Origin: Afifella marina DSM 2698
Lineage (GTDB): Bacteria; Pseudomonadota; Alphaproteobacteria; Rhizobiales; Afifellaceae
Assembly: GCF_900102695.1 (NCBI RefSeq)
Contig: NZ_FMVW01000001.1
Coordinates: 248,001-312,000, forward strand
Reading direction: 5' to 3'
Length of the DNA stretch: 64,000 nt
Shown: positions 1 through 64,000 of the stretch, piece after piece
Position numbering within the stretch: position 1 is the stretch's first letter
Layout of the letters: each line of letters opens with the position of its first letter
The notes under the pieces: generated by a model
What the model was told of the DNA's origin: nothing
The model's database searches: none
What the model saw: the letters and a program-made list of their open reading frames with translations, nothing else
Position numbers and translations under genes: made by a program

Positions 1-20
1 CGAAACGCGCGCGACCGCCT

Positions 21-734
21 TTAGCGGTTTGCCGCGAAATCCTCGTCGATCGCATCGGCGAGTGCGGCGAGCGTCGGGAAATGGAAGTCCGGCTTCGTCA
101 CTTCCTTCGGCACCGGCGTTCCGCCGAAGCCTTCCTGCCCCTGCCGCCGCTCGATCCAGCAGACGGAATAGCCGAGTTCCCGAGCCACGCCGATGTCGTG
201 ATACTGGCTCTGCGCAACGTGAAGAATCTCGTCCTGCTTGTAGCCGAAGGCCGACTGGCGGCCGCGGTTGAAGTCGAAGAAGCGCGGATCGGGCTTTGGG
301 ATGCCCACCTCGTCGACCGTCACGCCGTCATGGAAGGGATGGCCGAGGGTGTGCGCGTAGCTCGTGAAGACGACGCGGTCGGTGTTGGTCATTGCGACGA
401 GGCGGAAACGGGTGCGCAAGCGCTTCAGCGCCTCGACGGAATCGGGGAAGGCCGGCCAATTCAGAACGTGGGCCTGGAACCCGGCGGCCGCGGCCTCGCT
501 GGTGTCGAGCCCGAGCTTGTCGGCGACATACCGATAGACCTCTCCCATGACCTGGCTGGCACGGCCCGGATAAATGTGGCGGGCCTCGATGTAGGGGACG
601 AAGAGGTCGTCGTCGCTCAGGTCGCGGGCTGCCGGTCCGCCGAAGTTACGAAATCCGTCGAGCAGGCCCTTCTCGAAATCGATGAGCGTTCCGACGACGT
701 CGAATGTGAGAACCTTGAAATGCGCGAAAGTCAT
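21..734 (-). CDS. HAD-superfamily hydrolase, haloacid dehalogenase-like
   Basis: Predicted cytosolic 237-residue HAD hydrolase. Motif I is FDVVGTLID with nucleophile Asp12; the second Asp of the usual DxD is replaced by Val14, a pattern seen in type II haloacid dehalogenases rather than typical phosphatases. Motif II (MTNTD), the motif III lysine (GIPKPD) and a motif IV-like QYHDIG segment are present. The frame stays open up to 881, but that would overlap the preceding gene, so the ATG at 734 (AAGGA about 10 bases upstream) is chosen. It is the last visible gene of a seven-gene minus-strand operon, 49 bp after the DgcA-like oxidoreductase. The true substrate is unknown; a phosphatase role is not excluded. 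Confidence 0.85.
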   Translation of the reverse strand: MTFAHFKVLTFDVVGTLIDFEKGLLDGFRNFGGPAARDLSDDDLFVPYIEARHIYPGRASQVMGEVYRYVADKLGLDTSEAAAAGFQAHVLNWPAFPDSVEALKRLRTRFRLVAMTNTDRVVFTSYAHTLGHPFHDGVTVDEVGIPKPDPRFFDFNRGRQSAFGYKQDEILHVAQSQYHDIGVARELGYSVCWIERRQGQEGFGGTPVPKEVTKPDFHFPTLAALADAIDEDFAANR

Positions 735-783
735 GAGGCAGGTGTCCTTGAAAGTTGACAGGGAAAGAGGCTGCGACGCCCGC

Positions 784-2850
784 TCAAAGCGGGCTGCAGA
801 TGCGGACCGCGTCGAGCATGGCGGCGTGGATGTTGCGGCTTGAGACGGCGTCTCCGATGCGATGGAGTTCGAAACCGGCACCGTCGTGGAAGGGCTGCTT
901 TTCCAGGCGGATGAAGGTTTCGATATCGGTCACGCCCTCGTTCTTCGAGGTGGAGCGCAGCTCTTCAAAGAGCTCGTTCATCGGGATGCTGCCCTGCTCG
1001 ACGATCACCTGGTCGACGAGAACGGATGTCTCCTCGCGTGAGATCTCGTTGAGAAGAACGGCTTCGAGGCGGTTGTCCTTGCGGTGCACGCCCACGAGGC
1101 GCGTTTCTGAGACGGGCGCGATGCCGAGGGCGAGGAAGCGCTTCTTCCAGCGCAGCCTCTCCGCATAGGTGAGCTCTTCGCAGATCGTCCCATCGATCGT
1201 GGCATAGGTGACGTTCGCCCCGGCCTCCTTCGCCTTCTCGGCGGAAAGCGGCGCGGGATGACGCCCGGTGCCGTCATAGACGAGGACGTCGCGCCCGATC
1301 GGCACCTGGCCTGAAAGAATGTCCCAGGTGCTGACGCACAGATCGTCGCCTTCAAGAAGGTCGATCTGCGGCAGGCCGCCGGTGGCGAGAATGACGACGT
1401 CGGGGGCGAGCGCCTTGATGTCGTCGGCCTCCATATAGGCGTTCGTATGGATGCCGACGCCGAGGCGCTCAAGCTCCGCGACGCGCCATTCCACGATGCC
1501 GATGAGATCGCGGCGCCAGGAACCGGTCGCTCCGAGAAGGACCTGCCCGCCGACATCGGAAGCGGCTTCGTAAAGCTCGACCTCATGGCCGCGCTCGGCC
1601 GCGACGCGCGCTGCTTCGAGCCCCGCCGGGCCGCCGCCGATGATGACGATTTTGCGCTTCGGCCCCGTCGTCGGGCGGATGACGTGGCTCAGCTTCGTTT
1701 CCCGGCCGGTGACGGGATTGTGCAGGCAGGAGGGGCGGTAGGGCGACTGGCAATGGGTGGCGCCGATGCAGGGGCGGATTTCTTCTTCGCGACCGGCTGC
1801 GAGCTTGGCGACGAGATGGGGATCGGCAATCTGCGCGCGCGTCATCCCGGCCATGTCGAGCTTGCCTTCGGCAACGGCAAAGCGCGCCGAAGAGATGTCG
1901 GCGATGCGCGCGGCATGGAAGACCGGGAGACCGATCTCCGCCTTGAAGGCGCCGACCGGCTCGACCCAGGGTGCGAGCTTGGAGCCCATGCCCGGCATGT
2001 TCTCTTCCGCAAGCGCCCGCGTCGTGTCCATCGTGCCGTAGATGGCGTTGAAGAAATCGACGGCGCCTTCGCGCTTCAGAAGCAGCGCCGCCTCGACGCA
2101 ATCGTCGAAGCTGAGGCCGCCCTTGGTCGCTTCGTCGACCACGTAGCGAATACCGAGCAGGAAATCGTCTCCGACCGCCTCGCGCATCGCCGTATGCACC
2201 ATCAAGGCAAACCGGCAGCGGTTTTCCAGGCTGCCGCCGAAGCGATCGGTGCGCCGATTGGTGAGGGGCGACAGGAACTGGCCGATCAGATGTCCGGCGG
2301 CGAGCGTCTCGATGCCGTCGAGCCCGCCCTCCTTGCAGCGCCGTGCGGCGGCAGCATAGGCCTTCACGACACGCGCGATGTCGTGCTCGTCCATCTCCTT
2401 GGGGATGCTGCGATGCAAGGTCTCGCGCAACGGCGATGGGGCGATCGTCGGCAGCCAGTCGCCGGCATAGGGATCGCCGCGGCGGCCGAGATGCGTGATC
2501 TGGCACATGAGGGCCGCGCCTTCGCCGTGCATGCGTTCGCTGAAGCGCCGCAGATGCGGAATGATCGCGTCGTCGCCGACATTGAGCTGACGAAAAATGT
2601 TCGGGGAATCGCGGTCGACGTTGGACGAGCCGCCGAACATGGAAAGCCCGATGCCGCCCTTGGCCTTTTCCAAATGATAGAGCTGATAGGCCTCCTGCGG
2701 CATGCCGCCGGATTCAAGCCCGCAGGCATGGCTCGTGCTCATGATGCGGTTGCGGAATTCGACATGCTTGATGCGCAAGGGGCGCAGGAGCGGGTCCTTG
2801 TGGGCGGGGTCTCCTTGCAGCGGCGTTTGGCTGAGTGCTGTTGCGGACAT
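784..2850 (-). CDS. DgcA-like NADH:flavin oxidoreductase / N-methyl amine demethylase family protein
   Basis: A 688-residue protein of the trimethylamine dehydrogenase/2,4-dienoyl-CoA reductase family. It has an FMN-binding TIM barrel (about residues 25-350), an iron-sulfur loop, then a pyridine-nucleotide/FAD domain beginning with GGGPAG (405-410). Closest described relatives by memory are dimethylglycine and N-methylproline demethylases (DgcA type), so removal of an N-methyl group is plausible but inferred. The iron-sulfur loop is odd: Cys361, Cys367 and Cys375 are visible, but the second Cys of the canonical Cx2Cx2C is Ala364 and the loop to the last Cys is shortened. The ATG at 2850 follows an AGAGAGA ribosome-binding sequence. 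It lies 89 bp after the transporter ATPase gene in the same operon. Confidence 0.85.
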   Translation of the reverse strand: MSATALSQTPLQGDPAHKDPLLRPLRIKHVEFRNRIMSTSHACGLESGGMPQEAYQLYHLEKAKGGIGLSMFGGSSNVDRDSPNIFRQLNVGDDAIIPHLRRFSERMHGEGAALMCQITHLGRRGDPYAGDWLPTIAPSPLRETLHRSIPKEMDEHDIARVVKAYAAAARRCKEGGLDGIETLAAGHLIGQFLSPLTNRRTDRFGGSLENRCRFALMVHTAMREAVGDDFLLGIRYVVDEATKGGLSFDDCVEAALLLKREGAVDFFNAIYGTMDTTRALAEENMPGMGSKLAPWVEPVGAFKAEIGLPVFHAARIADISSARFAVAEGKLDMAGMTRAQIADPHLVAKLAAGREEEIRPCIGATHCQSPYRPSCLHNPVTGRETKLSHVIRPTTGPKRKIVIIGGGPAGLEAARVAAERGHEVELYEAASDVGGQVLLGATGSWRRDLIGIVEWRVAELERLGVGIHTNAYMEADDIKALAPDVVILATGGLPQIDLLEGDDLCVSTWDILSGQVPIGRDVLVYDGTGRHPAPLSAEKAKEAGANVTYATIDGTICEELTYAERLRWKKRFLALGIAPVSETRLVGVHRKDNRLEAVLLNEISREETSVLVDQVIVEQGSIPMNELFEELRSTSKNEGVTDIETFIRLEKQPFHDGAGFELHRIGDAVSSRNIHAAMLDAVRICSPL

Positions 2851-2939
2851 CGGTTTCTCTCTCTGAGGCAGGCAAAGCGATCCCGTCGGCGCGACACGGG
2901 GTGTCACGCCGTTGCGACCGCGGCCGAGTGCGACGCGGG

Positions 2940-3728
2940 CTAGACGACTTGGCTAAGGAAGCGCTGGGTGCGCTCGTCCTTGGCGCGGGTGAACAATTCT
3001 TCCGGCGGACCGTGCTCCACGATCACGCCTCGGTCGGTGAAATACACGTGGTCCGCCACCTCCCGGGCAAAGCCCATTTCGTGGGTCACGAGGATGCAGG
3101 TCATGCCTTCGGCCGCGAGCTCCTTGATGGTGAGGAGCACTTCCTTGACGGTTTCCGGGTCGAGCGCGGCCGTCACTTCGTCGAAGAGCATCACGTCGGG
3201 GCGCATGGCGAGACTGCGGGCGATCGCCACGCGCTGTTGCTGGCCGCCGGAAAGATGGCCGGGATAGACGTCTTCCTTGCCGCCGAGGCGCACCTTCGCG
3301 ATGAGGGCGCGGGCGCGCTCCTCCACCTCCTTCTTCGGTTCTTTGAGAACCTTCACCGGCGCCATCATGACGTTTTCGAGCGCCGTCTTGTGCGGGAAGA
3401 GATTGTACTGCTGGAAGACGATGCCGACTTTCTTGCGCAGTTCCAGGAGGTTGAGGTTGGGGTCGTTGACCTCCTGGCCTTCGACCTTGATCGAGCCCTG
3501 CTGGATGTTGTTGAGGCCGTTGATGCAGCGGATCAGCGTCGATTTCCCGGAGCCAGACGGGCCGATGATGCACACGACCTCGCCCTGGCGGACGTCGAAG
3601 CTGACGCCTTTCAGCACTTCGAGATCGCCGAAGGATTTGTGGACGTCGTGCACCTCGACGAGCGGCATGTCCGGCGTCCAGGCCGGTGCGTCCGCGCCAG
3701 GCGCTGTTTTCTTAGGTCTCGACAGCAT
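2940..3728 (-). CDS. Polar amino-acid-type ABC transporter ATP-binding protein
   Basis: A 262-residue ATPase of the GlnQ/HisP/AapP family that energises the two membrane proteins encoded just upstream. Walker A is GPSGSGKS (56-63), the signature is LSGGQ (159-163) and Walker B is VMLFDE (179-184). The reading frame extends further upstream, but the permease gene ends at 3712, so the ATG at 3728 is chosen. That gives a 17-base overlap with the permease and an N-terminal extension of about 20 residues before the conserved core; a start at the internal Met21 ([10 protein letters not shown]) is also possible. Substrate follows the binding protein of the operon and is unknown. Confidence 0.93.
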
Positions 3729-4554
3729 ATTTTCGCTCGATCGCTCGGGTCCAAATCGAAATCGGATAGATGTAGGCGAAGAATAAAAGCAGCAGGAACA
3801 GGTAGAACGGCACGAGGAGTTCCGGCCGCGCGCCCGCCGCTTCCATCGCCGCCTGCGCATTTCCGACGGCTTCGCGCACGCCGAGAATGGAGGCCATCGG
3901 CGTCGCCATGGCGAGCAGCGCGTACCAGTTCATCCAGGGCGGGATCGCCCGCTTCACGCATTGCGGCAGGATGATCCAGCGCAGCGTCTGACCGCGGGTG
4001 AAGGCGAGGCTTTCCGCCGATTCCCACTGCCCGCGCGGGATGGAGACGATGGCGCCGCGCACGATCTCGCTGACATTCGCCATCACCGGCAGCGAGAAGG
4101 CGATCGTCGCCTTGATCCAATCGGAGAGGATCAGGTTTCGCCCGCCCGGCAGCTCCACCTCGAAGGGGACGAGGAGCATGACGACGAAGAGGATGACGAG
4201 CCAGGGCGAGTTGCGGAAGAGATGCGTGATGATCCAGGCCGGCGCGCGCAGGAGGCGGCTATGGCTGAGCTGGAGCATGCCGAGCGCGATCCCGAGAACC
4301 GTCGCGATCCCCATCGCCAGGAAGCTCATCACGAGATTGAGGACGAAGCCTTTCAAGATGAAGGGCATCCACTCGATGAGCGTGGCGATTGCCGAGGGTG
4401 TCTGCGGCGCCGCGACGCCCTGAGCCTGTGCTGCGGCGAGGCTTGCGAGAAAGATGCCGAGAAGCAGGAGGCCCTGCCAGCCGCGGATCGCGCGACTGGG
4501 AAGAAACGACGACAGGGCTTCGGCGTCGATGCGGAAGGGGCGAACTGTCTTCAT
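3712..4554 (-). CDS. Polar amino-acid-type ABC transporter permease (second subunit)
   Basis: A 280-residue inner-membrane permease of the HisMQ/GlnP family. The N-terminal hydrophobic segment ([19 protein letters not shown]) is followed by the usual membrane helices. The cytoplasmic EAA loop is recognisable as [20 protein letters not shown], ending before a RWIILPQ stretch. The open frame continues to 5124, but that part is a shadow of the first permease; the ATG at 4554 overlaps the stop codon of that gene (ATGA), which indicates translational coupling. It pairs with the permease at 4551-5297 as a heterodimer driven by the ATPase at 2940-3728. Confidence 0.92.
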
Positions 4555-5297
4555 CGTCCGTACCCCGGCAGCGCCAGACGTTTTTCGAGCCAGTGCAGTC
4601 CGGCCGCGATCAGGCTGACGATAATGACGTAGAAGAGGAACAGGACCAGCATCATCTCCGGCACGTTGATGTTGTCCGACCAGACCTGATTGAGCGTGTA
4701 GGTCATCTCCGGAACCGAGATCACGTAGGCGAGCGAGGTCGTCTTCGCGAGGCTGACGAGGTTGTTGGTGAGCGCCGGCAGGCTGATGCGGAAGGCGAGC
4801 GGCAGGGTGATGTAGGCGTAGGTCTGCCAGCGCGAGAAACACAGGCTTTCCGCGGCTTCCGCCGTCGATTTCGGCACCGCCTCGATGCCTGAGCGGAAGA
4901 TTTCGACGTTGAAGGCGCCACCGAAAATCCCAAGCGACAGGATCGCCCAGGCAAAAGAGGAGATGAGCGGCTCGTAATAGCCGCCCATATCGACCTGCGG
5001 GGTGAAGGCGCCGAGGCCGAAATAGAAGAACAGAAGCTGGATGAGGGGCGGCGTGTTGCGGAAAAGCTGGATGTAGCCGTTGACGACGCCCCTCAGGAGC
5101 CGTGAGCGCGAGGTTTGCACCCACGCGCCCAAAACCCCGATGACCAGGGAAAGTAGAATGGACCAGAAGATAAGCTGCAGCGAAATCGCGATTCCGGAGA
5201 CGAAACGGTCGTATTCATAGCGATCGTAGAAGATGATGAAGTTGAGGCCGGTCTCGTCGTAGAGACGCTGGAACAAAGGTGCGATGAGGCTGAACAA
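4551..5297 (-). CDS. Polar amino-acid-type ABC transporter permease (first subunit)
   Basis: A 248-residue inner-membrane subunit of the HisMQ family. Transmembrane helices begin around residue 30 (GIAISLQLIFWSILLSLVIG) and the EAA loop is visible as EIFRSGIEAVPKSTAEAAES. The stop overlaps the start of the second permease by four bases. It starts 49 bp after the solute-binding protein gene. With that gene and the ATPase it makes a complete importer of the polar amino-acid class, a class that in rhizobia also handles opines and other N-substituted amino acids. Confidence 0.92.
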   Translation of the reverse strand: MFSLIAPLFQRLYDETGLNFIIFYDRYEYDRFVSGIAISLQLIFWSILLSLVIGVLGAWVQTSRSRLLRGVVNGYIQLFRNTPPLIQLLFFYFGLGAFTPQVDMGGYYEPLISSFAWAILSLGIFGGAFNVEIFRSGIEAVPKSTAEAAESLCFSRWQTYAYITLPLAFRISLPALTNNLVSLAKTTSLAYVISVPEMTYTLNQVWSDNINVPEMMLVLFLFYVIIVSLIAAGLHWLEKRLALPGYGR

Positions 5298-5346
5298 GCT
5301 TATGCCCTGTAATTAAGACTGACTTCCCCTGGTACGAACACGGCCC

Positions 5347-6204
5347 TTATTGGCCGTCGAGGTAGCTCTCGTCCCATTCCAGGCGCTTGTGCTGCTCGGC
5401 GAGCCAATCGGACGGCTTCACCTCCCACTTCTTCTCAAGCTCCAGGAGCGTGCCTTCGGCCTGCCAGCGATAGGCCATGCCGGTCATGAAGACGCCCCAG
5501 GGCTTGTCGAGCTCTTCGATCGGCACCGCGGAGGCCCAGGGATTGTTGAAGAGGACGGAGACGGGCATCTCGTAGCCGTCCCATTCGCCGGAGGCGAGGT
5601 CGGCCATGATCGAGGCATCGTCATAGAGCCAGGCGACGCATTTGCCGGCGCGGAGCGCGGCCTTGCCCTCGGTGTTGCCGGTGAAGGCGACGAGGCGCGG
5701 CCCGTATTCGCGCTGAACCTGCTTGTTGTAATTGGCGCCCTGCTTGGCGCAGACCGGCTTGTCCTTGATGTCTTCCCAGCTCGCAATCGCGCCTTCCTTG
5801 GCCATCAAGGTCGGACCGGAGGTCCAGTAGGCCGGCTCGATGATGCCGATGATCTTGCGGCGCTCGGCCGTGTCGTACATGCCGCCGATGATCACATCGA
5901 TCTTGCCCTGCTGCAGGAATTGCATGCGGTTGGCGGAGGTGACGACGACCGGTTCGAGATTGACGCCGAGCGTGTCGGCCACGCTCTTCGCCAGATCGAT
6001 TTCGATGCCTTCCTGGGTGCCGTCGGTCGACGGAAACGACCAGGGTTTGAAGGCGCCGAGAACGCCAACCCGGACCGTGCCGCGGTCGAGGATTTCCTGC
6101 AGGCGGCCGTCGGCCGCCTCGGCCGGGGCGGTGACGGCGAGGAAGGTCGCGCCCGCCAATGCGGCGAGGACGGGGAGGCTTAGGACTTTCGCTATCGATT
6201 TCAT
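5347..6204 (-). CDS. Periplasmic solute-binding protein, polar amino-acid family (SBP_bac_3)
   Basis: A 285-residue exported binding protein. Residues 1-30 form a Sec signal peptide ending in APAEA; the mature protein starts near ADGRLQEIL and carries the family hallmarks (RVGVLGAFKPWSF, GIEIDLAKSVAD, GKIDVIIGG). Two cysteines in the mature part (in KPVCAKQG and RAGKCVAW) could form a disulfide. The ATG at 6204 overlaps the stop of the GlpD-like gene by four bases (ATGA). The ligand cannot be read from the sequence; the linked demethylase-like and GlpD-like enzymes suggest it is a compound catabolised by oxidation. Confidence 0.92.
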   Translation of the reverse strand: MKSIAKVLSLPVLAALAGATFLAVTAPAEAADGRLQEILDRGTVRVGVLGAFKPWSFPSTDGTQEGIEIDLAKSVADTLGVNLEPVVVTSANRMQFLQQGKIDVIIGGMYDTAERRKIIGIIEPAYWTSGPTLMAKEGAIASWEDIKDKPVCAKQGANYNKQVQREYGPRLVAFTGNTEGKAALRAGKCVAWLYDDASIMADLASGEWDGYEMPVSVLFNNPWASAVPIEELDKPWGVFMTGMAYRWQAEGTLLELEKKWEVKPSDWLAEQHKRLEWDESYLDGQ

Positions 6205-7820
6205 GGCTGCATGTCTCCGGTTGGGGCTGGCATTGCGGTCGATCGATCGTTCGGGCGCTGACCGGTGCGAAACACCGTCCGCTGGTAGTTGAGGAAGCCC
6301 TCGACTTCTTCGGCTGTTCGTTCGGGCGTCCATTCGAGGAGATCGGCCACCGACCGGGCGGCCTCCTCCACCTCCTCGCGTGCGAGATGGCGGCGCCAGG
6401 CAAGGGCCGTGCGCGTGTAAAGAATGCCTTTGAGATCGCGCGCATGTTCATGCGTGACGGCATGGCGGAAGGCGGCGCGTCGGGCGTTGCCGGAGGGTTC
6501 CGGCTGCGACAGCCGCGGCGAGGTCTCGGAGATCCGCCAGGGCGAAGCGGACTTGCCGTTGGCGTTGGGTGCGGGGCCGAGTGCCGCCTCGGCACGTTCG
6601 CGCAGCACCCGGCCGGCGCTGCGATGCGACATCACCGGGCCTGCGGTCATGGCGAAGACGTTCGGCATGCCGTTCCGCGACAGGTCGTGGATCTCGCGCG
6701 AGCGGCGCCCCATCGGCAGCCCTTCGTCGAAGGTGAGGGGCCTGACCCCCGCCCAGGTGAAGGCGATGTCGGCGCGTGTGAGCTTGAGCCCCGGCAGAAG
6801 GTGCTTGGCTTCACCGAGAAGGAAGTCGATCTCCTCGTCGGTTGCGGCAATATCCTTGGCGTCGCCGTCGAAGGGCGTTTCCGTCGGTCCGAAATAGAAG
6901 AAATCCTCATGCGAGGGCATGGCGTAGAAGGGCATGCCCTGCCGGTGCATGGTGGCGATGCCGTAGCCCTGATACCTCTCAGGCAGGCGCACCATCATAT
7001 GCGCCCCCTTGGTGCCGCGGATCAGCCGCTCGGGCCCTTCGCGTGGGTCGTCATGCGCGCCGGGAGCAGCCTCCGCATTGACCTCGTCGATCCAGGTGCC
7101 CGCCATGTTGAAGACGAGGCGCGCTCTTGCCGTCGCGATCGAGCCGTCCGTGGCCTCGAGCCGCAGGAGCCAGCGTTTTGCGGCATCCCGCTCGACGAGC
7201 TCCACGCGGCAGAAGTTCTTGACGACGGCGCCCTCCGCTTCCGCTTCGAGCGCGGCATCGACGCAGAAGCGTTCCGGCCAGTCGAAGACGTATTCGCGGT
7301 AGGTTGCCACGGCCTTGAGGCGGCCGAGATCGCGCAGGTCGCCCGCAAAGGGCAGGTGCCGTTCGAAATCGCCGGTGATCTTGCGGTATTCGAGAGGCGG
7401 CGCGCCCGGACCGATCCGCTCCAGAAGCCTGAGCCCGACATCGAGATGCCAGCTCTTCACCGGGCTTTCCGGATAGACCGGGAAGCACATCGTGAACGGT
7501 TTTACGCCGTCGGCCGCAGTCTCGGCGATCTCGTGTCGGGCCTCCATGCCGGCGCGCGCCATCTTCAAGGCCTGAAGGAAACGCAGCGGATGCAGGCCGA
7601 AGGTCGCGACCGGATTTTCGGCCTCGAAGTAACGCAATCCGCAATGCAGCATTCGCGAAGATCGGCTGCTCGCTCCGGCGGCGAAATCCTCCTTGTCGCA
7701 GAGAAGGACAGAATAACCCGCTTCGGTCAGTTCGCGAGCGGCACTTGCTCCGTTGATCCCGGCTCCGATGACAGCGACATCGCATTCAAGCCCGTCAAGG
7801 TTCGCAAGGGTGCTCGGCAT
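6201..7820 (-). CDS. GlpD-like FAD-dependent oxidoreductase
   Basis: A 539-residue FAD oxidoreductase resembling aerobic glycerol-3-phosphate dehydrogenase. A Rossmann FAD motif (VIGAGINGASAA) lies at about residues 17-28, followed by SSRSSRMLHCGLRYFE, which corresponds to the GlpD signature normally reading HGG; here the first Gly is Cys. A C-terminal helical DAO_C-type domain (HEHARDLKGILYTRTALAWR) is present. First gene of the catabolic operon; the ATG at 7820 was chosen because the conserved FAD fold starts directly after it, although the frame stays open to 7916. Its real substrate could be glycerol phosphate or another hydroxy or amino compound. Confidence 0.8.
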   Translation of the reverse strand: MPSTLANLDGLECDVAVIGAGINGASAARELTEAGYSVLLCDKEDFAAGASSRSSRMLHCGLRYFEAENPVATFGLHPLRFLQALKMARAGMEARHEIAETAADGVKPFTMCFPVYPESPVKSWHLDVGLRLLERIGPGAPPLEYRKITGDFERHLPFAGDLRDLGRLKAVATYREYVFDWPERFCVDAALEAEAEGAVVKNFCRVELVERDAAKRWLLRLEATDGSIATARARLVFNMAGTWIDEVNAEAAPGAHDDPREGPERLIRGTKGAHMMVRLPERYQGYGIATMHRQGMPFYAMPSHEDFFYFGPTETPFDGDAKDIAATDEEIDFLLGEAKHLLPGLKLTRADIAFTWAGVRPLTFDEGLPMGRRSREIHDLSRNGMPNVFAMTAGPVMSHRSAGRVLRERAEAALGPAPNANGKSASPWRISETSPRLSQPEPSGNARRAAFRHAVTHEHARDLKGILYTRTALAWRRHLAREEVEEAARSVADLLEWTPERTAEEVEGFLNYQRTVFRTGQRPNDRSTAMPAPTGDMQP

Positions 7821-7900
7821 ATACTTCCCGGTTAGGCGACGTAGTGTCGCGACTATGTCGATAGCCTCGAAATGTTCAAAATTAAAAATATGCCGATGGT

Positions 7901-7917
7901 TATGCGCAAAAGGCATA
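7901..7917. promoter_or_regulatory. Candidate LysR-type operator TATGC-N7-GCATA
   Basis: A perfect 5-bp inverted repeat with a 7-base spacer, the classic T-N11-A architecture of LysR-family binding sites. It lies in the 122-bp gap between the LysR gene and the GlpD-like gene, about 80 bp before the operon's first ATG and directly after the regulator's stop codon region. The gap is AT-rich compared with its surroundings. Probably the activator site for the catabolic operon; binding has not been shown. Confidence 0.55.
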
Positions 7918-7942
7918 CCAAGATCGGATCGCTGCGACCGGC

Positions 7943-8845
7943 TCAGGACGGGACCTCGGCAAGCACTTTGTCCCGTTCCGTTTTTGCCAGCGCGAGCATG
8001 CGCTCGACCGCCGGGGTCGCCGCACGAAATTGCGGGCGAAGAAGAGCCACGCTGAAAGGAATGGCCGGGCGGAAGGGGATGAGGCGGATGCGATCGTCGT
8101 GCTGCAGGATCGCCGTGTAGGGATCGATGACGGCAATGCCGAGGCCCTGTTTCACCATCTCATAGGCGGCGCCGGAGAGGCTCGTTTCGCACAGCGCCTC
8201 CACGCGCACGCCTGAGGTGATGAGTGCCTGATCGAGAAGATGGCGGGCGGCGACGAAGGGCGTCCAGTAGATGAGAGGCCCCTTGGCGAGGTCGCTCGGC
8301 CCGAGACAGGAGCGACCCGCGAGATCGTGGTCGCTCGGCACCGCCGTCACATAGGGGGAATCGGAGAAGATCTCGGTATCGAAGCCGGTGCGGCGAACCG
8401 GCATTTCGGCAAAACCGAAATCGACCTGCTGGCCGGCCGCCCATTCCTCCACGGTGGGGGACATGCGGATGGCGAGGCTGACGCGGGTGCCCGGCCGCTC
8501 TTCGCGGAATCTGGCGATGACGCGCGGCATGAAGCTGAGGCCGAGGGCGGGCAGGATGGCGAGGTTGACCTGATCGCCCTGGCCCTTGGCGAGCCGTGTC
8601 GCCAGCGCCTGCAGGGAATCGAGCGAGACATAGGCCCGTTCCACCTCGTCGAGCAGCCGGCGCGCCTGCGGCATCGGCATGATCAGGCCCTTGCGGCGCT
8701 CGAAGAGAGCGAGGCCGAGATCGGCTTCCAGCCGGTCCAGCATGCGGCTCACCGCCGGTTGGCTGCGCCCCAAAATTTCGGCGGCGCCGCTGACGGTGCC
8801 GGTCATCATGACGGCGCGGAAAGCTGCAAGCTGTTGAAGGTTCAA
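7943..8845 (-). CDS. LysR-family transcriptional regulator
   Basis: A 300-residue LysR regulator. The N-terminal winged helix-turn-helix covers about residues 1-60 (LQQLAAFRAVMMTGTVSGAA and SQPAVSRMLDRLE); the rest is the periplasmic-binding-like effector domain. It resembles opine-type regulators (OccR/NocR group) in general layout. Unusually for the family it is on the same strand as, and 122 bp upstream of, its presumed target operon rather than divergent from it, so read-through between the two is possible. Effector presumed to be the imported substrate. Confidence 0.92.
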   Translation of the reverse strand: MNLQQLAAFRAVMMTGTVSGAAEILGRSQPAVSRMLDRLEADLGLALFERRKGLIMPMPQARRLLDEVERAYVSLDSLQALATRLAKGQGDQVNLAILPALGLSFMPRVIARFREERPGTRVSLAIRMSPTVEEWAAGQQVDFGFAEMPVRRTGFDTEIFSDSPYVTAVPSDHDLAGRSCLGPSDLAKGPLIYWTPFVAARHLLDQALITSGVRVEALCETSLSGAAYEMVKQGLGIAVIDPYTAILQHDDRIRLIPFRPAIPFSVALLRPQFRAATPAVERMLALAKTERDKVLAEVPS

Positions 8846-9134
8846 GGCTGCCTCGCGTCAGGTGAGGTCGATCCGGCGGAACAGGAACGCGGCAATCGTC
8901 GCATCATTGAGCCCGGCTCTTGCCCCCATGTCCGAGCCCCGACGATCTGGCGCGGATATGCGGCTCGATCCTGCGCCACTGCGGGGGCGAGGAGATCCTG
9001 GTCGAGTTCACGAACATGATCGCAAATTTCAGCCCGGCTGGTGATGACATTGCCGTCAGTGTCGGTCGAGATCGCTCGTTTGGCCAGTCTCTTAATCAGC
9101 TAAAAGAACAATAAATCCGCCGCCGCCCTGAGCC

Positions 9135-10523
9135 TCATGCTGCACTGTCGGCAGTATGGGGCAGGGTGAAGCGAACTTCGAAACCTTCAGTCTTGCCGGG
9201 GACCGGCGAGGCGAAGGCGAGCTCGCCGCCGCCGCGCTCGGCGATGGTGCGCACGATGGCAAGGCCGAGGCCGCTGCCATCCTTCTTGTCGCTGGCGCGC
9301 GCAAATCGGGTTGTGAGCCGCGCAAGATCCTCCTCCGCCACGGGCGGGCAGGCATTGGCGACGGTGAGGATTCCGGCCTGCGACAGCCCGATATCGACCG
9401 GTTCGCCCGCACGTCCGTGCTTCAGGGCGTTTTCGATGAGGTTGCGGCAGAGAATGCCGAAGGCGTCGCGTTCCAGGTCGGACAGGACCGGTGCGTCCGG
9501 CATCTCAAGGTGCAGGCGGGGGGCGGCGCCGATACGGGCGAAATCGTCCACGATGAGCTTCAGGATCGGCCGCATATCGGCGGGGGTGTCGGTGCGCAGC
9601 CTGGCGCCCTCGGCACGTGCGAGCTGCATGAGTTTTTCCGACAGGAGATTGAGCCGCTTCAGCGTTGTCTCGATCTCCTTCGCACGCTCGGCAGCACTCG
9701 CGTCCTCGGTTTCGGCGCGCAGCCTTTGAGCCTGCGCGATCGCCCCGGCGACCGGCGTGCGCAATTCATGCGCCGCATTGGCGGCAAAACTCCGTTCCGC
9801 CTCGAAGGCGGCCCGCAGCCTGTCGAGAAGCTGGTTCATGCCCTGAACGATCGGTTCAAGCTCGCTCGGCAGGCCCCGATCCGAAAGCGCTGCAAGATTG
9901 CGGGCGCCGCGTTGCGAGAGGTCGGCGCGCAGCCGCCGGACGGGGCGCAGGCTGGTGCGCACGGCAAAGAAGATCGCCGCAAGGCTGAGCGGGATGACGA
10001 TGAGGAGCGGCAGCCCGAGCGAGAGCAGCATCGCGCGCGCCATGGAGGTTCGGTGGGAGAGCGGCTCGGCAACCGCGATCGTCAGCCCGTCGCGACCGGC
10101 CGCATCGTAATAAAGGCGGTGCGTCGCCGTCTGACGGAATCCCTCGCGGGTGAAGGGAGGAAATGCCTCCTTCTCGGCATTGGCCGAGCGCAGCACCGTC
10201 TCTCCCTTCCGGTCGCGCACCACCCAGGTGAAGAAGCGGTCGTCCTTGTGCAGCCGCGCGATGCGCTCCGCTCGTGCCGGTCCGCCGCGGCGCTCACGAC
10301 GCTCGTCGTTTCGGGATTCCTCGTCGCGCCGATGCTCGCGGCGGCTGTGCATGGCGAGCGGCAGAATGCGCTGGGCCGCGTCCTTCAGCGCCGCGTCGAA
10401 GAGCCCGTCCATTTCGTGACGGAGCTTTTCGGCCGTGAAGCTTGCCGCCGCGAGCCACAGGATCGTGACGGCGAGACCGAGCGCGAGCGCAAGCCGAAGC
10501 TGAAGGGAGCGGGGTGCGTTCAT
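9135..10523 (-). CDS. Two-component sensor histidine kinase
   Basis: A 462-residue membrane kinase. Transmembrane helices lie at about 10-30 and 165-187, enclosing a periplasmic domain with a very charged Arg/Glu stretch (about 60-90). A HAMP linker follows, then HisKA with His252 in AAHELRTP, the N box (Asn365 in NLIENALKHG) and the G2 box DGSGLGLAI (415-423). The G1 box, usually DxGxG, reads NACPPV here and lacks the Asp. The start overlaps the response-regulator stop by four bases. Layout is like QseC/PmrB-type envelope sensors. The divergent secreted charged protein at 11320 is a plausible target or ligand. Confidence 0.9.
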   Translation of the reverse strand: MNAPRSLQLRLALALGLAVTILWLAAASFTAEKLRHEMDGLFDAALKDAAQRILPLAMHSRREHRRDEESRNDERRERRGGPARAERIARLHKDDRFFTWVVRDRKGETVLRSANAEKEAFPPFTREGFRQTATHRLYYDAAGRDGLTIAVAEPLSHRTSMARAMLLSLGLPLLIVIPLSLAAIFFAVRTSLRPVRRLRADLSQRGARNLAALSDRGLPSELEPIVQGMNQLLDRLRAAFEAERSFAANAAHELRTPVAGAIAQAQRLRAETEDASAAERAKEIETTLKRLNLLSEKLMQLARAEGARLRTDTPADMRPILKLIVDDFARIGAAPRLHLEMPDAPVLSDLERDAFGILCRNLIENALKHGRAGEPVDIGLSQAGILTVANACPPVAEEDLARLTTRFARASDKKDGSGLGLAIVRTIAERGGGELAFASPVPGKTEGFEVRFTLPHTADSAA

Positions 10524-11179
10524 GGATGGCCGAGACGGTAGCCGAGGCCGCGTTCGGTCTCGATGATGTCGCGGCCGAGCTTCTTGCGCAGGCGGCTGAC
10601 ATGCACCTCGATGGCGTTGCTGTCGACCGTGTCGTCAAAGGAATAAAGCCGCTCTTCCAGCTGGGCCTTGGACAGGAGCTGGCCCGGACGCTGCACAAAG
10701 GCTTCAAACAGCGCCCATTCGCGGGCCGTCAGCGCCACGGCCTTGCCGTCGCAGTGGATGCTGCGGGCGGCGAGGTCGATGTCGAGCGGCCCGATCGTCA
10801 CGATCGGATTGGGATTTCCCGAATAACGGCGGGCGACGGAGCCGATCCGCGCGGAGAGTTCGTCGAGATCGAACGGCTTGACGATGTAATCGTCGGCCCC
10901 GGCATTGAGCCCGTCGATGCGGTCGGAGATCTGGTCGAGCGCCGTCAGGATGATGACGGGCGTGACCGCCCCGCTCGTGCGTAGATTTTTGAGAAACGGC
11001 ACGCCGCGGCCGTCCGGCAGCATGAGGTCGAGGAGGATGAGATCGAAGATTCCGGCGGAAAGCGTGTCGCGGGCCTCGTCGAGGCGTGTGACCCAGTCGA
11101 CGGAATGGCCGTCGGCCTTGATCTGATCTCGCACCGCGGCACCGAGAACCGTGTCGTCCTCGATGAGAAGGACGCGCAT
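10520..11179 (-). CDS. OmpR-family response regulator
   Basis: A 219-residue two-domain regulator: receiver domain with acidic pocket Glu7-Asp8-Asp9 and phospho-acceptor Asp51, then a C-terminal winged helix (AREWALFEAFVQRPGQLLSK onward). The open frame extends to 11245, but the canonical receiver start MRVLLIEDD places the ATG at 11179. It overlaps the kinase gene by four bases, forming one transcription unit that diverges from the secreted protein at 11320. A 9-bp inverted repeat in the intergenic region is a candidate site for this regulator. Confidence 0.93.
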   Translation of the reverse strand: MRVLLIEDDTVLGAAVRDQIKADGHSVDWVTRLDEARDTLSAGIFDLILLDLMLPDGRGVPFLKNLRTSGAVTPVIILTALDQISDRIDGLNAGADDYIVKPFDLDELSARIGSVARRYSGNPNPIVTIGPLDIDLAARSIHCDGKAVALTAREWALFEAFVQRPGQLLSKAQLEERLYSFDDTVDSNAIEVHVSRLRKKLGRDIIETERGLGYRLGHP

Positions 11180-11224
11180 TCCAATCCACCTTTTGTTTTG
11201 CTTCCGACGTTCTGCGTGATCTGC

Positions 11225-11263
11225 CTGACAGGAAGCTGACGGCATTTTCGCTGCGCCGTCAGC
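11225..11263. promoter_or_regulatory. Candidate operator between response regulator and secreted-protein gene
   Basis: Contains a perfect 9-bp inverted repeat, GCTGACGGC at 11235-11243 and GCCGTCAGC at 11255-11263, separated by 11 bases. The core CTGAC also occurs as a direct repeat 11 bp upstream (11225-11229 and 11236-11240), the spacing of OmpR/PmrA-type half-sites. It lies between the divergent genes starting at 11179 and 11320, so it could control both. Inference from architecture only. Confidence 0.45.
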
Positions 11264-11319
11264 GCGTGATCAGACGGCGCGCCGATCTTCATGACATCAA
11301 CATCGTCATGGAGAAAGAA

Positions 11320-11796
11320 ATGACATCCAGAAAAACCCTTCTCGCCGGCGTGCTCATGGCCGCCACATTGTTTGCACCCGCGGCGAGCATGGCCGCATCG
11401 CCAAACGGCGCATCAGCGGTCGGGGTGCAGCAGATGGCAAATCGCAACGGCGATTGCAGCCCGCGTTCGGATTGGGGCCGCTCCAACCAGCAATATCGCT
11501 CCCACGCCTATCAGAAGCACGGCAAGCACGGTGCACAGGCCCGCTCGCGCAACGATGCCCGCAATGGCATGTGCGATGGCAGCGTCTGCAGCCGCAACTT
11601 CGATCGCGCGAAGCCGGGCAATTCCCAGCAAGGCATGAACGGTCGCAACAACGATCAGCGGCCCCGTTACGATCGCCGCGACGACCGCCGCGGCGACCAG
11701 CGCCCGGGCTACGATCGCCGGGACGATCGCCGACCATCGGCTCCGAACGGTCCGACGGGTGGCGCATCGCCGAGCAGCTATTTCGGCAATATCTGA
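11320..11796 (+). CDS. Secreted Arg/Asp-rich low-complexity protein
   Basis: A 158-residue exported protein of unknown function. Residues 1-24 (MTSRKTLLAGVLMAATLFAP onward) are a Sec signal peptide. The mature part has three cysteines (in NGDCSPRSD and GMCDGSVCSRN) and a basic/acidic C-terminal half with repeated YDRRDDRR units about 14 residues apart. The ATG at 11320 follows GGAG with good spacing; an upstream in-frame ATG at 11308 is less well placed. It diverges from the two-component system and ends at a strong hairpin shared with the convergent DUF4405 gene. Likely periplasmic and envelope-stress related, by context only. Confidence 0.75.
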   Translation: MTSRKTLLAGVLMAATLFAPAASMAASPNGASAVGVQQMANRNGDCSPRSDWGRSNQQYRSHAYQKHGKHGAQARSRNDARNGMCDGSVCSRNFDRAKPGNSQQGMNGRNNDQRPRYDRRDDRRGDQRPGYDRRDDRRPSAPNGPTGGASPSSYFGNI

Positions 11797-11822
11797 TCGG
11801 CTCCATCGAGGCGGATTGAAAA

Positions 11823-11851
11823 AGGGCCCGGCGCGGATCGCGCCGGGCCCT
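11823..11851 (-). terminator. Bidirectional intrinsic terminator
   Basis: Perfect 13-bp stem (AGGGCCCGGCGCG pairing with its complement) around a GAT loop. On the minus strand it is followed by TTTTTC, so it best terminates the DUF4405 gene; it also lies 27 bp beyond the stop of the convergent secreted-protein gene. Confidence 0.8.
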
Positions 11852-11874
11852 CTTCGTGTGACCTGAACGCGCTG

Positions 11875-12375
11875 TCAGCGCGCCGGCGTCAGGAGTGCGC
11901 CGATCGCCCGCATCTCGTTGGCCCCGCTCTTGGAAATCGCGTCGGCAATCGGCTGGTCGGGATCTGAAAGCTCGACGCCGGCAGAGCGCAGACGGGCCGC
12001 CACATCGTCGCCCGTCATGCCGAGAAGCGGTGCGACGGCAGAGGCCGAATTCGTCAGGATCTGATGCGAGAAGGCGAAGGGCGGAGGGCCTTTGCGCGTC
12101 TCGCCGCTTGTCGGCATGAGGAAGGGCAGCGAAATGAGAAGTGAGACGGCGAGCGCGATCACCATGGGCGAGCGCTTGAAGTAGTTCGTCAGCGGTCGCC
12201 AGTTTTTCCAGATGTGCAGGATGAAGGGCAGGATGAGCACCATGCTCAGCCATTCGTGCATGCCGTGAAAGCCGCTCGGGCCGACATGGAAGAAGAGGGC
12301 GATGCCGGAGATCAGGGAAACGATGAAAAGACCCGTGATGAAGGGCGTCGCGTAACGGTTGATGAGGGAGGGCAT
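11875..12375 (-). CDS. DUF4405-like cytochrome-b-type membrane protein
   Basis: A 166-residue inner-membrane protein with helices at about 8-30, 40-58 and 72-90. Histidines within or next to the helices (HVGPSGFHGMHEW and ILHIWKNWR) resemble the b-heme ligands of DUF4405/cytochrome b561-like proteins. The C-terminal part is soluble and resembles no family I recognise. Convergent with the secreted protein gene and ending at a shared terminator. Heme binding is inferred from histidine placement. Confidence 0.7.
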   Translation of the reverse strand: MPSLINRYATPFITGLFIVSLISGIALFFHVGPSGFHGMHEWLSMVLILPFILHIWKNWRPLTNYFKRSPMVIALAVSLLISLPFLMPTSGETRKGPPPFAFSHQILTNSASAVAPLLGMTGDDVAARLRSAGVELSDPDQPIADAISKSGANEMRAIGALLTPAR

Positions 12376-12572
12376 TGAAATCTCCTGACAGGACCGGGCC
12401 GGCTTGGGCCCTTGTCTCTGGCTTGGGTGTCGTCGCTTCGGCGCCGCGCCGCGGTGTCCCGCGCGGGCGTCTGTCAGGAGCGATGCGCCCCCTGCCTTAC
12501 GACGAGCTGACGGAGGCAGGCGGAGATTGTCAGGAAGCGATCAGTCGGGGCGCGGCAAATTGCCGGCCATGG

Positions 12573-12595
12573 CAGCGCCGAAGCAATCGGCGCTG
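12573..12595 (-). terminator. Hairpin downstream of the btu operon
   Basis: Perfect 9-bp stem (CAGCGCCGA and its complement) with a 5-base loop, 11 bases beyond the stop of the DUF1289 gene. There is no T run, so termination is uncertain. The rest of the 12376-12605 gap shows no gene. Confidence 0.35.
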
Positions 12596-12605
12596 ACCGT
12601 GTCGC

Positions 12606-13511
12606 CTAGCGGGCCGGATAGAAGATGGCGCAGGGCGCATAGGCTTTCGGAAGCTCGATCTCTCCCGGCATCTCCCGCCCGCCTGCGATCGCCTCCGCCT
12701 GAAGCTCCGGGAGGGCACTCTCAGGCCCGCCGGCGCCCGGCGTTGCGGACCGGGAATAGACTTCCATGCGACCGACCGATGTCAGGATGACGCGGTCGGC
12801 GGAGCCTTCCCGGATCTCGTGGCCGGCCTCGGCGAGAACCTGCTGCCACGGCCTTCCTTCAAGTTCCTGAAGCCGGTTTTGCAGCGCTTGATCCTTCGTG
12901 CGGAGGAAGATGCGGGCGATGGGGCTGCCCAAGCCGAGCTCGAAAGCCAGTGCGTCGCGATCGCCTTCGCGGATGGCGCCCTGGTCGGGTCCGGCCGCCT
13001 TGAGCGTGACGTCTGCGGGCGGTTGCAGCCTGCCGCGGGGCAGCGCCAACACGATGGCTTTCCCTTCCTCAAAGGCGAAGGCGCGCAGTTTCTCCGGCAG
13101 CCGCAGGCGCATCGCGCCCGAATGCGTGGCGACGGTGAGGGCGTTCTTGACCTCGGGCTGTTCGCCGGCCCCGACCGCGAATTCGCCGGAGGCGCCATCG
13201 ATGCCGAAGACCCAGCTTCCCTTTCCAGGCCGCAGCGTGTCGCGCATGAACCGCGCGATCTCCTCGTCGTCCCAGTCGAGACGGGCGATCTTGATGCCGA
13301 GTTGGACGCGCCGTCCTGGCAGCACCGCGGTGATCTTGCGCAGGAGATCGTCGGGCGCACGGCTCCAGATGGCGATCTCGTCGCTCGTCCGTGCGCAGCC
13401 GCGACAAAAGCCGCTGCCTGCGTCGATCTCACAGACCCCGGTGCACGGGCTGACCGGTCGCCGGGATGAGGGGCTGGCTGAAATTTCGGAAATTCCTTGA
13501 GGGTTGGTCAT
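12606..13511 (-). CDS. DUF1289-containing protein, last gene of the B12-uptake operon
   Basis: A 301-residue cytosolic protein. The N-terminal DUF1289 motif has four cysteines at 23, 27, 36 and 39 (SPCTGVCEID and GFCRGCART), suitable for binding a metal or iron-sulfur cluster. The remaining 250 residues are not a family I recognise; the C-terminal half is charged. It starts 39 bp after btuD on the same strand, so it is probably transcribed with the B12 transporter and under the riboswitch. A role in cobalamin handling is inferred from context alone; an unrelated cytosolic role is possible. Confidence 0.75.
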   Translation of the reverse strand: MTNPQGISEISASPSSRRPVSPCTGVCEIDAGSGFCRGCARTSDEIAIWSRAPDDLLRKITAVLPGRRVQLGIKIARLDWDDEEIARFMRDTLRPGKGSWVFGIDGASGEFAVGAGEQPEVKNALTVATHSGAMRLRLPEKLRAFAFEEGKAIVLALPRGRLQPPADVTLKAAGPDQGAIREGDRDALAFELGLGSPIARIFLRTKDQALQNRLQELEGRPWQQVLAEAGHEIREGSADRVILTSVGRMEVYSRSATPGAGGPESALPELQAEAIAGGREMPGEIELPKAYAPCAIFYPAR

Positions 13512-13550
13512 TCTGATCCTTCGTCAATCGGCCTTGGGGGGGAATGGCCT

Positions 13551-14438
13551 TCAGGAATCGAGGGTCCGCCGTTGCTGAGCGGCATTGATGGGCACGATAC
13601 GTCCGTGCCCGTTGGCAACAAGGGGAGGGACGAGGCGGTCCGTCTTCAAATCATGCAATTGTTGCGAGGCTTTCTGCCAGGGCACGATAAAGCGTCCGCC
13701 GGCATGGATGCCGGTCAAGGCGCGCACGCCGTAGCATTGGGCGATGATCTCGTCGGTGAGAACATCCTCGGGCGCGCCTTCGGCGGCGACCCGTCCGCGA
13801 TCGAGGAGCACGAGACGGTCGCAGAAGCGCGAGGCGAGGGTGAGGTCGTGCAGCACGACGACGATGCCGGTGCCGCGGTCTCGGGTGCTGCGCAACAGCT
13901 CCATGACATTGAGCTGATGCAGGGGGTCGAGCGCATCGACGGGCTCGTCGGCAAGCAGCGTCTCGGCTTCGACTGCGAGGGCGCGGGCGAGGAGAACCCG
14001 GGCGCGTTCGCCGCCGGAGAGCGTCTGCACGTTGCGTTCCGCGAAGTGGGCGATGCCGGCCGTCTCCATCGCGGCGCGGATGGCTTTGTCATCGGCGCGC
14101 CTGTCGCGCGCGGCGAAGAGGCCGGAATAGGGCAGGCGGCCGAGAGCGACGACCTTTTCGACGGAAAGGGGCCAATCGACGGCGGCATCCTGCTTCAGAT
14201 AGGCGAGGCGGCGCGCCAGGCTGCGTCGCGGCACGGATGAGGCGAGCTTGCCGTCGTAGAAAACCTCGCCGAGCTCCGGTTTGCGCAGACCGGCAATGAC
14301 CTCAAGCAGGGTCGATTTGCCGGCGCCGTTCGGGCCGATGAGCCCGACCAATTCGCCGGGGCGGGCGACGAAGTCCACACTCTGCAGGATCGTCGCGTCG
14401 CCTCTTTTCACGCCGATGCCGGAGGCTGAGATGATCAT
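13551..14438 (-). CDS. btuD: Vitamin B12 ABC transporter ATP-binding protein
   Basis: A 295-residue ATPase of the FecE/HmuV/BtuD class. Walker A is GPNGAGKS (35-42), the signature LSGGE (140-144) and the Walker B aspartate lies in LLADEP (161-166). The start overlaps the permease stop (ATGA). The family also imports heme and ferric siderophores; the cobalamin riboswitch at the head of the operon is what assigns it to B12. The C-terminal 40 residues (after about 250) extend beyond the core ATPase and are poorly conserved in appearance. Confidence 0.88.
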   Translation of the reverse strand: MIISASGIGVKRGDATILQSVDFVARPGELVGLIGPNGAGKSTLLEVIAGLRKPELGEVFYDGKLASSVPRRSLARRLAYLKQDAAVDWPLSVEKVVALGRLPYSGLFAARDRRADDKAIRAAMETAGIAHFAERNVQTLSGGERARVLLARALAVEAETLLADEPVDALDPLHQLNVMELLRSTRDRGTGIVVVLHDLTLASRFCDRLVLLDRGRVAAEGAPEDVLTDEIIAQCYGVRALTGIHAGGRFIVPWQKASQQLHDLKTDRLVPPLVANGHGRIVPINAAQQRRTLDS

Positions 14439-15460
14439 CTGAGGTCTCCACGCATGCGCCAGACGAGCGAGAACAGGAAGGGTGCCCCGATAACGGCCGT
14501 CACGACGCCGAGTTTCAGCTCCGGCTGCGTCGGCAGGAGACGGACGGCGATGTCGGCGGAAAGCGTCAGGATCGCGCCGCCGAGCGCGCTGGCCGGCAGA
14601 AGCAGGCTGGGGCGGTAGGCGACGAAGGGGCGCAAGAGATGCGGCACGACGAGACCGACGAAGCCGATCGTGCCGCTGACGGCGACGGCACCGCCGACGG
14701 CGAGGGCCACCCCGCCGACGAGGAGGGCCCGCGTGATGCGCAGATCGAAGCCGAGGCTCGTTGCCGTGTCCTCGCCGAGCGCCAGGGCATCGAGCGCGCG
14801 CGACGTCAGGAAGAGCGCAATGCAGCCGGCCACGATCGGCGGCAGCGCGATGGCGACATGCGTCAGGCTGCGATCGGCGAACGAGCCCATCAGCCAGAAC
14901 ATGATTTCGGTGGCCGCGAAGGGATTGGGCGACAGGTTGAGAACAAGCGAGACGAGCGCGCCGGCAAGGCTGTTCACCGCAATGCCGGCGAGGATGAGCG
15001 TCGCCGTGTTGGCGTTGCGCCCGGCGACGGCGAAGAGAAGAAGGCCGGCGGCAAGTGCTGCCACGATCCCGCCGATCGGCAGAAGCAGCGAAGAGACGGC
15101 GGCAAGCCCGGAATAGAAGATGACGACGGCGCCGAAAGCGGCAGCGCCTGAAATGCCGATGATGCCGGGTTCGGCGAGCGGATTGCGCAAGAACGCCTGC
15201 ATCACGGCACCGGCAAGACCGAGTGCGAAGCCGACGAAGAGCCCGAGAATGGCGCGCGGCAGCCGGATTTCGATGAAGACGAGGGCGCCGAGATCGTCTT
15301 TTCCGGAGAGCGCGCTGTGGAGCGCGGCGCCGAAATCGAAGGGGCCGTAGCCGATCGCAAGCGACAGGACGAAGGCGACGAGAAGCGTGAGCGACAGGAT
15401 GCCGAGAAGCCTGCGGTACCCGGCCGCCGACCCGGTGGCTTGAAGCGCGATCTCACTCAT
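14435..15460 (-). CDS. btuC: Vitamin B12 ABC transporter permease (FecCD family)
   Basis: A 341-residue inner-membrane permease with about ten helices and FecCD hallmarks: the RLPRAILGLFVGFALGLAGA segment, the NPLAEPGIIGISGAA loop and the GTIGFVGLVVPHLLRPF loop that contacts the ATPase. The frame is open to 15538, but the ATG at 15460 overlaps the btuF stop by four bases and begins the natural N-terminus. Homodimeric partner for BtuD and BtuF. Confidence 0.9.
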   Translation of the reverse strand: MSEIALQATGSAAGYRRLLGILSLTLLVAFVLSLAIGYGPFDFGAALHSALSGKDDLGALVFIEIRLPRAILGLFVGFALGLAGAVMQAFLRNPLAEPGIIGISGAAAFGAVVIFYSGLAAVSSLLLPIGGIVAALAAGLLLFAVAGRNANTATLILAGIAVNSLAGALVSLVLNLSPNPFAATEIMFWLMGSFADRSLTHVAIALPPIVAGCIALFLTSRALDALALGEDTATSLGFDLRITRALLVGGVALAVGGAVAVSGTIGFVGLVVPHLLRPFVAYRPSLLLPASALGGAILTLSADIAVRLLPTQPELKLGVVTAVIGAPFLFSLVWRMRGDLR

Positions 15461-16302
15461 TGCCGCGCCCTCGCTTTGTCGGCCGCCTGGCGCAAGACCT
15501 CGACCGCTTTGAAGATGTCCGGCCCGCCGCACATCCACAGACGCTGCGGGACGGAGACGATCTCCATCGGCCGCGGCATGCGCGAGAGCACCGGATGGTG
15601 CAGGATCTCGTTGGCGACGGCCGGCGCGTCGCGATAATCGCCGACGACGAGAACGTCGGGCGACAGGGCCACGAGTTTTTCGAGCGGCAGCCGGCTGTAG
15701 CTTTCAAGACCCTTTTCGGCGGCGAGATTTTCAAGGCCGGCGAGCGAGATGAGAACGTTGATGATCGAGCCGGCGCCGACCGTATAGCCGTTCGGCTCGT
15801 AGACGATCGCCGACGGGCGCTTGGAGGCCGACACGTCTTCGGTCGCAAGCCGCGCCTCCATCTCCCGCACCATCGCCTCCGCCCGCGCCTCCTGGCCGAG
15901 GGCTTCGCCGACGCGGCGGATCTGGGCTTCGACGTCGGGGATCGAGCGCGGCACGTCGAGTTCAACCACATCCACACCGATCCGCTTCAACAGATCGACG
16001 GTCATGCGCTTGGTGTAGCGTCCGGCAAAGACCATGTCGGGTTTGTAGCGCATCACCTCTTCGGCGAGACCGCGATTGCGCGGAAAGGCGCTGGCCTCCT
16101 CGGCGAGGTTCGACATGGAGGCATCGCGTGAGAAATAGCTGAGCGAGGCGATCTGATCGGGATCGGCAAGCCGCATCAAAAGCTGGTCGGCACACAGATT
16201 GATCGAGACGATGTGCTGCGGCCTCGCCGCCGCCGGAGGAGCGTCGGCGACGGCGAGGACCGCAAGGGCTGCCAGACAATACGTGAGCCAACGCCCAGGC
16301 AT
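15457..16302 (-). CDS. btuF: Periplasmic cobalamin-binding protein
   Basis: A 281-residue class III binding protein. Residues 1-27 form a signal peptide (ALAVLAVADAPPAAA). The mature protein starts with RPQHIVSINLCADQLLMRLA, a motif common to BtuF-type proteins, and has the helical-backbone layout of this class. The start overlaps the btuB stop (TGATG). It delivers B12 from the outer-membrane receptor to BtuC; assignment rests on the family plus the riboswitch. Confidence 0.87.
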   Translation of the reverse strand: MPGRWLTYCLAALAVLAVADAPPAAARPQHIVSINLCADQLLMRLADPDQIASLSYFSRDASMSNLAEEASAFPRNRGLAEEVMRYKPDMVFAGRYTKRMTVDLLKRIGVDVVELDVPRSIPDVEAQIRRVGEALGQEARAEAMVREMEARLATEDVSASKRPSAIVYEPNGYTVGAGSIINVLISLAGLENLAAEKGLESYSRLPLEKLVALSPDVLVVGDYRDAPAVANEILHHPVLSRMPRPMEIVSVPQRLWMCGGPDIFKAVEVLRQAADKARARQ

Positions 16303-18263
16303 CAGAATGTCAGCCGAACTCCGGCATAGGCGCTGACGCCTTCCCGGTCATAGCCCCACTGATCGTAGGCCTTCTCGTCGAGGAGGTTCTCGACGCGCCC
16401 ATAAATCTGTGTGTTGTCGGTGATGTCGTAGGAGGCGGCGACATCGACGAGCGTGTAGGGGTCGAGGGTGATCGTCTCGCGGTTCATGTAGAAGGCGTCG
16501 GTCCACACCCAATCCGTCTGCTCGCCGCTGTAGTCGACGGAGACGTTGACGTTGGCGCGGCCCTGAAGGAAGGCGTAATTGACGACGAGGCTGGCGACGT
16601 TCTGCGGCCGGCGGATCAATTTCTCACCGGTCGCATCCTCGCCGTCCGTATAGGTGTAGGAGCCGGTCACCGTCAGATTGTCGAGCGGCTCCACCGTGAG
16701 GGCGACTTCCACGCCGTCGATCTTGGATTCCCCGGGCTGGTTGATCGAGCTCTGGCCCGAGCCGGTGATGAGGTCGGAGATCTCCTGATTGAAATAGGTG
16801 ACGTCGAGCGAGGCGCGGTTCGCCCAGAATGCCTGCGTGACGCCGACGTCGAAGCCCTTCGCTTCCTCCGGCTCGAGATCCGGATTGCCGCGATAGGTGT
16901 TGGTGTAGCCGTAGAGTTCGAAGAGCGTCGGGTTCTTCACCCCGGTGCCGTAGGAGGCATGCAGCTTGGTGCCGGTCCGGCGGAGATTGTAGGCGCCGGT
17001 CAGCCGGTAGGTGGTGGCGTCGTCGAAGAGGTCGTTCTGGTCGTGGCGGAGGCCGGCGGTGAGCGACAGGTCTTCAAACAGGCTGAGCTGATACTGGCCG
17101 ATGAAGCCCGTCGAGGTGATCGAGCGATCGAAGGACGACCAGGCGCTGTCGGAGACGGCGCTGTCTTCGCCCCGCTCGACCCCAAAGGTGAGCGTATGCC
17201 CGGCATCCGCGATGGCGGGCGTATCGAACATGAAGGTCGAGCGGTAATCGAACTGCAGCCGCTCGCCTTCGTAGCTGCTGGTCACAATGGTCGGGTCGAG
17301 ATCGCGATAATCGCGGGTCTGATCGGTGTAGGAGATGCCGGCGAGCTGCTCCCAATGCCCGTCGAGGAGCGTCACCTTCGCCTGGGCGCGGGTGAAAAGC
17401 TGATCGCCCTTCATGTCCTGGTTGGAATCGAGCGGGCCGGTATGGCCGACGGAGGGCAGAAACCCTTCCGAATCGAGATCGGTGCGCAGGCGCGTATAGC
17501 GTGCGACGCCCGACAGGTTCAGCCAGTCGGTGACGTCGACGCCGCCCTTGGCGAAGAAGGTACCGTTCTCGTAGCCGTCGTCTTCCGGATTGCCGAGGCG
17601 TTTGTCGGCGACGGAAACGCCATCGGTGCGCACGCCGGAGGCGCCGGCGAGAAAATCGTAATTGGTACCCGCCGTGCCAATGGTGGCATTGCCGCTCAGC
17701 GTCTTGTGCGAGCCGGCTTCGAGGCGGCCGGTCAGATGCGTGCCGGGTTCGGCTCTGCGGGTGATGATGTTGACGACGCCGCCGATCGCGTCGGAGCCGT
17801 AGAGCGCGCTCTGCGGCCCGCGCAGCACCTCGATGCGTTCGATGTTGTCGGCGAGAAGATGCGCGAAATCGAATTCCGAGCCGCGTGCCGGATCGTTGAC
17901 GGGGATGCCGTCGACGAAGATCTTGGTCTGGTTGCCTTCCGAGCCGCGGATGCGAAGCTGCGTGAACTGACCGCGCGGGCCGGCCGCATTGACGATGACG
18001 CCCGGCACCTGGCGCAGCGCTTCCGTCGCGTCGTGGATGTTCTGCTGTCTCAGCTCTTCGCCGGTGATGATCGTGACAGCACTGCCGACCTCCGTGAGGG
18101 GCGTTGCCGTCAGGTTCGCGGTGACGGAGAGCTCGGGAAGTTCGATGACATCATCGTCCTGCGCGGCAGCCGGTGATAGGCCGGCGGTGACAAGAAGGCC
18201 GGCGCAAACGGCAACGAAGCGTTGCGGCGGGACGCCTTCACGCGAGGGGCGGGAGAAAAACAC
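16302..18263 (-). CDS. btuB: TonB-dependent vitamin B12 receptor
   Basis: A 653-residue outer-membrane receptor. A signal peptide (to about residue 35) is followed by a TonB-box region ELPELSVTA, the plug domain (VITGEELRQQNIHDATEALR, RGSEGNQTKIFVDGIPVNDP, RGPQSALYGSDAIGGVVNI) and a beta barrel ending in a C-terminal Phe (GVRLTF), as needed for barrel insertion. First gene of the operon; about 130 bases of leader separate the ATG from the cobalamin riboswitch, which makes the B12 assignment firm. Confidence 0.93.
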   Translation of the reverse strand: MFFSRPSREGVPPQRFVAVCAGLLVTAGLSPAAAQDDDVIELPELSVTANLTATPLTEVGSAVTIITGEELRQQNIHDATEALRQVPGVIVNAAGPRGQFTQLRIRGSEGNQTKIFVDGIPVNDPARGSEFDFAHLLADNIERIEVLRGPQSALYGSDAIGGVVNIITRRAEPGTHLTGRLEAGSHKTLSGNATIGTAGTNYDFLAGASGVRTDGVSVADKRLGNPEDDGYENGTFFAKGGVDVTDWLNLSGVARYTRLRTDLDSEGFLPSVGHTGPLDSNQDMKGDQLFTRAQAKVTLLDGHWEQLAGISYTDQTRDYRDLDPTIVTSSYEGERLQFDYRSTFMFDTPAIADAGHTLTFGVERGEDSAVSDSAWSSFDRSITSTGFIGQYQLSLFEDLSLTAGLRHDQNDLFDDATTYRLTGAYNLRRTGTKLHASYGTGVKNPTLFELYGYTNTYRGNPDLEPEEAKGFDVGVTQAFWANRASLDVTYFNQEISDLITGSGQSSINQPGESKIDGVEVALTVEPLDNLTVTGSYTYTDGEDATGEKLIRRPQNVASLVVNYAFLQGRANVNVSVDYSGEQTDWVWTDAFYMNRETITLDPYTLVDVAASYDITDNTQIYGRVENLLDEKAYDQWGYDREGVSAYAGVRLTF

Positions 18264-18394
18264 GGGACGACCTCAAGGGCGGCGCACGGCCGGTTGGCAC
18301 ATCACCGCGATCGAGGACGCTTCATGCGCAGATGCTCATGAAGTCTATCCCATCGGCACACCCCCGACCGACGTGACCGCGCGTGACCACGGTT

Positions 18395-18564
18395 GACGGC
18401 AGGTCTCCTGACTTGCGGGTCATGATCGCGTCGCCGCCTTCCCGGTACCCTCGGGGCCAGTGGCATTGTGACGAGCGATTCGCCGCTCACAGTTGCGGGG
18501 ACAGTCGCGGATTTGAGCATCGCCCGCACCGCGTTCCCTTTTCAGCCTCCAAGGAGGCACCGTC
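18395..18564 (-). promoter_or_regulatory. Cobalamin (AdoCbl) riboswitch
   Basis: On the minus strand the full class I cobalamin aptamer is readable: GAAAAGGGAA near 18545, GGTGCGG, CGCGACTGTCCCCGCAACTG (about 18509-18490), GCCACTGG, CCGGGAAGG, and the B12 box AGTCAGGAGACCTGCC at 18413-18398. P1 is formed by GACGG (18564-18560) and CCGTC (18399-18395). Downstream, CTTCATG and CATGAAG (18320-18343) form a perfect 7-bp hairpin that may belong to the expression platform. Represses btuB and the genes after it when B12 is plentiful. Confidence 0.95.
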
Positions 18565-19054
18565 GAAAGGACGGGACCACGATCTCCGCCGTCGCGTCAA
18601 GATGAATCGCTGGCGCATGGAGTTGATTTTAAGTCGCTTTCGTTCTCGTCGGCGACCGATGAAGCTTGCCGATCGTATGCGGCGGCCCGTTCTCCCGCGC
18701 GGATGGACGCCGATGGGAGAGGGGGCGAAAGGCCGCAGAGGAGGGCCGGGCACGACGCCCTTCGCGGGCTTTCGGTGTGGCCGGGCTTTGCGGGGAGATC
18801 GGGCCTGGGAGAACGGGCCTGCGGGGTCGGAGCGGGGGACCAGACCTGGCGATCGGCAGAAAGTCCGCCTTGACGGTTTGTGCCGCGGTGCGCTTGAGGC
18901 GGGAAGGCGTCCAGGGTCTGCGCGCTTTGGGCGAAGTTTTGCGCGCCTCCTGCGGCGCCGACGATATAGGGCAGCTTAAGCGCTTGGGATTGGGAGGTCT
19001 CACCATGGTCGTGGCAGCAGAGCATTTGCGTTCTGAACCCGCGGGGAGCGCGCG
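18565..19054. other. Intergenic region between B12 riboswitch and thioesterase gene
   Basis: About 490 bp holding the promoters of two divergent units. Open frames exist on both strands but have no start signals, no recognisable domain and typical G+C-rich shadow composition. I see no RNA gene or repeat here. Confidence 0.6.
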
Positions 19055-19849
19055 ATGAACGCGCCAGAAAATGGCTTGGTGAACGCTTTGGAGCGTCCCG
19101 CCAACGGCTTCACCCGGCTGATCGACATCGTCTTTCCCGGCGACGCCAATCACCACGGCACGCTCTTCGGCGGCATCGGCCTTGCGCATATGGACAAGGT
19201 CGCCTTCCTCGTCGCCTCGCGTTACGCGCATGTCGACTTCGTCACCGCTTCCTGCGAACGCATCGATTTTCACGTCCCGGCGCATGTGGGGGAAATCGTC
19301 GAGCTGACGGGCAAGGTGGTTCGCGTCGGCCGCCGTTCGCTCAGCGTCGAAGTCGATCTCGTCGCAGAAGCGCCGCTTTCCGGCGAACGGCGCCTGTCGA
19401 CGCGCGGCGTCTTCAACATGGTGGCCGCCGATCCGCTGGAGCGCTATGGCGGTGCGCTGCCGCCGCTCTTGGACGAGCCAGAGACGCCCGTGTCAGAAAG
19501 CGCCTCGTGCGAGATCGTCTTTCCCGATCAGACGAGCCATTACGGCAGTCTTTATGGCGGACACGTGCTCGCCGCGATGGGCAAATCCGCGTTCGTCGCA
19601 GCGACCCGCCATTGCCGAAAAATCGTCGTCATGGCGGCCTCGCAACGCGTCGATTTCATGGATCAGGTCCTGGCCGGCGAGATGATCGAGCTCCAGCCCT
19701 CGATCGTAGCGACCGGGCGCACCTCGATGACCGTCGAGGTGACGATGGTTGCCGAGGCGCTCCTGTCGGAAAACCGCAGGCTGTGTGGCAAGGGGACGTT
19801 CGTGATGGTCGCCGTCGACGAGAACCATCGCCCTGTGCCGATCGCCTGA
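19055..19849 (+). CDS. Double-hotdog acyl-CoA thioesterase
   Basis: A 264-residue protein with two tandem hotdog domains of the acyl-CoA hydrolase (YciA/BACH-like) type. Each carries the characteristic loop: HHGTLFGG at 33-40 and HYGSLYGG at 162-169, each following an IVFPxxx segment. Most bacterial members have a single domain and form hexamers from dimers; this one has the fused form seen in eukaryotic BACH/ACOT7. Likely hydrolyses acyl-CoA to free acid and CoA in the cytosol. Stands alone between divergent and convergent neighbours. Confidence 0.88.
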   Translation: MNAPENGLVNALERPANGFTRLIDIVFPGDANHHGTLFGGIGLAHMDKVAFLVASRYAHVDFVTASCERIDFHVPAHVGEIVELTGKVVRVGRRSLSVEVDLVAEAPLSGERRLSTRGVFNMVAADPLERYGGALPPLLDEPETPVSESASCEIVFPDQTSHYGSLYGGHVLAAMGKSAFVAATRHCRKIVVMAASQRVDFMDQVLAGEMIELQPSIVATGRTSMTVEVTMVAEALLSENRRLCGKGTFVMVAVDENHRPVPIA

Positions 19850-19927
19850 GCGTTTTTCGGGTTTCGGGCGATGCCGTGCTTTGGATGAGGCTGTGAGAGC
19901 GCGGGCTTGGAGACGGGCCTGGCTCGG

Positions 19928-21037
19928 TCAATCATTCCCCGGGGCCCGATCCACGAGCTCACCCTGCCGCCAATAGGCGACCACGAGGTGATCCTGTTTC
20001 TTCACTCCGCGCTCGGTGCGCAGATGGTTTCGGATCGCCTTGAAGGCGTTGAACTCGCAAGCCGCCCAGACATAGGGCGAGTTGGAATGGGGCGAGTTGG
20101 AATGGGGCCGGGCGGCATCGAACGGCAATTCGGTCGCCCGCACGGCCTCGCTCAAGCGAAGGCCCGGCCTGTCCTCGCCGCGATAGATCCATTCGACCTT
20201 GATTGCGCCGCCGCCGATTGGTTGCTCGTCCTGAGGTCCGGCGATTTCGATCAGCGCACGGCCTGGCGTGCCGGCGGGAAGGATCTCCAGAAAGCGGCTG
20301 ATGGCGGGAAGCGCCGTTTCGTCGCCAGCGAGGAGATACCAGTCGCGACCGCGCACGATGCTGCCTCCGAAGGGGCCGGCAAGGCCCGCCGCCAGGCCTG
20401 GCTGTGCGCGCCGGGCGAACGCCGCGCCGGGGCCGGCGTCCTCATGGAGAACGAAGTCGATATCGAGCGTTTCGGCGGCGCGGTCGTAGCTTCGCACCGT
20501 ATAGCGCCGCAGCGCGGGGGCCGGCTTGTCCGGGTCCCATTTCAGGAGGCCGTCTCGTCCGACTTTCGGCCAGACCAGTTCGCCGCCCTCTGGCGGAATG
20601 ATCAGGCCGACATGGAGGTTTTCCTCATCGGCGAAGCGTTCGAGATCCTCGCCCGCAAAGGTGATCCGGCGCATGTGCGGAGTGATGTCGCGCACCTTGC
20701 GGACGCTGACCGGGCGGAAATTCGGCGGCGTCTCGATGTCGTCGCCATCGCCCACCCAGACGATCTCCGGAGACGGTGCGCCGGCGCATTCCTTGACGTG
20801 TGCGGCGAGCGCCATGCGCATGTGATAGAGGCCCGAAATATCGGACGCCTCGGCTTCGAGCTCGATGGCCTCAGGTAGGGCGCGCAGGGAGCCGCTTCCG
20901 AAGTCGTAGCGGATCCGGTGGGCGCCCCCGTCATAGCGAATGTCGGTGTCGTATTCGCAAAGGTGGGCACAGACGGCTGCAATGATCGGCTCGGGATCGG
21001 CGACTGAAACGACGGCTCTCGCGTGCAGATTGCTCAT
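19928..21037 (-). CDS. DUF2218/siderophore-interacting FAD reductase
   Basis: A 369-residue fusion. Residues 1 to about 95 match the DUF2218 pattern; from about 110 the siderophore-interacting protein (ViuB-type ferric-chelate reductase) begins, with FAD motif RYTVRSY (178-184) and a C-terminal NAD(P)H-binding part ending in YVWAACEFNAFKAIRNHLR and VAYWRQGE. Expected to reduce ferric siderophores in the cytosol. The frame opens at 21145, but MSNLHARAV at 21037 starts DUF2218. A 15-bp tandem duplication inserts a second HSNSP unit before the C-terminal domain. Control by an AT-rich upstream element is possible. Confidence 0.87.
   Translation of the reverse strand: MSNLHARAVVSVADPEPIIAAVCAHLCEYDTDIRYDGGAHRIRYDFGSGSLRALPEAIELEAEASDISGLYHMRMALAAHVKECAGAPSPEIVWVGDGDDIETPPNFRPVSVRKVRDITPHMRRITFAGEDLERFADEENLHVGLIIPPEGGELVWPKVGRDGLLKWDPDKPAPALRRYTVRSYDRAAETLDIDFVLHEDAGPGAAFARRAQPGLAAGLAGPFGGSIVRGRDWYLLAGDETALPAISRFLEILPAGTPGRALIEIAGPQDEQPIGGGAIKVEWIYRGEDRPGLRLSEAVRATELPFDAARPHSNSPHSNSPYVWAACEFNAFKAIRNHLRTERGVKKQDHLVVAYWRQGELVDRAPGND
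20076..20105. repeat. 15-bp tandem duplication inside the siderophore reductase gene
   Basis: Two exact copies of GGCGAGTTGGAATGG. In the minus-strand reading frame this duplicates the five residues HSNSP without shifting frame, in the linker before the conserved YVWAACE segment. Confidence 0.9.
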
Positions 21038-21429
21038 GCGGACCTTTCCTCTTGCGGCAAAGGCGCAGCCGGCGGGGAAACCGGCGACGTCGGAGGGAGT
21101 GCGCCGGCCGTCCCAGTTTGCGTGTCGGAAAGACGGCCGGCGCATGGTTCGCGCCCCCGCATCCGTCGGAACGGTCGCTGGCGATGCGCGCGGGATCGCG
21201 ATTGGCTCCCCATATCACCGAAGGCCACGCAAGCAAATAAAATATGCTTTTTTGAATCATATTATTTGGCCCGGCAGTCCGGGAGCTTTTTGAGTGCGGC
21301 CGGCTGCATCCCTGGAACAGAGCTTTCAGCTGCCCCTGAAGCCGATCGGTTGACGGCAAACCGTTGCGGGCTCGTTTTCAGATGCGGTGGCGTCTATTCC
21401 TGGGGCATAGTGCCGGACAAAAGGCGCCA
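21038..21429. other. Intergenic region between siderophore reductase and nikR
   Basis: About 390 bp without a gene. It carries a markedly AT-rich block at 21231-21269 containing an inverted repeat (listed separately), which should hold the divergent promoters. Nothing else recognisable. Confidence 0.6.
21241..21263. promoter_or_regulatory. AT-rich inverted repeat AATATG-N11-CATATT
   Basis: Perfect 6-bp inverted repeat within an AT-rich block in a G+C-rich neighbourhood, between a siderophore reductase gene and nikR, which are divergent. Could be an operator for an iron regulator (Fur, Irr or RirA type) or for NikR autoregulation; it does not match the nikA operator half-site GTATGA. Confidence 0.35.
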
Positions 21430-21945
21430 ATGGCAGGCGGTATGGAACGGATCACCATCACTCTCGAAGAAGACCTCCTCAAGGAGATCGATGCTTTGAG
21501 CGAAGAGCGCGGCTACCAGAGCCGCTCAGAGGCGTTGCGCGACATGGCCCGCGAGGTTCTGGCGCGCGAGGCGACCGAATCGGGAGAGCCGCTGGGCAAC
21601 GACCAGCTCTGCTACGGCTCTCTCACCTATGTGTACGACCACGCGATCCGTGACCTGCCGAACCGGCTCACGGACAATCATCACGCGCATCATGCGCTGT
21701 CGATCGCCACGACGCATGTGCACATCAATGCACAGAACTGCCTGGAGGTGTCGCTGCTTGCCGGCACAGCGGGGGATTTGCGCAAATTTGCCGACAGTGT
21801 CAGCAGCCAGCGGGGCGTGCGCTACGGCAAACTCCACATCATCCCGCTGATCGGCCGGCTGAGCGGCCCCCTGACGGGCGCCTTGGCGGCTGGAGGGGAC
21901 GCTTCCCCGCATTCCGGCGGGTCTCACGATGACCACGATCACTGA
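21430..21945 (+). CDS. nikR: Nickel-responsive regulator NikR
   Basis: A 171-residue ribbon-helix-helix regulator. RHH domain is about residues 5-50 (ERITITLEEDLLKEIDALSE); the C-terminal ACT-like domain has the nickel ligands in HHAHHALSIATTHVHINAQNC, matching E. coli His76, His87, His89 and Cys95. It is longer than E. coli NikR (133 residues) and ends in a His/Asp-rich tail (SHDDHDH). The ATG at 21430 has AAAAGG five bases upstream; ATG 21442 is a weaker alternative. Represses nickel uptake when nickel is sufficient; located just upstream of nikA. Confidence 0.95.
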   Translation: MAGGMERITITLEEDLLKEIDALSEERGYQSRSEALRDMAREVLAREATESGEPLGNDQLCYGSLTYVYDHAIRDLPNRLTDNHHAHHALSIATTHVHINAQNCLEVSLLAGTAGDLRKFADSVSSQRGVRYGKLHIIPLIGRLSGPLTGALAAGGDASPHSGGSHDDHDH

Positions 21946-22097
21946 GCCGCAGCTTCAGCCATAAAGACATTCCGGCCGCGTGAAGGCGGTGCTTCGAAAA
22001 AGCCGAGAGCCGGGAACGGGGCAGGGGCGCGCGTTTTAAACTACGCAACGCCAAGCATTTTTCAGGAATCCGCAGGGGAGGTTCCCTGTCGGCGGGG

Positions 22098-22127
22098 TTG
22101 ACACGCAGGGGAAGTATGAGGGTATTT
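22098..22127 (+). promoter_or_regulatory. Candidate nikA promoter
   Basis: A consensus -35 TTGACA at 22098-22103 is followed 18 bases later by GTATTT (22122-22127) as a weak -10. The -10 falls between the two halves of the NikR-type operator, so bound repressor would block RNA polymerase. Confidence 0.5.
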
Positions 22128-22141
22128 GAATAGCTCATACT
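22113..22141. promoter_or_regulatory. NikR-type operator AGTATGAG-N13-CTCATACT
   Basis: Perfect 8-bp inverted repeat 24 bp upstream of the nikA ATG. The inner six bases (GTATGA and TCATAC) equal the E. coli nik operator half-sites, but the spacing between them is 15 here instead of 16. It overlaps the candidate -10 region. With nikR adjacent, this is very likely the nickel-dependent repression site. Confidence 0.85.
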
Positions 22142-22164
22142 CCGTTTTTCTCCCCTCAAGGCCG

Positions 22165-23745
22165 ATGTTTAAAACTCTCCGCGTGATCGCGTTCCTGGTG
22201 GGCGCAGCCATGGCCGCCATGCCGAATACCTCGGCTTCAGCCGGTGCGACGCTCAACTTTTCATGGCCCGTGAATGTCGGGTGGCTCAACCCGCATCTTT
22301 ATTCCCCGAACCAGATGTTCGCGCAGAACATGGTCTACGAGCCGCTGGTGCGCTACCGCGCCGACGGCACGCTGGAGCCGTGGCTGGCGCAATCCTGGGA
22401 AGCTTCGGAAGACGGCAAGACCTATATCTTCAAGCTGCGCAAGGGCGTGACCTTTTCCAACGGAGAGGTGTTCGATGCGGCGGCAGCCAAGGCCAATTTC
22501 GACGCGATCCTTGCCAATCGATCGCGCCACGCCTGGCTCGAACTCGCCAACCAGATCGTTTCCGTCGAAGCCGTCGACAGCGACACGCTGAAGCTGACCT
22601 TGAAGGACAGCTATTATCCGCTGCTCCAGGAGCTCGCGCTGCCGCGTCCGTTCCGTTTCATGGCGCCCTCCATGTTCAAGGACGGCGGCACGAAGGACGG
22701 CATTGTCGCCCCTGTCGGAACCGGCCCCTGGAAGCTGCAGGAAACCCGTCTCGGCGAGCGGGACGTGTTCGTGCGAAACGACAGCTATTGGGGTGAAAAA
22801 CCGGCTTACGAGAAGATCGTCGTGAAGGTGATCTCCGATCCGAACACGCGGGCGATCGCCTTCGAGACCGGCGAGATCGATCTGATCTACGGCGTCGATG
22901 GACCGATCACGCCGGATACGTTCGAGCGTTTTCGGCAGATGGGTAGCTACACGACGGAGCTCTCCGCGCCGTTCGAAACCAAGATGCTGGCGATCAACAC
23001 CAATCGCGGCGCGACGCGCGACCTCGCCGTGCGCAAGGCCATCAATCATGCCGTCGACAAGGACAAGATGATCTCCACGGTGCTGTACGATACGCAGCTC
23101 CGCGCCGACACGCTCTTCGCTCCCAACGTTCCCTATGCCGATATCGGCCTGAAGCCGTACCTCTTCGATCCGGAAGAGGCGAAAAGGCTGCTCGAAGAGG
23201 ATGGCTGGCACGCAGAAAGCGACAGGGCGATCCGGGAGAAGGATGGCGAGCCCTTGGCGATCGAGCTCTGCTTTCCGGGAACGGATGCCGTGGCGAAATC
23301 CATGGCCGAGATCATCCAGGGCGACCTTCGCAAGGTCGGCATCGACGTCAAGCTGACGGGCGAGGAAGAAAGCAGCATCTTTGCGCGCCAGCGCGACGGC
23401 CGCTTCGGGATGATCTTCAATATGACCTGGGGTGCGCCCTACGATCCGCATGCCTTCGTGAGCTCCATGCGCATCCCCTCGCATGCCGATTACCAGGCGC
23501 AGCTCGGCCTCGCCGATAAGCCCAAGATCGACGCCGAAATCAGCGAAGTGCTCGTCTCGACGGACGTGAAGGCCCGCCAGGAGCTTTATCGGGACATCTT
23601 CACGCGTCTGCATGAAGAGGCCGTCTATCTGCCCTTGACCTACGTCACGGCGATTGCGGTGGCGAAGCCGGAGATCGGCGAAATTCCTTTCGGGGCGATG
23701 TCGAGCGAGATCCCCTTCGACCGTCTTAAGCCGCAGGGAAACTGA
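22165..23745 (+). CDS. nikA: Nickel ABC transporter periplasmic binding protein
   Basis: A 526-residue member of the SBP_bac_5 family, very similar to E. coli NikA along its length ([59 protein letters not shown]). Signal peptide to about residue 28. Trp422, Tyr426 and His440 (in WGAPYDPH and IPSHAD) correspond to E. coli Trp398, Tyr402 and His416; the last is the protein ligand of the nickel-chelate complex. The frame opens at 22126, but that ATG lies inside the operator, so the ATG at 22165 (AAGG before it) is chosen. First gene of nikABCDE. Confidence 0.96.
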
Positions 23746-23750
23746 TCTCC

Positions 23751-24695
23751 ATGGCAGGCTTCATTCTGAAGCGGGTTCTGCTGCTCGTCCCGATGCTGTT
23801 CGGCGCCTCGCTCGTCATCTTCCTGTTGTTGAGGCTCGGGCCGAGCGATCCGGCGATGGATTATCTGCGGCTTTCGAAAGTGCCGCCGACGCCGCAGGCG
23901 CTCGAAGACGCGCGCCAGATGCTCGGTCTCGATCAGCCGATCTTCGTTCAGTATTTCGATTGGCTAAACAACGCCCTGCACCTCGATTTCGGGGTCTCCT
24001 TCGCTACGCAGCGCCCGGTCCTGCCGGACCTTCTGCACTATCTGCCGGCGACGCTGCAGCTTGCCGGCGTGGCACTCGCCCTGACCCTCGTCATCTCGAT
24101 CCCCCTCGGCGTCTGGGCGGCGCGCTACCGCGAGCGCTGGCCCGACCAGGCCGTGAGGCTTCTCGCCTTCGTCGGCGTCTCGATGCCGAATTTCTGGCTT
24201 GGCTTCCTGCTCGTCCTCTTGTTTTCGGTCGAACTCGGCTGGCTGCCGTCGATGGGTCGCGGCGGCATCTCGCACATTGTGATGCCGGCGGTCGCCATTT
24301 CCTTCATGTCGCTGGTGATCAATGCGCGATTGCTGCGGGCAAGCATGCTGGAGGTCGCGGGCCAGAGGCACGTACGCTACGCGCGGCTGCGCGGGCTTTC
24401 GGAACGAAAGGTCGAGCGCTCCCACATCCTCCGCAACGCCTGGCTGCCGATCATCACGGCGATCGGCATGCATATCGGCGAGATGCTCGGCGGCACCTTG
24501 ATCATCGAGAGCATTTTCGGCTGGCCGGGCGTCGGACGCTATGCCGTCTCCGCCGTCCTCAACCGGGATTACCCGGTCATCCAGTGCTTCACGCTGATGA
24601 TGGTGGTCATCTTCGTCGTCTGTAACCTGATCGTCGACATCGTCTATGCCGTCGCCGATCCACGCATCCGGCTTTCTTCCGAGGGCGTGAAATGA
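23751..24695 (+). CDS. nikB: Nickel ABC transporter permease NikB
   Basis: A 314-residue inner-membrane permease, closely similar to E. coli Nik[37 protein letters not shown] and the [21 protein letters not shown]-terminal helix. The cytoplasmic EAA-type loop is [20 protein letters not shown]. It starts 5 bp after nikA and its stop overlaps the nikC start by four bases. Confidence 0.96.
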
Positions 24696-25558
24696 GCGAC
24701 ATGGCACTTCCCATGAAGGCTGCCCGCTGGCGCGCCTGGGGCGGCCGGACGACGGTGCGCCTCGCCTTCGCCATCGTGCTGGTGCTGGTCTTTGCGGCCG
24801 TCTTCGGCCCGTGGATCTCGCCTTACGATCCCAACCAGGTGGAACTGAGCGACCGGCTGATGTCGCCGGACATGGCCCATTGGCTCGGAACCGACCATCT
24901 CGGCCGGGATATTCTTTCCCGGCTGATCGCGGGCACACGCGTCTCGCTCGGATCGGTCGCCGTCGCGCTTGCCATCATCCTCGCCCTCGGCATCACGATC
25001 GGCGGGGCCTCCGGCTTCATCGGCGGCCGCATCGATCAGGTGATCATGCGCATCACCGACGTTTTTCTGACGTTCCCGACGCTCGTCCTGGCGCTGTTCA
25101 TGATCGGCATGCTGGGCACCGGTCTCGTCAACGTGGTCATCGCCATCGCGCTCTCGCATTGGGCCTGGTATGCGCGCATCGTTCGCGGCATCGTGCTGTC
25201 GCTGCGCCACCGCGAGTTTCTCATGGCCGCGCGCCTTGCCGGGGCGAGCCGCACGCGCAGTTTTGTCGAGCATCTGTTGCCGGCGACGCTGTCGCAGCTC
25301 CTCGTGCTCGCGACATTGGACATCGGCCACATGATGCTGCACGTCGCGGGCCTGTCGTTTCTGGGCCTCGGCGTGACGGCGCCTACTGCTGAATGGGGCG
25401 TGATGATCAGCGATGCCCGCCAGTTCGTGTGGACCGCGCCGATGCTGATCTTCTGGCCGGGATTTGCGCTCTTCATCAGCGTCATGGCTTTCAACATTCT
25501 GGGCGATGTCTTGCGGGACCGTCTCGATCCGCATTTGAGGGCCGAGCATTGTCACTGA
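24692..25558 (+). CDS. nikC: Nickel ABC transporter permease NikC
   Basis: A 288-residue second permease of the dipeptide/nickel family, with the usual N-terminal helix, the [20 protein letters not shown] motif and the EAA-type loop [20 protein letters not shown]. Overlaps nikB by four bases and nikD by ten. Forms the membrane channel with NikB. Confidence 0.95.
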
Positions 25559-26340
25559 CGCCGAAGCATTTCACGCTCGAGAATCTGACGATCGCGACCG
25601 GGGTCGACAACGACCGCCTGCTCGTCGAGGATCTGTCCTTGCAGCTGACGCGGGGCCGCGTGCTTGCGCTCGTCGGCGCGAGCGGTTCCGGAAAATCGCT
25701 GAGCTGCTCGGCGGCACTCGGGGTTTTGCCACCGGGCGTTGCACGGATCGGCGGGCGCATCTTGGTCGATGGCGAGGTTCGCCCGGCCGAAATGCTGCGG
25801 GGGCGAACGGTCGCCACGATCATGCAGAACCCGCGCAGCGCCTTCAATCCGGTCAAGACCATGCGCGAGCATGTCATGGAGACGCTGACGGCGATCGGCC
25901 GATCGCGCCGCGATGCGGAGGGAAAGATCGAAGCCGCCTTGCGCGAGGTGGGGCTCGACGAGCCGGAGGCCGTTCTCGGCCTCTACCCGTTCGAGATGAG
26001 CGGCGGCATGCTGCAGCGGATGATGATCGCCATCGCGCTTTTGAGCGAGGCGCCATTTCTCGTCGCCGACGAGCCGACGACCGATCTCGACGTGGTTGTG
26101 CAGATGCGCATCCTCGCTTTGCTGGAAGGGCTCGTGCGCGAGCATGATCTCGGCGTTCTCCTCGTCACCCACGATATGGGCGTCGTCGCCCGGCTCGCCG
26201 ACGATGTCGCCGTTCTCGACCATGGCCGCCTGGTGGAGACCGCGTCCGTCGATGAGATCTTTCACCGGCCGAAGCATCACGTAACGCGCATGCTCGTCGG
26301 GGCGCATCTCGCGCGCTACGGAATGGAGCTGGCCGAATGA
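25549..26340 (+). CDS. nikD: Nickel ABC transporter ATP-binding protein NikD
   Basis: A 263-residue ATPase closely similar to E. coli NikD: Walker [43 protein letters not shown] and [17 protein letters not shown]. No ATG is available at the conserved N-terminus. The TTG at 25549 gives the right length and has GAGG about eight bases upstream, so it is taken as the start; CTG at 25555, overlapping the nikC stop, is another possibility. The long upstream open frame is a shadow of nikC. Confidence 0.93.
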
Positions 26341-27137
26341 GCCTTCTGCGCGCAGAGAATGTCGCAAAACACTACCAGACCTACTCGCTCGTCGGGGCGA
26401 GCGCCTCGCGTATGGCCCTCGACGGGGTCTCGCTGTCGATCGAGGAAGGCGAGACCGTCGGCCTACTCGGGCGCAGCGGTTGCGGCAAGAGCACGCTCGC
26501 ACGACTTCTGTGCGGGCTGGAGCAGCCAGGCCAAGGGCAGGTCTTCTACCGCGGCGATGATCTGCGGCATCTCACGCGGGCACAAAGGCGCGCCTTTCGC
26601 CGCGACGTTCAGATGGTCTTTCAGGATTCCGTCAGTGCCGTCGATCCGCGCTTCGACATGCGTGCGATCATTGCCGAGCCGCTTCGCCACCTGACGGATC
26701 TCGACGCGCGGGCCCGCGAGGCACGCATTCGCGAATTGCTGGAGATGGTGGAACTACCAGCCGCCATCGCGGGCATGCTGCCGTCACAAGTGAGTGGCGG
26801 GCAGTTGCAGCGCGTCTGCATCGCGCGCGCGCTCGCGCCGCGGCCGAAGCTGATCATCCTCGACGAGGCCGTCTCCGATCTCGACGTTCATCTTCAGGCG
26901 TCGGCGATCGCCCTGCTCGCAAAGCTCCAGAAAAGCGAGGGGATCGCCTATCTCTTCGTCACCCACGATCTGCGGCTCACGGAGAGATTTGCCGAGCGCG
27001 TCGTCGTCATGGATGCGGGAAGGGTCGTCGAAGAAGTGCCCACCGGCTCGCTCGCGGCGTTCAAGCATCCGGCGTCGCTGCTTTTGAAGGACGCGGTGCT
27101 GCCGCCTTTGCCGGAAATGCGCGCCGCCGCGCAATGA
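26337..27137 (+). CDS. nikE: Nickel ABC transporter ATP-binding protein NikE
   Basis: A 266-residue ATPase, last of the nik genes, overlapping nikD by four bases. Walker [29 protein letters not shown], signature [16 protein letters not shown] and Walker [14 protein letters not shown], all typical of NikE, including the DEAVSDLD variant of the usual DEPTSALD. Works as a heterodimer with NikD. Confidence 0.95.
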
Positions 27138-27139
27138 CG

Positions 27140-27163
27140 GCCGGCCCGATCGGACGGGCCGGC
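27140..27163. terminator. Hairpin between nikE and the convergent sugar operon
   Basis: Perfect 9-bp stem GCCGGCCCG/CGGGCCGGC with a 6-base loop between two convergent genes. No T run on either side, so efficiency is uncertain, but position suits a shared terminator. Confidence 0.5.
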
Positions 27164-27171
27164 GGCAGCAC

Positions 27172-28305
27172 TTAATCTTCGATTTTCGTCCAGACGTTGC
27201 CGTCGCGGTCGGAGGCGAGGCAGGCCGCGACGAAGGCGAGGCCGCGCACGCCGTCTTCGGCGTTGGGGATGAACTCAGAGCCCGGCGGCGACCGCAACGC
27301 GTCGGCGGCGTCGCGGTAGATGTTGGCGAAAGCCTCCAGATAGCCTTCGGGATGGGCGGCCGGCACGCGGCTGCCGGCGATCGCGGCCGCCGTTGCGCCC
27401 GCCCCGTTGCGGCGCAGGAGCTGCCGCGGCTCGCCGAGGCGCGTGAACCACAATTCCTCCGGCCGTTCCTGCCACCATTCGAGCCCACCCTTGTCGCCAT
27501 AGATGCGGATCGAAAGGTTGTTGCCGTTGCCGGGCAGCACCTGGCTCGCCAGGATCGCGCCCTTGGCGCCGGAAGCATAGCGCATCAAGATCATCGCATC
27601 GTCGTCGACGGAGCGGCCGGAAACGAGAGAGGCAAGCTCCGCCAGAAGATGCGTCGGCTCTTCGCCGGCGACGAAGGCGGCGAGGTTGTAGGCATGGGTG
27701 CCGACATCGCCGATGGCGCCGCCCTGGCCGGCCTTGGCGGGATCGGTGCGCCAGACGGCCCCTTCCGATCCGGTGTTTTCGACCGCCGTGGCGAGCCAGT
27801 CCTGGAGATATTCGACCTCCACGCGGCGGAGCGTCCCGATTTCGCCCGCCGCCACCATCTCGCGCGCCTGCCGCACCATCGGATAACCGGTATAGGTGTG
27901 GGTGAGGACGAAGCTCTTGCCGGTCCGCTTCGCGAGTTCTGCGAGCGCTCTCGCCTCGTCCAGCGTGGTCGTCATCGGCTTCTCGCAGATGACATGGAAC
28001 CCGGCCTCCAGTGCCGCCTTGGCGACCGGGAAATGCAGGAAGTTCGGCGTCACGATGACGACGGCGTCGATCTTGTCGTCGCGTTTGGCTTCGGCTGCGA
28101 GCATCTCCTCGTAGGTGCCGTAGGCGCGCTCGGATGCCACCCTCAGCGTGGCGGCGAATTCGCGGCCGCGCGCCGGATCGCTGTCGAAGGCACCGGCCAC
28201 GAGCTCGAACCGATCGTCCATGCGCGCGGCGATGCGGTGGACAGGCCCGATGAGGGCGGTGGTGCCGCCGCCGACCATGCCGAGACGGATGCGGGGTTGG
28301 CTCAT
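27172..28305 (-). CDS. Gfo/Idh/MocA-family sugar oxidoreductase
   Basis: A 377-residue NAD(P)-dependent dehydrogenase. Rossmann motif GMVGGGTTALIG (9-20), the EKP motif at 108-110 (VICEKPMTT) with its catalytic Lys109, and a DVGTHAYN segment holding the conserved Asp/His of the family. The frame is open to 28428 but MSQPRIRLGM at 28305 is preceded by AAGGACG and begins the fold. Last gene of the sugar operon, ten bases after the isomerase-like gene. Probably oxidises a sugar, sugar acid or cyclitol in the cytosol; exact substrate unknown. Confidence 0.9.
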   Translation of the reverse strand: MSQPRIRLGMVGGGTTALIGPVHRIAARMDDRFELVAGAFDSDPARGREFAATLRVASERAYGTYEEMLAAEAKRDDKIDAVVIVTPNFLHFPVAKAALEAGFHVICEKPMTTTLDEARALAELAKRTGKSFVLTHTYTGYPMVRQAREMVAAGEIGTLRRVEVEYLQDWLATAVENTGSEGAVWRTDPAKAGQGGAIGDVGTHAYNLAAFVAGEEPTHLLAELASLVSGRSVDDDAMILMRYASGAKGAILASQVLPGNGNNLSIRIYGDKGGLEWWQERPEELWFTRLGEPRQLLRRNGAGATAAAIAGSRVPAAHPEGYLEAFANIYRDAADALRSPPGSEFIPNAEDGVRGLAFVAACLASDRDGNVWTKIED

Positions 28306-28315
28306 AATATCGTCC

Positions 28316-29368
28316 TTATGTGAGGCCGAGCAGGCGGCGGTTGGTGGCCGCGTCGGCGCCGCTTTGGGCAAAGTCGTCGAAGGCGTGCTCGGTGACGCGG
28401 ATGATGTGGTCGCGGATGAAGGGGGCACCTTCGCGGGCGCCGTCCTCAGGGTGTTTCAGGACGCATTCCCATTCCAGAACCGCCCAGCCGTCGAAATCGT
28501 ACTGGGCGAGCTTGGAGAAGATCGCCTTGAAATCGACCATGCCGTCGCCGAGCGAGCGGAAGCGTCCGGGCCGGTCGATCCAGCCCTGATAGCCGCCATA
28601 GACGCCGGAACGCCCGTTGGGGCGAAGCTCGGCATCCTTGACGTGAAAGGCGCGCACGCGCTCGTGATAGATGTCGAGGAAATCGAGATAATCGAGTGCC
28701 TGCAGCACGAAATGCGACGGGTCGTAGAGGATCGAGGCGCGCGGATGATCGCCGACCTCGGCGAGGAAGCGCTCGAAGGTCGCGCCGTCATGGAGATCTT
28801 CGCCCGGATGCAGCTCGTAGCAGAGATCGACACCGGCCTCGTCATAGGCGTCGAGGATCGGTTTCCAGCGCCGGCCGAGTTCGGCGAAGGCCTCGTCGAT
28901 GAGACCCGCCGGGCGCTGCGGCCAGGGATAGAGGAAGGGCCAGGCGAGCGCGCCGGAGAAGGTGGCGTGGGCGGTCAGGCCGAGATTGACGGAGGCTTTT
29001 GCGGCAAGGCGCAATTGCTCGTCCGCCCATTCCCTGCGTGCTTGCGGGTTGCCGCGCACTTCTTCCGGCGCGAAGCCGTCGAAGAGTTCGTCATAGGCCG
29101 GATGGACGGCGATGAGCTGGCCCTGGATATGCGTGGAGAGTTCCGTGATCTCCACGCCCTCCTCGGCGAGGCGCCCCTTCAGCTCGTCGGCATAGGTCTT
29201 CGAGCTCGCCGCCTTCTCAAGGTCGAAGAGGCCCGCCGTCGTCGGCAGTTGCAGGCCGATATAGCCGAGATCCGCAGCCCATCGCGCCATGGAGAAAAGG
29301 TCGTCGAAAGGCGGCTTGTCGCCGACGAATTGGGCGAGAAAGATCGCCGGTCCTCGCAGGGTCTTCAT
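28316..29368 (-). CDS. Sugar phosphate isomerase/epimerase-like TIM barrel protein
   Basis: A 350-residue member of the AP-endonuclease-2-like (IolE/IolI/xylose isomerase) TIM-barrel family. Likely metal ligands lie in CYELHPGED, ILYDPSHF, FHVKDAEL and LEWECVL. Together with the downstream Gfo/Idh/MocA dehydrogenase this is a frequent pair that acts on 3-keto sugars or inositol-like compounds: oxidation by one, isomerisation or lyase step by the other. Located 110 bp after the binding protein gene of the same operon. Confidence 0.87.
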   Translation of the reverse strand: MKTLRGPAIFLAQFVGDKPPFDDLFSMARWAADLGYIGLQLPTTAGLFDLEKAASSKTYADELKGRLAEEGVEITELSTHIQGQLIAVHPAYDELFDGFAPEEVRGNPQARREWADEQLRLAAKASVNLGLTAHATFSGALAWPFLYPWPQRPAGLIDEAFAELGRRWKPILDAYDEAGVDLCYELHPGEDLHDGATFERFLAEVGDHPRASILYDPSHFVLQALDYLDFLDIYHERVRAFHVKDAELRPNGRSGVYGGYQGWIDRPGRFRSLGDGMVDFKAIFSKLAQYDFDGWAVLEWECVLKHPEDGAREGAPFIRDHIIRVTEHAFDDFAQSGADAATNRRLLGLT

Positions 29369-29478
29369 CGCGGGCTCCCAGTCTTGGTGTCGGTTGCCGT
29401 CCGCCGCCGTGACGGCGGAGGCGAGGGCAGGGCGGGGCGGCCACGTTGCAAGGCCGCCCCGATATGTCGTTCAAACGA

Positions 29479-30465
29479 TCAGAACGGCGAATCCGGGAAG
29501 TAGAAGTCTTTCGCATTCGACTTGTCGATCAGCTCGGAGGGAAGGATCGTCGTCTCCGGCAGCTCCTCACCCTTCAGGCGCGCCTCGGCCGTCCGCTTGA
29601 TCGCCTCGTAGATGAACTTCGGCGAATAGGAGACGTCGGCTTTGATGAGCGGGTTGTCGTCATCCATGATCGTCTTGACCATGCCCTTGGCGCCGGCACC
29701 GCCGAACACTTCCTTGATGTCGCCTTCACGGCCCGCCTGACGGATCGCCTGGAGAACGCCGATCGCCATGTCGTCGTCGGCCGCCCAGACGAGGTCGATG
29801 TCTTTGAAGCGGGTCAGGAAGTCCTGCATGACCTTGAAGGCGTCGTCGCGGTTCCAGTTGCCGTACTGGGCGTCGAGGATCTTCATGTCGGGATATTTGT
29901 CGATGACGCTGGTGAAGGCTTCCCAGCGCTCGTTGTCGAGCGTGGTCGGAATGCCGCGCAGCGCCACGATATTGGCCTTGCCGTCATACTTCTTGGCAAA
30001 ATATTCCGCCGGGATCTTGCCGAAGGCCGTGTTGTCGCCGGCCATATAGGCGTCCTGGGCGCTCGGATCCGTCAGGCCTCGGTCGACCACGGTGACGTAG
30101 ACGCCCTTGTTCTTGGCCTGGGCGACGGGCTGGGTGAGGGCGGCGGATTCAAACGGGAAGATAACGAGCGTGTTGATGCCGGTGACGGTGACGAGATCCT
30201 GAAGCTGGTTCGCCTGCTCCGGCGCCCCGCTCGATGTCTTGACGGTGATCTTGAGGTCGTCGGGATGGGCGGCTTCGAGGTCTTTCTTGGCCTCGTTCGC
30301 CCACCACACGATGCCGGCGGTGAAGCTGTGGGTCGCGGCGGGAATGGAGACGCCGAGATTGACCTTTTCCTGGGCTGCCGAGATGCCGGGCAGGGCGATC
30401 AGCGCCGAGGTGCCGAGCGCCAGGGCGAGAGCCGAGCGGCGCGTTAGAGACGCAAGGACGGACAT
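29479..30465 (-). CDS. Periplasmic sugar-binding protein (RbsB family)
   Basis: A 328-residue exported binding protein of the peripla_BP_4 family. Its N-terminus, SVLASLTRRSALALALGTSA, contains a twin Arg before the hydrophobic core, so Tat export is possible as well as Sec; cleavage is expected after ISAAQ. The mature part begins EKVNLGVSIPAATHSFTAG, typical of sugar-binding members. It lies 87 bp after the permease gene. The ligand is not readable; the linked enzymes suggest a sugar or cyclitol. Confidence 0.92.
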   Translation of the reverse strand: MSVLASLTRRSALALALGTSALIALPGISAAQEKVNLGVSIPAATHSFTAGIVWWANEAKKDLEAAHPDDLKITVKTSSGAPEQANQLQDLVTVTGINTLVIFPFESAALTQPVAQAKNKGVYVTVVDRGLTDPSAQDAYMAGDNTAFGKIPAEYFAKKYDGKANIVALRGIPTTLDNERWEAFTSVIDKYPDMKILDAQYGNWNRDDAFKVMQDFLTRFKDIDLVWAADDDMAIGVLQAIRQAGREGDIKEVFGGAGAKGMVKTIMDDDNPLIKADVSYSPKFIYEAIKRTAEARLKGEELPETTILPSELIDKSNAKDFYFPDSPF

Positions 30466-30552
30466 TCTATAGTTCTCCCATCGATAACATTCGTTGCTTC
30501 TGTGTCAGTGCCGCTTGCGGGCGGTCTTGTCCTTGGGGTGCGGCCCATGTCG

Positions 30553-31581
30553 TCAGGGCCGCCGCCTTTGCAAAAACGCCACGGAAATGATCACGATGCC
30601 CTGCACGGCCGCGTTGAGATGCACGCTGATAATGCTCGTCAGGTTGAGGATATTGCCGATGACGGAAAGAAGGATGGCGCCGATCACGGTGCCGGTGACG
30701 CGGCCGGACCCGCCCTTGAAGGAGGTGCCGCCGACGATCACCGCGGCGATCGCTTCAAGCTCCCACAGAAGCCCGGTGGTGGGGGATGCGGAGCCGAGAC
30801 GCGGCACGTAGAGGAGGGTGGCGATGCCGACGCAGAGGCCGAGAAAGGCGTAGGTGAGGATCTTGACGCGATCGACGTCGACCGCCGCATAGCGCGCCAC
30901 CTGCTCGTTGGAGCCGATCGCCTGCACATAGCGGCCGAAGGCGGTGCGCCGCAAAAGCACGGTGCCGATGATTGCCACGCCGAGGAACACCCAGACCGGG
31001 ATCGGAATGCCCAAAAGCGTGCCGTAATAGACCGGCCCGTAGGTCTGCGAGAGACCGAAATCGAGGGTGATGGCGCCGCCATCGGCAAGCCAGGTGAGGA
31101 CGGCACGAAACGTGCCGAGCGTGCCGAGCGTGACGATGAAGGGTTCGATCCGCCCCTTGGTGATGAGGAGGCCGTGCATGGTGCCGAAGGCCGCCCCCAT
31201 CATGAGCGAAACCATCATCCCGACGATCACCACCAAGACCGGCGCATCGATATGCGTGGCGAGGCTGTTTATCACCAGAATGATGCTGCCGGCGATCAGC
31301 GCCACCATGGAGCCGACCGAGAGGTCGATGCCGCCGGAGATGATGACGAATGTCATGCCGACGGCGATGATGCCGATGAAGGAGGTCCGCGTCAGCACGT
31401 TCATCCAGTTGGCGAGACTGGCGAAATCGGAATTGAGCGCAGTGCCGACGATGGCAAGCAGGATGAGGCCGAGGATCGGACCCTGGCTGCTTAGATCGAA
31501 TTTTCCGAGCCGGCGGCGCGCCGAGGCGCGGGCGCTTTGGCCCTCAGCCTCATTCGGCTGCGGTTCTTGTGCCGATGGCAT
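30553..31581 (-). CDS. Sugar ABC transporter permease (RbsC family)
   Basis: A 342-residue inner-membrane permease with about ten helices. Family hallmarks: [20 protein letters not shown], the [18 protein letters not shown] segment, the [20 protein letters not shown] cytoplasmic loop and the [20 protein letters not shown] loop. Its start overlaps the 3-prime end of the ATPase gene by 32 bases. Homodimer expected. Confidence 0.93.
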
Positions 31582-33049
31582 GGCTGAGTAGCTCCTCCTC
31601 GCTGAGGCGGTCTGCGGGCACTTCGGCCGTCACGCGCCCGTCGCGCATGACGATGACGCGGTGACAAAGACCGATCAGCTCCACCAATTCCGATGAGATG
31701 ACGATGATACCCCGCCCTTCGGCGGCGAGGCGGTCGATGAGAAAATAGATGTCGCGCTTGGCGCCCACATCGACGCCGCGCGTCGGCTCGTCGAGCACGA
31801 AGATGTGCGGCTCCGGCGCGAGATATTTGGCGATTGCGAGTTTCTGCTGGTTGCCACCCGATAAAGACGAGGCGAGACCGTCACGGTCGCCGACGCGGAT
31901 GCCGAATTCGTCGACGGCGCGGTCGAGGGCTGCCCGTTCCTCCCGGGGAGAGAGGAAGGGATGGGTGTAGGTCTTGAGATCGAGAAGGGTGAGATTGTCG
32001 GAAAGGACGCGTCCGACATGCAATCCCTTCCCCTTGCGATCCTCGGAGAGATAGGTGAGCCCGAGCCGGGCGGCGGCGCGCGGATCGCCCATGCGCACAT
32101 CCTTGCCGCCCATGAGGATGCGCCCCGAGGAGCGGGGACGCAGACCGAGAATGCCTTCGAAAAGCTCGGTGCGGCCGGCCCCGACGAGCCCCGCAAATCC
32201 CAGGATCTCGCCCGGCATAAGAGAGAAGGAGACGCTCTGCGCCCAGCCTGCAACGGAAACGTCCTCAACGCGCAAAAGCGGCTCGCCTGCGTCCGAGACC
32301 GGGCGCTTGGGCGGATACATGTCGGAAAGCTCCCGCCCCACCATCAGCGCCGCCATGCGTGAGCGTGAGGTCTCCGAGGTCTTTGCCTGGGAGATGAAAT
32401 GCCCGTCGCGCATGACGATCACCTCGTCGGTGACGCGCTCCACCTCGTCGAGCTTGTGGGAGATGTAGAGGACGATGATGCCCTCTTCTCGCAGCTGCGC
32501 GATGAGGCTGAAGAGATGCTCGCATTCGTTGGGGGTCAGGCTCGCCGTAGGCTCGTCGAGGATGAGAACCCGGGTGTGACGGACCTGCGCCTTGGCGATC
32601 TCTACGAGCTGCTTTTCCGCCACGATGAGATCGCCGACGCGGTCGTCGGGATGGCTGTGCGCCCCGACGCTTTCGAGCGCCGCCTCGGCCTGGCGCGCCA
32701 TCGTCTTCTCGTCGAGGAGGAAGCCTTTGCGGATCTCGTGGCCGAGAAACATGTTCTGCACCACGGTGAGCGCATCGGCGAGGTTGAGCTCCTGGTGCAC
32801 CATGACGATGCCCCGCTCTTCCGCCTCGCGGGAACTTGCAAACGAGACCGGTTCGCCGTCGATCACGACCGCGCCTGCGCTTGGCTCGTGGTAGCCGGCG
32901 AGGATCTTCATCAAGGTGGATTTGCCGGCGCCGTTTTCGCCGATGAGACCGTAGACGCGCCCCGCCTCCAGCCGGAAGCTGACGTCGTGGAGCACGCGCA
33001 CGGAGCCGAAATCCTTGGCGATCCCGTGAAACTCGACGGCGAGGCCCAT
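31550..33049 (-). CDS. Sugar ABC transporter ATP-binding protein (RbsA family)
   Basis: A 499-residue tandem ATPase. The first domain has Walker A GENGAGKS (37-44); the second has the usual degenerate form, GLVGAGRT, with the signature [16 protein letters not shown]. The frame is open to 33205 but the ATG at 33049 follows GGAAGG and starts the fold. First gene of the operon ATPase-permease-binding protein-isomerase-dehydrogenase, divergent from the ROK regulator. Confidence 0.94.
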
Positions 33050-33196
33050 AACGGCCTTCCTCCCTTCGCCTGAGGGGCAGGAGCGGGCCGGATCGTCTCG
33101 CCGAGCCCTGTCTCGACGCCCTTTTTTATTTTCGGGAAAACTCGCTTCCGGATGCCGTCGACATCCAGGGGCCTTCCTCATTGCAGCGAAAATTAC

Positions 33197-33266
33197 GCTC
33201 AGCAATTTGATTGAGCAATGGTCAAGTTCGGTCTATTTACGGTCAAAGCGCGTTCAATGAGGTCAA
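33197..33266. promoter_or_regulatory. Candidate ROK-regulator control region
   Basis: Lies between the divergent sugar operon and the ROK gene. It has an inverted repeat GCTCA-N10-TGAGC (33197-33216) and three copies of GGTCAA at 33220, 33241 and 33261, spaced 21 and 20 bp, i.e. on one face of the helix. Suited to cooperative binding of a dimeric repressor; inferred only. Confidence 0.4.
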
Positions 33267-33268
33267 AC

Positions 33269-34450
33269 ATGCGCGGCTTTTCGCAATTGTCGCCGACCGA
33301 GCGCCGGCTCTTGCTCGAGGTTTTTTGGGCGCGCACCAGCGCCCGCAGCGATCTGGCCGGCCGGCTCGATTTCTCCAAGAGCAAGATCAATGCGGCGATC
33401 ACCGATCTGATCGGTGCCGGGCTGATCACCGAAATCGGGCCGCGGCCCTCCTCCGGCGGGCGCCGCGCCGAAGGCCTGCGTGTCACGCTTCGCGACGGCC
33501 TGATCGCCGGCGTCGATATCCGCGCCACCCATATGGATATCGCCCTTCTTTCGCCGGACATGAGCGTCATGGCCCGCCATTGCGAGCCGATCTCCGTGCG
33601 CGGCGAGCCGGAGCCATTGTTTGCCCGCCTGCGCGATGTGCTCGATCTGCTTTTGCGGCAGTTGGGCCAGGAGCGAGAGCGCATCCGCATGATCGGCATC
33701 GGCGTGCCGGGGCCGGTCGATTTCGAAAGCGCCTGTCTCGCCACGCCGCCCCTGATGCCGCTCTGGGAGGGCTTTTCGCCACGACAGGCGCTCGCGGCCG
33801 ATTTCGACGTGCCGATCTTCGTCGACAACGACGTCAACATCCTCGCCCTCGGCACGCTGTGGCATCTGTCGCGCAGCGCCGACGATTTCCTCGTGGTCAA
33901 GGTTGCGACCGGCATCGGCTGTGGCATCATCTGCCGCGGCCAGGTCTATCGCGGCGTCGACGGGGCGGCGGGCGACGTCGGCCATATCTGCATCGATCCG
34001 AACGGTCCCGTCTGCCATTGCGGCAATGTCGGCTGTGTGGAGGCGATGGCAGCGGCCCCGGCGATCGCTCGCGCCGGCGCGGCGGCCGCCCGTTCAGGCG
34101 AAAGTCCGCGTCTCCTGGAGCTGTTGCAGGCGCATGGCGCCTTGAGCCCGGAGGATGTCGGTCTTGCGAGCCGGGAAGGCGATCCGGCGGCCAATGCCAT
34201 CATCCGGGGCGCCGGCGCCGATGTCGGGCGGATGCTCGCCACGCTCGTCAATTTCTTCAATCCGAGCCATGTCTTCATCTGCGGAGGCGTCGCCACCATC
34301 GGCCCGGCCTTTCTCGCCTCGATCCGCCAAAGCGTCTATCAGCGCTCGCTGGCGCTTTCGACGCGCCATCTCGCCATCCGGCCGATCCCGCATCCCGCTG
34401 ATGCCGGCATCGTCGGAGCCGGCGTCCTCGGATTTCTGGAAGCGATCTGA
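33269..34450 (+). CDS. ROK-family transcriptional regulator
   Basis: A 393-residue repressor of the NagC/XylR type. A winged helix-turn-helix covers about residues 5-55 (RSDLAGRLDFSKSKINAAIT), followed by a ROK sugar-kinase-like domain with DNDVN (186-190) and the zinc motif His239, Cys249, Cys251, Cys256 (CHCGNVGCVE). Earlier in-frame ATGs exist at 33218 and 33257, but only 33269 has a ribosome-binding site (GAGG, six bases away), and the earlier part lies in the presumed operator. Probably represses the divergent sugar operon until the inducer sugar binds. Confidence 0.9.
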   Translation: MRGFSQLSPTERRLLLEVFWARTSARSDLAGRLDFSKSKINAAITDLIGAGLITEIGPRPSSGGRRAEGLRVTLRDGLIAGVDIRATHMDIALLSPDMSVMARHCEPISVRGEPEPLFARLRDVLDLLLRQLGQERERIRMIGIGVPGPVDFESACLATPPLMPLWEGFSPRQALAADFDVPIFVDNDVNILALGTLWHLSRSADDFLVVKVATGIGCGIICRGQVYRGVDGAAGDVGHICIDPNGPVCHCGNVGCVEAMAAAPAIARAGAAAARSGESPRLLELLQAHGALSPEDVGLASREGDPAANAIIRGAGADVGRMLATLVNFFNPSHVFICGGVATIGPAFLASIRQSVYQRSLALSTRHLAIRPIPHPADAGIVGAGVLGFLEAI

Positions 34451-34479
34451 CGCGACGCAGCCGGCACCGGCCGGAACCG

Positions 34480-35076
34480 TCACGCCTCCTCGTCGGACCC
34501 GTCGTTCTGGTCTGTCGTCTCGAACAGAGCCGTCTTCGGATAGTGAATCGTGTTGTGGAAGTGCGCGATTTCGGCGCTCAAGTTGCGATAGCCGTGCGGC
34601 TGGTCGGCGGGGAAGCGGAAAGCGTCCCCATAGCGGCAGCTCTTCCATTCTCCGGCGATCAAGACCTCCATCGCGCCGCGCGTGACGAAGACATCTTCGA
34701 CGACGCCCGTATCATGCGGGTTCGACTGGTGAACCTGGCCCGGTTGAAGTGTCATCAAAAACGTCTCGGAGCCGAAGACGGGGTCGAACGGGAAGACGGT
34801 GTGAAAGCCGATGCTTCCCTGAAACCGGACGCTGCGCGTCTGCGCGGGCGCGAAGGTGCCCGTGGTTTCAATGAGGTCCTCGATGAAGGCGGTCAGCGGC
34901 AGCTGGAAGCCTTTGGCGAGTTTCCAGAGCGTCGCGATCGTGGGGCTCGATTCCCCGCGCTCGATCTGGCCGAGCATGGCCTTGCTGACGCCGGTGAGCT
35001 CGGCCGCCTGCGCCAGACTTAGGCCCGCGCGGGCACGCACTGCCTTCAGATTGATCCGGATTTTTTCTTCGGTCAT
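34480..35076 (-). CDS. XRE-family regulator with C-terminal cupin domain
   Basis: A 198-residue regulator: N-terminal helix-turn-helix (about 8-62, AGLSLAQAAELTGVSKAMLG) and C-terminal cupin_2 (about 105-180, with FLMTLQPGQVHQSNPHDTGV and a QPHGY metal-type histidine). This SutR/PuuR-like layout usually senses a small metabolite. Divergent from the BenE-type transporter 100 bp away, with two palindromes between them, so it probably controls the transporter and itself. Confidence 0.9.
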   Translation of the reverse strand: MTEEKIRINLKAVRARAGLSLAQAAELTGVSKAMLGQIERGESSPTIATLWKLAKGFQLPLTAFIEDLIETTGTFAPAQTRSVRFQGSIGFHTVFPFDPVFGSETFLMTLQPGQVHQSNPHDTGVVEDVFVTRGAMEVLIAGEWKSCRYGDAFRFPADQPHGYRNLSAEIAHFHNTIHYPKTALFETTDQNDGSDEEA

Positions 35077-35090
35077 TCACATCGCCTGTT

Positions 35091-35123
35091 GTGCGCTATA
35101 ACGCACGGACGTTATAACGTCCG
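35091..35123. promoter_or_regulatory. Twin palindromic operators between XRE-cupin gene and BenE-type gene
   Basis: CGGACGTTATAACGTCCG at 35106-35123 is a perfect 18-bp palindrome. Immediately before it, 35091-35106 is a 16-bp imperfect palindrome (one mismatched pair) with the same TATAACG core, so the cores repeat 16 bp apart. Position midway between divergent starts at 35076 and 35176 and shared core make this the likely XRE-regulator site. Confidence 0.65.
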
Positions 35124-35175
35124 GCACTCGTTGGGCACACTCCTAGCGCGCACGAACTGGAAAGGCACGGTTGCA

Positions 35176-36369
35176 ATGCTGGCAGGACTGAAACTATCGC
35201 ACATCGTTGCGGGCTGCATTGCCGTCCTTCTCGGCTATACGAGCAGCGTTGCAATCATCTTCCAGGCGATCGACGTCCTGGGCGCCTCGCAGGCGGAGGC
35301 CAACAGCTGGATGCTGGCGCTGGGCGTCGGCATGGGGGTCAGCGGTCTGATCCTCTCCTTGCGCTACCGGATGCCGATCCTGACGGCCTGGTCCACGCCC
35401 GGCGCGGCCCTTCTCGTCATCAGCCTCAATGGCGTGGCGATGAGCGAGGCGATCGGCGCCTTTCTCTTCTGCGGCCTCTTGTTGACCCTGACCGGCATCA
35501 CCGGCTGGTTTGAAAGATTGTCCCACCTCATTCCCGACACCATCGGCAACGCCCTGCTTGCCGGCATCTTGTTCCAGTTCGGCCTCGGGATCTTTTCCTC
35601 CATGGAGGAAAATCTGCCCCTCGTGGCGGTCATGTGCGCGACCTATCTCGCCGGCCGGCGCTGGTTTCCGCGTTTTGCCATTCCGGCCGTCCTCTTCGCG
35701 GGTTGCGCCTTCTGCGCCGCGACAGGGGCGTTCCAGGCCGGGGAGGGGATCGATTTTTCTCTCGCTCAGCCGGTCTTCACCATGCCGGCCTTCTCGCTGC
35801 CGGTGTTGCTCGGTGTCGGGCTGCCGCTTTTCATCGTCACCATGGCCTCGCAGAATACGCCCGGCATCGTCACGCTGAAAGCCTCCGGATATGAGCCGCC
35901 GGTGTCCGCCTGTCTCACCGTCACCGGTCTGACGACGCTCCTCCTGGCACCCTTCGGAGGCTACGCCTTCAATCTCGCCGCCATCACCGCCGCGATCTGC
36001 GCCGGGCCGGAGGCCGACGACAACCCGCAGACCCGCTACAAAGCGGTCGTCGTGACGGGTGTCATCTATTGCGTGGTGGGGCTTCTGGGCGCTGCTGTCA
36101 TCAGCCTGTTTCTGATCGCCCCCAAGGCTTTGGTGGTGACGGTCGCGGGTCTTGCGCTTTTGAACACGATCGGTGCGAGCCTGAGTGCCGCGCTGGCGCA
36201 GCCGGAACGACGGGAAGCCGCCCTGGTGACCTTCATGACCACCGTCTCGGGCATCACCTTCCTCGGCATCGGCGCGCCGCTCTGGGCGTTGCTTTTCGGG
36301 ATCGCCACAGGCGCCATTCTCTCCCCGCGCGGCCGGCGAAGCTTAAGGCCCGTCTTCGCCAGACGCTAG
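35176..36369 (+). CDS. BenE-family benzoate/aromatic acid:H+ transporter
   Basis: A 397-residue inner-membrane protein with about twelve helices and BenE motifs: GYTSSVAIIFQAIDVLGAS, TAWSTPGAALL, the ASQNTPGIVTLKASGYEPP signature and AICAGPEADDNPQTRYKAVV. BenE members import benzoate by proton symport; no benzoate-degradation gene is near, so another carboxylate or purine-like substrate is possible. Frame is open to 35089; the ATG at 35176 begins the first helix. Confidence 0.9.
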   Translation: MLAGLKLSHIVAGCIAVLLGYTSSVAIIFQAIDVLGASQAEANSWMLALGVGMGVSGLILSLRYRMPILTAWSTPGAALLVISLNGVAMSEAIGAFLFCGLLLTLTGITGWFERLSHLIPDTIGNALLAGILFQFGLGIFSSMEENLPLVAVMCATYLAGRRWFPRFAIPAVLFAGCAFCAATGAFQAGEGIDFSLAQPVFTMPAFSLPVLLGVGLPLFIVTMASQNTPGIVTLKASGYEPPVSACLTVTGLTTLLLAPFGGYAFNLAAITAAICAGPEADDNPQTRYKAVVVTGVIYCVVGLLGAAVISLFLIAPKALVVTVAGLALLNTIGASLSAALAQPERREAALVTFMTTVSGITFLGIGAPLWALLFGIATGAILSPRGRRSLRPVFARR

Positions 36370-36849
36370 AATCCGCCGCGGCTGTGCGCCCCGCGCCCTT
36401 CCAGCTCGCGCCAGATGCATCTCAAGATCGATGTCTTGAGAGAGAAAACCGGTACGCCGCGAGGCATTTTCCAATCGGTCAGAAAAGCCCGTCTCCGAAA
36501 TGCAGGAAAGTCATCTGGAGGCGCTGCGCGACGAGATCCGCGCGGCGAACGGTCCTTCGGCTGCGCGCAAAGCCGTGACCGATATCCGCCGTGCTTTCAG
36601 GCGGGCGAAGGCGACCCATTCAGGCGAAAGCGGTCTGCGCGGCGTGGCACCATGGTGGGCCGACGTCGCTACGCTTCACACGGCGCCGCCGGCCACCGGT
36701 ATCTGACGGTCGGACATAGGCAGAACAACTCCGACGCTGTCAAAAAAGGTTCGTGCTGCCAGACGATGATGCCTTCGCCGGTTGGGTCCGTGCAGCGTTA
36801 GCAATCGCCATGGCTTCACTGCGAAAAAGTGAAGTTTCGGAGGACTCTC
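36370..36849. other. Intergenic region upstream of PhoX-like gene
   Basis: About 480 bp. A 68-codon frame at 36500-36706 has no ribosome-binding site and no recognisable similarity. A 7-bp perfect stem (CTTCACT at 36814-36820, AGTGAAG at 36828-36834) ends just before the GGAGG of the next gene and may form a leader hairpin. A single CTGTCA near 36737 is not enough to call a Pho box. Confidence 0.5.
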
Positions 36850-38640
36850 ATGAAGACGAAACTGCCTTTATCACTTCTCGCCGGCACGGCCGTCGCACTC
36901 GTCGCGACGAGCGCAATGGCGGGAGAACTGACATTCAAGGGTATCGCGGCCGCCAAGACCGATGCGGAAAAGCGCGAAGCTGTCGCCTCCCCTTCCGTGA
37001 CAATCGACCGCAGCACCCATGAGATCGCCTACCATGTGCTCGCCCGCAGCGGCGACGAGATCGGCAACAACACTTTCGGCCTGCTTGTCGACGAGAACGG
37101 CGAGCCGGTGAAGAATGAGGACGGCTCGACCCACATCTCCGTCGACGCCGACTTCTCCTCGCTCCTGACGGTTGGCGGCAAGCTGTTCAGCATCAGCCAC
37201 TTCGAATCCCGCCCGGGTGCCATGTACCTGTCGGAACTGAAGCAGGATGATGCCGGCAACCTGACGCCGGTCTCCACCGAGCCGATCGATTTCTCAAGCT
37301 TCGGGGGCCTGTGGGTCCCGTGCGCCGGTTCCATCACGCCCTGGGAGACGCATCTCGGTTCGGAGGAATATCCGCCGGACGCCCGCGCCGTCGAGGAAGC
37401 GACCTCAATGGACGACATCGACGACTACTACAAGCCGATGATCCGCTACGTCGGTCTCGACCCGGCAAGCGCCTCCATTGAGGAGTTCAAGCGCGGCTTC
37501 GACCCCTACAAGTACGGTTATCCGACCGAGATCACGGTCAAAGAGGATGGCAGCTACACGGTCGGCAAGCATTACGCCATGGGTCGCGTCGCGGTCGAAC
37601 TCGCCAAGGTGATGCCGGATGACAAGACCGTCTACATCTCCGACGACGGCACCAATGTCGGCTTCTTCATGTTCGTCGCCGACGAGGCCGGCAAGCTCGA
37701 CGCCGGCACGCTCTATGCCGCCAAGTGGAACCAGACCTCGGACGAGGGCGCCGGCAAGGCCGAGCTTTCCTGGATCGACCTCGGCCATTCTGACACCGCC
37801 AGCGTGGAAAAGGCGCTGGCCGAAGGTGTCACCTTCTCCGATCTCTTCGAGACGACCGACATGGCTGACGACGGCACCTGCCCTGAGGGCTTCTCCCCCT
37901 CCAACGCCGAGGGCCGCTCCGAATGCCTGAAGGTGAAGGACGGCATGGAGGCGCTCGCCTCCCGCCTGGAGACCCGGCGCTATGCCTCCATGAAGGGCGC
38001 GACGACCGAGTTCCGCAAGGAGGAGGGCATCGCCCTCGATCCGGCGACGAAGACGCTCTACGTCGCGATGTCGGAAGTCAACAGCGGCATGGAGGATGCC
38101 TCAAAGGGCGGCAAGCCGACCGACAAATACGAGAAGGGCAGCGGCAACCACATCAAGCTGACGGCGAACGATTGCGGCGCCGTCTATTCGCTGCCGCTCG
38201 GCTCCGACGGCGAGATTGGCTCCGACTGGGTGGCGAGCGAGATGAGCGGCCTCGTCGCCGGCACGCCGCACGAATATGCCGAGGGCGAGGAATTCGCCGG
38301 CAATACCTGCGATATGGACGGCCTTGCCAATCCGGACAACCTCACCTTCATGGACGGCTTCGGCACGCTCATCATCGGCGAGGATTCGGGCTCGGGCCAC
38401 CAGAACGATGTCATCTGGGCCTACAAGCTCTCCGACGGTTCGCTGACGCGGATCTTCTCCACGCCCTACGGCTCTGAGACGACCTCGCCGTACTTCTATC
38501 CGAATGTCGGCGGCCACGGTTACATCATGGCGGTGGTGCAGCATCCTTATGGGGAATCCGACGAGGACAAGCTCGCCGATCCCGCCGATGCCCGCGCCTA
38601 TGTCGGCTATATCGGCCCGTTTCCGGCGCTGACGAACTGA
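36850..38640 (+). CDS. Secreted PhoX/DUF839-family protein (putative alkaline phosphatase)
   Basis: A 596-residue exported protein of the PhoX (DUF839) family. A Sec-type signal peptide ends at AMA (residue 24); classical PhoX uses Tat. Conserved landmarks: WVPCAGSITPWETHLGSEEY, which contains the Cys and Glu of the PhoX metal site, and PDNLTFMDGFGTLIIGEDSG. PhoX enzymes are calcium/iron-dependent phosphomonoesterases. Acid-rich composition fits periplasmic calcium binding. Start at 36850 follows GGAGG. It is followed by a strong terminator and then the di-heme protein gene. Enzyme activity is inferred; some DUF839 proteins have no proven phosphatase activity. Confidence 0.85.
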   Translation: MKTKLPLSLLAGTAVALVATSAMAGELTFKGIAAAKTDAEKREAVASPSVTIDRSTHEIAYHVLARSGDEIGNNTFGLLVDENGEPVKNEDGSTHISVDADFSSLLTVGGKLFSISHFESRPGAMYLSELKQDDAGNLTPVSTEPIDFSSFGGLWVPCAGSITPWETHLGSEEYPPDARAVEEATSMDDIDDYYKPMIRYVGLDPASASIEEFKRGFDPYKYGYPTEITVKEDGSYTVGKHYAMGRVAVELAKVMPDDKTVYISDDGTNVGFFMFVADEAGKLDAGTLYAAKWNQTSDEGAGKAELSWIDLGHSDTASVEKALAEGVTFSDLFETTDMADDGTCPEGFSPSNAEGRSECLKVKDGMEALASRLETRRYASMKGATTEFRKEEGIALDPATKTLYVAMSEVNSGMEDASKGGKPTDKYEKGSGNHIKLTANDCGAVYSLPLGSDGEIGSDWVASEMSGLVAGTPHEYAEGEEFAGNTCDMDGLANPDNLTFMDGFGTLIIGEDSGSGHQNDVIWAYKLSDGSLTRIFSTPYGSETTSPYFYPNVGGHGYIMAVVQHPYGESDEDKLADPADARAYVGYIGPFPALTN

Positions 38641-38691
38641 CCCTGGTGCGCTGTCGCCGGGCAGGACCGGGCGGCCGCCTCTCCGCAGCAA

Positions 38692-38723
38692 GGCCCGGCA
38701 GGCGTTCCTGCCGGGCCGATTTT
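38692..38723 (+). terminator. Strong intrinsic terminator after the PhoX-like gene
   Basis: Perfect 11-bp stem GGCCCGGCAGG/CCTGCCGGGCC with a CGTT loop, then GATTTT. It lies between the PhoX-like gene and the di-heme protein gene on the same strand, so the second gene either has its own promoter or receives reduced read-through. Confidence 0.85.
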
Positions 38724-38767
38724 ACCGCGGCTGCGCCGTCCGTGCCGGTGTCTCTCTCAAGGAATCG

Positions 38768-40420
38768 ATGATGTCCCCTCGCTTCGTCAGCTCGCTTGTC
38801 TTCGCGTTGACCGCCGCCGGCCTGGCCGGCCCGGCCTTTGGCGACAGCAGCCTCGGCGGCTTCCTCCACAACCGGACCGCCTATATCCCCCCGCAATGCT
38901 ACACCAAGACGCTCGACGACGTCGGGCGGGCGCACAATCCGTGCTTCACCTGCCATCTGCGGGCTCGCCGGCCGAATTTCATCAACGATCCGGACCTGCA
39001 GCTCTCCTACGCCTTTCCCGGTCCGGCGCTTTCAAACCCGTGGTCGAACCTCTTTGAGGACCGGCGCGGGCGTGTCGCCGCCATCGGCGACGAGGAGATC
39101 CTCTCCTATATCCGCACCAGCAACTACCAGGCGCCCGACGGTTCGCTGATCCTCGCCGGCCGGCTCGCCGACGTGCCGCCGGGATGGGATGTCGACGGCG
39201 ACGGCATATGGGGCGGCTACACGCCGGACTGCCATTTCCGCTTCGACGACGCGGGCTTCGACATTGCTCCGGACGGCACGCCGACCGGCTGGCGGGCCTT
39301 CGCCTATACGCCTCTGCCCGGCAGCTTCTCGCCCGCTTCCGGCTCCACTGACGACGTGCTGATCCGGCTGCCGGAGGCCTATCGCCAGAACGCAAGCGGT
39401 GAGCCGGATCAGGCGATCTACGAGATCAATTTGGCCATCGTGGAAGCCCTGATCGCCCGCCGCGACGTTTCCATCGCTCCCGCAGACGAGAAGGGCCTCG
39501 GCGTCGATCTCGACCGCAACGGCAGCCTCGGCACAGCCGAGAAGGTCGTCTTCGACTGGGCGCCGTTGAAGGGGCACGACATGTCCTATGTCGGTCGCGC
39601 CAGGACCTTGCAGGAGGAGGGCAAGGCGCCGCTCGCCGCCGGGCTTTTCCCGCTCGGTACGGAGTTCCTGCATACGGTGCGCTACGTCGATGTCGACGAT
39701 GCCGGCGAGGTGAGGATGGCGGCGCGCCTGAAGGAACTGCGCTACATGCGCAAGACCGCCTGGCAGACCTATGCCGACCTTGAAGACGGGGCGCTTGAGG
39801 AGATCAAGGAGGATCACGATTTCCCCGATCGCGTCAGCCTCTTCGACGGCAACCGGGAAGTCGGCATCGCCAACGGCACCGGCTGGCGTCTGCAGGGCTT
39901 CATCGAGGATCGCGACGGAGCTCTGAGGCCGCAGAGTTTCGAGGAGACGGTCTTCTGCATCGGCTGCCATGGCGGCATCGGCGTCAACGACGATTCCACG
40001 CTCGCCTTCGCGCGCAAGCTCGAAAAGCCCTTCGGCGGCTGGTTCCACTGGAGCCGGCACGGGCTGAGGGGCATCCCCGATCCGAAGCGGCCGGACGGCT
40101 CCGGCGAATACGCCCGCTACCTCGCCGAAAACGGCGCCGGGGACGAGTTCCGCGACAATGCCGAGATCATCCAGGCCTTCATCGGCGAGGATGGCAAGCC
40201 GGACGAGGCGGCGCTCGCGGCCATGGCCGAGGATCTCGCCACAATCCTTTATCCCTCGCGCGCCCGCGCTCTGGCCCTCAACAAGGCCTATCGCACCATC
40301 GTCATGGACCAGGATTTCGTCAAAGGCCGCGACCCCAATCTCGCCCCGGCCGTGAATGTCCATCGCGAGGTGGAGATCGACGAGGAGACGGGCATCAAGG
40401 AGGCGGTTGCGCGCTGGTAG
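38768..40420 (+). CDS. Secreted di-heme c-type, EF-hand-containing protein
   Basis: A 550-residue exported protein. Signal peptide to about residue 25. Two CxxCH heme-c motifs are visible, CFTCH (about 59-63) and CIGCH (about 397-401), far apart. Two calcium-binding-type loops, DVDGDG (about 142-147) and DLDRNGSLGTAE, match EF-hand spacing. No known enzyme name fits. It follows the PhoX-like gene after a terminator, and both are predicted periplasmic and calcium-dependent, so a shared role is possible. AAGGA precedes two adjacent ATGs (38768, 38771); either may be used. Confidence 0.75.
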   Translation: MMSPRFVSSLVFALTAAGLAGPAFGDSSLGGFLHNRTAYIPPQCYTKTLDDVGRAHNPCFTCHLRARRPNFINDPDLQLSYAFPGPALSNPWSNLFEDRRGRVAAIGDEEILSYIRTSNYQAPDGSLILAGRLADVPPGWDVDGDGIWGGYTPDCHFRFDDAGFDIAPDGTPTGWRAFAYTPLPGSFSPASGSTDDVLIRLPEAYRQNASGEPDQAIYEINLAIVEALIARRDVSIAPADEKGLGVDLDRNGSLGTAEKVVFDWAPLKGHDMSYVGRARTLQEEGKAPLAAGLFPLGTEFLHTVRYVDVDDAGEVRMAARLKELRYMRKTAWQTYADLEDGALEEIKEDHDFPDRVSLFDGNREVGIANGTGWRLQGFIEDRDGALRPQSFEETVFCIGCHGGIGVNDDSTLAFARKLEKPFGGWFHWSRHGLRGIPDPKRPDGSGEYARYLAENGAGDEFRDNAEIIQAFIGEDGKPDEAALAAMAEDLATILYPSRARALALNKAYRTIVMDQDFVKGRDPNLAPAVNVHREVEIDEETGIKEAVARW

Positions 40421-41287
40421 TCCTGCTCTTCAGAGCAGCCGGGCACGTCGATGCCTGAATTGACTGGCTCGGCCGGATGAAACCGTGAAAGCCCCGCAGG
40501 CGTCGTTGGTCGAAGAAGGCGGTGTTTCCCGGCGTTGGCGCTGTCGTGGCAGTGGCGATTTGCCGACGACACGGGGTATGTCGCCGCGACCTTCGTCGCC
40601 ACGGCCGTATCCGTTTCGGAGGCCATGGCCAAGTTCGCCGGGCGACCGGGGTGCGACGCAGCCATTCCCCCTTGCTCCGACCGCGCGCTTCGGTCGTATC
40701 GCGAAGCCCGCTGAGATCAGCCGCGAGAAACCTTTCTCCGCTTCATCTCGGGAAGGTGGGCATGGCTGGATCGCTATTGACTGACTGGACGAGGCCGGAA
40801 ACGCCTCTGCGGGTGCCCTACACGCACTACCACAGCAAATACCTCGCCTCTTTGATGACGCTGCAGGGCCACGACGAGTGCTCAGTCGTCACAACAATCC
40901 GCAAGTCATCCTGAGGTGCGGGCACCTTATCCGCTTCTCCGCGCCGGATCCGAGAGAACTCGGAGCCGAGGAGCGAAGGCTCGTGTTTCCCAGGATCTCC
41001 GGCACCCGCTCACGGCACTTCCTCCTCTCGATGGGCGTGGTCTGCAAACGCCAGTCGATCGCTGGGGGAGGCCTTTCGTTGCACCTCGGTACGACTCGCT
41101 TGGGCCGTCGCTCAGCATCCGCAGCAGGCAGGGATTCCTTCCACGGTCCTGCCAAGTGTCCGTGGCATGTGACCTCGTCGACTTTTTGGAGGTTGGTAGG
41201 GGCTTGGCAGGATTTGCCGTTTTGGGTCAGCGGCCACCGTCACGCCGTTTCCGGCGTTCGCATAAAATGCTGATTTTACGGAGAAAC
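40421..41287. other. Gene-poor region downstream of tRNA-His
   Basis: About 870 bp, the longest stretch without a supported gene. Open frames occur but lack start signals or recognisable products. A short inverted repeat (CTGCTCT/AGAGCAG at 40423-40438) follows the di-heme gene. It abuts the 3-prime end of tRNA-His, a common integration target, yet no integrase or duplicated tRNA end is visible. Confidence 0.6.
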
Positions 41288-41364
41288 TGGTACGAACGGG
41301 TGGATTCGAACCACCGACCTTCGGAGCCACAATCCGACGCTCTAACCAACTGAGCTACGTTCGC
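41288..41364 (-). tRNA. tRNA-His (GTG)
   Basis: Full cloverleaf on the minus strand: acceptor GCGAACG/CGTTCGT, D arm GCTC...GAGC, anticodon stem TCGGA/TCCGA with loop TTGTGGC (anticodon GTG), T arm GGTGG/CCACC with TTCGAAT, discriminator A73 and encoded CCA (41290-41288). The G1:U72 pair with A73 is the alphaproteobacterial form of tRNA-His, which lacks the extra G-1:C73 pair of most bacteria. Confidence 0.97.
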
Positions 41365-41959
41365 ATGTCCTGGCGAGGCGGTGCGGACCCTAGTGTTCCG
41401 CGCCGGAGATTTCAAGCGCCGGCGGGCCATATCCTGGCGCCCGGGCTTGCGATTCCTCACCTCTGCGGCACCGCTTAGCCGAGGAGCGTCGCCAAGGGAA
41501 GGGGGCGGCGAAGAAACTCTGCGCGGCGCCGTCGCACACCCGTTCTCACAGCCCCGTTGATGGCCTCGTTCATGGCCCCGTTCGAGCGCCGGCCCAAACC
41601 CCGGCTCCACTCCGACCGAACCCCCGCTCAAGCTGGGCTCAAGCTCCGCCAGGCCGGTCTAACCACGGCCCTTGCAGGCTCCCGGCAACACCAGCCAGGT
41701 CTGTCTTTGCTGCGCATCGCCGGGGCTTCGGCCGGCCTGTCTGCGGCCGGCCTGGCTGCGGCCGGCCTTGCTGCGGATGTTCGTCTCCGTCCGCACGCAT
41801 TCCGTCCGCGCGCATTCGGCGGCGGCCGTTGGGGCCCGGGCCTCAGCTCAGCTCAGCTCGGCCCGGCCTTCGATGCCGAGGTTTGCCGCGGCAGTGATCC
41901 GTGCCGAAGCACAAGCCGACGCCGGCCACGCGCATCGCAGGCGCAAAAATCGCAGGCGC
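41365..41959. other. Repeat-rich noncoding region between tRNA-His and the phasin terminator
   Basis: About 600 bp of very G+C-rich sequence with tandem 15-bp repeats (listed separately) and a CAGCT triplet repeat near 41844. An open frame from 41557 to 42048 runs through it, but it has repetitive Ala/Gly/Arg composition, crosses the phasin terminator and looks spurious. Confidence 0.55.
41730..41774. repeat. Three tandem 15-bp repeats
   Basis: Units GGCCGGCCTGTCTGC, GGCCGGCCTGGCTGC and GGCCGGCCTTGCTGC lie head to tail in noncoding sequence. Confidence 0.9.
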
Positions 41960-41963
41960 AAAA
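41934..41963. repeat. Two exact tandem 15-bp repeats
   Basis: ATCGCAGGCGCAAAA occurs twice without a gap, right beside the phasin terminator; its A run supplies part of the terminator's T tract on the minus strand. Confidence 0.9.
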
Positions 41964-41987
41964 AAAAGCCCGGCGGGAGGCCGGGCT
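41960..41987 (-). terminator. Intrinsic terminator of the phasin gene
   Basis: Perfect 8-bp stem (AGCCCGGC/GCCGGGCT, 5-base loop) followed on the minus strand by eight T residues; about 60 bp beyond the phasin stop codon. Confidence 0.9.
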
Positions 41988-42044
41988 CGTCAATTCCTGC
42001 GCGCCGCCTCTGTGGGCGGCGTCGCGGAGGGTTGGTCGCAGAGC

Positions 42045-42587
42045 TTAGTGGCTCGTGACCTTGTCGAGGTTCTTCTTCGCCGCCGTGCGGGCCGGGCGAG
42101 ACGTGTCCTCGGTGACCTTGGTGAGAAGGTCGCGCATGCCGTTGCCTTGATCCATCAGCGCTTCGAAGCGCGACCGCATGAAGGCGCTCTGAAGCTGGAT
42201 CGCATCGGCGAACGAGGTGACGCCGAGCATCTGACGGGCGTGGTCGAACGCCGCATCCGTATTGGCCTTGGCGTTGTCGAGCGCCTTGAACTGCACCTGC
42301 AGGAGACCCTCGCGGGCGTTTTCCACAGTATCTTCCATCACGTCGGTGGACTCTTCTGCAGCGGCTTTGAGGCGGGCATAATTCTCCCGCGCGCTCGCCA
42401 AAGAACGCTCCGTCATCGCCCGGAAAGCTTCGGGCATCTGCATCTGCGTCATGCCGAACATTTCCGTCAGCTTCTCGGTGGCGTCCTGAAACGCGCGATC
42501 AGCAGTATTGGCCGCATCCTGCGCGGTCGCAGCCGCCTCATCAAAAGCCTTTTCACCAGCCTGATTGAATTCGTGCTCACTGGACAT
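42045..42587 (-). CDS. Phasin family protein
   Basis: A 180-residue, helix-rich, acidic protein without signal peptide. The central part (about 40-150) fits the phasin_2 family: repeated amphipathic helices with FRAMTERSLASARENYARLK and AFDHARQMLGVTSFADAIQL. Phasins coat polyhydroxyalkanoate granules and influence granule size. It stands alone with its own strong terminator. Upstream, GCTGCAGC-type sequence near 42690 could be a PhaR site, but the match is weak. Confidence 0.85.
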   Translation of the reverse strand: MSSEHEFNQAGEKAFDEAAATAQDAANTADRAFQDATEKLTEMFGMTQMQMPEAFRAMTERSLASARENYARLKAAAEESTDVMEDTVENAREGLLQVQFKALDNAKANTDAAFDHARQMLGVTSFADAIQLQSAFMRSRFEALMDQGNGMRDLLTKVTEDTSRPARTAAKKNLDKVTSH

Positions 42588-42725
42588 CTAAGATCTCCTT
42601 CCGCTTCTGCCTGGGTTGCTCCCCCCTCAGGCTTCTGGAGAGTATATAGGGAAAGTTTTGTGCGACGCAACAAATTATTGCGCTGCAGCATTCGGAACCC
42701 TGCCGGCGGCTGAAGTTTTCAACCG

Positions 42726-42740
42726 TTAACCATCCTTGAG
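42726..42740. promoter_or_regulatory. Candidate CtrA-like box upstream of PAS histidine kinase gene
   Basis: TTAA-N7-TGAG, two mismatches from the CtrA consensus TTAA-N7-TTAA, including the common TTAACCAT form. It lies about 100 bp before the kinase gene; a second TTAACC occurs at 42803. Suggestive because the downstream kinase resembles members of the CtrA pathway. Confidence 0.3.
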
Positions 42741-42836
42741 AAAAACGGACTTTGCGGCGCGCTCCAGGCCTGCGATTCTTTTTCAACTCCGGTTACCTAT
42801 TTTTAACCAAGGCGAGTCGCGGAGATTACGGAAATC

Positions 42837-45800
42837 ATGCAATCGGAGGGCAGGGGCCTGGTGGAGGCGATGGCGGACGAGCGCCTGGCGGCGCTTGTGA
42901 GCGACGCGCGTCCTGCCATGTTCTTCCGCCTCGACGACAACCGGCTCGGCTGGCTCAACCCGGCCGCTGCCGAGCGTCTCGGCTGCGGCACCGCCGAAGA
43001 AGCGCGCGCCCTTGGCCTCGGATCGGCCGACCCGCTGAAGCGCGACATTCGCATGCTGGCGAAGACGGCGGGCGAGACGGGCTCTCTCGGGCGGCTGCGT
43101 CTCGGGCGCGGCTTCGGCGCCGTGCCGGTCGTCTGCCAATGCCAGCGCGTGGTGATCGGCGGCGAGCGCGGTCTCCTGGCGGTCGCGATCGCCGCCGCGC
43201 ATGCGCCGAACCCGGCCCGGATGCCGGCCTTCTTCTCCGGTGACGGCGTCGTGGCGCGCCTTGAGAACGCTTCGGATCTTCAGGGGCGCGCCCTTTCTCC
43301 CGGCAAGCCGCAGCTTGTTGACGACTGGGCTCATGAGGGCAGGCTGCGCCGCGCGAGCCTCGTTCCGGTGGCGCGCGAGACATGCCTCGCAATCGTCGAT
43401 CTTGAGAGCGATCTCGGTCCGGTTGCCGGCGGAGATCTGGCGGCCGCGGCAGGGCTGCCGCAGAGCTCCGGCGAGCCGATCAGGGAAGACGGCGACATCG
43501 AAACCCTCAAGAGGCCGGAGACGGACGTTCCGGCCACCGATGTCGAAGTTTTCGACACTCAGGCTTCCGACCCTCAGACTTCCGAAACTCAGGCCCCCGA
43601 TGTTCCGGCGAATGACGACGATCACGACGAGATCGCGGAGATGAGCGATCGCGAGGGGCCGGTTTCCGATGATGCGCCCGATGACCATGATGCGCCCGAT
43701 CACGGCGCCCATGCGCATGACGAGGAGACGGATCTGACGGAAGCGGTGCGGCGTGCGCTGCCGGCCTGGATCGCCGATCGTCTCACCACCTACGATCCCG
43801 AGAAGCATGGCGCCGGAGAAGCGCCTCAAGAGGCGTCCTCCGACGAGAACGGGGATGGGGCCGCCGAGGGCGCTCCTGCGCTCAACGATCTCTCCGAAGC
43901 CGACGCCGATGATGCGCCTGTGGCGGCGTCTCCCGGGGAAGCGTCTCCCGGCGAATGGTCTGCCGACGACGTTTCTGCCGAGTCGGAAGAAGCTGAAACA
44001 GAGGCGGCAGCGGATGGGCTGCCCGAGCAACAGCCGGGCGATGAAGAGACGGCCCGGGACGAGGCGAGCCCGGACACGCCTGCTGCGGATGAGGGCGCTG
44101 AGGCCCCTGAACCGGCCGCCGAACCGGCACCTGTTGCGACGCTCACCCGGCCGGTCTCGGTCCGATTTTTGTGGCAGAGCGATGCCTCGCACCGCATTCT
44201 TTTCGTCTCGCAGGGCCTGACCCAACTCGTCGGCCGCAATTCTGAGGTCGTGGGCGAAACCTGGGACGACGCGGCCGCGCGCCTGCGGCTGGATCCGACC
44301 GGGCGGGTGGCAAAGGCCTTTCACGCGCGCGACACCTGGAGCGGCCTCACCGCCTGGTGGCCGTCGGAGGCGGGCGATGTCCGCATTCCGGCCGAGCTCA
44401 CCGCACTCCCGGTCTTCGATGCCGACCGGGCGTTTCAAGGCTTCCGCGGGTTCGGCGTCTTGCGCCCGGCCGAGGCCTTGAAGGCGGAAGCCTTCGACTT
44501 GCGTTTTCCGGAAGGAGCCGAAATGGAGGAGGCGCCGGCGGGCAGGCATCCGCGCGAAGGCGAGGCTCCGCCCAACGACAATGTCGTGCCGATCCGCTCA
44601 GACGTCGAACGCCTGCCGGAATGGTCGCGCCTGTCGACGCAGGAAAAGCGCGCTTTCGAGACGATCGCTTCAGCACTCGGCGCCCGTGTGACGGATCTGC
44701 AGCCCTCGAGCGGTTCGCCGATCGAGGAGCGCCGCGACGCCCTCAAGGAGCGCCACGACAAGAGCGCTGAGGAGGCCGAGGCGCGCGCGCCGGCGACAGG
44801 GCCGTCCGAAGATGCCGCGCCGGTTGTGGAGCGGTCAGAGGGAGAGGGCGACGATTTCGCGCCCACCGAGACGCGGCAGGATCCGGAAAGCCCGTCGGCG
44901 GAAGTCTCCAGGATGGTCCCTGAGGCGGTCCCTGAGACCCCGTCCGAAGACACCGCACCCATCGAGGCGCCCATCGAGGCCCCCGTCACGCTTTCCAATG
45001 CGGTTCTCTCCTCCAAGGTCGGCGAGCTTCAGGCGATCCTGGACACGGCCCTCGACGGTGTCATCGTGCTCGATGCGGAAGGCCGCGTCGAAAGCCTCAA
45101 CCGCAGCGCCGAGGCGCTTTTCGGCATCGAAGCCGACGCGGTGGTCGGCAATTCCTTTACCGAGCTTTTGGAAGAAGAAAGCCGGGTGGAGGCCGAGGCC
45201 TATCTGGAGAGCCTGAGGATGGCGGGCATCAAGAGCCTCCTTAACGAGGGCCGCGAGGTTCTGGGCCGCACGAAAGGCGGGCCGATCCCGCTCTTCATGA
45301 CGTTTGGCCAGGTCGGCAGCGGCGAGCGCCCCCGCTTCTGTGCGGTTCTGCGCGACATCACGCAGTGGAAGGAGACGGAGACGCGGCTGCAAGAGGCGCG
45401 CGCCGAAGCGGAGCGGGCCTCAAGCCAGAAATCCGATTTCCTCGCCCGTATCAGCCATGAGATCCGCACGCCGCTCAACGCCATCATCGGCTTTGCCGAA
45501 TTGATGGTGGATGAGCGTTTTGGCCCGATCGAAAACCAGCGCTACCGCGAATATCTGCGCGATATCCGCTCCTCTTCAGAGCATGTCGTCAGCCTCGTCA
45601 ACGATCTCCTCGACATCGCGCGGGTCGAGGCGGGCAAGCTCGATCTCGATTTTTCCGCCGTCGATCTCAACACGCTGGCGCGCGAGACCGTGTCGCTGAT
45701 GCAGCCGCAGGCGGGCCGCCATCAGGTGATCATCCGCACGAGCCTCGCCCCCGACCTGCCGTCCGTCGTCGCGGACGCCCGCACCCTGCGCCAGATCCTT

Positions 45801-46127
45801 TTGAACCTTCTGTCGAATTCGGTGAAATATACCGATGCGGGCGGGCAGGTGATCCTCTCTACCAGGCTGGAGGAGAACGGGGAGGTGGTCTTGCGCATGC
45901 GCGACAATGGCGGCGGCATGAGCGAGAGCGAGCTGGCGCGGGCGATGGAGCCTTTTCGGCAGATCATCACCTCGGCAATCGGCACGGGCACCGGCTCCGG
46001 TCTCGGCCTGCCTCTGACGAAGGCGCTGGTGGAGGCGAACCGCGCTCAGTTCGTTTTGAAGAGCGCGCGCGGCGAGGGCACGATCGCGGAAGTGGCGTTC
46101 CCCGCGACCCGGGTGCTGTTTGAGTAA
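42837..46127 (+). CDS. PAS-domain sensor histidine kinase, CbrA/PdhS-like
   Basis: A 1096-residue cytosolic kinase without clear membrane helices. N-terminal PAS-like region (1-150, MFFRLDDNRLGWLNPAAAER), a long acidic, low-complexity linker (about 220-435), a second PAS-like region (about 440-550), another linker, then PAS (about 720-850), HisKA with His874 (SHEIRTPLNAIIGFAELM) and the HATPase domain with the GTGTGSGLGL box near the end. The layout matches alphaproteobacterial CbrA/PdhS/DivJ-type kinases that act on DivK and the CtrA cell-cycle pathway; that assignment is by resemblance. The linker has in-frame 15-bp tandem repeats. GGAG lies 11 bases before the ATG. Confidence 0.85.
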   Translation: MQSEGRGLVEAMADERLAALVSDARPAMFFRLDDNRLGWLNPAAAERLGCGTAEEARALGLGSADPLKRDIRMLAKTAGETGSLGRLRLGRGFGAVPVVCQCQRVVIGGERGLLAVAIAAAHAPNPARMPAFFSGDGVVARLENASDLQGRALSPGKPQLVDDWAHEGRLRRASLVPVARETCLAIVDLESDLGPVAGGDLAAAAGLPQSSGEPIREDGDIETLKRPETDVPATDVEVFDTQASDPQTSETQAPDVPANDDDHDEIAEMSDREGPVSDDAPDDHDAPDHGAHAHDEETDLTEAVRRALPAWIADRLTTYDPEKHGAGEAPQEASSDENGDGAAEGAPALNDLSEADADDAPVAASPGEASPGEWSADDVSAESEEAETEAAADGLPEQQPGDEETARDEASPDTPAADEGAEAPEPAAEPAPVATLTRPVSVRFLWQSDASHRILFVSQGLTQLVGRNSEVVGETWDDAAARLRLDPTGRVAKAFHARDTWSGLTAWWPSEAGDVRIPAELTALPVFDADRAFQGFRGFGVLRPAEALKAEAFDLRFPEGAEMEEAPAGRHPREGEAPPNDNVVPIRSDVERLPEWSRLSTQEKRAFETIASALGARVTDLQPSSGSPIEERRDALKERHDKSAEEAEARAPATGPSEDAAPVVERSEGEGDDFAPTETRQDPESPSAEVSRMVPEAVPETPSEDTAPIEAPIEAPVTLSNAVLSSKVGELQAILDTALDGVIVLDAEGRVESLNRSAEALFGIEADAVVGNSFTELLEEESRVEAEAYLESLRMAGIKSLLNEGREVLGRTKGGPIPLFMTFGQVGSGERPRFCAVLRDITQWKETETRLQEARAEAERASSQKSDFLARISHEIRTPLNAIIGFAELMVDERFGPIENQRYREYLRDIRSSSEHVVSLVNDLLDIARVEAGKLDLDFSAVDLNTLARETVSLMQPQAGRHQVIIRTSLAPDLPSVVADARTLRQILLNLLSNSVKYTDAGGQVILSTRLEENGEVVLRMRDNGGGMSESELARAMEPFRQIITSAIGTGTGSGLGLPLTKALVEANRAQFVLKSARGEGTIAEVAFPATRVLFE
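43554..43598. repeat. Three in-frame 15-bp repeats in the kinase linker
   Basis: Units GACACTCAGGCTTCC, GACCCTCAGACTTCC and GAAACTCAGGCCCCC encode DTQAS, DPQTS and ETQAP in the acidic linker of the PAS kinase; a related ATGATGCGCCCGAT repeat follows about 100 bases later. Confidence 0.85.
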
Positions 46128-46148
46128 AAGGGCGATCCCGCGGGGAGC

Positions 46149-47324
46149 TCAGGCGAGACAGGTCTGTGAGGTCGGCGGCGCGGGCTTGTCGTTTGCCGCG
46201 AGCTCGATGCGGTTGCGGCCGGCTTTCTTCGCCCGATAAAGCCCCTGATCGGCGAGCGCCAGAAGCTCTTCCAGGGACTGGTCGTCGCGAAGCGCCACGA
46301 CCCCTCCGCTCATCGTGCTGTTGACGTCGCGGCCGTCGATCTCGCGACCCACCCGGACCCAGCTTTGCCGGACCCGATCGGCGAGTGAGAGGGCCGCGGG
46401 CGCATCGGCGCCGGGAAAGAGAGCCGCGAATTCCTCGCCGCCGACGCGGCCGAAGAGATCGTTGGCGCGCATGGAGCGCTGCGCTGTCTTGATGAAAGCC
46501 TTGAGCGCGTTGTCGCCGATGGCATGACCATAGGTGTCGTTGATCTCTTTGAAGTAGTCGAGATCGAAGAGCGCGACGGCGCAGGGCGTGCCGTCTTTCC
46601 GACAGCGCTTCAGGGTGCGCTCCGCCCGGTCCAGAAAACCTCGGCGGTTGAGAATGCCGGTGAGCTCGTCGGTCTCCGCCTTTGCCCTCTGCCAGGCCTC
46701 GCGTCTCTCCCGCATCGCAGCGGTTACGAAGATCGTGCTGCCGAGAACGAAGAGCAGTGCCTCGAATTGCAGCATCTCGGCGGCCGCGCGAACGGTCGAT
46801 GGCGCTTCGGAGAGAAACGACAGAACCGGCAACGAAAACACCAATGCCAGGGCATGCAGGACGCACAATCCGGCAAGCGGCCAGCGGGCAGGCACCTTCG
46901 GCTGTGCCGGATGAAAGACCATGGAATATGCGGTTGCGAAAAGATAGGCGCTGCCGACGAAGGCATGGGCGGTGCCGCTGAGTTGCATGCGGCCCTCGGG
47001 CGAGGCGAAGGCGGCAAGAGCGACGAGTGCGGGGCCGGCGAAAATAACAAGCGAGGTCACGAGATGCGCGCCGTTCATCCGCGTGGAAGCCCAAATCAAC
47101 GCAGGATGAAACGTCATCATTACAAAGGAAATCGGGTGGAGCAGGCTATTGTCGTGGCAGCGCGCGAGAAGCAGCGAGGCCATGACGAAAGCGACGTTCG
47201 CGGCAACCCACCACCAGATGTACTTCGTCTCGGGGTAGTGACAGCGCGCGAGAACCAAAAGGACGCCACAGATCGCCGCGCAGAAAGCCGAGACGACGGA
47301 GATCGTGGTAAGATCGAGCTGCAT
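46149..47324 (-). CDS. Membrane-bound GGDEF diguanylate cyclase
   Basis: A 391-residue protein with six or seven N-terminal membrane helices (to about residue 205), then a GGDEF domain. The active site is GGEEF at 295-299 and an RxxD inhibitory site (RAND, 286-289) lies five residues before it, so product inhibition by c-di-GMP is expected. There is no EAL domain. The frame extends to 47429, but MQLDLTTISVVS at 47324 starts the first helix. Convergent with the PAS kinase gene. Makes c-di-GMP in response to an unknown membrane signal. Confidence 0.93.
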   Translation of the reverse strand: MQLDLTTISVVSAFCAAICGVLLVLARCHYPETKYIWWWVAANVAFVMASLLLARCHDNSLLHPISFVMMTFHPALIWASTRMNGAHLVTSLVIFAGPALVALAAFASPEGRMQLSGTAHAFVGSAYLFATAYSMVFHPAQPKVPARWPLAGLCVLHALALVFSLPVLSFLSEAPSTVRAAAEMLQFEALLFVLGSTIFVTAAMRERREAWQRAKAETDELTGILNRRGFLDRAERTLKRCRKDGTPCAVALFDLDYFKEINDTYGHAIGDNALKAFIKTAQRSMRANDLFGRVGGEEFAALFPGADAPAALSLADRVRQSWVRVGREIDGRDVNSTMSGGVVALRDDQSLEELLALADQGLYRAKKAGRNRIELAANDKPAPPTSQTCLA

Positions 47325-47588
47325 GACAGTGGCTTTCGCCTCTAGGCCTTTCTTTCGGGCAGGTGTCTGCGTTCTGGGTGTTGTTGCCTGCTGATATGGG
47401 ATAGACTTCTGCGATATCCTAAGTAACAAGATGCAAAGCCCGCGCGGGACGAACCCGACGAGGCACGGCCTTGCCCTTCTCGTTTTGAATGATCCCAGAC
47501 AAACCTTGCCCCTGCCTTGCCGGAGGGCAAGACGAGCAGAAGGCCTATGCCTTAGGTTTTGACCGCATCGCAGATGAGCGCCGCAAAG

Positions 47589-47609
47589 GCCGCTCGTCGA
47601 ACGAGCGGC
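47589..47609 (-). terminator. Probable terminator of gshA
   Basis: Perfect 9-bp stem GCCGCTCGT/ACGAGCGGC with a 3-base loop, 13 bases beyond the gshA stop and followed on the minus strand by CTTTGC. The rest of the gap to the diguanylate cyclase start (47324) shows no gene. Confidence 0.55.
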
Positions 47610-47621
47610 GTCACGAGAGCT

Positions 47622-48995
47622 TCAATAGGCGTATTCGGAAAAAAGCGGCTCGACCGAATTGCCCCAGCGCGTGCGATATTGCGCGAGCAGTTCCTCGGCG
47701 GGCGTCCGCTTCAGGGCGAGCGTTTCTTCAAGCGGCGCCAGATATTCCGCCTCGTTGAAGCCGCCGGCGCTGATTTGGTTGCGGTGCTTCAGGCCGGTTC
47801 GGGAGATGGCGACGGCGCGTTTGGCGATGTCGAGGACCGTTTCGCGGCGGAAGGGGGTCGCAAGGCCGGTCTTCGGCACATGGTTGCGCAGGGATTCTCG
47901 CTCCGCCTCGCTCCAGTCGTAGGTGAGAGATTCGGCGGCTGCGAGCGCGTCGTCATCGTAGAGGATGCCCGTCCAGAAGGCCGGCAGGGCGCAGATGCGC
48001 CGTGTCGGGCCGCCGTCGGCGCCGCGCATTTCGAGAAACGTCTTCAGCCGGACATCGGGGAAGAGCGTCGAGAGGTGATTGAACCAATCGCCCATCGATG
48101 GCGTGACTTCCCCGATGTCGTCCACTTTGGGCTCTTTGAGGAACTGCCGGAAGGTCGTGTGGGTCATGTCGATGTAGCGACCACCGCGGATGATGAAATA
48201 CATCGGCACGTCGAGCGCCCAATCGACATAGCGCTCGAAGCCGAAGCCCTTTTCGAAGGCGAAGGGCAGGAGGCCGGTGCGGTTGCGGTCCGTGTCGCGC
48301 CAGATTTCGGCGCGGTAGGAGAGGAAGCCGTTGGGCCGGCCTTCGGTGAACGGCGAATTGGCGAAGAGCGCGGTCGCGATGGGCTGCAGCGCCAGCCCGA
48401 CGCGCATCTTGCGCACCATGTCGGCTTCCGAGGAGAAGTCGAGATTGACCTGGATGGTGGTCGTTCTCAGCATCATGTCGAGGCCCTTGCCGCCCACCTT
48501 CGGCATGTACTCGGCCATGATCCGGTAGCGCTGCTTGGGCATGATCGGGGTTGCCGCGCGCGACTGTTTCGGGGCCATGCCGATGCCGAGAAAGCCGATG
48601 CCGAGGGGTTCCGCCACTTCGCGCACCTGGGCGAGATGCGCATGCGTTTCCCGGCAGGTGCGGTGGATGTTGGGAAGCGGAGCGCCGGAGAGCTCGAACT
48701 GGCCGCCCGGCTCCAGCGAGATGGCTCCGCCACCGGTCGGATCACCAAGGCCGATGATGTTTTCGCCGTCGTAGATGGGCTCCCAGCCGAGCAGGGTTTC
48801 CATCCCTTTGAGGACCGCTTCGATGCCTTTTTCGCCGTGATAGGGAACCGGCCGGTTGCCGTCGCGGTAGAACGGCACCTTCTCGTGTTCGGTGCCGATC
48901 TTCCATTGTTGGCGCGGCTTGACGCCCTTTTCGATCGAGGAGACCAGCTGGTCGCGGTTTTCAATCGGGTTGTCGTTCGCTGTGTCGCGGGCCAT
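47622..48995 (-). CDS. gshA: Glutamate-cysteine ligase
   Basis: A 457-residue enzyme of the alphaproteobacterial/plant GshA class (GCS2-type), which joins glutamate and cysteine in the first step of glutathione synthesis. Typical stretches include QQWKIGTEHEKVPF, GGGAISLEPGGQFELSGAPL, the MMLRTTTIQVNLDF strand and EMRGADGGPTRRICALPAFW. Cytosolic; length fits the class. It stands alone with its own terminator; gshB is not in the window. Confidence 0.95.
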   Translation of the reverse strand: MARDTANDNPIENRDQLVSSIEKGVKPRQQWKIGTEHEKVPFYRDGNRPVPYHGEKGIEAVLKGMETLLGWEPIYDGENIIGLGDPTGGGAISLEPGGQFELSGAPLPNIHRTCRETHAHLAQVREVAEPLGIGFLGIGMAPKQSRAATPIMPKQRYRIMAEYMPKVGGKGLDMMLRTTTIQVNLDFSSEADMVRKMRVGLALQPIATALFANSPFTEGRPNGFLSYRAEIWRDTDRNRTGLLPFAFEKGFGFERYVDWALDVPMYFIIRGGRYIDMTHTTFRQFLKEPKVDDIGEVTPSMGDWFNHLSTLFPDVRLKTFLEMRGADGGPTRRICALPAFWTGILYDDDALAAAESLTYDWSEAERESLRNHVPKTGLATPFRRETVLDIAKRAVAISRTGLKHRNQISAGGFNEAEYLAPLEETLALKRTPAEELLAQYRTRWGNSVEPLFSEYAY

Positions 48996-49172
48996 CGGAT
49001 CTTTCTTTGCATGCGGCCGTCAGGCTGTCGGCGGCGCGACCATAGTAAGGCCAAAGGCGCCTTTCAAAGCCTTTTCCGCATGTCGGACGAGAGCCTGCTC
49101 TTGCCAATGGCGAAAGCGTTCTAAATTGAGACGAAGGGGCGCATGACTGCCATGCCAGTCGGGAGTTCGATC

Positions 49173-49697
49173 ATGATCCAGATGACGTCTCGCTTCATTC
49201 TCGGGGCCGCATTGCTCGGCGCGATGCTTGCCGCCCCCGCGGCCGGGGCCGCCGAATCCGATTTCATCGAGCGTTTCGACGGCACCTGGAAAGGTGGCGG
49301 CATGGTCATCCGCAACGAACGCTCGGGGCCCACCAACATCAACTGCTCGCTGGCCGGAGAAGGCGCAGCCAACAAGATCAGCATCGCCGGCAAATGCCGC
49401 GCCTATGCGATCTTCACCCGCGATGTGCGCGTCAATGTCGCCTACGACCCCGAAAGCGGGCTTTATCGCGGTACCTATCAGGGCTCCAAGGTCGGCACGG
49501 CGGTCATGAGCGGCAAGCGCAGTGGCGACACGATCAAGTTCGCGCTCGTCTGGCCGAAGGACGTGATGGGTGACACCGAGGCCGCGATGACCATCACCAA
49601 CAATGGCGCGGGCCAGTTGCGCGTGCTCGTCAACGACAAGGTCGGCGCCGGCGGTCCGGTGCAGCCGGTGACGGATCTCGCTCTCGTCAACAATTGA
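49173..49697 (+). CDS. Small secreted protein of unknown function
   Basis: A 174-residue exported protein. Signal peptide to about residue 26 (LGAALLGAMLAAPAAGA). The mature part is a predicted beta-rich domain (FDGTWKGGGMVIRNERSGPT, CRAYAIFTRDVRVNVAYDPE, GLYRGTYQGSKVGTAVMSGK) with two cysteines (in INCSLAG and AGKCRAY) likely paired by a disulfide. It recalls small lipocalin-like conserved proteins in rhizobia, but I assign no function. The ATG at 49173 follows GGGAG seven bases upstream; the frame opens at 49143. Confidence 0.75.
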   Translation: MIQMTSRFILGAALLGAMLAAPAAGAAESDFIERFDGTWKGGGMVIRNERSGPTNINCSLAGEGAANKISIAGKCRAYAIFTRDVRVNVAYDPESGLYRGTYQGSKVGTAVMSGKRSGDTIKFALVWPKDVMGDTEAAMTITNNGAGQLRVLVNDKVGAGGPVQPVTDLALVNN

Positions 49698-49734
49698 GCG
49701 CTCTCGTCGACAATTCAGGGATGAGGGCGAGCTT

Positions 49735-50487
49735 TTATTGATCGGGTGATGATTGGCGCCAGTCGCCGGCTGCGGCCTGAACGAGCGCAAGGGCTGCGAC
49801 GGCCGCGGTATCGGCGCGCAGAATGCGCGGTCCGAGCGAGATCGTCAGCGTCTGCGGTCTGGCCGAAATCGCACTCCGCTCGGCGTCCGAAAACCCGCCC
49901 TCCGGCCCAATGAGAAGCGCAAGCCTCTCGCCCTTGAGGTCGGCAAGCGCTGCAAGCGGATCGCCCTCGTGGCGCTCGTCGCAGAAGATCAGCCGGCGGT
50001 CTTGTTCCAGCGCCTCGATCGCCTCCGCCAGGCCTTTCGCCTCCTCCACCTCCGGCAGATTGAGGATGCCGCATTGTTCGGCGGCTTCCAGCGCATTGGC
50101 GGCGATGCGCGCCGTCTTGACCTGCCGCACCTGCGTGAACTGCGTGATCACCGGCACGAGCCGGCCGACGCCCATCTCCACGGCCTTCTGCGCCAGGTAA
50201 TCGAGCCGCGCCTGTTTGAGCGGCGCGAAGAGATAGGTGAGGTCGCTTTGCGGCGTTTGCGGCCGCGTCTGCTCCTCTACCTCGAGATGGGCCTTCTTCT
50301 TGCCCTCCTTGACGACCTTCGAACGCCATTCCCCGTCTTTTCCGTTGAAGAGAAGCATGGGCGCCCCGTTGTCGAGGCGCAGAACGTTGAGGAGATAATT
50401 GGCCTGATCGGCCGTGAGGGGGATCGAGCCACCGGCTTGGAGCGGCTCTTCGACGAAAAGTCGCTTCGTGATGAAATCGTAGGCCAT
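49735..50487 (-). CDS. rsmE: 16S rRNA (uracil1498-N3)-methyltransferase
   Basis: A 250-residue SPOUT-class methyltransferase that modifies U1498 of 16S rRNA. An N-terminal PUA-like part begins RLFVEEPLQAGGSIPL; the C-terminal knot has the conserved IGPEGGFSDAE and LGPRILRADTAAVAAL segments that bind S-adenosylmethionine. Convergent with the small secreted protein gene and divergent from xseA, 68 bp away. Confidence 0.95.
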   Translation of the reverse strand: MAYDFITKRLFVEEPLQAGGSIPLTADQANYLLNVLRLDNGAPMLLFNGKDGEWRSKVVKEGKKKAHLEVEEQTRPQTPQSDLTYLFAPLKQARLDYLAQKAVEMGVGRLVPVITQFTQVRQVKTARIAANALEAAEQCGILNLPEVEEAKGLAEAIEALEQDRRLIFCDERHEGDPLAALADLKGERLALLIGPEGGFSDAERSAISARPQTLTISLGPRILRADTAAVAALALVQAAAGDWRQSSPDQ

Positions 50488-50555
50488 GTTCGCTCTCTTG
50501 CCGTTCTTTCGAAAACGCGCTTGAAGCGCGGCTCTCGCTCCGTCAAGACTGGGTT

Positions 50556-52163
50556 ATGCCCGCATCCCCCGTCGAAGTCTCCAACGTCGCCGAATATACG
50601 GTCGCCGATCTCGCTTTCGCCCTGAAGCGAACGCTTGAGGAAAATTACGAGCATGTGCGGGTGCGCGGCGAGGTTTCCGGTTACCGTGGCCCGCACGGCT
50701 CGGGCCATTGCTATTTCACGCTCAAGGATCAAAGCGCCTCTCTCGACGTCGTCGTCTGGCGCACGACCTTCCAGCGGCTGAAGTTCAAGCCGGAGGAAGG
50801 CTTGGAGATGGTGGCGACCGGCAAGATCACCACCTATCCGCGCCGCTCCAATTACCAGCTCGTGGTCGAGAGCCTGGAGCCCGCCGGTGCCGGCGCGCTG
50901 ATGGCGCTTCTGGAGGAGCGCAGGAAGGCGCTCGCCGCCGAAGGGCTTTTCGACGAGGCGAAGAAGCGCCCGCTCCCCTATCTGCCGGAGGTGATCGGCG
51001 TCGTCACCTCGCCAACGGGCGCCGTGATCCGCGATATCCTGCATCGTCTGCGGGAGCGCTTTCCGCGCCGGGTGCTGGTCTGGCCGGTGCGTGTTCAGGG
51101 CGAGGGTGCGGCCGAGGAAGTGGCGGCCGCTGTCCGCGGCTTCAACCGCACCGAAAAGGGCGGCGCGGTTCCGCGCCCGGATCTCTTGATCGTCGCCCGA
51201 GGTGGCGGCTCGATCGAGGATCTGTGGGCCTTCAACGAGGAAGTTGCTGTGCGGGCCGTCGCTGAGAGCGGCATTCCGGTGATTTCCGCCGTCGGCCATG
51301 AGACCGACTGGACGCTCATCGATCTCGCCGCCGACCGGCGCGCCCCGACGCCGACGGGTGCGGCCGAGATCGCCGTGCCCGTGCGTGCCGAACTCGTCGC
51401 CTGTGTCGCCGATTTCACAGCCCGCCAGGAAGGCGCCTGGCAGCGCCTCGCAGCTTCCCTCAGGCGTGATCTGACGGGTGCTGCCCGCGCCATGCCTTCG
51501 CTCAACGAGCTCCTGGCTCTGCCGCGCCACCGGCTCGACGAGGCGGGCGGCCGGCTGCTGCGCGGGCTCGCCCAGCATCGCCGCTTCAAGGAGCAGGCCT
51601 ATCTGCGTGTCGGGGCGCGGTTGACGGGCGACAGCCTGCGCGCCGATCTGCGCCGTCGGCGCGAGCGCCTGGCTGATCTGTCAGGCCGCATGGAGCGCTC
51701 GGCGAGTGCCGTTCGTGGCTCCGCGCGGCGCGATCTCATACGTGCAGCCAGGCTGCGCCCGGAAACGCTCCAGCGCATGCTGCGGGTGGAGCGGGAGCGG
51801 CTCGCAGCGACCGCACGCCACGCCGAGGTGTTTCGGCGCGCCGCGATCGCGCGCCAGGAGCGCTACGACAATGCCTGCCGGCTGCTTGAGACGCTCTCCT
51901 ACAAATCCGTTCTCGGACGCGGCTATGCCGTCATCCATGACGCCTCCGGTCAGACGGTGACGCGGGCCGGCGCGATGCGGACGGGCGACGCCTACGAGAT
52001 AGAGTTTCAGGATGGGCGTCGCCCGGTCGTTGCTGGTGAGGGTGGCACACCGACGCCCGCGACGGGGAGCCCATCCGAGAGCCCGCCGAGCGAGAAGCCG
52101 GCGGCAGCGAGGAAACCGGCGAAGGCGAAGCCCGCTCCCAAGGCGCAGGGCAGCCTCTTTTAG
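50556..52163 (+). CDS. xseA: Exodeoxyribonuclease VII large subunit
   Basis: A 535-residue nuclease subunit. An OB-fold (about 10-110, VRGEVSGYRGPHGSGHCYFT) precedes the catalytic region with VVTSPTGAVIRDI, RGGGSIEDLWAFNEE and SAVGHETDWTLIDLAADRRA, all characteristic, followed by the coiled-coil part and an Ala/Pro/Lys-rich C-terminal tail (about 490-535) ending in QGSLF. Degrades single-stranded DNA with XseB, which is not in the window. Confidence 0.95.
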   Translation: MPASPVEVSNVAEYTVADLAFALKRTLEENYEHVRVRGEVSGYRGPHGSGHCYFTLKDQSASLDVVVWRTTFQRLKFKPEEGLEMVATGKITTYPRRSNYQLVVESLEPAGAGALMALLEERRKALAAEGLFDEAKKRPLPYLPEVIGVVTSPTGAVIRDILHRLRERFPRRVLVWPVRVQGEGAAEEVAAAVRGFNRTEKGGAVPRPDLLIVARGGGSIEDLWAFNEEVAVRAVAESGIPVISAVGHETDWTLIDLAADRRAPTPTGAAEIAVPVRAELVACVADFTARQEGAWQRLAASLRRDLTGAARAMPSLNELLALPRHRLDEAGGRLLRGLAQHRRFKEQAYLRVGARLTGDSLRADLRRRRERLADLSGRMERSASAVRGSARRDLIRAARLRPETLQRMLRVERERLAATARHAEVFRRAAIARQERYDNACRLLETLSYKSVLGRGYAVIHDASGQTVTRAGAMRTGDAYEIEFQDGRRPVVAGEGGTPTPATGSPSESPPSEKPAAARKPAKAKPAPKAQGSLF

Positions 52164-52270
52164 GCCGCGACATGTGAGGCGACGGGCCGCGCGGCCGGAA
52201 CCGATCGGCCGCGGCGCCATTTTAGCCGTGAAACGAGCCGCAACATCCCGCGGCGAACCTCCCGAGACCC

Positions 52271-52837
52271 ATGCGCTTCTTCCTCGTTCTTGTCGTCATC
52301 CTGCTCGCCGTCGCCGCCTATTTCATGGTCGACATCCGCCAGACACAGGAAGGCCGGATGCCTTCCGTGCAGGTCGAAGAAGGCCAGGCGCCGAAATACG
52401 AGTTCAATCTCGGCGGCTTCGAGCTCGTCTGGAAAAAGGCGACGTTCTCTTATCCGACCATTCGCTTCCGTTCACCGGAAGAAAGTGACACGACGCCGGC
52501 CCCGGAGCCGGCCTCGGAGCCAGAGGGCGAGGAGAAGGCACCTACGACTTCTCCGGAGACGTCTCCTCAGACAAAAGCGCCGTCCTCGACCGAACCGGAC
52601 ACCGCGCCTCCCGCCTCTCCGGCGCCATCGCAGACCATGCCGGCTCCATCCGAGACTTCGCCGGAGAGCCCTGCGAACGGCTCCATCGAGCCGCTGCCGG
52701 TTCCGGGCGATCTCGACATGCGCCCCGATACGAGCGAGCCTCGTGACAGGCAGGGGGAGCCCGAAAGCTCACAGCCCGACCGGAATCCCGGCGAGCCGGA
52801 GCCCGCCGAAATCATCAATCCCGACGTCTCGCGATAA
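52271..52837 (+). CDS. Membrane-anchored Pro/Glu/Ser-rich protein
   Basis: A 188-residue protein with one N-terminal helix (about 2-20, FFLVLVVILLAVAAYFMV), a short folded-looking stretch (about 30-72) and a long Pro/Ser/Thr/Glu-rich disordered tail. No known domain. Located 107 bp after xseA on the same strand. Probably an inner-membrane protein with a periplasmic or cytosolic low-complexity tail; the composition suggests an extended spacer. Coding status is supported by the clear ATG, codon-like third-position bias and the membrane anchor. Confidence 0.6.
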   Translation: MRFFLVLVVILLAVAAYFMVDIRQTQEGRMPSVQVEEGQAPKYEFNLGGFELVWKKATFSYPTIRFRSPEESDTTPAPEPASEPEGEEKAPTTSPETSPQTKAPSSTEPDTAPPASPAPSQTMPAPSETSPESPANGSIEPLPVPGDLDMRPDTSEPRDRQGEPESSQPDRNPGEPEPAEIINPDVSR

Positions 52838-52846
52838 GACGGACGC

Positions 52847-53524
52847 TCAGGCGTCTTCGACGATGAGGATGTGGAGGGCGCGCGGCCCGTGGGCGCCGAG
52901 AAGCAGCGTCTGCTCGATATCGGCCGAGCGTGACGGGCCGGTGATGAGATTGACCGTGCGTGGCAGGACGTCGTCGCCGGAGTGTTCCCGCAGACGGTTC
53001 CACAGGGTTTCGTAATCGCCGACGATGTCGGAGGCGCGCACCACGACGACATGGTGATCCGGCAGGAAATTGAGCGTCGTCGGATTGTCGGGCCCCGAGA
53101 GCAGGAAGAGCGTGCCGGTTTCCGCCGCGCCGCCGAAAGCGTGGCTGAGGCCGACATGATCGCGCCCGTCGGAGGGCCCGTGTTTCACTTCGAGCTGCGG
53201 GACCTTTTCCCAGGGAAGATCGGCAAGACGCCGGTCCGCACCCATCCTGAGATCCGAGGGCAGGTTGCGGGCGCGCAGATATTCCGCAACCGTCTCAGGA
53301 AGGTCGGAGGCCGAGGCCACCCGCTCCACCGTGGCGGAGACTTTTCCCGCCATCTTCGCAAAGAGATCGAGGCGTGCCTGCTGGCCGACATGGCCACGGG
53401 CCGGAACGGTGTTTGCCGGATGCTGGCCGAGGCGCTGGGCGACGGCATCGCGGCGCGCTTCCGCTGTCTTTGCGGAGGCAAGGCCGCGCCGGATCTTGCC
53501 GAGCACGGTTTCGCGCTGGCTCAT
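52847..53524 (-). CDS. lutC: L-lactate oxidation complex subunit LutC
   Basis: A 225-residue LutC/YkgG-type (LUD domain) protein. Conserved segments include GLSHAFGGAAETGTLFLLSG and the C-terminal ADIEQTLLLGAHGPRALHIL. The frame is open far upstream, but MSQRETVLGK at 53524 is the natural start, 19 bp after lutB. Works with LutA and LutB to oxidise L-lactate to pyruvate at the membrane. Confidence 0.92.
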   Translation of the reverse strand: MSQRETVLGKIRRGLASAKTAEARRDAVAQRLGQHPANTVPARGHVGQQARLDLFAKMAGKVSATVERVASASDLPETVAEYLRARNLPSDLRMGADRRLADLPWEKVPQLEVKHGPSDGRDHVGLSHAFGGAAETGTLFLLSGPDNPTTLNFLPDHHVVVVRASDIVGDYETLWNRLREHSGDDVLPRTVNLITGPSRSADIEQTLLLGAHGPRALHILIVEDA

Positions 53525-53543
53525 GATGTCTTTCCCGTCGCCG

Positions 53544-54962
53544 TCACGAGCGGGCCTTCCACTGATCGATGAAGCTTGTTTTCGCCGGCGCCGGCATGTC
53601 GCGATGGCCGGTCCAGCCGCCGGCGAGCGGCAGCGACGAGAAGCGCCCGCGACGACGCCCGAAGGGGTGAAGCGCCTTGAGCCCGATGCGGGTGGCGAGC
53701 CGGTAGAGTTTCGGACGCCTGGCGAGAAAGGCCCAGATGCGCAGGCCGTTCCGCTCCGCGGCCGGCTTGAGATGCCGCTCATATTCGCGCTCGCGCCAAT
53801 GCCGCATCAATTTCGGCAAGGGGATCTCGACCGGGCAGACGCTCTCGCAGCGCCCGCAGAAGGTCGAGGCGTTGGGCAGGTTTGCCGTGTTTTCGAGACC
53901 GAAGAGGCCCGGAGCCAGGACCGCGCCCATGGGGCCGACATAGGTCGCGCCATAAGCGTGGCCGCCGATCGCATGATAGATCGGACAATGGTTCATGCAG
54001 GCGCCGCAGCGGATGCAGCGCAGCATCTCGCGGAACTCGTTGGCGAGCATTTCGGAGCGGCCATTGTCGAGGAGGATGACATGCGTCTCCTCGGGACCGT
54101 CCTCGTCGCCCGGCCGCCTCCGGCCGGTGGAGAACGTCGTGTAGACGGAGAGCTCCTGACCCGTGGCGGAGCGTGCCAGAACCCGCAGCAACGTCGAGAC
54201 GTCTTCGAGCGTCGGCACTACCTTTTCGATCGAGGCGAGCACGATATGCACCCGCGGCAGGATCTGCGTGAGGTCGCCATTGCCCTCATTGGTGACGATG
54301 ACGGAGCTTCCCGTCTCCGCCACCAGAAAGTTGGCGCCGGTGATGCCGACATCGGCGGCAAGGAACATGTCGCGCAAAGTGGCGCGCGCCTCCGAGAGCA
54401 GCGACACCGGATCGGCGAGATCGCGCTTCGGATCGAGATGCGTGTGCACGCGGCGGAAATCGGCTTCCACCTGGTCGCGGTTCACATGCACGGCGGGGGC
54501 GATGATGTGGGAAGGCGGCTCGCCGCGCAGCTGAATGATGTATTCGCCGAGATCGGTCTCGATCGGCTTGATCTCGCTCTTCTCCAGGAAGGCGTTGAGG
54601 CCGATCTCCTCGGAGATCATCGATTTGCCCTTGGTGACGGTTTTGGCGCCAACCCGGCGGCAGATCGAAAGCACGGCCTCGCGCGCGTCGGCTGCCGTCT
54701 CCGCCCAATGCACCTCCGCCCCGGCCTGGCGCGCTTTGCCCTCGAAAGCCTCCAGATAGAGGTCGAGATGTGAAAGTGTGTGGTCCTTGATGGCGCGCGC
54801 TTCATGGCGCAGCGCATCGAATTCCGGCAGGGCGTCGACCGCCTTCTGGCGCTTCTGGATGAAGCCGCGTTCCACATGCCCGAGCGCGCGCTGCAGCTCG
54901 ACATTGGCGAGTGCGTCGACGGCGTTTTCCTTGAACGCCTGCGAAAGGAAGGGCGCGCTCAT
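53544..54962 (-). CDS. lutB: L-lactate oxidation iron-sulfur subunit LutB
   Basis: A 472-residue LutB/YkgF protein: an N-terminal LUD-type region (with TKGKSMISEEIGLNAFLE and GITGANFLVAETGS) and a two-cluster ferredoxin domain with Cys315-Cys318-Cys321-Cys325 (CIRCGACMNHCP) and Cys369-Cys372-Cys376 (CGRCESVCP). The start overlaps the lutA stop by four bases. Carries electrons in L-lactate oxidation. Confidence 0.94.
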   Translation of the reverse strand: MSAPFLSQAFKENAVDALANVELQRALGHVERGFIQKRQKAVDALPEFDALRHEARAIKDHTLSHLDLYLEAFEGKARQAGAEVHWAETAADAREAVLSICRRVGAKTVTKGKSMISEEIGLNAFLEKSEIKPIETDLGEYIIQLRGEPPSHIIAPAVHVNRDQVEADFRRVHTHLDPKRDLADPVSLLSEARATLRDMFLAADVGITGANFLVAETGSSVIVTNEGNGDLTQILPRVHIVLASIEKVVPTLEDVSTLLRVLARSATGQELSVYTTFSTGRRRPGDEDGPEETHVILLDNGRSEMLANEFREMLRCIRCGACMNHCPIYHAIGGHAYGATYVGPMGAVLAPGLFGLENTANLPNASTFCGRCESVCPVEIPLPKLMRHWREREYERHLKPAAERNGLRIWAFLARRPKLYRLATRIGLKALHPFGRRRGRFSSLPLAGGWTGHRDMPAPAKTSFIDQWKARS

Positions 54963-55780
54963 TCCGCCTCGCCGATCGCCGGACTGTCGGCCATGCCGGC
55001 GAGCACTTCGGCTACATGGCGCGCATGCACATGCTTGCCCTCGCGCTGCAGCTTGCCGGCCATGTTCATGAGGCAGCCGAGATCGCCGGCCACCAGCGTA
55101 TCGGCTTCGGAGCCTGCGATTGCGGCCGTCTTTTTCGTCACGATGGCGTTGGAGATTTCCGGATATTTGACGCAGAAGGTACCGCCGAAGCCGCAGCAGA
55201 CATCGGCGTCCTTGAGCTCGGTGAAGGCGAGGCCGTCGACGGTTTTCAAGAGTTCGCGTGGCTGGTCGCGCACATTGAGTTCGCGCAGGCCCGAACAGGC
55301 GTCGTGATAGGTGACGTTGCCGGCAAACGCCGCCTCGACGTCGCGCACGCCCATCACGTCATAGAGGAAGGCTGTAAGCTCGTAGGTCTTTGCGGAGAGC
55401 GCCATTGCGCGCCGCGCCCAATAGGCGTCGTCGAAAAGCTCCGGATAATGGCGGGCGATCATCGCGGCGCAGGAGCCGGACGGAACCACCACGTAATCGT
55501 AGTCTTCGAAGATCGCGATCACCTGTTTGGCGATGGCCGCAGCATCGCTGCGGTCGCCGGAATTGTAGGCGGGCTGGCCGCAGCAGGTCTGGTTCTCCGG
55601 GACTTCGACGCAGCAGCCGGAAGCTTCGATCAGCTTGATCGCAGCAAAGCCGACTTGCGGGCGGAAGAGATCGACGAGGCAGGTGGCGAAGAGACCGACG
55701 CGCGGCTTCGAAGCTGTCGTATGTTCGGTGTTTTCTGGCGACAAGCGCTCAATCCTCTGCGGCCGAGCGTTGTGCGTCAT
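54959..55780 (-). CDS. lutA: L-lactate oxidation subunit LutA (CCG domains)
   Basis: A 273-residue LutA/YkgE protein with two cysteine-rich CCG domains (ENQTCCGQPAYNSGD and DVCCGFGGTFCVKYPE), typical of the heterodisulfide-reductase-like cluster-binding subunit. An N-terminal stretch of about 24 residues precedes the conserved RVGLFATCLVDLFRP. First gene of lutABC, all overlapping or closely spaced. Confidence 0.93.
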   Translation of the reverse strand: MTHNARPQRIERLSPENTEHTTASKPRVGLFATCLVDLFRPQVGFAAIKLIEASGCCVEVPENQTCCGQPAYNSGDRSDAAAIAKQVIAIFEDYDYVVVPSGSCAAMIARHYPELFDDAYWARRAMALSAKTYELTAFLYDVMGVRDVEAAFAGNVTYHDACSGLRELNVRDQPRELLKTVDGLAFTELKDADVCCGFGGTFCVKYPEISNAIVTKKTAAIAGSEADTLVAGDLGCLMNMAGKLQREGKHVHARHVAEVLAGMADSPAIGEAE

Positions 55781-56063
55781 GCCCTCGGCTGGCTTCGATG
55801 GCTCCAGGTCTGGCGGCAGGGCCGGTCAGCCGGAAGCCCGGACACGCAAATTAGGTCCGCCGCCGCAGCGAGATCAACAACCTTGTGGCGCAGGCTTCTG
55901 GCGCTGGACGTGCAGGCTTGTGGTGACCGCACGGGCTTTGCGGATGCGCCCTGAGACGGAAAAGCCGCAAAATCCCAGCGTGCCGATACGCGTGCCAGGC
56001 GCGTCGAGCCGCAAAAAGATAAAGCCGCTGCGCGGAATGCAGCGCGAGCGAAAACGGACCGCG

Positions 56064-56094
56064 AAAAAATCCCGCCGCCCTTTCGAGCGGCGGG
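56064..56094 (-). terminator. Intrinsic terminator of the cytochrome c gene
   Basis: Perfect 8-bp stem CCCGCCGC/GCGGCGGG with an 8-base loop, followed on the minus strand by ATTTTTTCG. It lies 28 bp beyond the cytochrome c stop. The 280 bp from here to lutA (55781-56063) show no gene. Confidence 0.85.
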
Positions 56095-56121
56095 TCGTCA
56101 CGAAAAGGCGCTTGCGCCCGA

Positions 56122-56559
56122 TTAGCCGTTGGGCGGCGTGTACGTGCTGGCGTCCGGATCCGGCATACCGTCCGTATCGAACGTCTTCAGATAGGCAATC
56201 ACCGCGTCGATGTCTTCGGGCTTCTTGAGGCCGGCGAAGATCATCTTGGTCTTCGGCACATAAGCGCGCGGGTTCTTCAGATACTCGTGCAGGGACTTTT
56301 CGGTCCAGACGAGACCATTCTCGCCGGCGCTCTTCATGGCGTCGGAATAGCGGAAGTCAGGCAGAGAACCGGCGACACGACCGAACAGGTTGTTCTGCTC
56401 GGGGCCGACGCGGTTTTTGGCGCCTTCACCGACCGAATGGCAGGCGTGGCACTGCTTGTAGACCTTCTCACCGGCCGCGACGAGGTCGTCCTGAGCATAC
56501 GCACTGCCCGCGGCAAGGATGGCAGCAATGCCAAGGGCAGCAGCCGAAATCCTAATCAT
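56122..56559 (-). CDS. Class I cytochrome c
   Basis: A 145-residue periplasmic cytochrome c. Signal peptide ends near YAQ (residue 23). The heme motif is CHACH at 37-41 and the axial Met is Met106 in KTKMIFAG; helices and spacing fit mitochondrial-type cytochrome c2/c550. Sits between lutABC and glcDEF, so it could accept electrons from those dehydrogenases, but it is also a general carrier. Own terminator downstream. Confidence 0.95.
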   Translation of the reverse strand: MIRISAAALGIAAILAAGSAYAQDDLVAAGEKVYKQCHACHSVGEGAKNRVGPEQNNLFGRVAGSLPDFRYSDAMKSAGENGLVWTEKSLHEYLKNPRAYVPKTKMIFAGLKKPEDIDAVIAYLKTFDTDGMPDPDASTYTPPNG

Positions 56560-56753
56560 TGGACACTCCTTGTTATGTCAAAGCTTGACTCATTCCAAGG
56601 TGGCGGAATGGAGCACAGGGCTTCGCGCCACACAAGGGGGAGGATTTTCTGGTTTGGCAATGCGACATCGCGCTATGGTTGCTTGAGATGAAACGCTGAA
56701 CGATAATCGGCGGGCCTCGCAAGAAGGCCAAGACAAAAGAGCAGGGAGGCTCA

Positions 56754-58247
56754 ATGAGTGTGGCGATGCCCGGCCCGAAGGCCGAGATTCTGGCGCGCCG
56801 GGGGGAGATCGCCAAGGCTCTCTCTGCCATCGTTCCGGGCGAGGGGGTCATCACGGATCCTGATGGCATGCGGCCATTCGAGACAGATGGTCTCACCGCC
56901 TATCGTCAATTGCCGATGATTGTCGTCCTGCCGGAGACGGTCGAGCAGGTGCAGCGCGTGCTGCGCTATTGCTACGACAATGAGATCCGCGTCGTGCCGC
57001 GCGGTTCCGGCACCTCGCTCTCTGGCGGCGCCCTGCCGCTTGCGGACGGCGTTCTTCTCGTCATGTCGAGGTTCAACAAGGTTCTCGAGGTCGATTTCGA
57101 AAACCGTGCGACCGTCGTGCAGCCGGGCGTCACCAATCTCGCCGTCACCAGGGCGGTCGAGCATCGCGGTTTCTATTATGCCCCCGACCCATCCTCACAG
57201 ATCGCCTGTTCCATCGGCGGCAATGTCGCGGAAAATTCCGGCGGCGTGCATTGTCTGAAATATGGGCTGACCACGAACAACGTGCTCGGGCTGGAGATGG
57301 TGCTGATCACCGGCGAGGTCATTCGGCTCGGGGGCAAGCATCTCGACAGCGAGGGCTATGATTTCCTCGGCCTGATGACGGGCTCTGAGGGGCTTCTCGG
57401 TGTCGTGACCGAGGTGACGGTCCGAATTCTGCGCTCGCCGGAGACGGCACGGGCGCTTCTCGTCGGCTTTCCGACGAACGAGGATGCCGGGCGCTGCGTC
57501 GGCGACATCATCGGCGCCGGCATCATTCCGGGCGGCATGGAGATGATGGACAGCCTGGCGATCCAGGCGGCGGAAGATTTCGTCCATGCGGGCTATCCCC
57601 TCGACGTCGAGGCGCTCCTGATCGTCGAGCTCGACGGCCCGGGCGAGGAGGTGCACGAGCTGATCGAGCGGGTCGAGGCGATCGCGCGCGACAACAATGC
57701 CGCCAATATCCGCGTTTCGCAGTCCGAAGAGGAGCGCGCCAATTTCTGGGCGGGACGCAAGGCGGCGTTTCCCGCCGTCGGCCGCATCTCGCCGGATTAT
57801 TACTGCATGGACGGCACGATCCCGCGCAAAGCCCTTCCGAAGGTTCTGCACCGCATGAAGGAGATGGAGACGGAGTTCGATCTGCGGGTCGCCAATGTCT
57901 TCCATGCCGGCGACGGCAATCTCCATCCGCTCATTCTCTATGACGCCAACGATACCGATCAGCTGGAACGGGCCGAGGCGTTCGGCTCGGCGATCCTGAA
58001 GCTCTGCGTGGAGGTGGGCGGCGTTCTGACCGGCGAGCACGGCGTCGGCGTGGAAAAGCGCGACCTCATGGGCGAGATGTTCAGCGAGGACGATCTCGCT
58101 CAGCAGGAGCGGGTGAAATGCGCTTTCGATGCCCGTCAGCTCCTCAATCCCGGCAAGGTGTTCCCGGAGCTGCACCAATGCGCCGAGCTCAGCCGCATGC
58201 ATGTGCATAAGGGCCAGCTTCCCTTCCCCGACATTCCCCGCTTCTGA
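56754..58247 (+). CDS. glcD: Glycolate oxidase FAD-linked subunit GlcD
   Basis: A 497-residue flavoprotein of the FAD-linked oxidase (PCMH-type) family. FAD-binding stretch VVPRGSGTSLSGGALPLADG, then SSQIACSIGGNVAENSGGVH, and the C-terminal FHAGDGNLHPLILYD and LTGEHGVGVEKRDLM motifs. Oxidises glycolate (also D-lactate) to glyoxylate, passing electrons on through GlcE/GlcF to the respiratory chain. First gene of the glc operon, 14 bp before glcE. Confidence 0.95.
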   Translation: MSVAMPGPKAEILARRGEIAKALSAIVPGEGVITDPDGMRPFETDGLTAYRQLPMIVVLPETVEQVQRVLRYCYDNEIRVVPRGSGTSLSGGALPLADGVLLVMSRFNKVLEVDFENRATVVQPGVTNLAVTRAVEHRGFYYAPDPSSQIACSIGGNVAENSGGVHCLKYGLTTNNVLGLEMVLITGEVIRLGGKHLDSEGYDFLGLMTGSEGLLGVVTEVTVRILRSPETARALLVGFPTNEDAGRCVGDIIGAGIIPGGMEMMDSLAIQAAEDFVHAGYPLDVEALLIVELDGPGEEVHELIERVEAIARDNNAANIRVSQSEEERANFWAGRKAAFPAVGRISPDYYCMDGTIPRKALPKVLHRMKEMETEFDLRVANVFHAGDGNLHPLILYDANDTDQLERAEAFGSAILKLCVEVGGVLTGEHGVGVEKRDLMGEMFSEDDLAQQERVKCAFDARQLLNPGKVFPELHQCAELSRMHVHKGQLPFPDIPRF

Positions 58248-58261
58248 GATTTTCCCGCCCC

Positions 58262-59461
58262 ATGGCCGAAACGCTTCGCCCCGAGACTGCCGAATCCGTG
58301 CTCGATGTCGTCCGCTGGGCGGCCGCCGAACAGGTGCCGCTCGAAATCCTGGGACACGGGTCCAAGCGCGGCATCGGCCGCCCGGTTCAGGCGGAATACA
58401 CGCTCAATCTCTCCGCTTTGTCCGGTGTCACCCTGTACGAGCCGGACGAACTCGTCTTCTCCGCCAAGGCCGGCACGCCGCTTGCCGAAATCGAAAAGCT
58501 CCTGGCGGATGCCAATCAGGAACTCGCCTTCGAGCCGATGGATTACGGCCCGATTTTCGGGTTGGAGCCCGGGACGGGAACGCTGGGCGGTGTGCTCGCG
58601 GCCAATCTCGCCGGTCCGCGCCGCATCAAGGCGGGCGCTGCCCGCGACCATATTCTCGGGCTGTCGGCCGTCTCGGGCCGCGGCGAGGCCTTCAAGGCGG
58701 GCGGGCGCGTGGTCAAGAACGTCACCGGCTACGATCTCTCCAAGGGGCTTGCCGGTTCCTGGGGCACGCTCGCGGTCGTCACCGATCTCACTTTCAAAGT
58801 GCTGCCACGGCCGGAGCGCATCGCCACCGTGCTCGTCCTCGGCCTCTCAGATGAGGCTGCCTGCGCTGCGATGGCCGAAGCCATGGGCTCTTCGCACGAA
58901 GTCTCGGGCGCGGCGCATCTGCCGAAAGGGATGGCGCGGTCCTGTGGTCTTGCCGTCGAAAGCTCCGTGACCGCGCTCAGGCTGGAAGGCTTTCCCTCCT
59001 CCGTTTCCTATCGCAGCGAAGCGCTCAACGGCATGATGCGGGACCGCGGCGCGGTGGAGATCCTCGACATGCCGCAATCGGAAAACTTCTGGCGCGCCAT
59101 CCGCGATTGCCTGCCCTTTGCCGGCCGCAGCGATCCGCTCTGGCGCGTCAGCATTGCACCGCGCGCCGGCGCCGCGCTGATGGCGAGGCTCGCGAACGAG
59201 CCTCTCAACTATTTTTTCGATTGGGCCGGCGGCCGAGTCTGGATCGAGGTCACGGGCAGCGCGGAAGACGCTGCCGAAGGCGCCATCCGGCGGGCGATCA
59301 GGGCGGTCGGCGGCGGCCATGCGACGCTCATCCGCGGCTCGGCGGCCTTGCGCACCGGCCTCTCGCCCTTCGAACCGCAGCCGGCCCCGCTCGCCGCCTT
59401 GTCGCGGCGGCTGAAAGAGAATTTCGATCCGCAGGGGATATTGAATCCCGGGAGAATTTAG
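58262..59461 (+). CDS. glcE: Glycolate oxidase subunit GlcE
   Basis: A 399-residue FAD-binding subunit. Typical stretches: EQVPLEILGHGSKRGIGRP, GTLGGVLAANLAGPRRIKAG, GGRVVKNVTGYDLSKGLAGS and the C-terminal LKENFDPQGILNPGRI. It partners GlcD and GlcF. Its stop (TAG at 59459) is followed by a short G-rich stretch and then the AT-rich foreign gene instead of glcF. Confidence 0.95.
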   Translation: MAETLRPETAESVLDVVRWAAAEQVPLEILGHGSKRGIGRPVQAEYTLNLSALSGVTLYEPDELVFSAKAGTPLAEIEKLLADANQELAFEPMDYGPIFGLEPGTGTLGGVLAANLAGPRRIKAGAARDHILGLSAVSGRGEAFKAGGRVVKNVTGYDLSKGLAGSWGTLAVVTDLTFKVLPRPERIATVLVLGLSDEAACAAMAEAMGSSHEVSGAAHLPKGMARSCGLAVESSVTALRLEGFPSSVSYRSEALNGMMRDRGAVEILDMPQSENFWRAIRDCLPFAGRSDPLWRVSIAPRAGAALMARLANEPLNYFFDWAGGRVWIEVTGSAEDAAEGAIRRAIRAVGGGHATLIRGSAALRTGLSPFEPQPAPLAALSRRLKENFDPQGILNPGRI

Positions 59462-59470
59462 GACGGGGAG

Positions 59471-60097
59471 ATGGACGACGAGGATGTGATTTACGCACGC
59501 GTGGGCGAGTCAGTCATTCAAGGCATGAAAGAAGCCAATAGAGATTATGAGCACTTGTCTTCAGAATGGGTTCATGAGCGTGGGGTTGAGTCTTTTGTTT
59601 CTGCTTACGTTTCTCAGTGGCTAAGGAAGAAAAGAAGTCTGGGTGTTCGCAGGGTTTTAATAGAAGCAACAATAGCTGAGCTGAAGGAAAAATGCGCAAA
59701 TTTTGAAGCAGACTCAGGGTATTTTTGGGAGAATTTACACGGAGGAAAAAGGATAGACATTGTTTGCATTGGAGATAATAATGATGCGATAGGTGTTGTA
59801 GAATTGAAGAGAAATAAAATTTATTCTGAGTGGGCAAGCGACATTGAGCGAGTGAAAACTCTCGCGGGGCGAGTGAGATGTGTCGATTTTGGTACGTTCG
59901 GCGCGTTCGTCGGATTTAGGGAGGGGGAGGATGTGGCTGACGAAGCATATAAGTTTATAAGAAAACAGTCGGAGTGCCTCTCGGGCGCCAAAAGCCTTTC
60001 AGTTCTGCCTTTCAGATATAATTCCCGTTGGAAGGAGTATTCGGACGCTCTTTGGAGGTACTCGATTGTTGGATGTACCTTCTACAAGCCGACTTAA
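59471..60097 (+). CDS. PD-(D/E)XK nuclease-like orphan gene inserted between glcE and glcF
   Basis: A 208-residue cytosolic protein not recognised by name. Its core, GGKRIDIVCIGDNNDAIGVV followed by ELKRN, has Asp96 and Glu111-x-Lys113 in the spacing of a PD-(D/E)XK nuclease, with helices on either side and a Trp/Arg-rich C-terminus. The DNA is strikingly AT-rich (about 40% G+C by eye against 65% around it) and uses AGA, ATA and TTA codons that neighbours avoid. It interrupts glcDEF; its TAA overlaps the glcF ATG (TAATG). Start ATG 59471 has GGGGAG one base away, so a nearby GTG may be used instead. Recent acquisition is inferred; a defence or repair role is a guess. Confidence 0.8.
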   Translation: MDDEDVIYARVGESVIQGMKEANRDYEHLSSEWVHERGVESFVSAYVSQWLRKKRSLGVRRVLIEATIAELKEKCANFEADSGYFWENLHGGKRIDIVCIGDNNDAIGVVELKRNKIYSEWASDIERVKTLAGRVRCVDFGTFGAFVGFREGEDVADEAYKFIRKQSECLSGAKSLSVLPFRYNSRWKEYSDALWRYSIVGCTFYKPT

Positions 60098-61470
60098 TGC
60101 AAACCTCCTTCACCCTTCAGCAGCTCGCCGACCCGCGCATCGAGGAAGCCGATGCCATTCTGCGCAAATGCGTGCATTGCGGCTTCTGCCTCGCCACCTG
60201 CCCGACCTATGTCGAACTCGGCAACGAGCTCGATAGTCCGCGCGGGCGCATCTATCTCATCAAGGATATGCTGGAGGCGGAGAAGCCGGCGACGGCGGAG
60301 GTCGCGCTCCATATCGATCGTTGTCTCTCCTGCTTTTCCTGCATGACGACCTGTCCGTCCGGGGTCGATTACATGCACCTCCTCGATCAGGGGCGGCGGC
60401 ATATCGAAGAGACCTATCGCAGGCCCTGGCACGACCGGGCGCTGCGGGCGGTTCTGGCGCATGTCATGCCTTATCCGGCGAGGATGCGGGCAGCCCTCGT
60501 CACCGCCCGATACGGCCGGCCTCTGGCGCCGTTGCTCGCCCGCATGGGGCGGCCATTCGACCGGCTTGCCATGATGCTGCGCCTGGCGCCCAAGCGGCTG
60601 CCGGCGAAAATCCAGGCATCCGAGACGGGTCACGCCTTTCCGGCCCATGGCGCCAGAAAAGGCCGCGTGGCGCTTTTGACGGGCTGCGCGCAATCGGTGC
60701 TCGATCCGGGCATCAACGCCGCCACGATCCGGCTCCTCACCCGCCTCGGCATCGAAGTCGTGCTGCCGAAGGGCGAGGGCTGCTGTGGCGGGCTCGTCCA
60801 CCATATGGGGCAGGACGAGAAGGCGCTGCCGATGGCGCGCAACAATATCGACGCCTGGCTGCGCGAGATCGACGGCGAGGGGCTCGATGCGATCCTGGTG
60901 ACAACGTCGGGCTGCGGCACGACGATCAAGGATTACGCACATCTCTTGAAGGGGGAGCCCACCTATCGCGAGAAGGCGGAGCGCGTGTCGGCGCTTGCCC
61001 TCGACATCAGCGAATATCTCGCTCGTCTCGATCTGCCCGCACCCCGCCGCCGAACCGGCCTCAAGGTCGCCTACCACGCCGCCTGCTCGCTTCAGCATGG
61101 CCAGAAGGTGGTGAAAGAGCCGCGCACGCTCCTGGCGGAGGCGGGATTTGAGGTGCTGGGCATCCCCGAAGGCCATCTCTGCTGCGGCTCGGCCGGCACC
61201 TACAACATTCTGGAGCCGGAGATCGCGGCGAGGCTGCGCGACCGCAAGACGGCGAATATCGAAAGCGTTGCGCCGGAGGTGGTGGCGACCGGCAATATCG
61301 GCTGCATCACGCAGATCGGCTCGGCGATGGAGATCCCGGTCCTCCATACCGTCGAACTCCTCGATTGGGCGCATGGTGGCCCGCCGCCGGAAGCCTTTGC
61401 CGGGCACGCGCTGGAACCAACGCGGAGCAAAGCCGCTTCGTCTTCTGAAAGGCCGCTTCGCGTCTCCTGA
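60097..61470 (+). CDS. glcF: Glycolate oxidase iron-sulfur subunit GlcF
   Basis: A 457-residue protein with two 4Fe-4S sites, Cys25-Cys28-Cys31-Cys35 (CVHCGFCLATCP) and Cys76-Cys79-Cys82-Cys86 (CLSCFSCMTTCP), then two CCG domains (GEGCCGGLVHHMG and HLCCGSAGTYN). Starts at MQTSFTLQQLADPR; the frame opens upstream at 60028 but that is within the foreign gene. The A of its ATG is the last base of that gene's stop, so translation is likely coupled to it. Confidence 0.95.
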   Translation: MQTSFTLQQLADPRIEEADAILRKCVHCGFCLATCPTYVELGNELDSPRGRIYLIKDMLEAEKPATAEVALHIDRCLSCFSCMTTCPSGVDYMHLLDQGRRHIEETYRRPWHDRALRAVLAHVMPYPARMRAALVTARYGRPLAPLLARMGRPFDRLAMMLRLAPKRLPAKIQASETGHAFPAHGARKGRVALLTGCAQSVLDPGINAATIRLLTRLGIEVVLPKGEGCCGGLVHHMGQDEKALPMARNNIDAWLREIDGEGLDAILVTTSGCGTTIKDYAHLLKGEPTYREKAERVSALALDISEYLARLDLPAPRRRTGLKVAYHAACSLQHGQKVVKEPRTLLAEAGFEVLGIPEGHLCCGSAGTYNILEPEIAARLRDRKTANIESVAPEVVATGNIGCITQIGSAMEIPVLHTVELLDWAHGGPPPEAFAGHALEPTRSKAASSSERPLRVS

Positions 61471-61492
61471 CGGCGGTCGCAAGGAGGGCGCA

Positions 61493-62020
61493 ATGACGTT
61501 CCACCGAAAAGCCGCGGGCGCCACGCTTGCTCTCGGTCTCGTGCTCGCTCTGCCGCTTCTGCCGACAGGGGCAGCCCATGGGCAGGGCGCGCCGACGCAG
61601 CCGGATGCGAGCGGTCCGGGGCAGGACATGCCCGCGCCGACGCGTCCCGAACAAGCCGTGCCGGAAGCTCTGCCTTCCCCGAAAAGTGAGACGAACGATC
61701 CCGAGCGGGCGATGAGCCTGCTCATGCGGCTGACCGGCCGCTGGGCGCCGACCGACGAGAGCTGTCAGGCGCAGGACGGCGCCGACGTGCCTTTGCGCAT
61801 CGAGCGGGGCGGCCTGAAGGATGGAGGCCGCTCCTGCCGGTTCCTCGATCTTAGAAGTCCCTCCGAGGATCGTCTCGACGTGACGGCGGCCTGCGGCGAA
61901 GCGGAGGGGGCGGAGAGTTCCGAGGAATTCGGGCTTGAGCTCGATGAGACGGGAGCGCTGACCCTGACGCGTCCCGACGGCGAGACGACACGCTTTTTCC
62001 GCTGTCTCGACGAGGCCTAG
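61493..62020 (+). CDS. Small secreted Pro-rich protein of unknown function
   Basis: A 175-residue exported protein. Signal peptide to about residue 30, a Pro/Gln/Ala-rich linker (30-65), then a small domain with three cysteines (in ESCQAQDG, GRSCRFLD and TAACGEAE) and a fourth near the end (FFRCLDE), possibly two disulfides. AAGGAGG precedes the ATG. It follows glcF by 22 bp on the same strand and may be co-transcribed. No family recognised. Confidence 0.7.
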   Translation: MTFHRKAAGATLALGLVLALPLLPTGAAHGQGAPTQPDASGPGQDMPAPTRPEQAVPEALPSPKSETNDPERAMSLLMRLTGRWAPTDESCQAQDGADVPLRIERGGLKDGGRSCRFLDLRSPSEDRLDVTAACGEAEGAESSEEFGLELDETGALTLTRPDGETTRFFRCLDEA

Positions 62021-62149
62021 CCGCCGCGTCGCCGCGTGGGAGCCCTGCATCCCTCTGCCGGCTGATATGTGCCGCGAAACCAAAGGAAGCCTGGGCCCGT
62101 TCCCCGAGTGAATTCCATGAACACTCGGCGGAAGGGAGGAAGCATCCCG

Positions 62150-62947
62150 ATGGATCTTCAAATCTCAGATCGTGTCGCCCTGATCACCGGCGCACGTGGC
62201 GGCATCGGCTTTGAAACGGCGCGGCTCCTGGCGGAGGAGGGCGCGAAACTCGTGCTTTCCGACCTTCGCATCGACACGCTCGAAGAGGAGGCGAAGCGCC
62301 TGCCGACCGACGTGTTGTGCATGGCAGCCGACGTCACCGACCAGAAGGCCGTGGATGCGGTTGCCGCCGCCGGGCGCGAGCGCTTCGGCAGGATCGATAT
62401 CGTCGTGCATGCCGCAGGCGTGACGGGGGCCAAGGGTGATCCCATCGACATGAGCGATGAGGATTACCGGGAGGCCTGGGACATCGATTTCATGTCGGCG
62501 GTGCGCATGGCGCGGGCGACGTTGCCCGGCATGCGCGAAGCGAAATGGGGGCGCTTCATCTGCGTGACCTCGGAAAACGCCGTGCAGCCCTATTGGGAAG
62601 AAGCCACGTACAACGCCGCGAAGGCCGCGCTTTCCGCATTCGTCAAGAACATCTCCTATCGGGAGGCGAAGAACGGCATCCTCTGCAACACCGTCGCGCC
62701 CGCCTTCATCGAGACGCCGATGACCGACGGCATGATGAAGCAGCGTGCCGAGAAGCTCGGCGTCTCTTTCGAGGACGCGATCCAGAGCTTCCTCGATGAA
62801 GAACGGCCAGGGATTGCCTTGAAACGGCGCGGGCAGGCTTCGGAGGTGGCCGCGGCCATCGCGCTTCTTGCCTCCGAGCGCGGCTCCTTCATCAACGGCT
62901 CGAACCTGCGCGTCGACGGCGGTTCGGTGCAATCCGTGCAGACGTGA
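62150..62947 (+). CDS. Short-chain dehydrogenase/reductase
   Basis: A 265-residue classical SDR. Cofactor motif TGARGGIG (about 14-21), DVTD for the adenine ring, VVHAAGV, catalytic Ser (VTSENAVQPY) and YNAAK with Tyr and Lys, and the C-terminal GSFINGSNLRVDGGS. A 3-oxoacyl or alcohol/sugar dehydrogenase; substrate unknown. AGGGAGG lies upstream of ATG 62150, which is chosen over the longer frame from 62069. Confidence 0.92.
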   Translation: MDLQISDRVALITGARGGIGFETARLLAEEGAKLVLSDLRIDTLEEEAKRLPTDVLCMAADVTDQKAVDAVAAAGRERFGRIDIVVHAAGVTGAKGDPIDMSDEDYREAWDIDFMSAVRMARATLPGMREAKWGRFICVTSENAVQPYWEEATYNAAKAALSAFVKNISYREAKNGILCNTVAPAFIETPMTDGMMKQRAEKLGVSFEDAIQSFLDEERPGIALKRRGQASEVAAAIALLASERGSFINGSNLRVDGGSVQSVQT

Positions 62948-62954
62948 GGCGGCG

Positions 62955-63362
62955 CTATTCGCTGCGGCTGGCGCTGTCGTGCAGCCGGCCGAGACGCTCT
63001 GCGGCCTCCGACAGGCGGCGCGACAGGAGGAGAGCTTCGCTCGAAAGATGCGCGATCTCCGTGCGCAGCATCGCCGCTTCCTGAGCCATCGGCTCTTCGT
63101 CGGCGGGCGCCACGCCGCGGCCGATCAGAAGCCACATCGGGCTGACGCCGAGGATGCCGGCGAGCATGTTGAGGCGGTTCGCCCGTGGCTCGGCGCGATC
63201 GTTTTCCCATTGCGAGAGCGTTGAGGTCTTGACGCCGAGCCGGCGGGCGAGCTGCGCCGTGGAGAGGCCGATGGCGTCACGGGCGCGGACGATGCGGCCG
63301 CCGAGCGTGTCGCCGTCATCGGCATCAAAATCGGTCGGGCTGCTTGTCGTGGCGGCTTCCAT
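62955..63362 (-). CDS. XRE-family helix-turn-helix regulator
   Basis: A 135-residue protein. The helix-turn-helix is about 22-75 (IGLSTAQLARRLGVKTSTLS and QWENDRAEPRANRLNMLA); the C-terminal part (about 90-130) is a predicted coiled coil (EAAMLRTEIAHLSSEALLL). Convergent with the SDR gene, 7 bp away, and divergent from the AI-2E-type permease. A 14-bp palindrome in the upstream gap may be its site. Confidence 0.88.
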   Translation of the reverse strand: MEAATTSSPTDFDADDGDTLGGRIVRARDAIGLSTAQLARRLGVKTSTLSQWENDRAEPRANRLNMLAGILGVSPMWLLIGRGVAPADEEPMAQEAAMLRTEIAHLSSEALLLSRRLSEAAERLGRLHDSASRSE

Positions 63363-63422
63363 GCTTAATTCCCCCAGGGACTGGCGCGGTAGAGCATGCC
63401 GGGCGGCACACTATTGATCATC

Positions 63423-63436
63423 TGATCGAACGATCA
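63423..63436. promoter_or_regulatory. Candidate XRE operator TGATCG-AA-CGATCA
   Basis: Perfect 14-bp palindrome 60 bp upstream of the XRE gene's ATG, in the gap to the divergent permease; a further TTGATCA lies eight bases before it. Position suits autoregulation. Confidence 0.4.
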
Positions 63437-63522
63437 CACGGGGCCTGCGATCGCAACGGGTGCGTAGTCGCGCGGCAGCGCTCGCGTTTTGCCCCGAATT
63501 CTCATCGTTTGGAGAAAACATA

Positions 63523-64000
63523 TTGCACGAAGACGGCAAAGAATCCACCGGCCGCATCGTCTCCCGCGCCGCGATTTTCCTCGCCGGCGTCGTGGTTCTC
63601 TTCGTTTTATGGAAGGCGACGTCGGCTCTTCTTCTGGTTTTCGCCGGTCTCGTGCTGGCCGCCGCTTTGAGCTTTGCCTCCGACGGCCTGCACCGGCTGA
63701 CGCGGTTGCCGACGCGCCTTGCGAAGATTTTCATCTATCTGGCAGCCTTCGGAGCGATCTTCGCGGTGATCGGCTGGGGCGGAGCGACGCTCGCGGCGCA
63801 GGCGAGCGATCTCCTGGCGCGGACCGATACGTTGATGCGCAATTGGGGCGATCAGCTCTCGCAGCTCGGTTTCAGCTTCATCAAGCCGAACGGCGACGTT
63901 CAGCTCTCTCAGATGATGCCGAACCTGAAGGCGATGATGGGCGATGTCGGCCGTGTCGTCAGCCTTATGTTCGGCAGCCTCGCCAACGCGGTCATCGTCG
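63523..64000 (+). CDS. AI-2E/PerM-family permease, truncated by the window end
   Basis: The first 159 codons are visible. The protein begins with several hydrophobic segments (AAIFLAGVVVLFVLWKATSA, ALLLVFAGLVLAAALSFA, IFIYLAAFGAIFAVIGWGG), then a soluble stretch (LLARTDTLMRNWGDQLSQLG) and the next helix, which fits the AI-2E transporter/PerM family. No ATG lies near the start; TTG at 63523 with GGAG eight bases upstream is taken as the start, and this is why simple ATG searches miss the gene. Divergent from the XRE regulator. Function of the family ranges from AI-2 export to Na+/H+ antiport; none is assigned. Confidence 0.8.
   Translation, partial: MHEDGKESTGRIVSRAAIFLAGVVVLFVLWKATSALLLVFAGLVLAAALSFASDGLHRLTRLPTRLAKIFIYLAAFGAIFAVIGWGGATLAAQASDLLARTDTLMRNWGDQLSQLGFSFIKPNGDVQLSQMMPNLKAMMGDVGRVVSLMFGSLANAVIV

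Follow-up and report, generated by a model that had tools for sequence, protein, structure and literature searches.

A recently inserted AT-rich gene for a PD-(D/E)XK-nuclease-like protein between glcE and glcF of Afifella marina

Introduction

How does a lone AT-rich gene come to lie inside an operon for a single protein complex, and what might its product do there? The question is raised by the glycolate-oxidation operon, whose glc products assemble into one complex, in a 64,000-nucleotide stretch of the Afifella marina DSM 2698 genome (hereafter, the window). A first-pass annotation had described a nuclease-like gene of foreign composition between glcE and glcF and had tentatively read it as a carried defence gene. 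The insertion and the foreign origin of the gene are near certain. We argue that a captured, stand-alone PD-(D/E)XK defence nuclease is the best account of it, a tentative reading to which we assign a probability of roughly 0.45.

Results

An intact open reading frame of 208 codons (positions 59471..60097 of the window, plus strand; product P0001) sits between a glcE-like gene (58262..59461, plus strand), whose 3′ end has been changed by the insertion, and a glcF-like gene (60097..61470, plus strand). Its ATG is preceded, at a distance of 7 nt, by a Shine-Dalgarno-like AGGA (59460..59463, plus strand), and its stop codon overlaps the glcF start in the sequence TAATG (60095..60099, plus strand). 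Both GC and GC3 of the gene are 0.450, while GC3 is 0.805 in glcD, 0.805 in glcE, and 0.806 in glcF. When the window was tiled (600-nt tiles over bases 1-49800, 500-nt tiles over bases 50000-63999), GC was below 0.55 in just two tiles (0.446 and 0.512), both of which overlap the inserted gene. The coordinates, the frame, the foreign-looking composition and the stop/start overlap given in the first-pass annotation were all exact. Pfam searches identified two FAD_binding_4/FAD-oxidase_C proteins upstream and one 4Fe-4S/CCG protein downstream, which fits glcD, glcE, and glcF, names that were assigned by reading. At the site of the inserted gene, Rfam gave no match, and promoter and terminator scans gave nothing informative. 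Since nothing purine-rich can be seen immediately ahead of glcF, translation of glcF is likely coupled to that of the inserted gene. A search of the same genome at E <= 1 returned a single match, the inserted gene itself.

The glcE-glcF junction was compared across a sample of 11 genomes of the family, the window's own included, ten of which contain glcE at E <= 1e-40. Each of the eight other readable junctions (L003-L008, L010, and L011; L009, which ends too soon, was left out) was empty, with glcE and glcF adjacent and at most about two dozen nt apart. In the two nearest congeners, G028 and G107, whose glcE is 96% and 95% identical, respectively, to that of the window, the glcE stop codon TGA lies 2 nt ahead of a TTG start of glcF. 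The TTG start is peculiar to these two loci (L003 and L004); ATG is used in the window genome and at six other family loci. Conservation throughout the order with host-like composition was also looked for and was not found: at E <= 0.001, the gene was present in one of 397 genomes, its own, with the GC3 given above. We therefore conclude that the insertion is recent, later than the split from G028 and G107.

Two trivial explanations can be considered against these data. A gene native to the glycolate operon whose composition had drifted would be expected within the operon and could well overlap glcF, but it is already contradicted by the eight other family junctions that lack it, and the accepted distant homologues (see below) adjoin other genes; we consider this very improbable. 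An assembly or contamination artefact would agree with presence in one assembly only. However, the gene lies inside a 1.02-Mb contig of an assembly of 24 contigs that is 99.73% complete and 0% contaminated, and the junctions leave all three genes readable, which makes an artefact scarcely credible.

Homology between the window and G028 stops at 59451 and restarts at 60098, at the beginning of glcF; thus, 19 bp of the G028 junction were replaced by 646 bp. As a result, the C-terminus of the glcE product reads NPGRI* in the window and NPGRMGS* in both congeners. Compared with G028 and G107 in 118-nt blocks, both flanking genes were 0.86-1.00 identical along the 1180 nt taken from each, values that give no hint of the flanks having been imported. 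Immediately after the left breakpoint lies a 9-bp stretch, GAGAATTTA (59452..59460, plus strand), which does not align to the junction of the relatives. Two bases of the TAG that now ends glcE come from this stretch, as does the A of the AGGA ahead of the inserted gene. Preceded by two native G's, the stretch becomes an 11-mer with an exact second copy inside the inserted gene (59727-59737). When the insert was resampled 5000 times under a Markov model, the 9-mer turned up on the plus strand in a proportion 0.0114 of the resamples and the 11-mer in 0.0004, proportions that must be read in the light of the repeat having been noticed after the fact. For this reason we take the match as a hint of templated end joining, in which GAGAATTTA may be candidate filler. 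A Ku homologue is encoded in the genome (G000:C3:148294-148788, L040; PF02735, E 3.4e-49), and the organism may therefore be capable of non-homologous end joining. An alternative left boundary is possible, with 59461-59470 being native and matching GGATGGGGAG of the relatives at 9 of 10 positions; the match is not significant (109 of 2000 shuffles were as good). The earlier description of a single gene set within the operon was borne out in its position between glcE and glcF. Its picture of an insertion without scars needs amending, since the end of glcE is altered, 19 bp are replaced, and a 9-bp stretch is repeated inside the gene.

Distant homologues were found in two other lineages of the same class, again as lone genes flush against host genes and AT-richer than their surroundings. 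The gene for P0002 (G580; GC 0.422 versus 0.708 in the flanks) starts 6 nt past the stop codon of a regulator with WYL/WCX domains (Pfam) and is adjoined on its other side by the gene of an Abhydrolase_3 protein. The gene for P0003 (G704; GC 0.522 versus 0.628) faces gyrB, the two stop codons sharing CTAG, and occupies the gap between gyrB and a transglycosylase gene (L022 1312-1956). The same gap in the congeners G516 and G619 holds another ORF (L027 2811-3398 and L028 2637-3398), which appears on reading to be unrelated and membrane-protein-like; the one such ORF that was tested had no Pfam match at E <= 0.001. The gap is thus a possible exchange spot. A GC-rich, frame-broken remnant of a family homologue was observed in G1095 (L020 690-1020). 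Family membership was judged by reading the hit loci other than L015, L016, L017, L023, and L024. Five hits were rejected as unrelated: the frame at L013 belongs to an Hsp90 protein and that at L018 to a Cas_Csy3 protein, the hit frame at L014 contains a stop codon and runs against another ORF, and L021 and L025 carry, by reading, an rRNA methylase-like and a MerR-like ORF, respectively. No homologue was found in plasmid, phage, and viral collections at the sensitivity used, and a literature search, which in effect did not extend to the PD-(D/E)XK superfamily, returned no paper on this protein family. P0001 belongs to a very rare family.

The residues that are invariant in P0001, P0002, and P0003 include W33, E40, R94, D96, I97, V98, E111, K113, D124, and R127 (P0001 numbering), a PD-(D/E)XK pattern. 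D96 and the E111-L112-K113 motif are where the first-pass annotation had placed them, and D96, E111, and K113 are conserved in the homologues; the same three residues also align in the G1271 copy described below and in the Tin protein of phage P2. An HMM built from three homologues scored P0001 at 37.7 bits, the best of 2000 shuffled sequences reaching 12.8. As in the PD-(D/E)XK superfamily, there is an R-x-D-I-V motif, an E-x-K 15 residues past the Asp, the upstream E40, and a conserved D and R beyond E-x-K. Unlike established members, the family gives profile matches that all lie under the curated cut-offs, and the 208-residue protein comes without an added ATPase, methylase, or helicase domain.

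The profile matches were as follows. In Pfam, P0001 matched DUF234 (E 0.003, 18.4 bits versus a cut-off of 22.5) and, also below cut-off, the non-nuclease profile Acetyltransf_15 (E 0.12). A 170-residue part of the G1271 copy matched HSDR_N (E 0.02, 15.2 bits versus a cut-off of 25.1), HSDR_N_2 (E 0.022), and the non-nuclease profile Band_7_C (E 0.026); P0002 matched HSDR_N_2 (E 0.12), and P0003 had no match. DUF234 (PF03008) and HSDR_N (PF04313/PF13588) are the nearest profiles of PD-(D/E)XK type. No library profile matched the family at its cut-off or at E 0.001, NCBIfam and PHROGs gave no match for P0001, and neither did a sequence search of the PDB. Antibody chains matched by P0002 in the PDB search, and a viral polyprotein matched by profile A2 (E 1.8), were taken as chance. 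AlphaFold2 (AF2) models of P0001 (pLDDT 35.3, pTM 0.27) and of the L038 homologue (pLDDT 39.1, pTM 0.29) are too poor to use. For what such models (pLDDT <40) are worth, the Asp falls in both on one strand and the Glu/Lys on its neighbour, with a helix next in order, and the core alpha-beta-beta-beta-alpha-beta order fits each in part: in the P0001 model no strand comes after the helix beyond E-x-K, and the L038 model is without the first strand. The assignment made in the first-pass annotation is upheld as to the signature, which is kept in distant homologues, and not as to profiles, none of which exceeds its cut-off; the models, given their low pLDDT, speak neither for nor against a nuclease fold. 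On balance, the inserted gene likely encodes a PD-(D/E)XK-like enzyme, with the fold and catalysis predicted from conserved residues.

The P0002 locus in G580 can be set beside its counterpart in G1271 (C61; L034/L041/L039). Synonymous divergence (dS) of the flanks is 0.14 in the WYL gene and 0.21 in the hydrolase gene. The first 70 codons of the nuclease gene are in line with this (dS 0.19), while codons 71-180 are saturated (pS 0.817, dN 0.35); codons 95-150 have pS 0.756 and dN 0.20. The agreement at the start and the saturation beyond it suggest that the start came down with the flanks and that the catalytic part was exchanged. Judged by these rates, the body of the gene appears to have been replaced by one that had diverged under constraint, and the catalytic part is under constraint in the pair. 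In G1271 the nuclease gene is preceded by about 155 bp from the 3′ end of a WYL-type regulator gene, not by the intact WYL gene, which lies about 0.8 kb from this fragment with a 247-aa ORF between; the next gene after the intact copy is another ORF. The locus is thus a rearranged one beside a mosaic nuclease gene. The WYL regulator of G580 ends five residues short of the intact G1271 copy (GHHG* versus GHHGNPPDL*), and in a relative, G461, the alignment to the G580 locus is confined to the WYL gene.

Across six loci of one genus with a close hydrolase orthologue, the nuclease gene is present at two; the four without it were examined over 1.5 kb (G673 and G1095), about 0.9 kb (G750), and 0.6 kb (G1272). 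The two filled loci can be accounted for by a 5′ part that was inherited and a body that was swapped.

This occupancy bears on whether the gene encodes a free-standing homing endonuclease, which would cut gene-less alleles at or near the glcE/glcF junction and be copied in by repair. An insertion that has the size of one ORF, carries nothing else, and separates two conserved genes would fit homing, as would a gene carried at two of six hydrolase-site loci within one genus (at glcE/glcF, one site is filled and eight were read as empty). Against this, the sites at glcE/glcF, the WYL-gene end, and the gyrB end look unrelated by eye, the flank identities to G028 and G107 contain no trace of co-conversion, and PD-(D/E)XK is a rare homing fold. 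We regard homing as unlikely. Such an enzyme would correspond, on a chromosome, to the intergenic endonucleases without promoters that are found in T4-like phages. In T4, according to one report, seven intergenic endonucleases are apparently promoter-less and are read on the transcript of their neighbours (PMC2988022), and so promoter-less cassettes of this kind exist. They share with the inserted gene the form of an ORF-sized cassette between conserved genes. They differ in being GIY-YIG or HNH enzymes and in residing in phages; for the inserted gene, a cleavage site and homing are hypothetical.

A passenger ORFan with no selected role and on its way to loss, or a PD-(D/E)XK fold serving repair or regulation, is a somewhat better candidate, if still a doubtful one. 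Occurrence in one genome with unameliorated composition would suit a passenger, and the G1095 remnant shows that family members decay. The frame is intact, however, every signature residue has been kept, the G580/G1271 pair shows constraint, and the stop and start codons are neatly fitted to the operon.

The exchange of bodies under constraint fits an arms race, and for this reason, which falls short of proof, we prefer defence: a defence nuclease is the likeliest function, though still a tentative one. With PADLOC, eight neighbours in the window (53547-63362) and two in G580 gave no defence match at E <= 0.001 beyond regulators, so guilt by association is lacking among these genes. The regulator matches were to helix-turn-helix stretches (RmrA, HTH_VI, and capH) and to WYL/Cas3c models. 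Among the regulators is a 135-aa helix-turn-helix protein encoded at 62955-63362 on the minus strand, whose N-terminal part matches RmrA and capH (best E 1.2e-10), probably through a shared DNA-binding domain only. The PADLOC WYL models that match the G580 regulator are labelled as CRISPR-associated signalling; WYL regulators can accompany defence systems, but WYL-type regulators are widespread. At P0003 and the further sites, the flanks were surveyed by reading, up to about 1.5 kb on each side, outside the PADLOC scan. Among PADLOC single-gene defence families, no model matched P0001, P0002, or P0003 significantly (best matches PDC-S11 at E 0.036, Tin at E 0.038, and PDC-S26 at E 0.021, respectively).

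The Tin match deserves comment. Tin is a single-gene exclusion protein acting on T-even phages; it is prophage-borne in P2 and, according to one paper, poisons the single-strand-binding protein of T-even phages (PMC8594841). Like the inserted gene, tin is a short single gene, and its R-x-D-I-A ... I-E-V-K stretch aligns to the family core. Comparison of the family with Tin by hhalign gave E 0.0023 (probability 12.7). The family HMM scored Tin at 7.8 bits, as did one of 2000 shuffled Tin sequences; among control frames, none of 200 from the window and one of 19 from the P2 stretch scored as high, the latter with an identical score and taken to be Tin's own frame. In contrast, BLASTP of P0002 against Tin gave E 0.076, and the HMM match is limited to about 40 residues. 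Because the Tin model was drawn from the 5027 searched, the resemblance is not significant. This sub-threshold similarity, the sole apparent link to a known defence protein, can serve as a lead only.

Discussion

Under the defence reading, a promoterless single-gene cassette for a PD-(D/E)XK-type endonuclease-like protein would have been captured at the glcE/glcF junction, probably by end joining, after the split from G028 and G107. The gene would be read with the glc operon and translated from its own ribosome site, and glcF would be translated by coupling to it. P0001 would most likely act alone through a D96/E111/K113 centre, with E40 predicted to lie on a helix before the core, and might cut or nick the nucleic acid of invaders as a small stand-alone defence nuclease.

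A more elaborate account, which we consider quite improbable, is that these are self-spreading, ORF-only PD-(D/E)XK cassettes whose nuclease would cut the DNA where a host gene ends, the coding sequence then being captured there by end joining. A stop codon and a ribosome site, both templated, would arise on capture; resident copies would keep a conserved 5′ anchor, through which new catalytic bodies would be swapped in. If true, housekeeping operons would harbour an intron-less system of homing or gene exchange on the chromosome. A homing enzyme of the simpler kind would be an unusual chromosomal one.

Whichever function applies, the locus is a clean case of a single foreign gene recently placed inside the operon of one complex. 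Its junction can be read base by base, and the newcomer has apparently taken over the translation of glcF downstream. If, as we favour, the product is a defence nuclease, such genes can move as bare ORFs away from defence islands and prophages, and searches based on islands would overlook them there.
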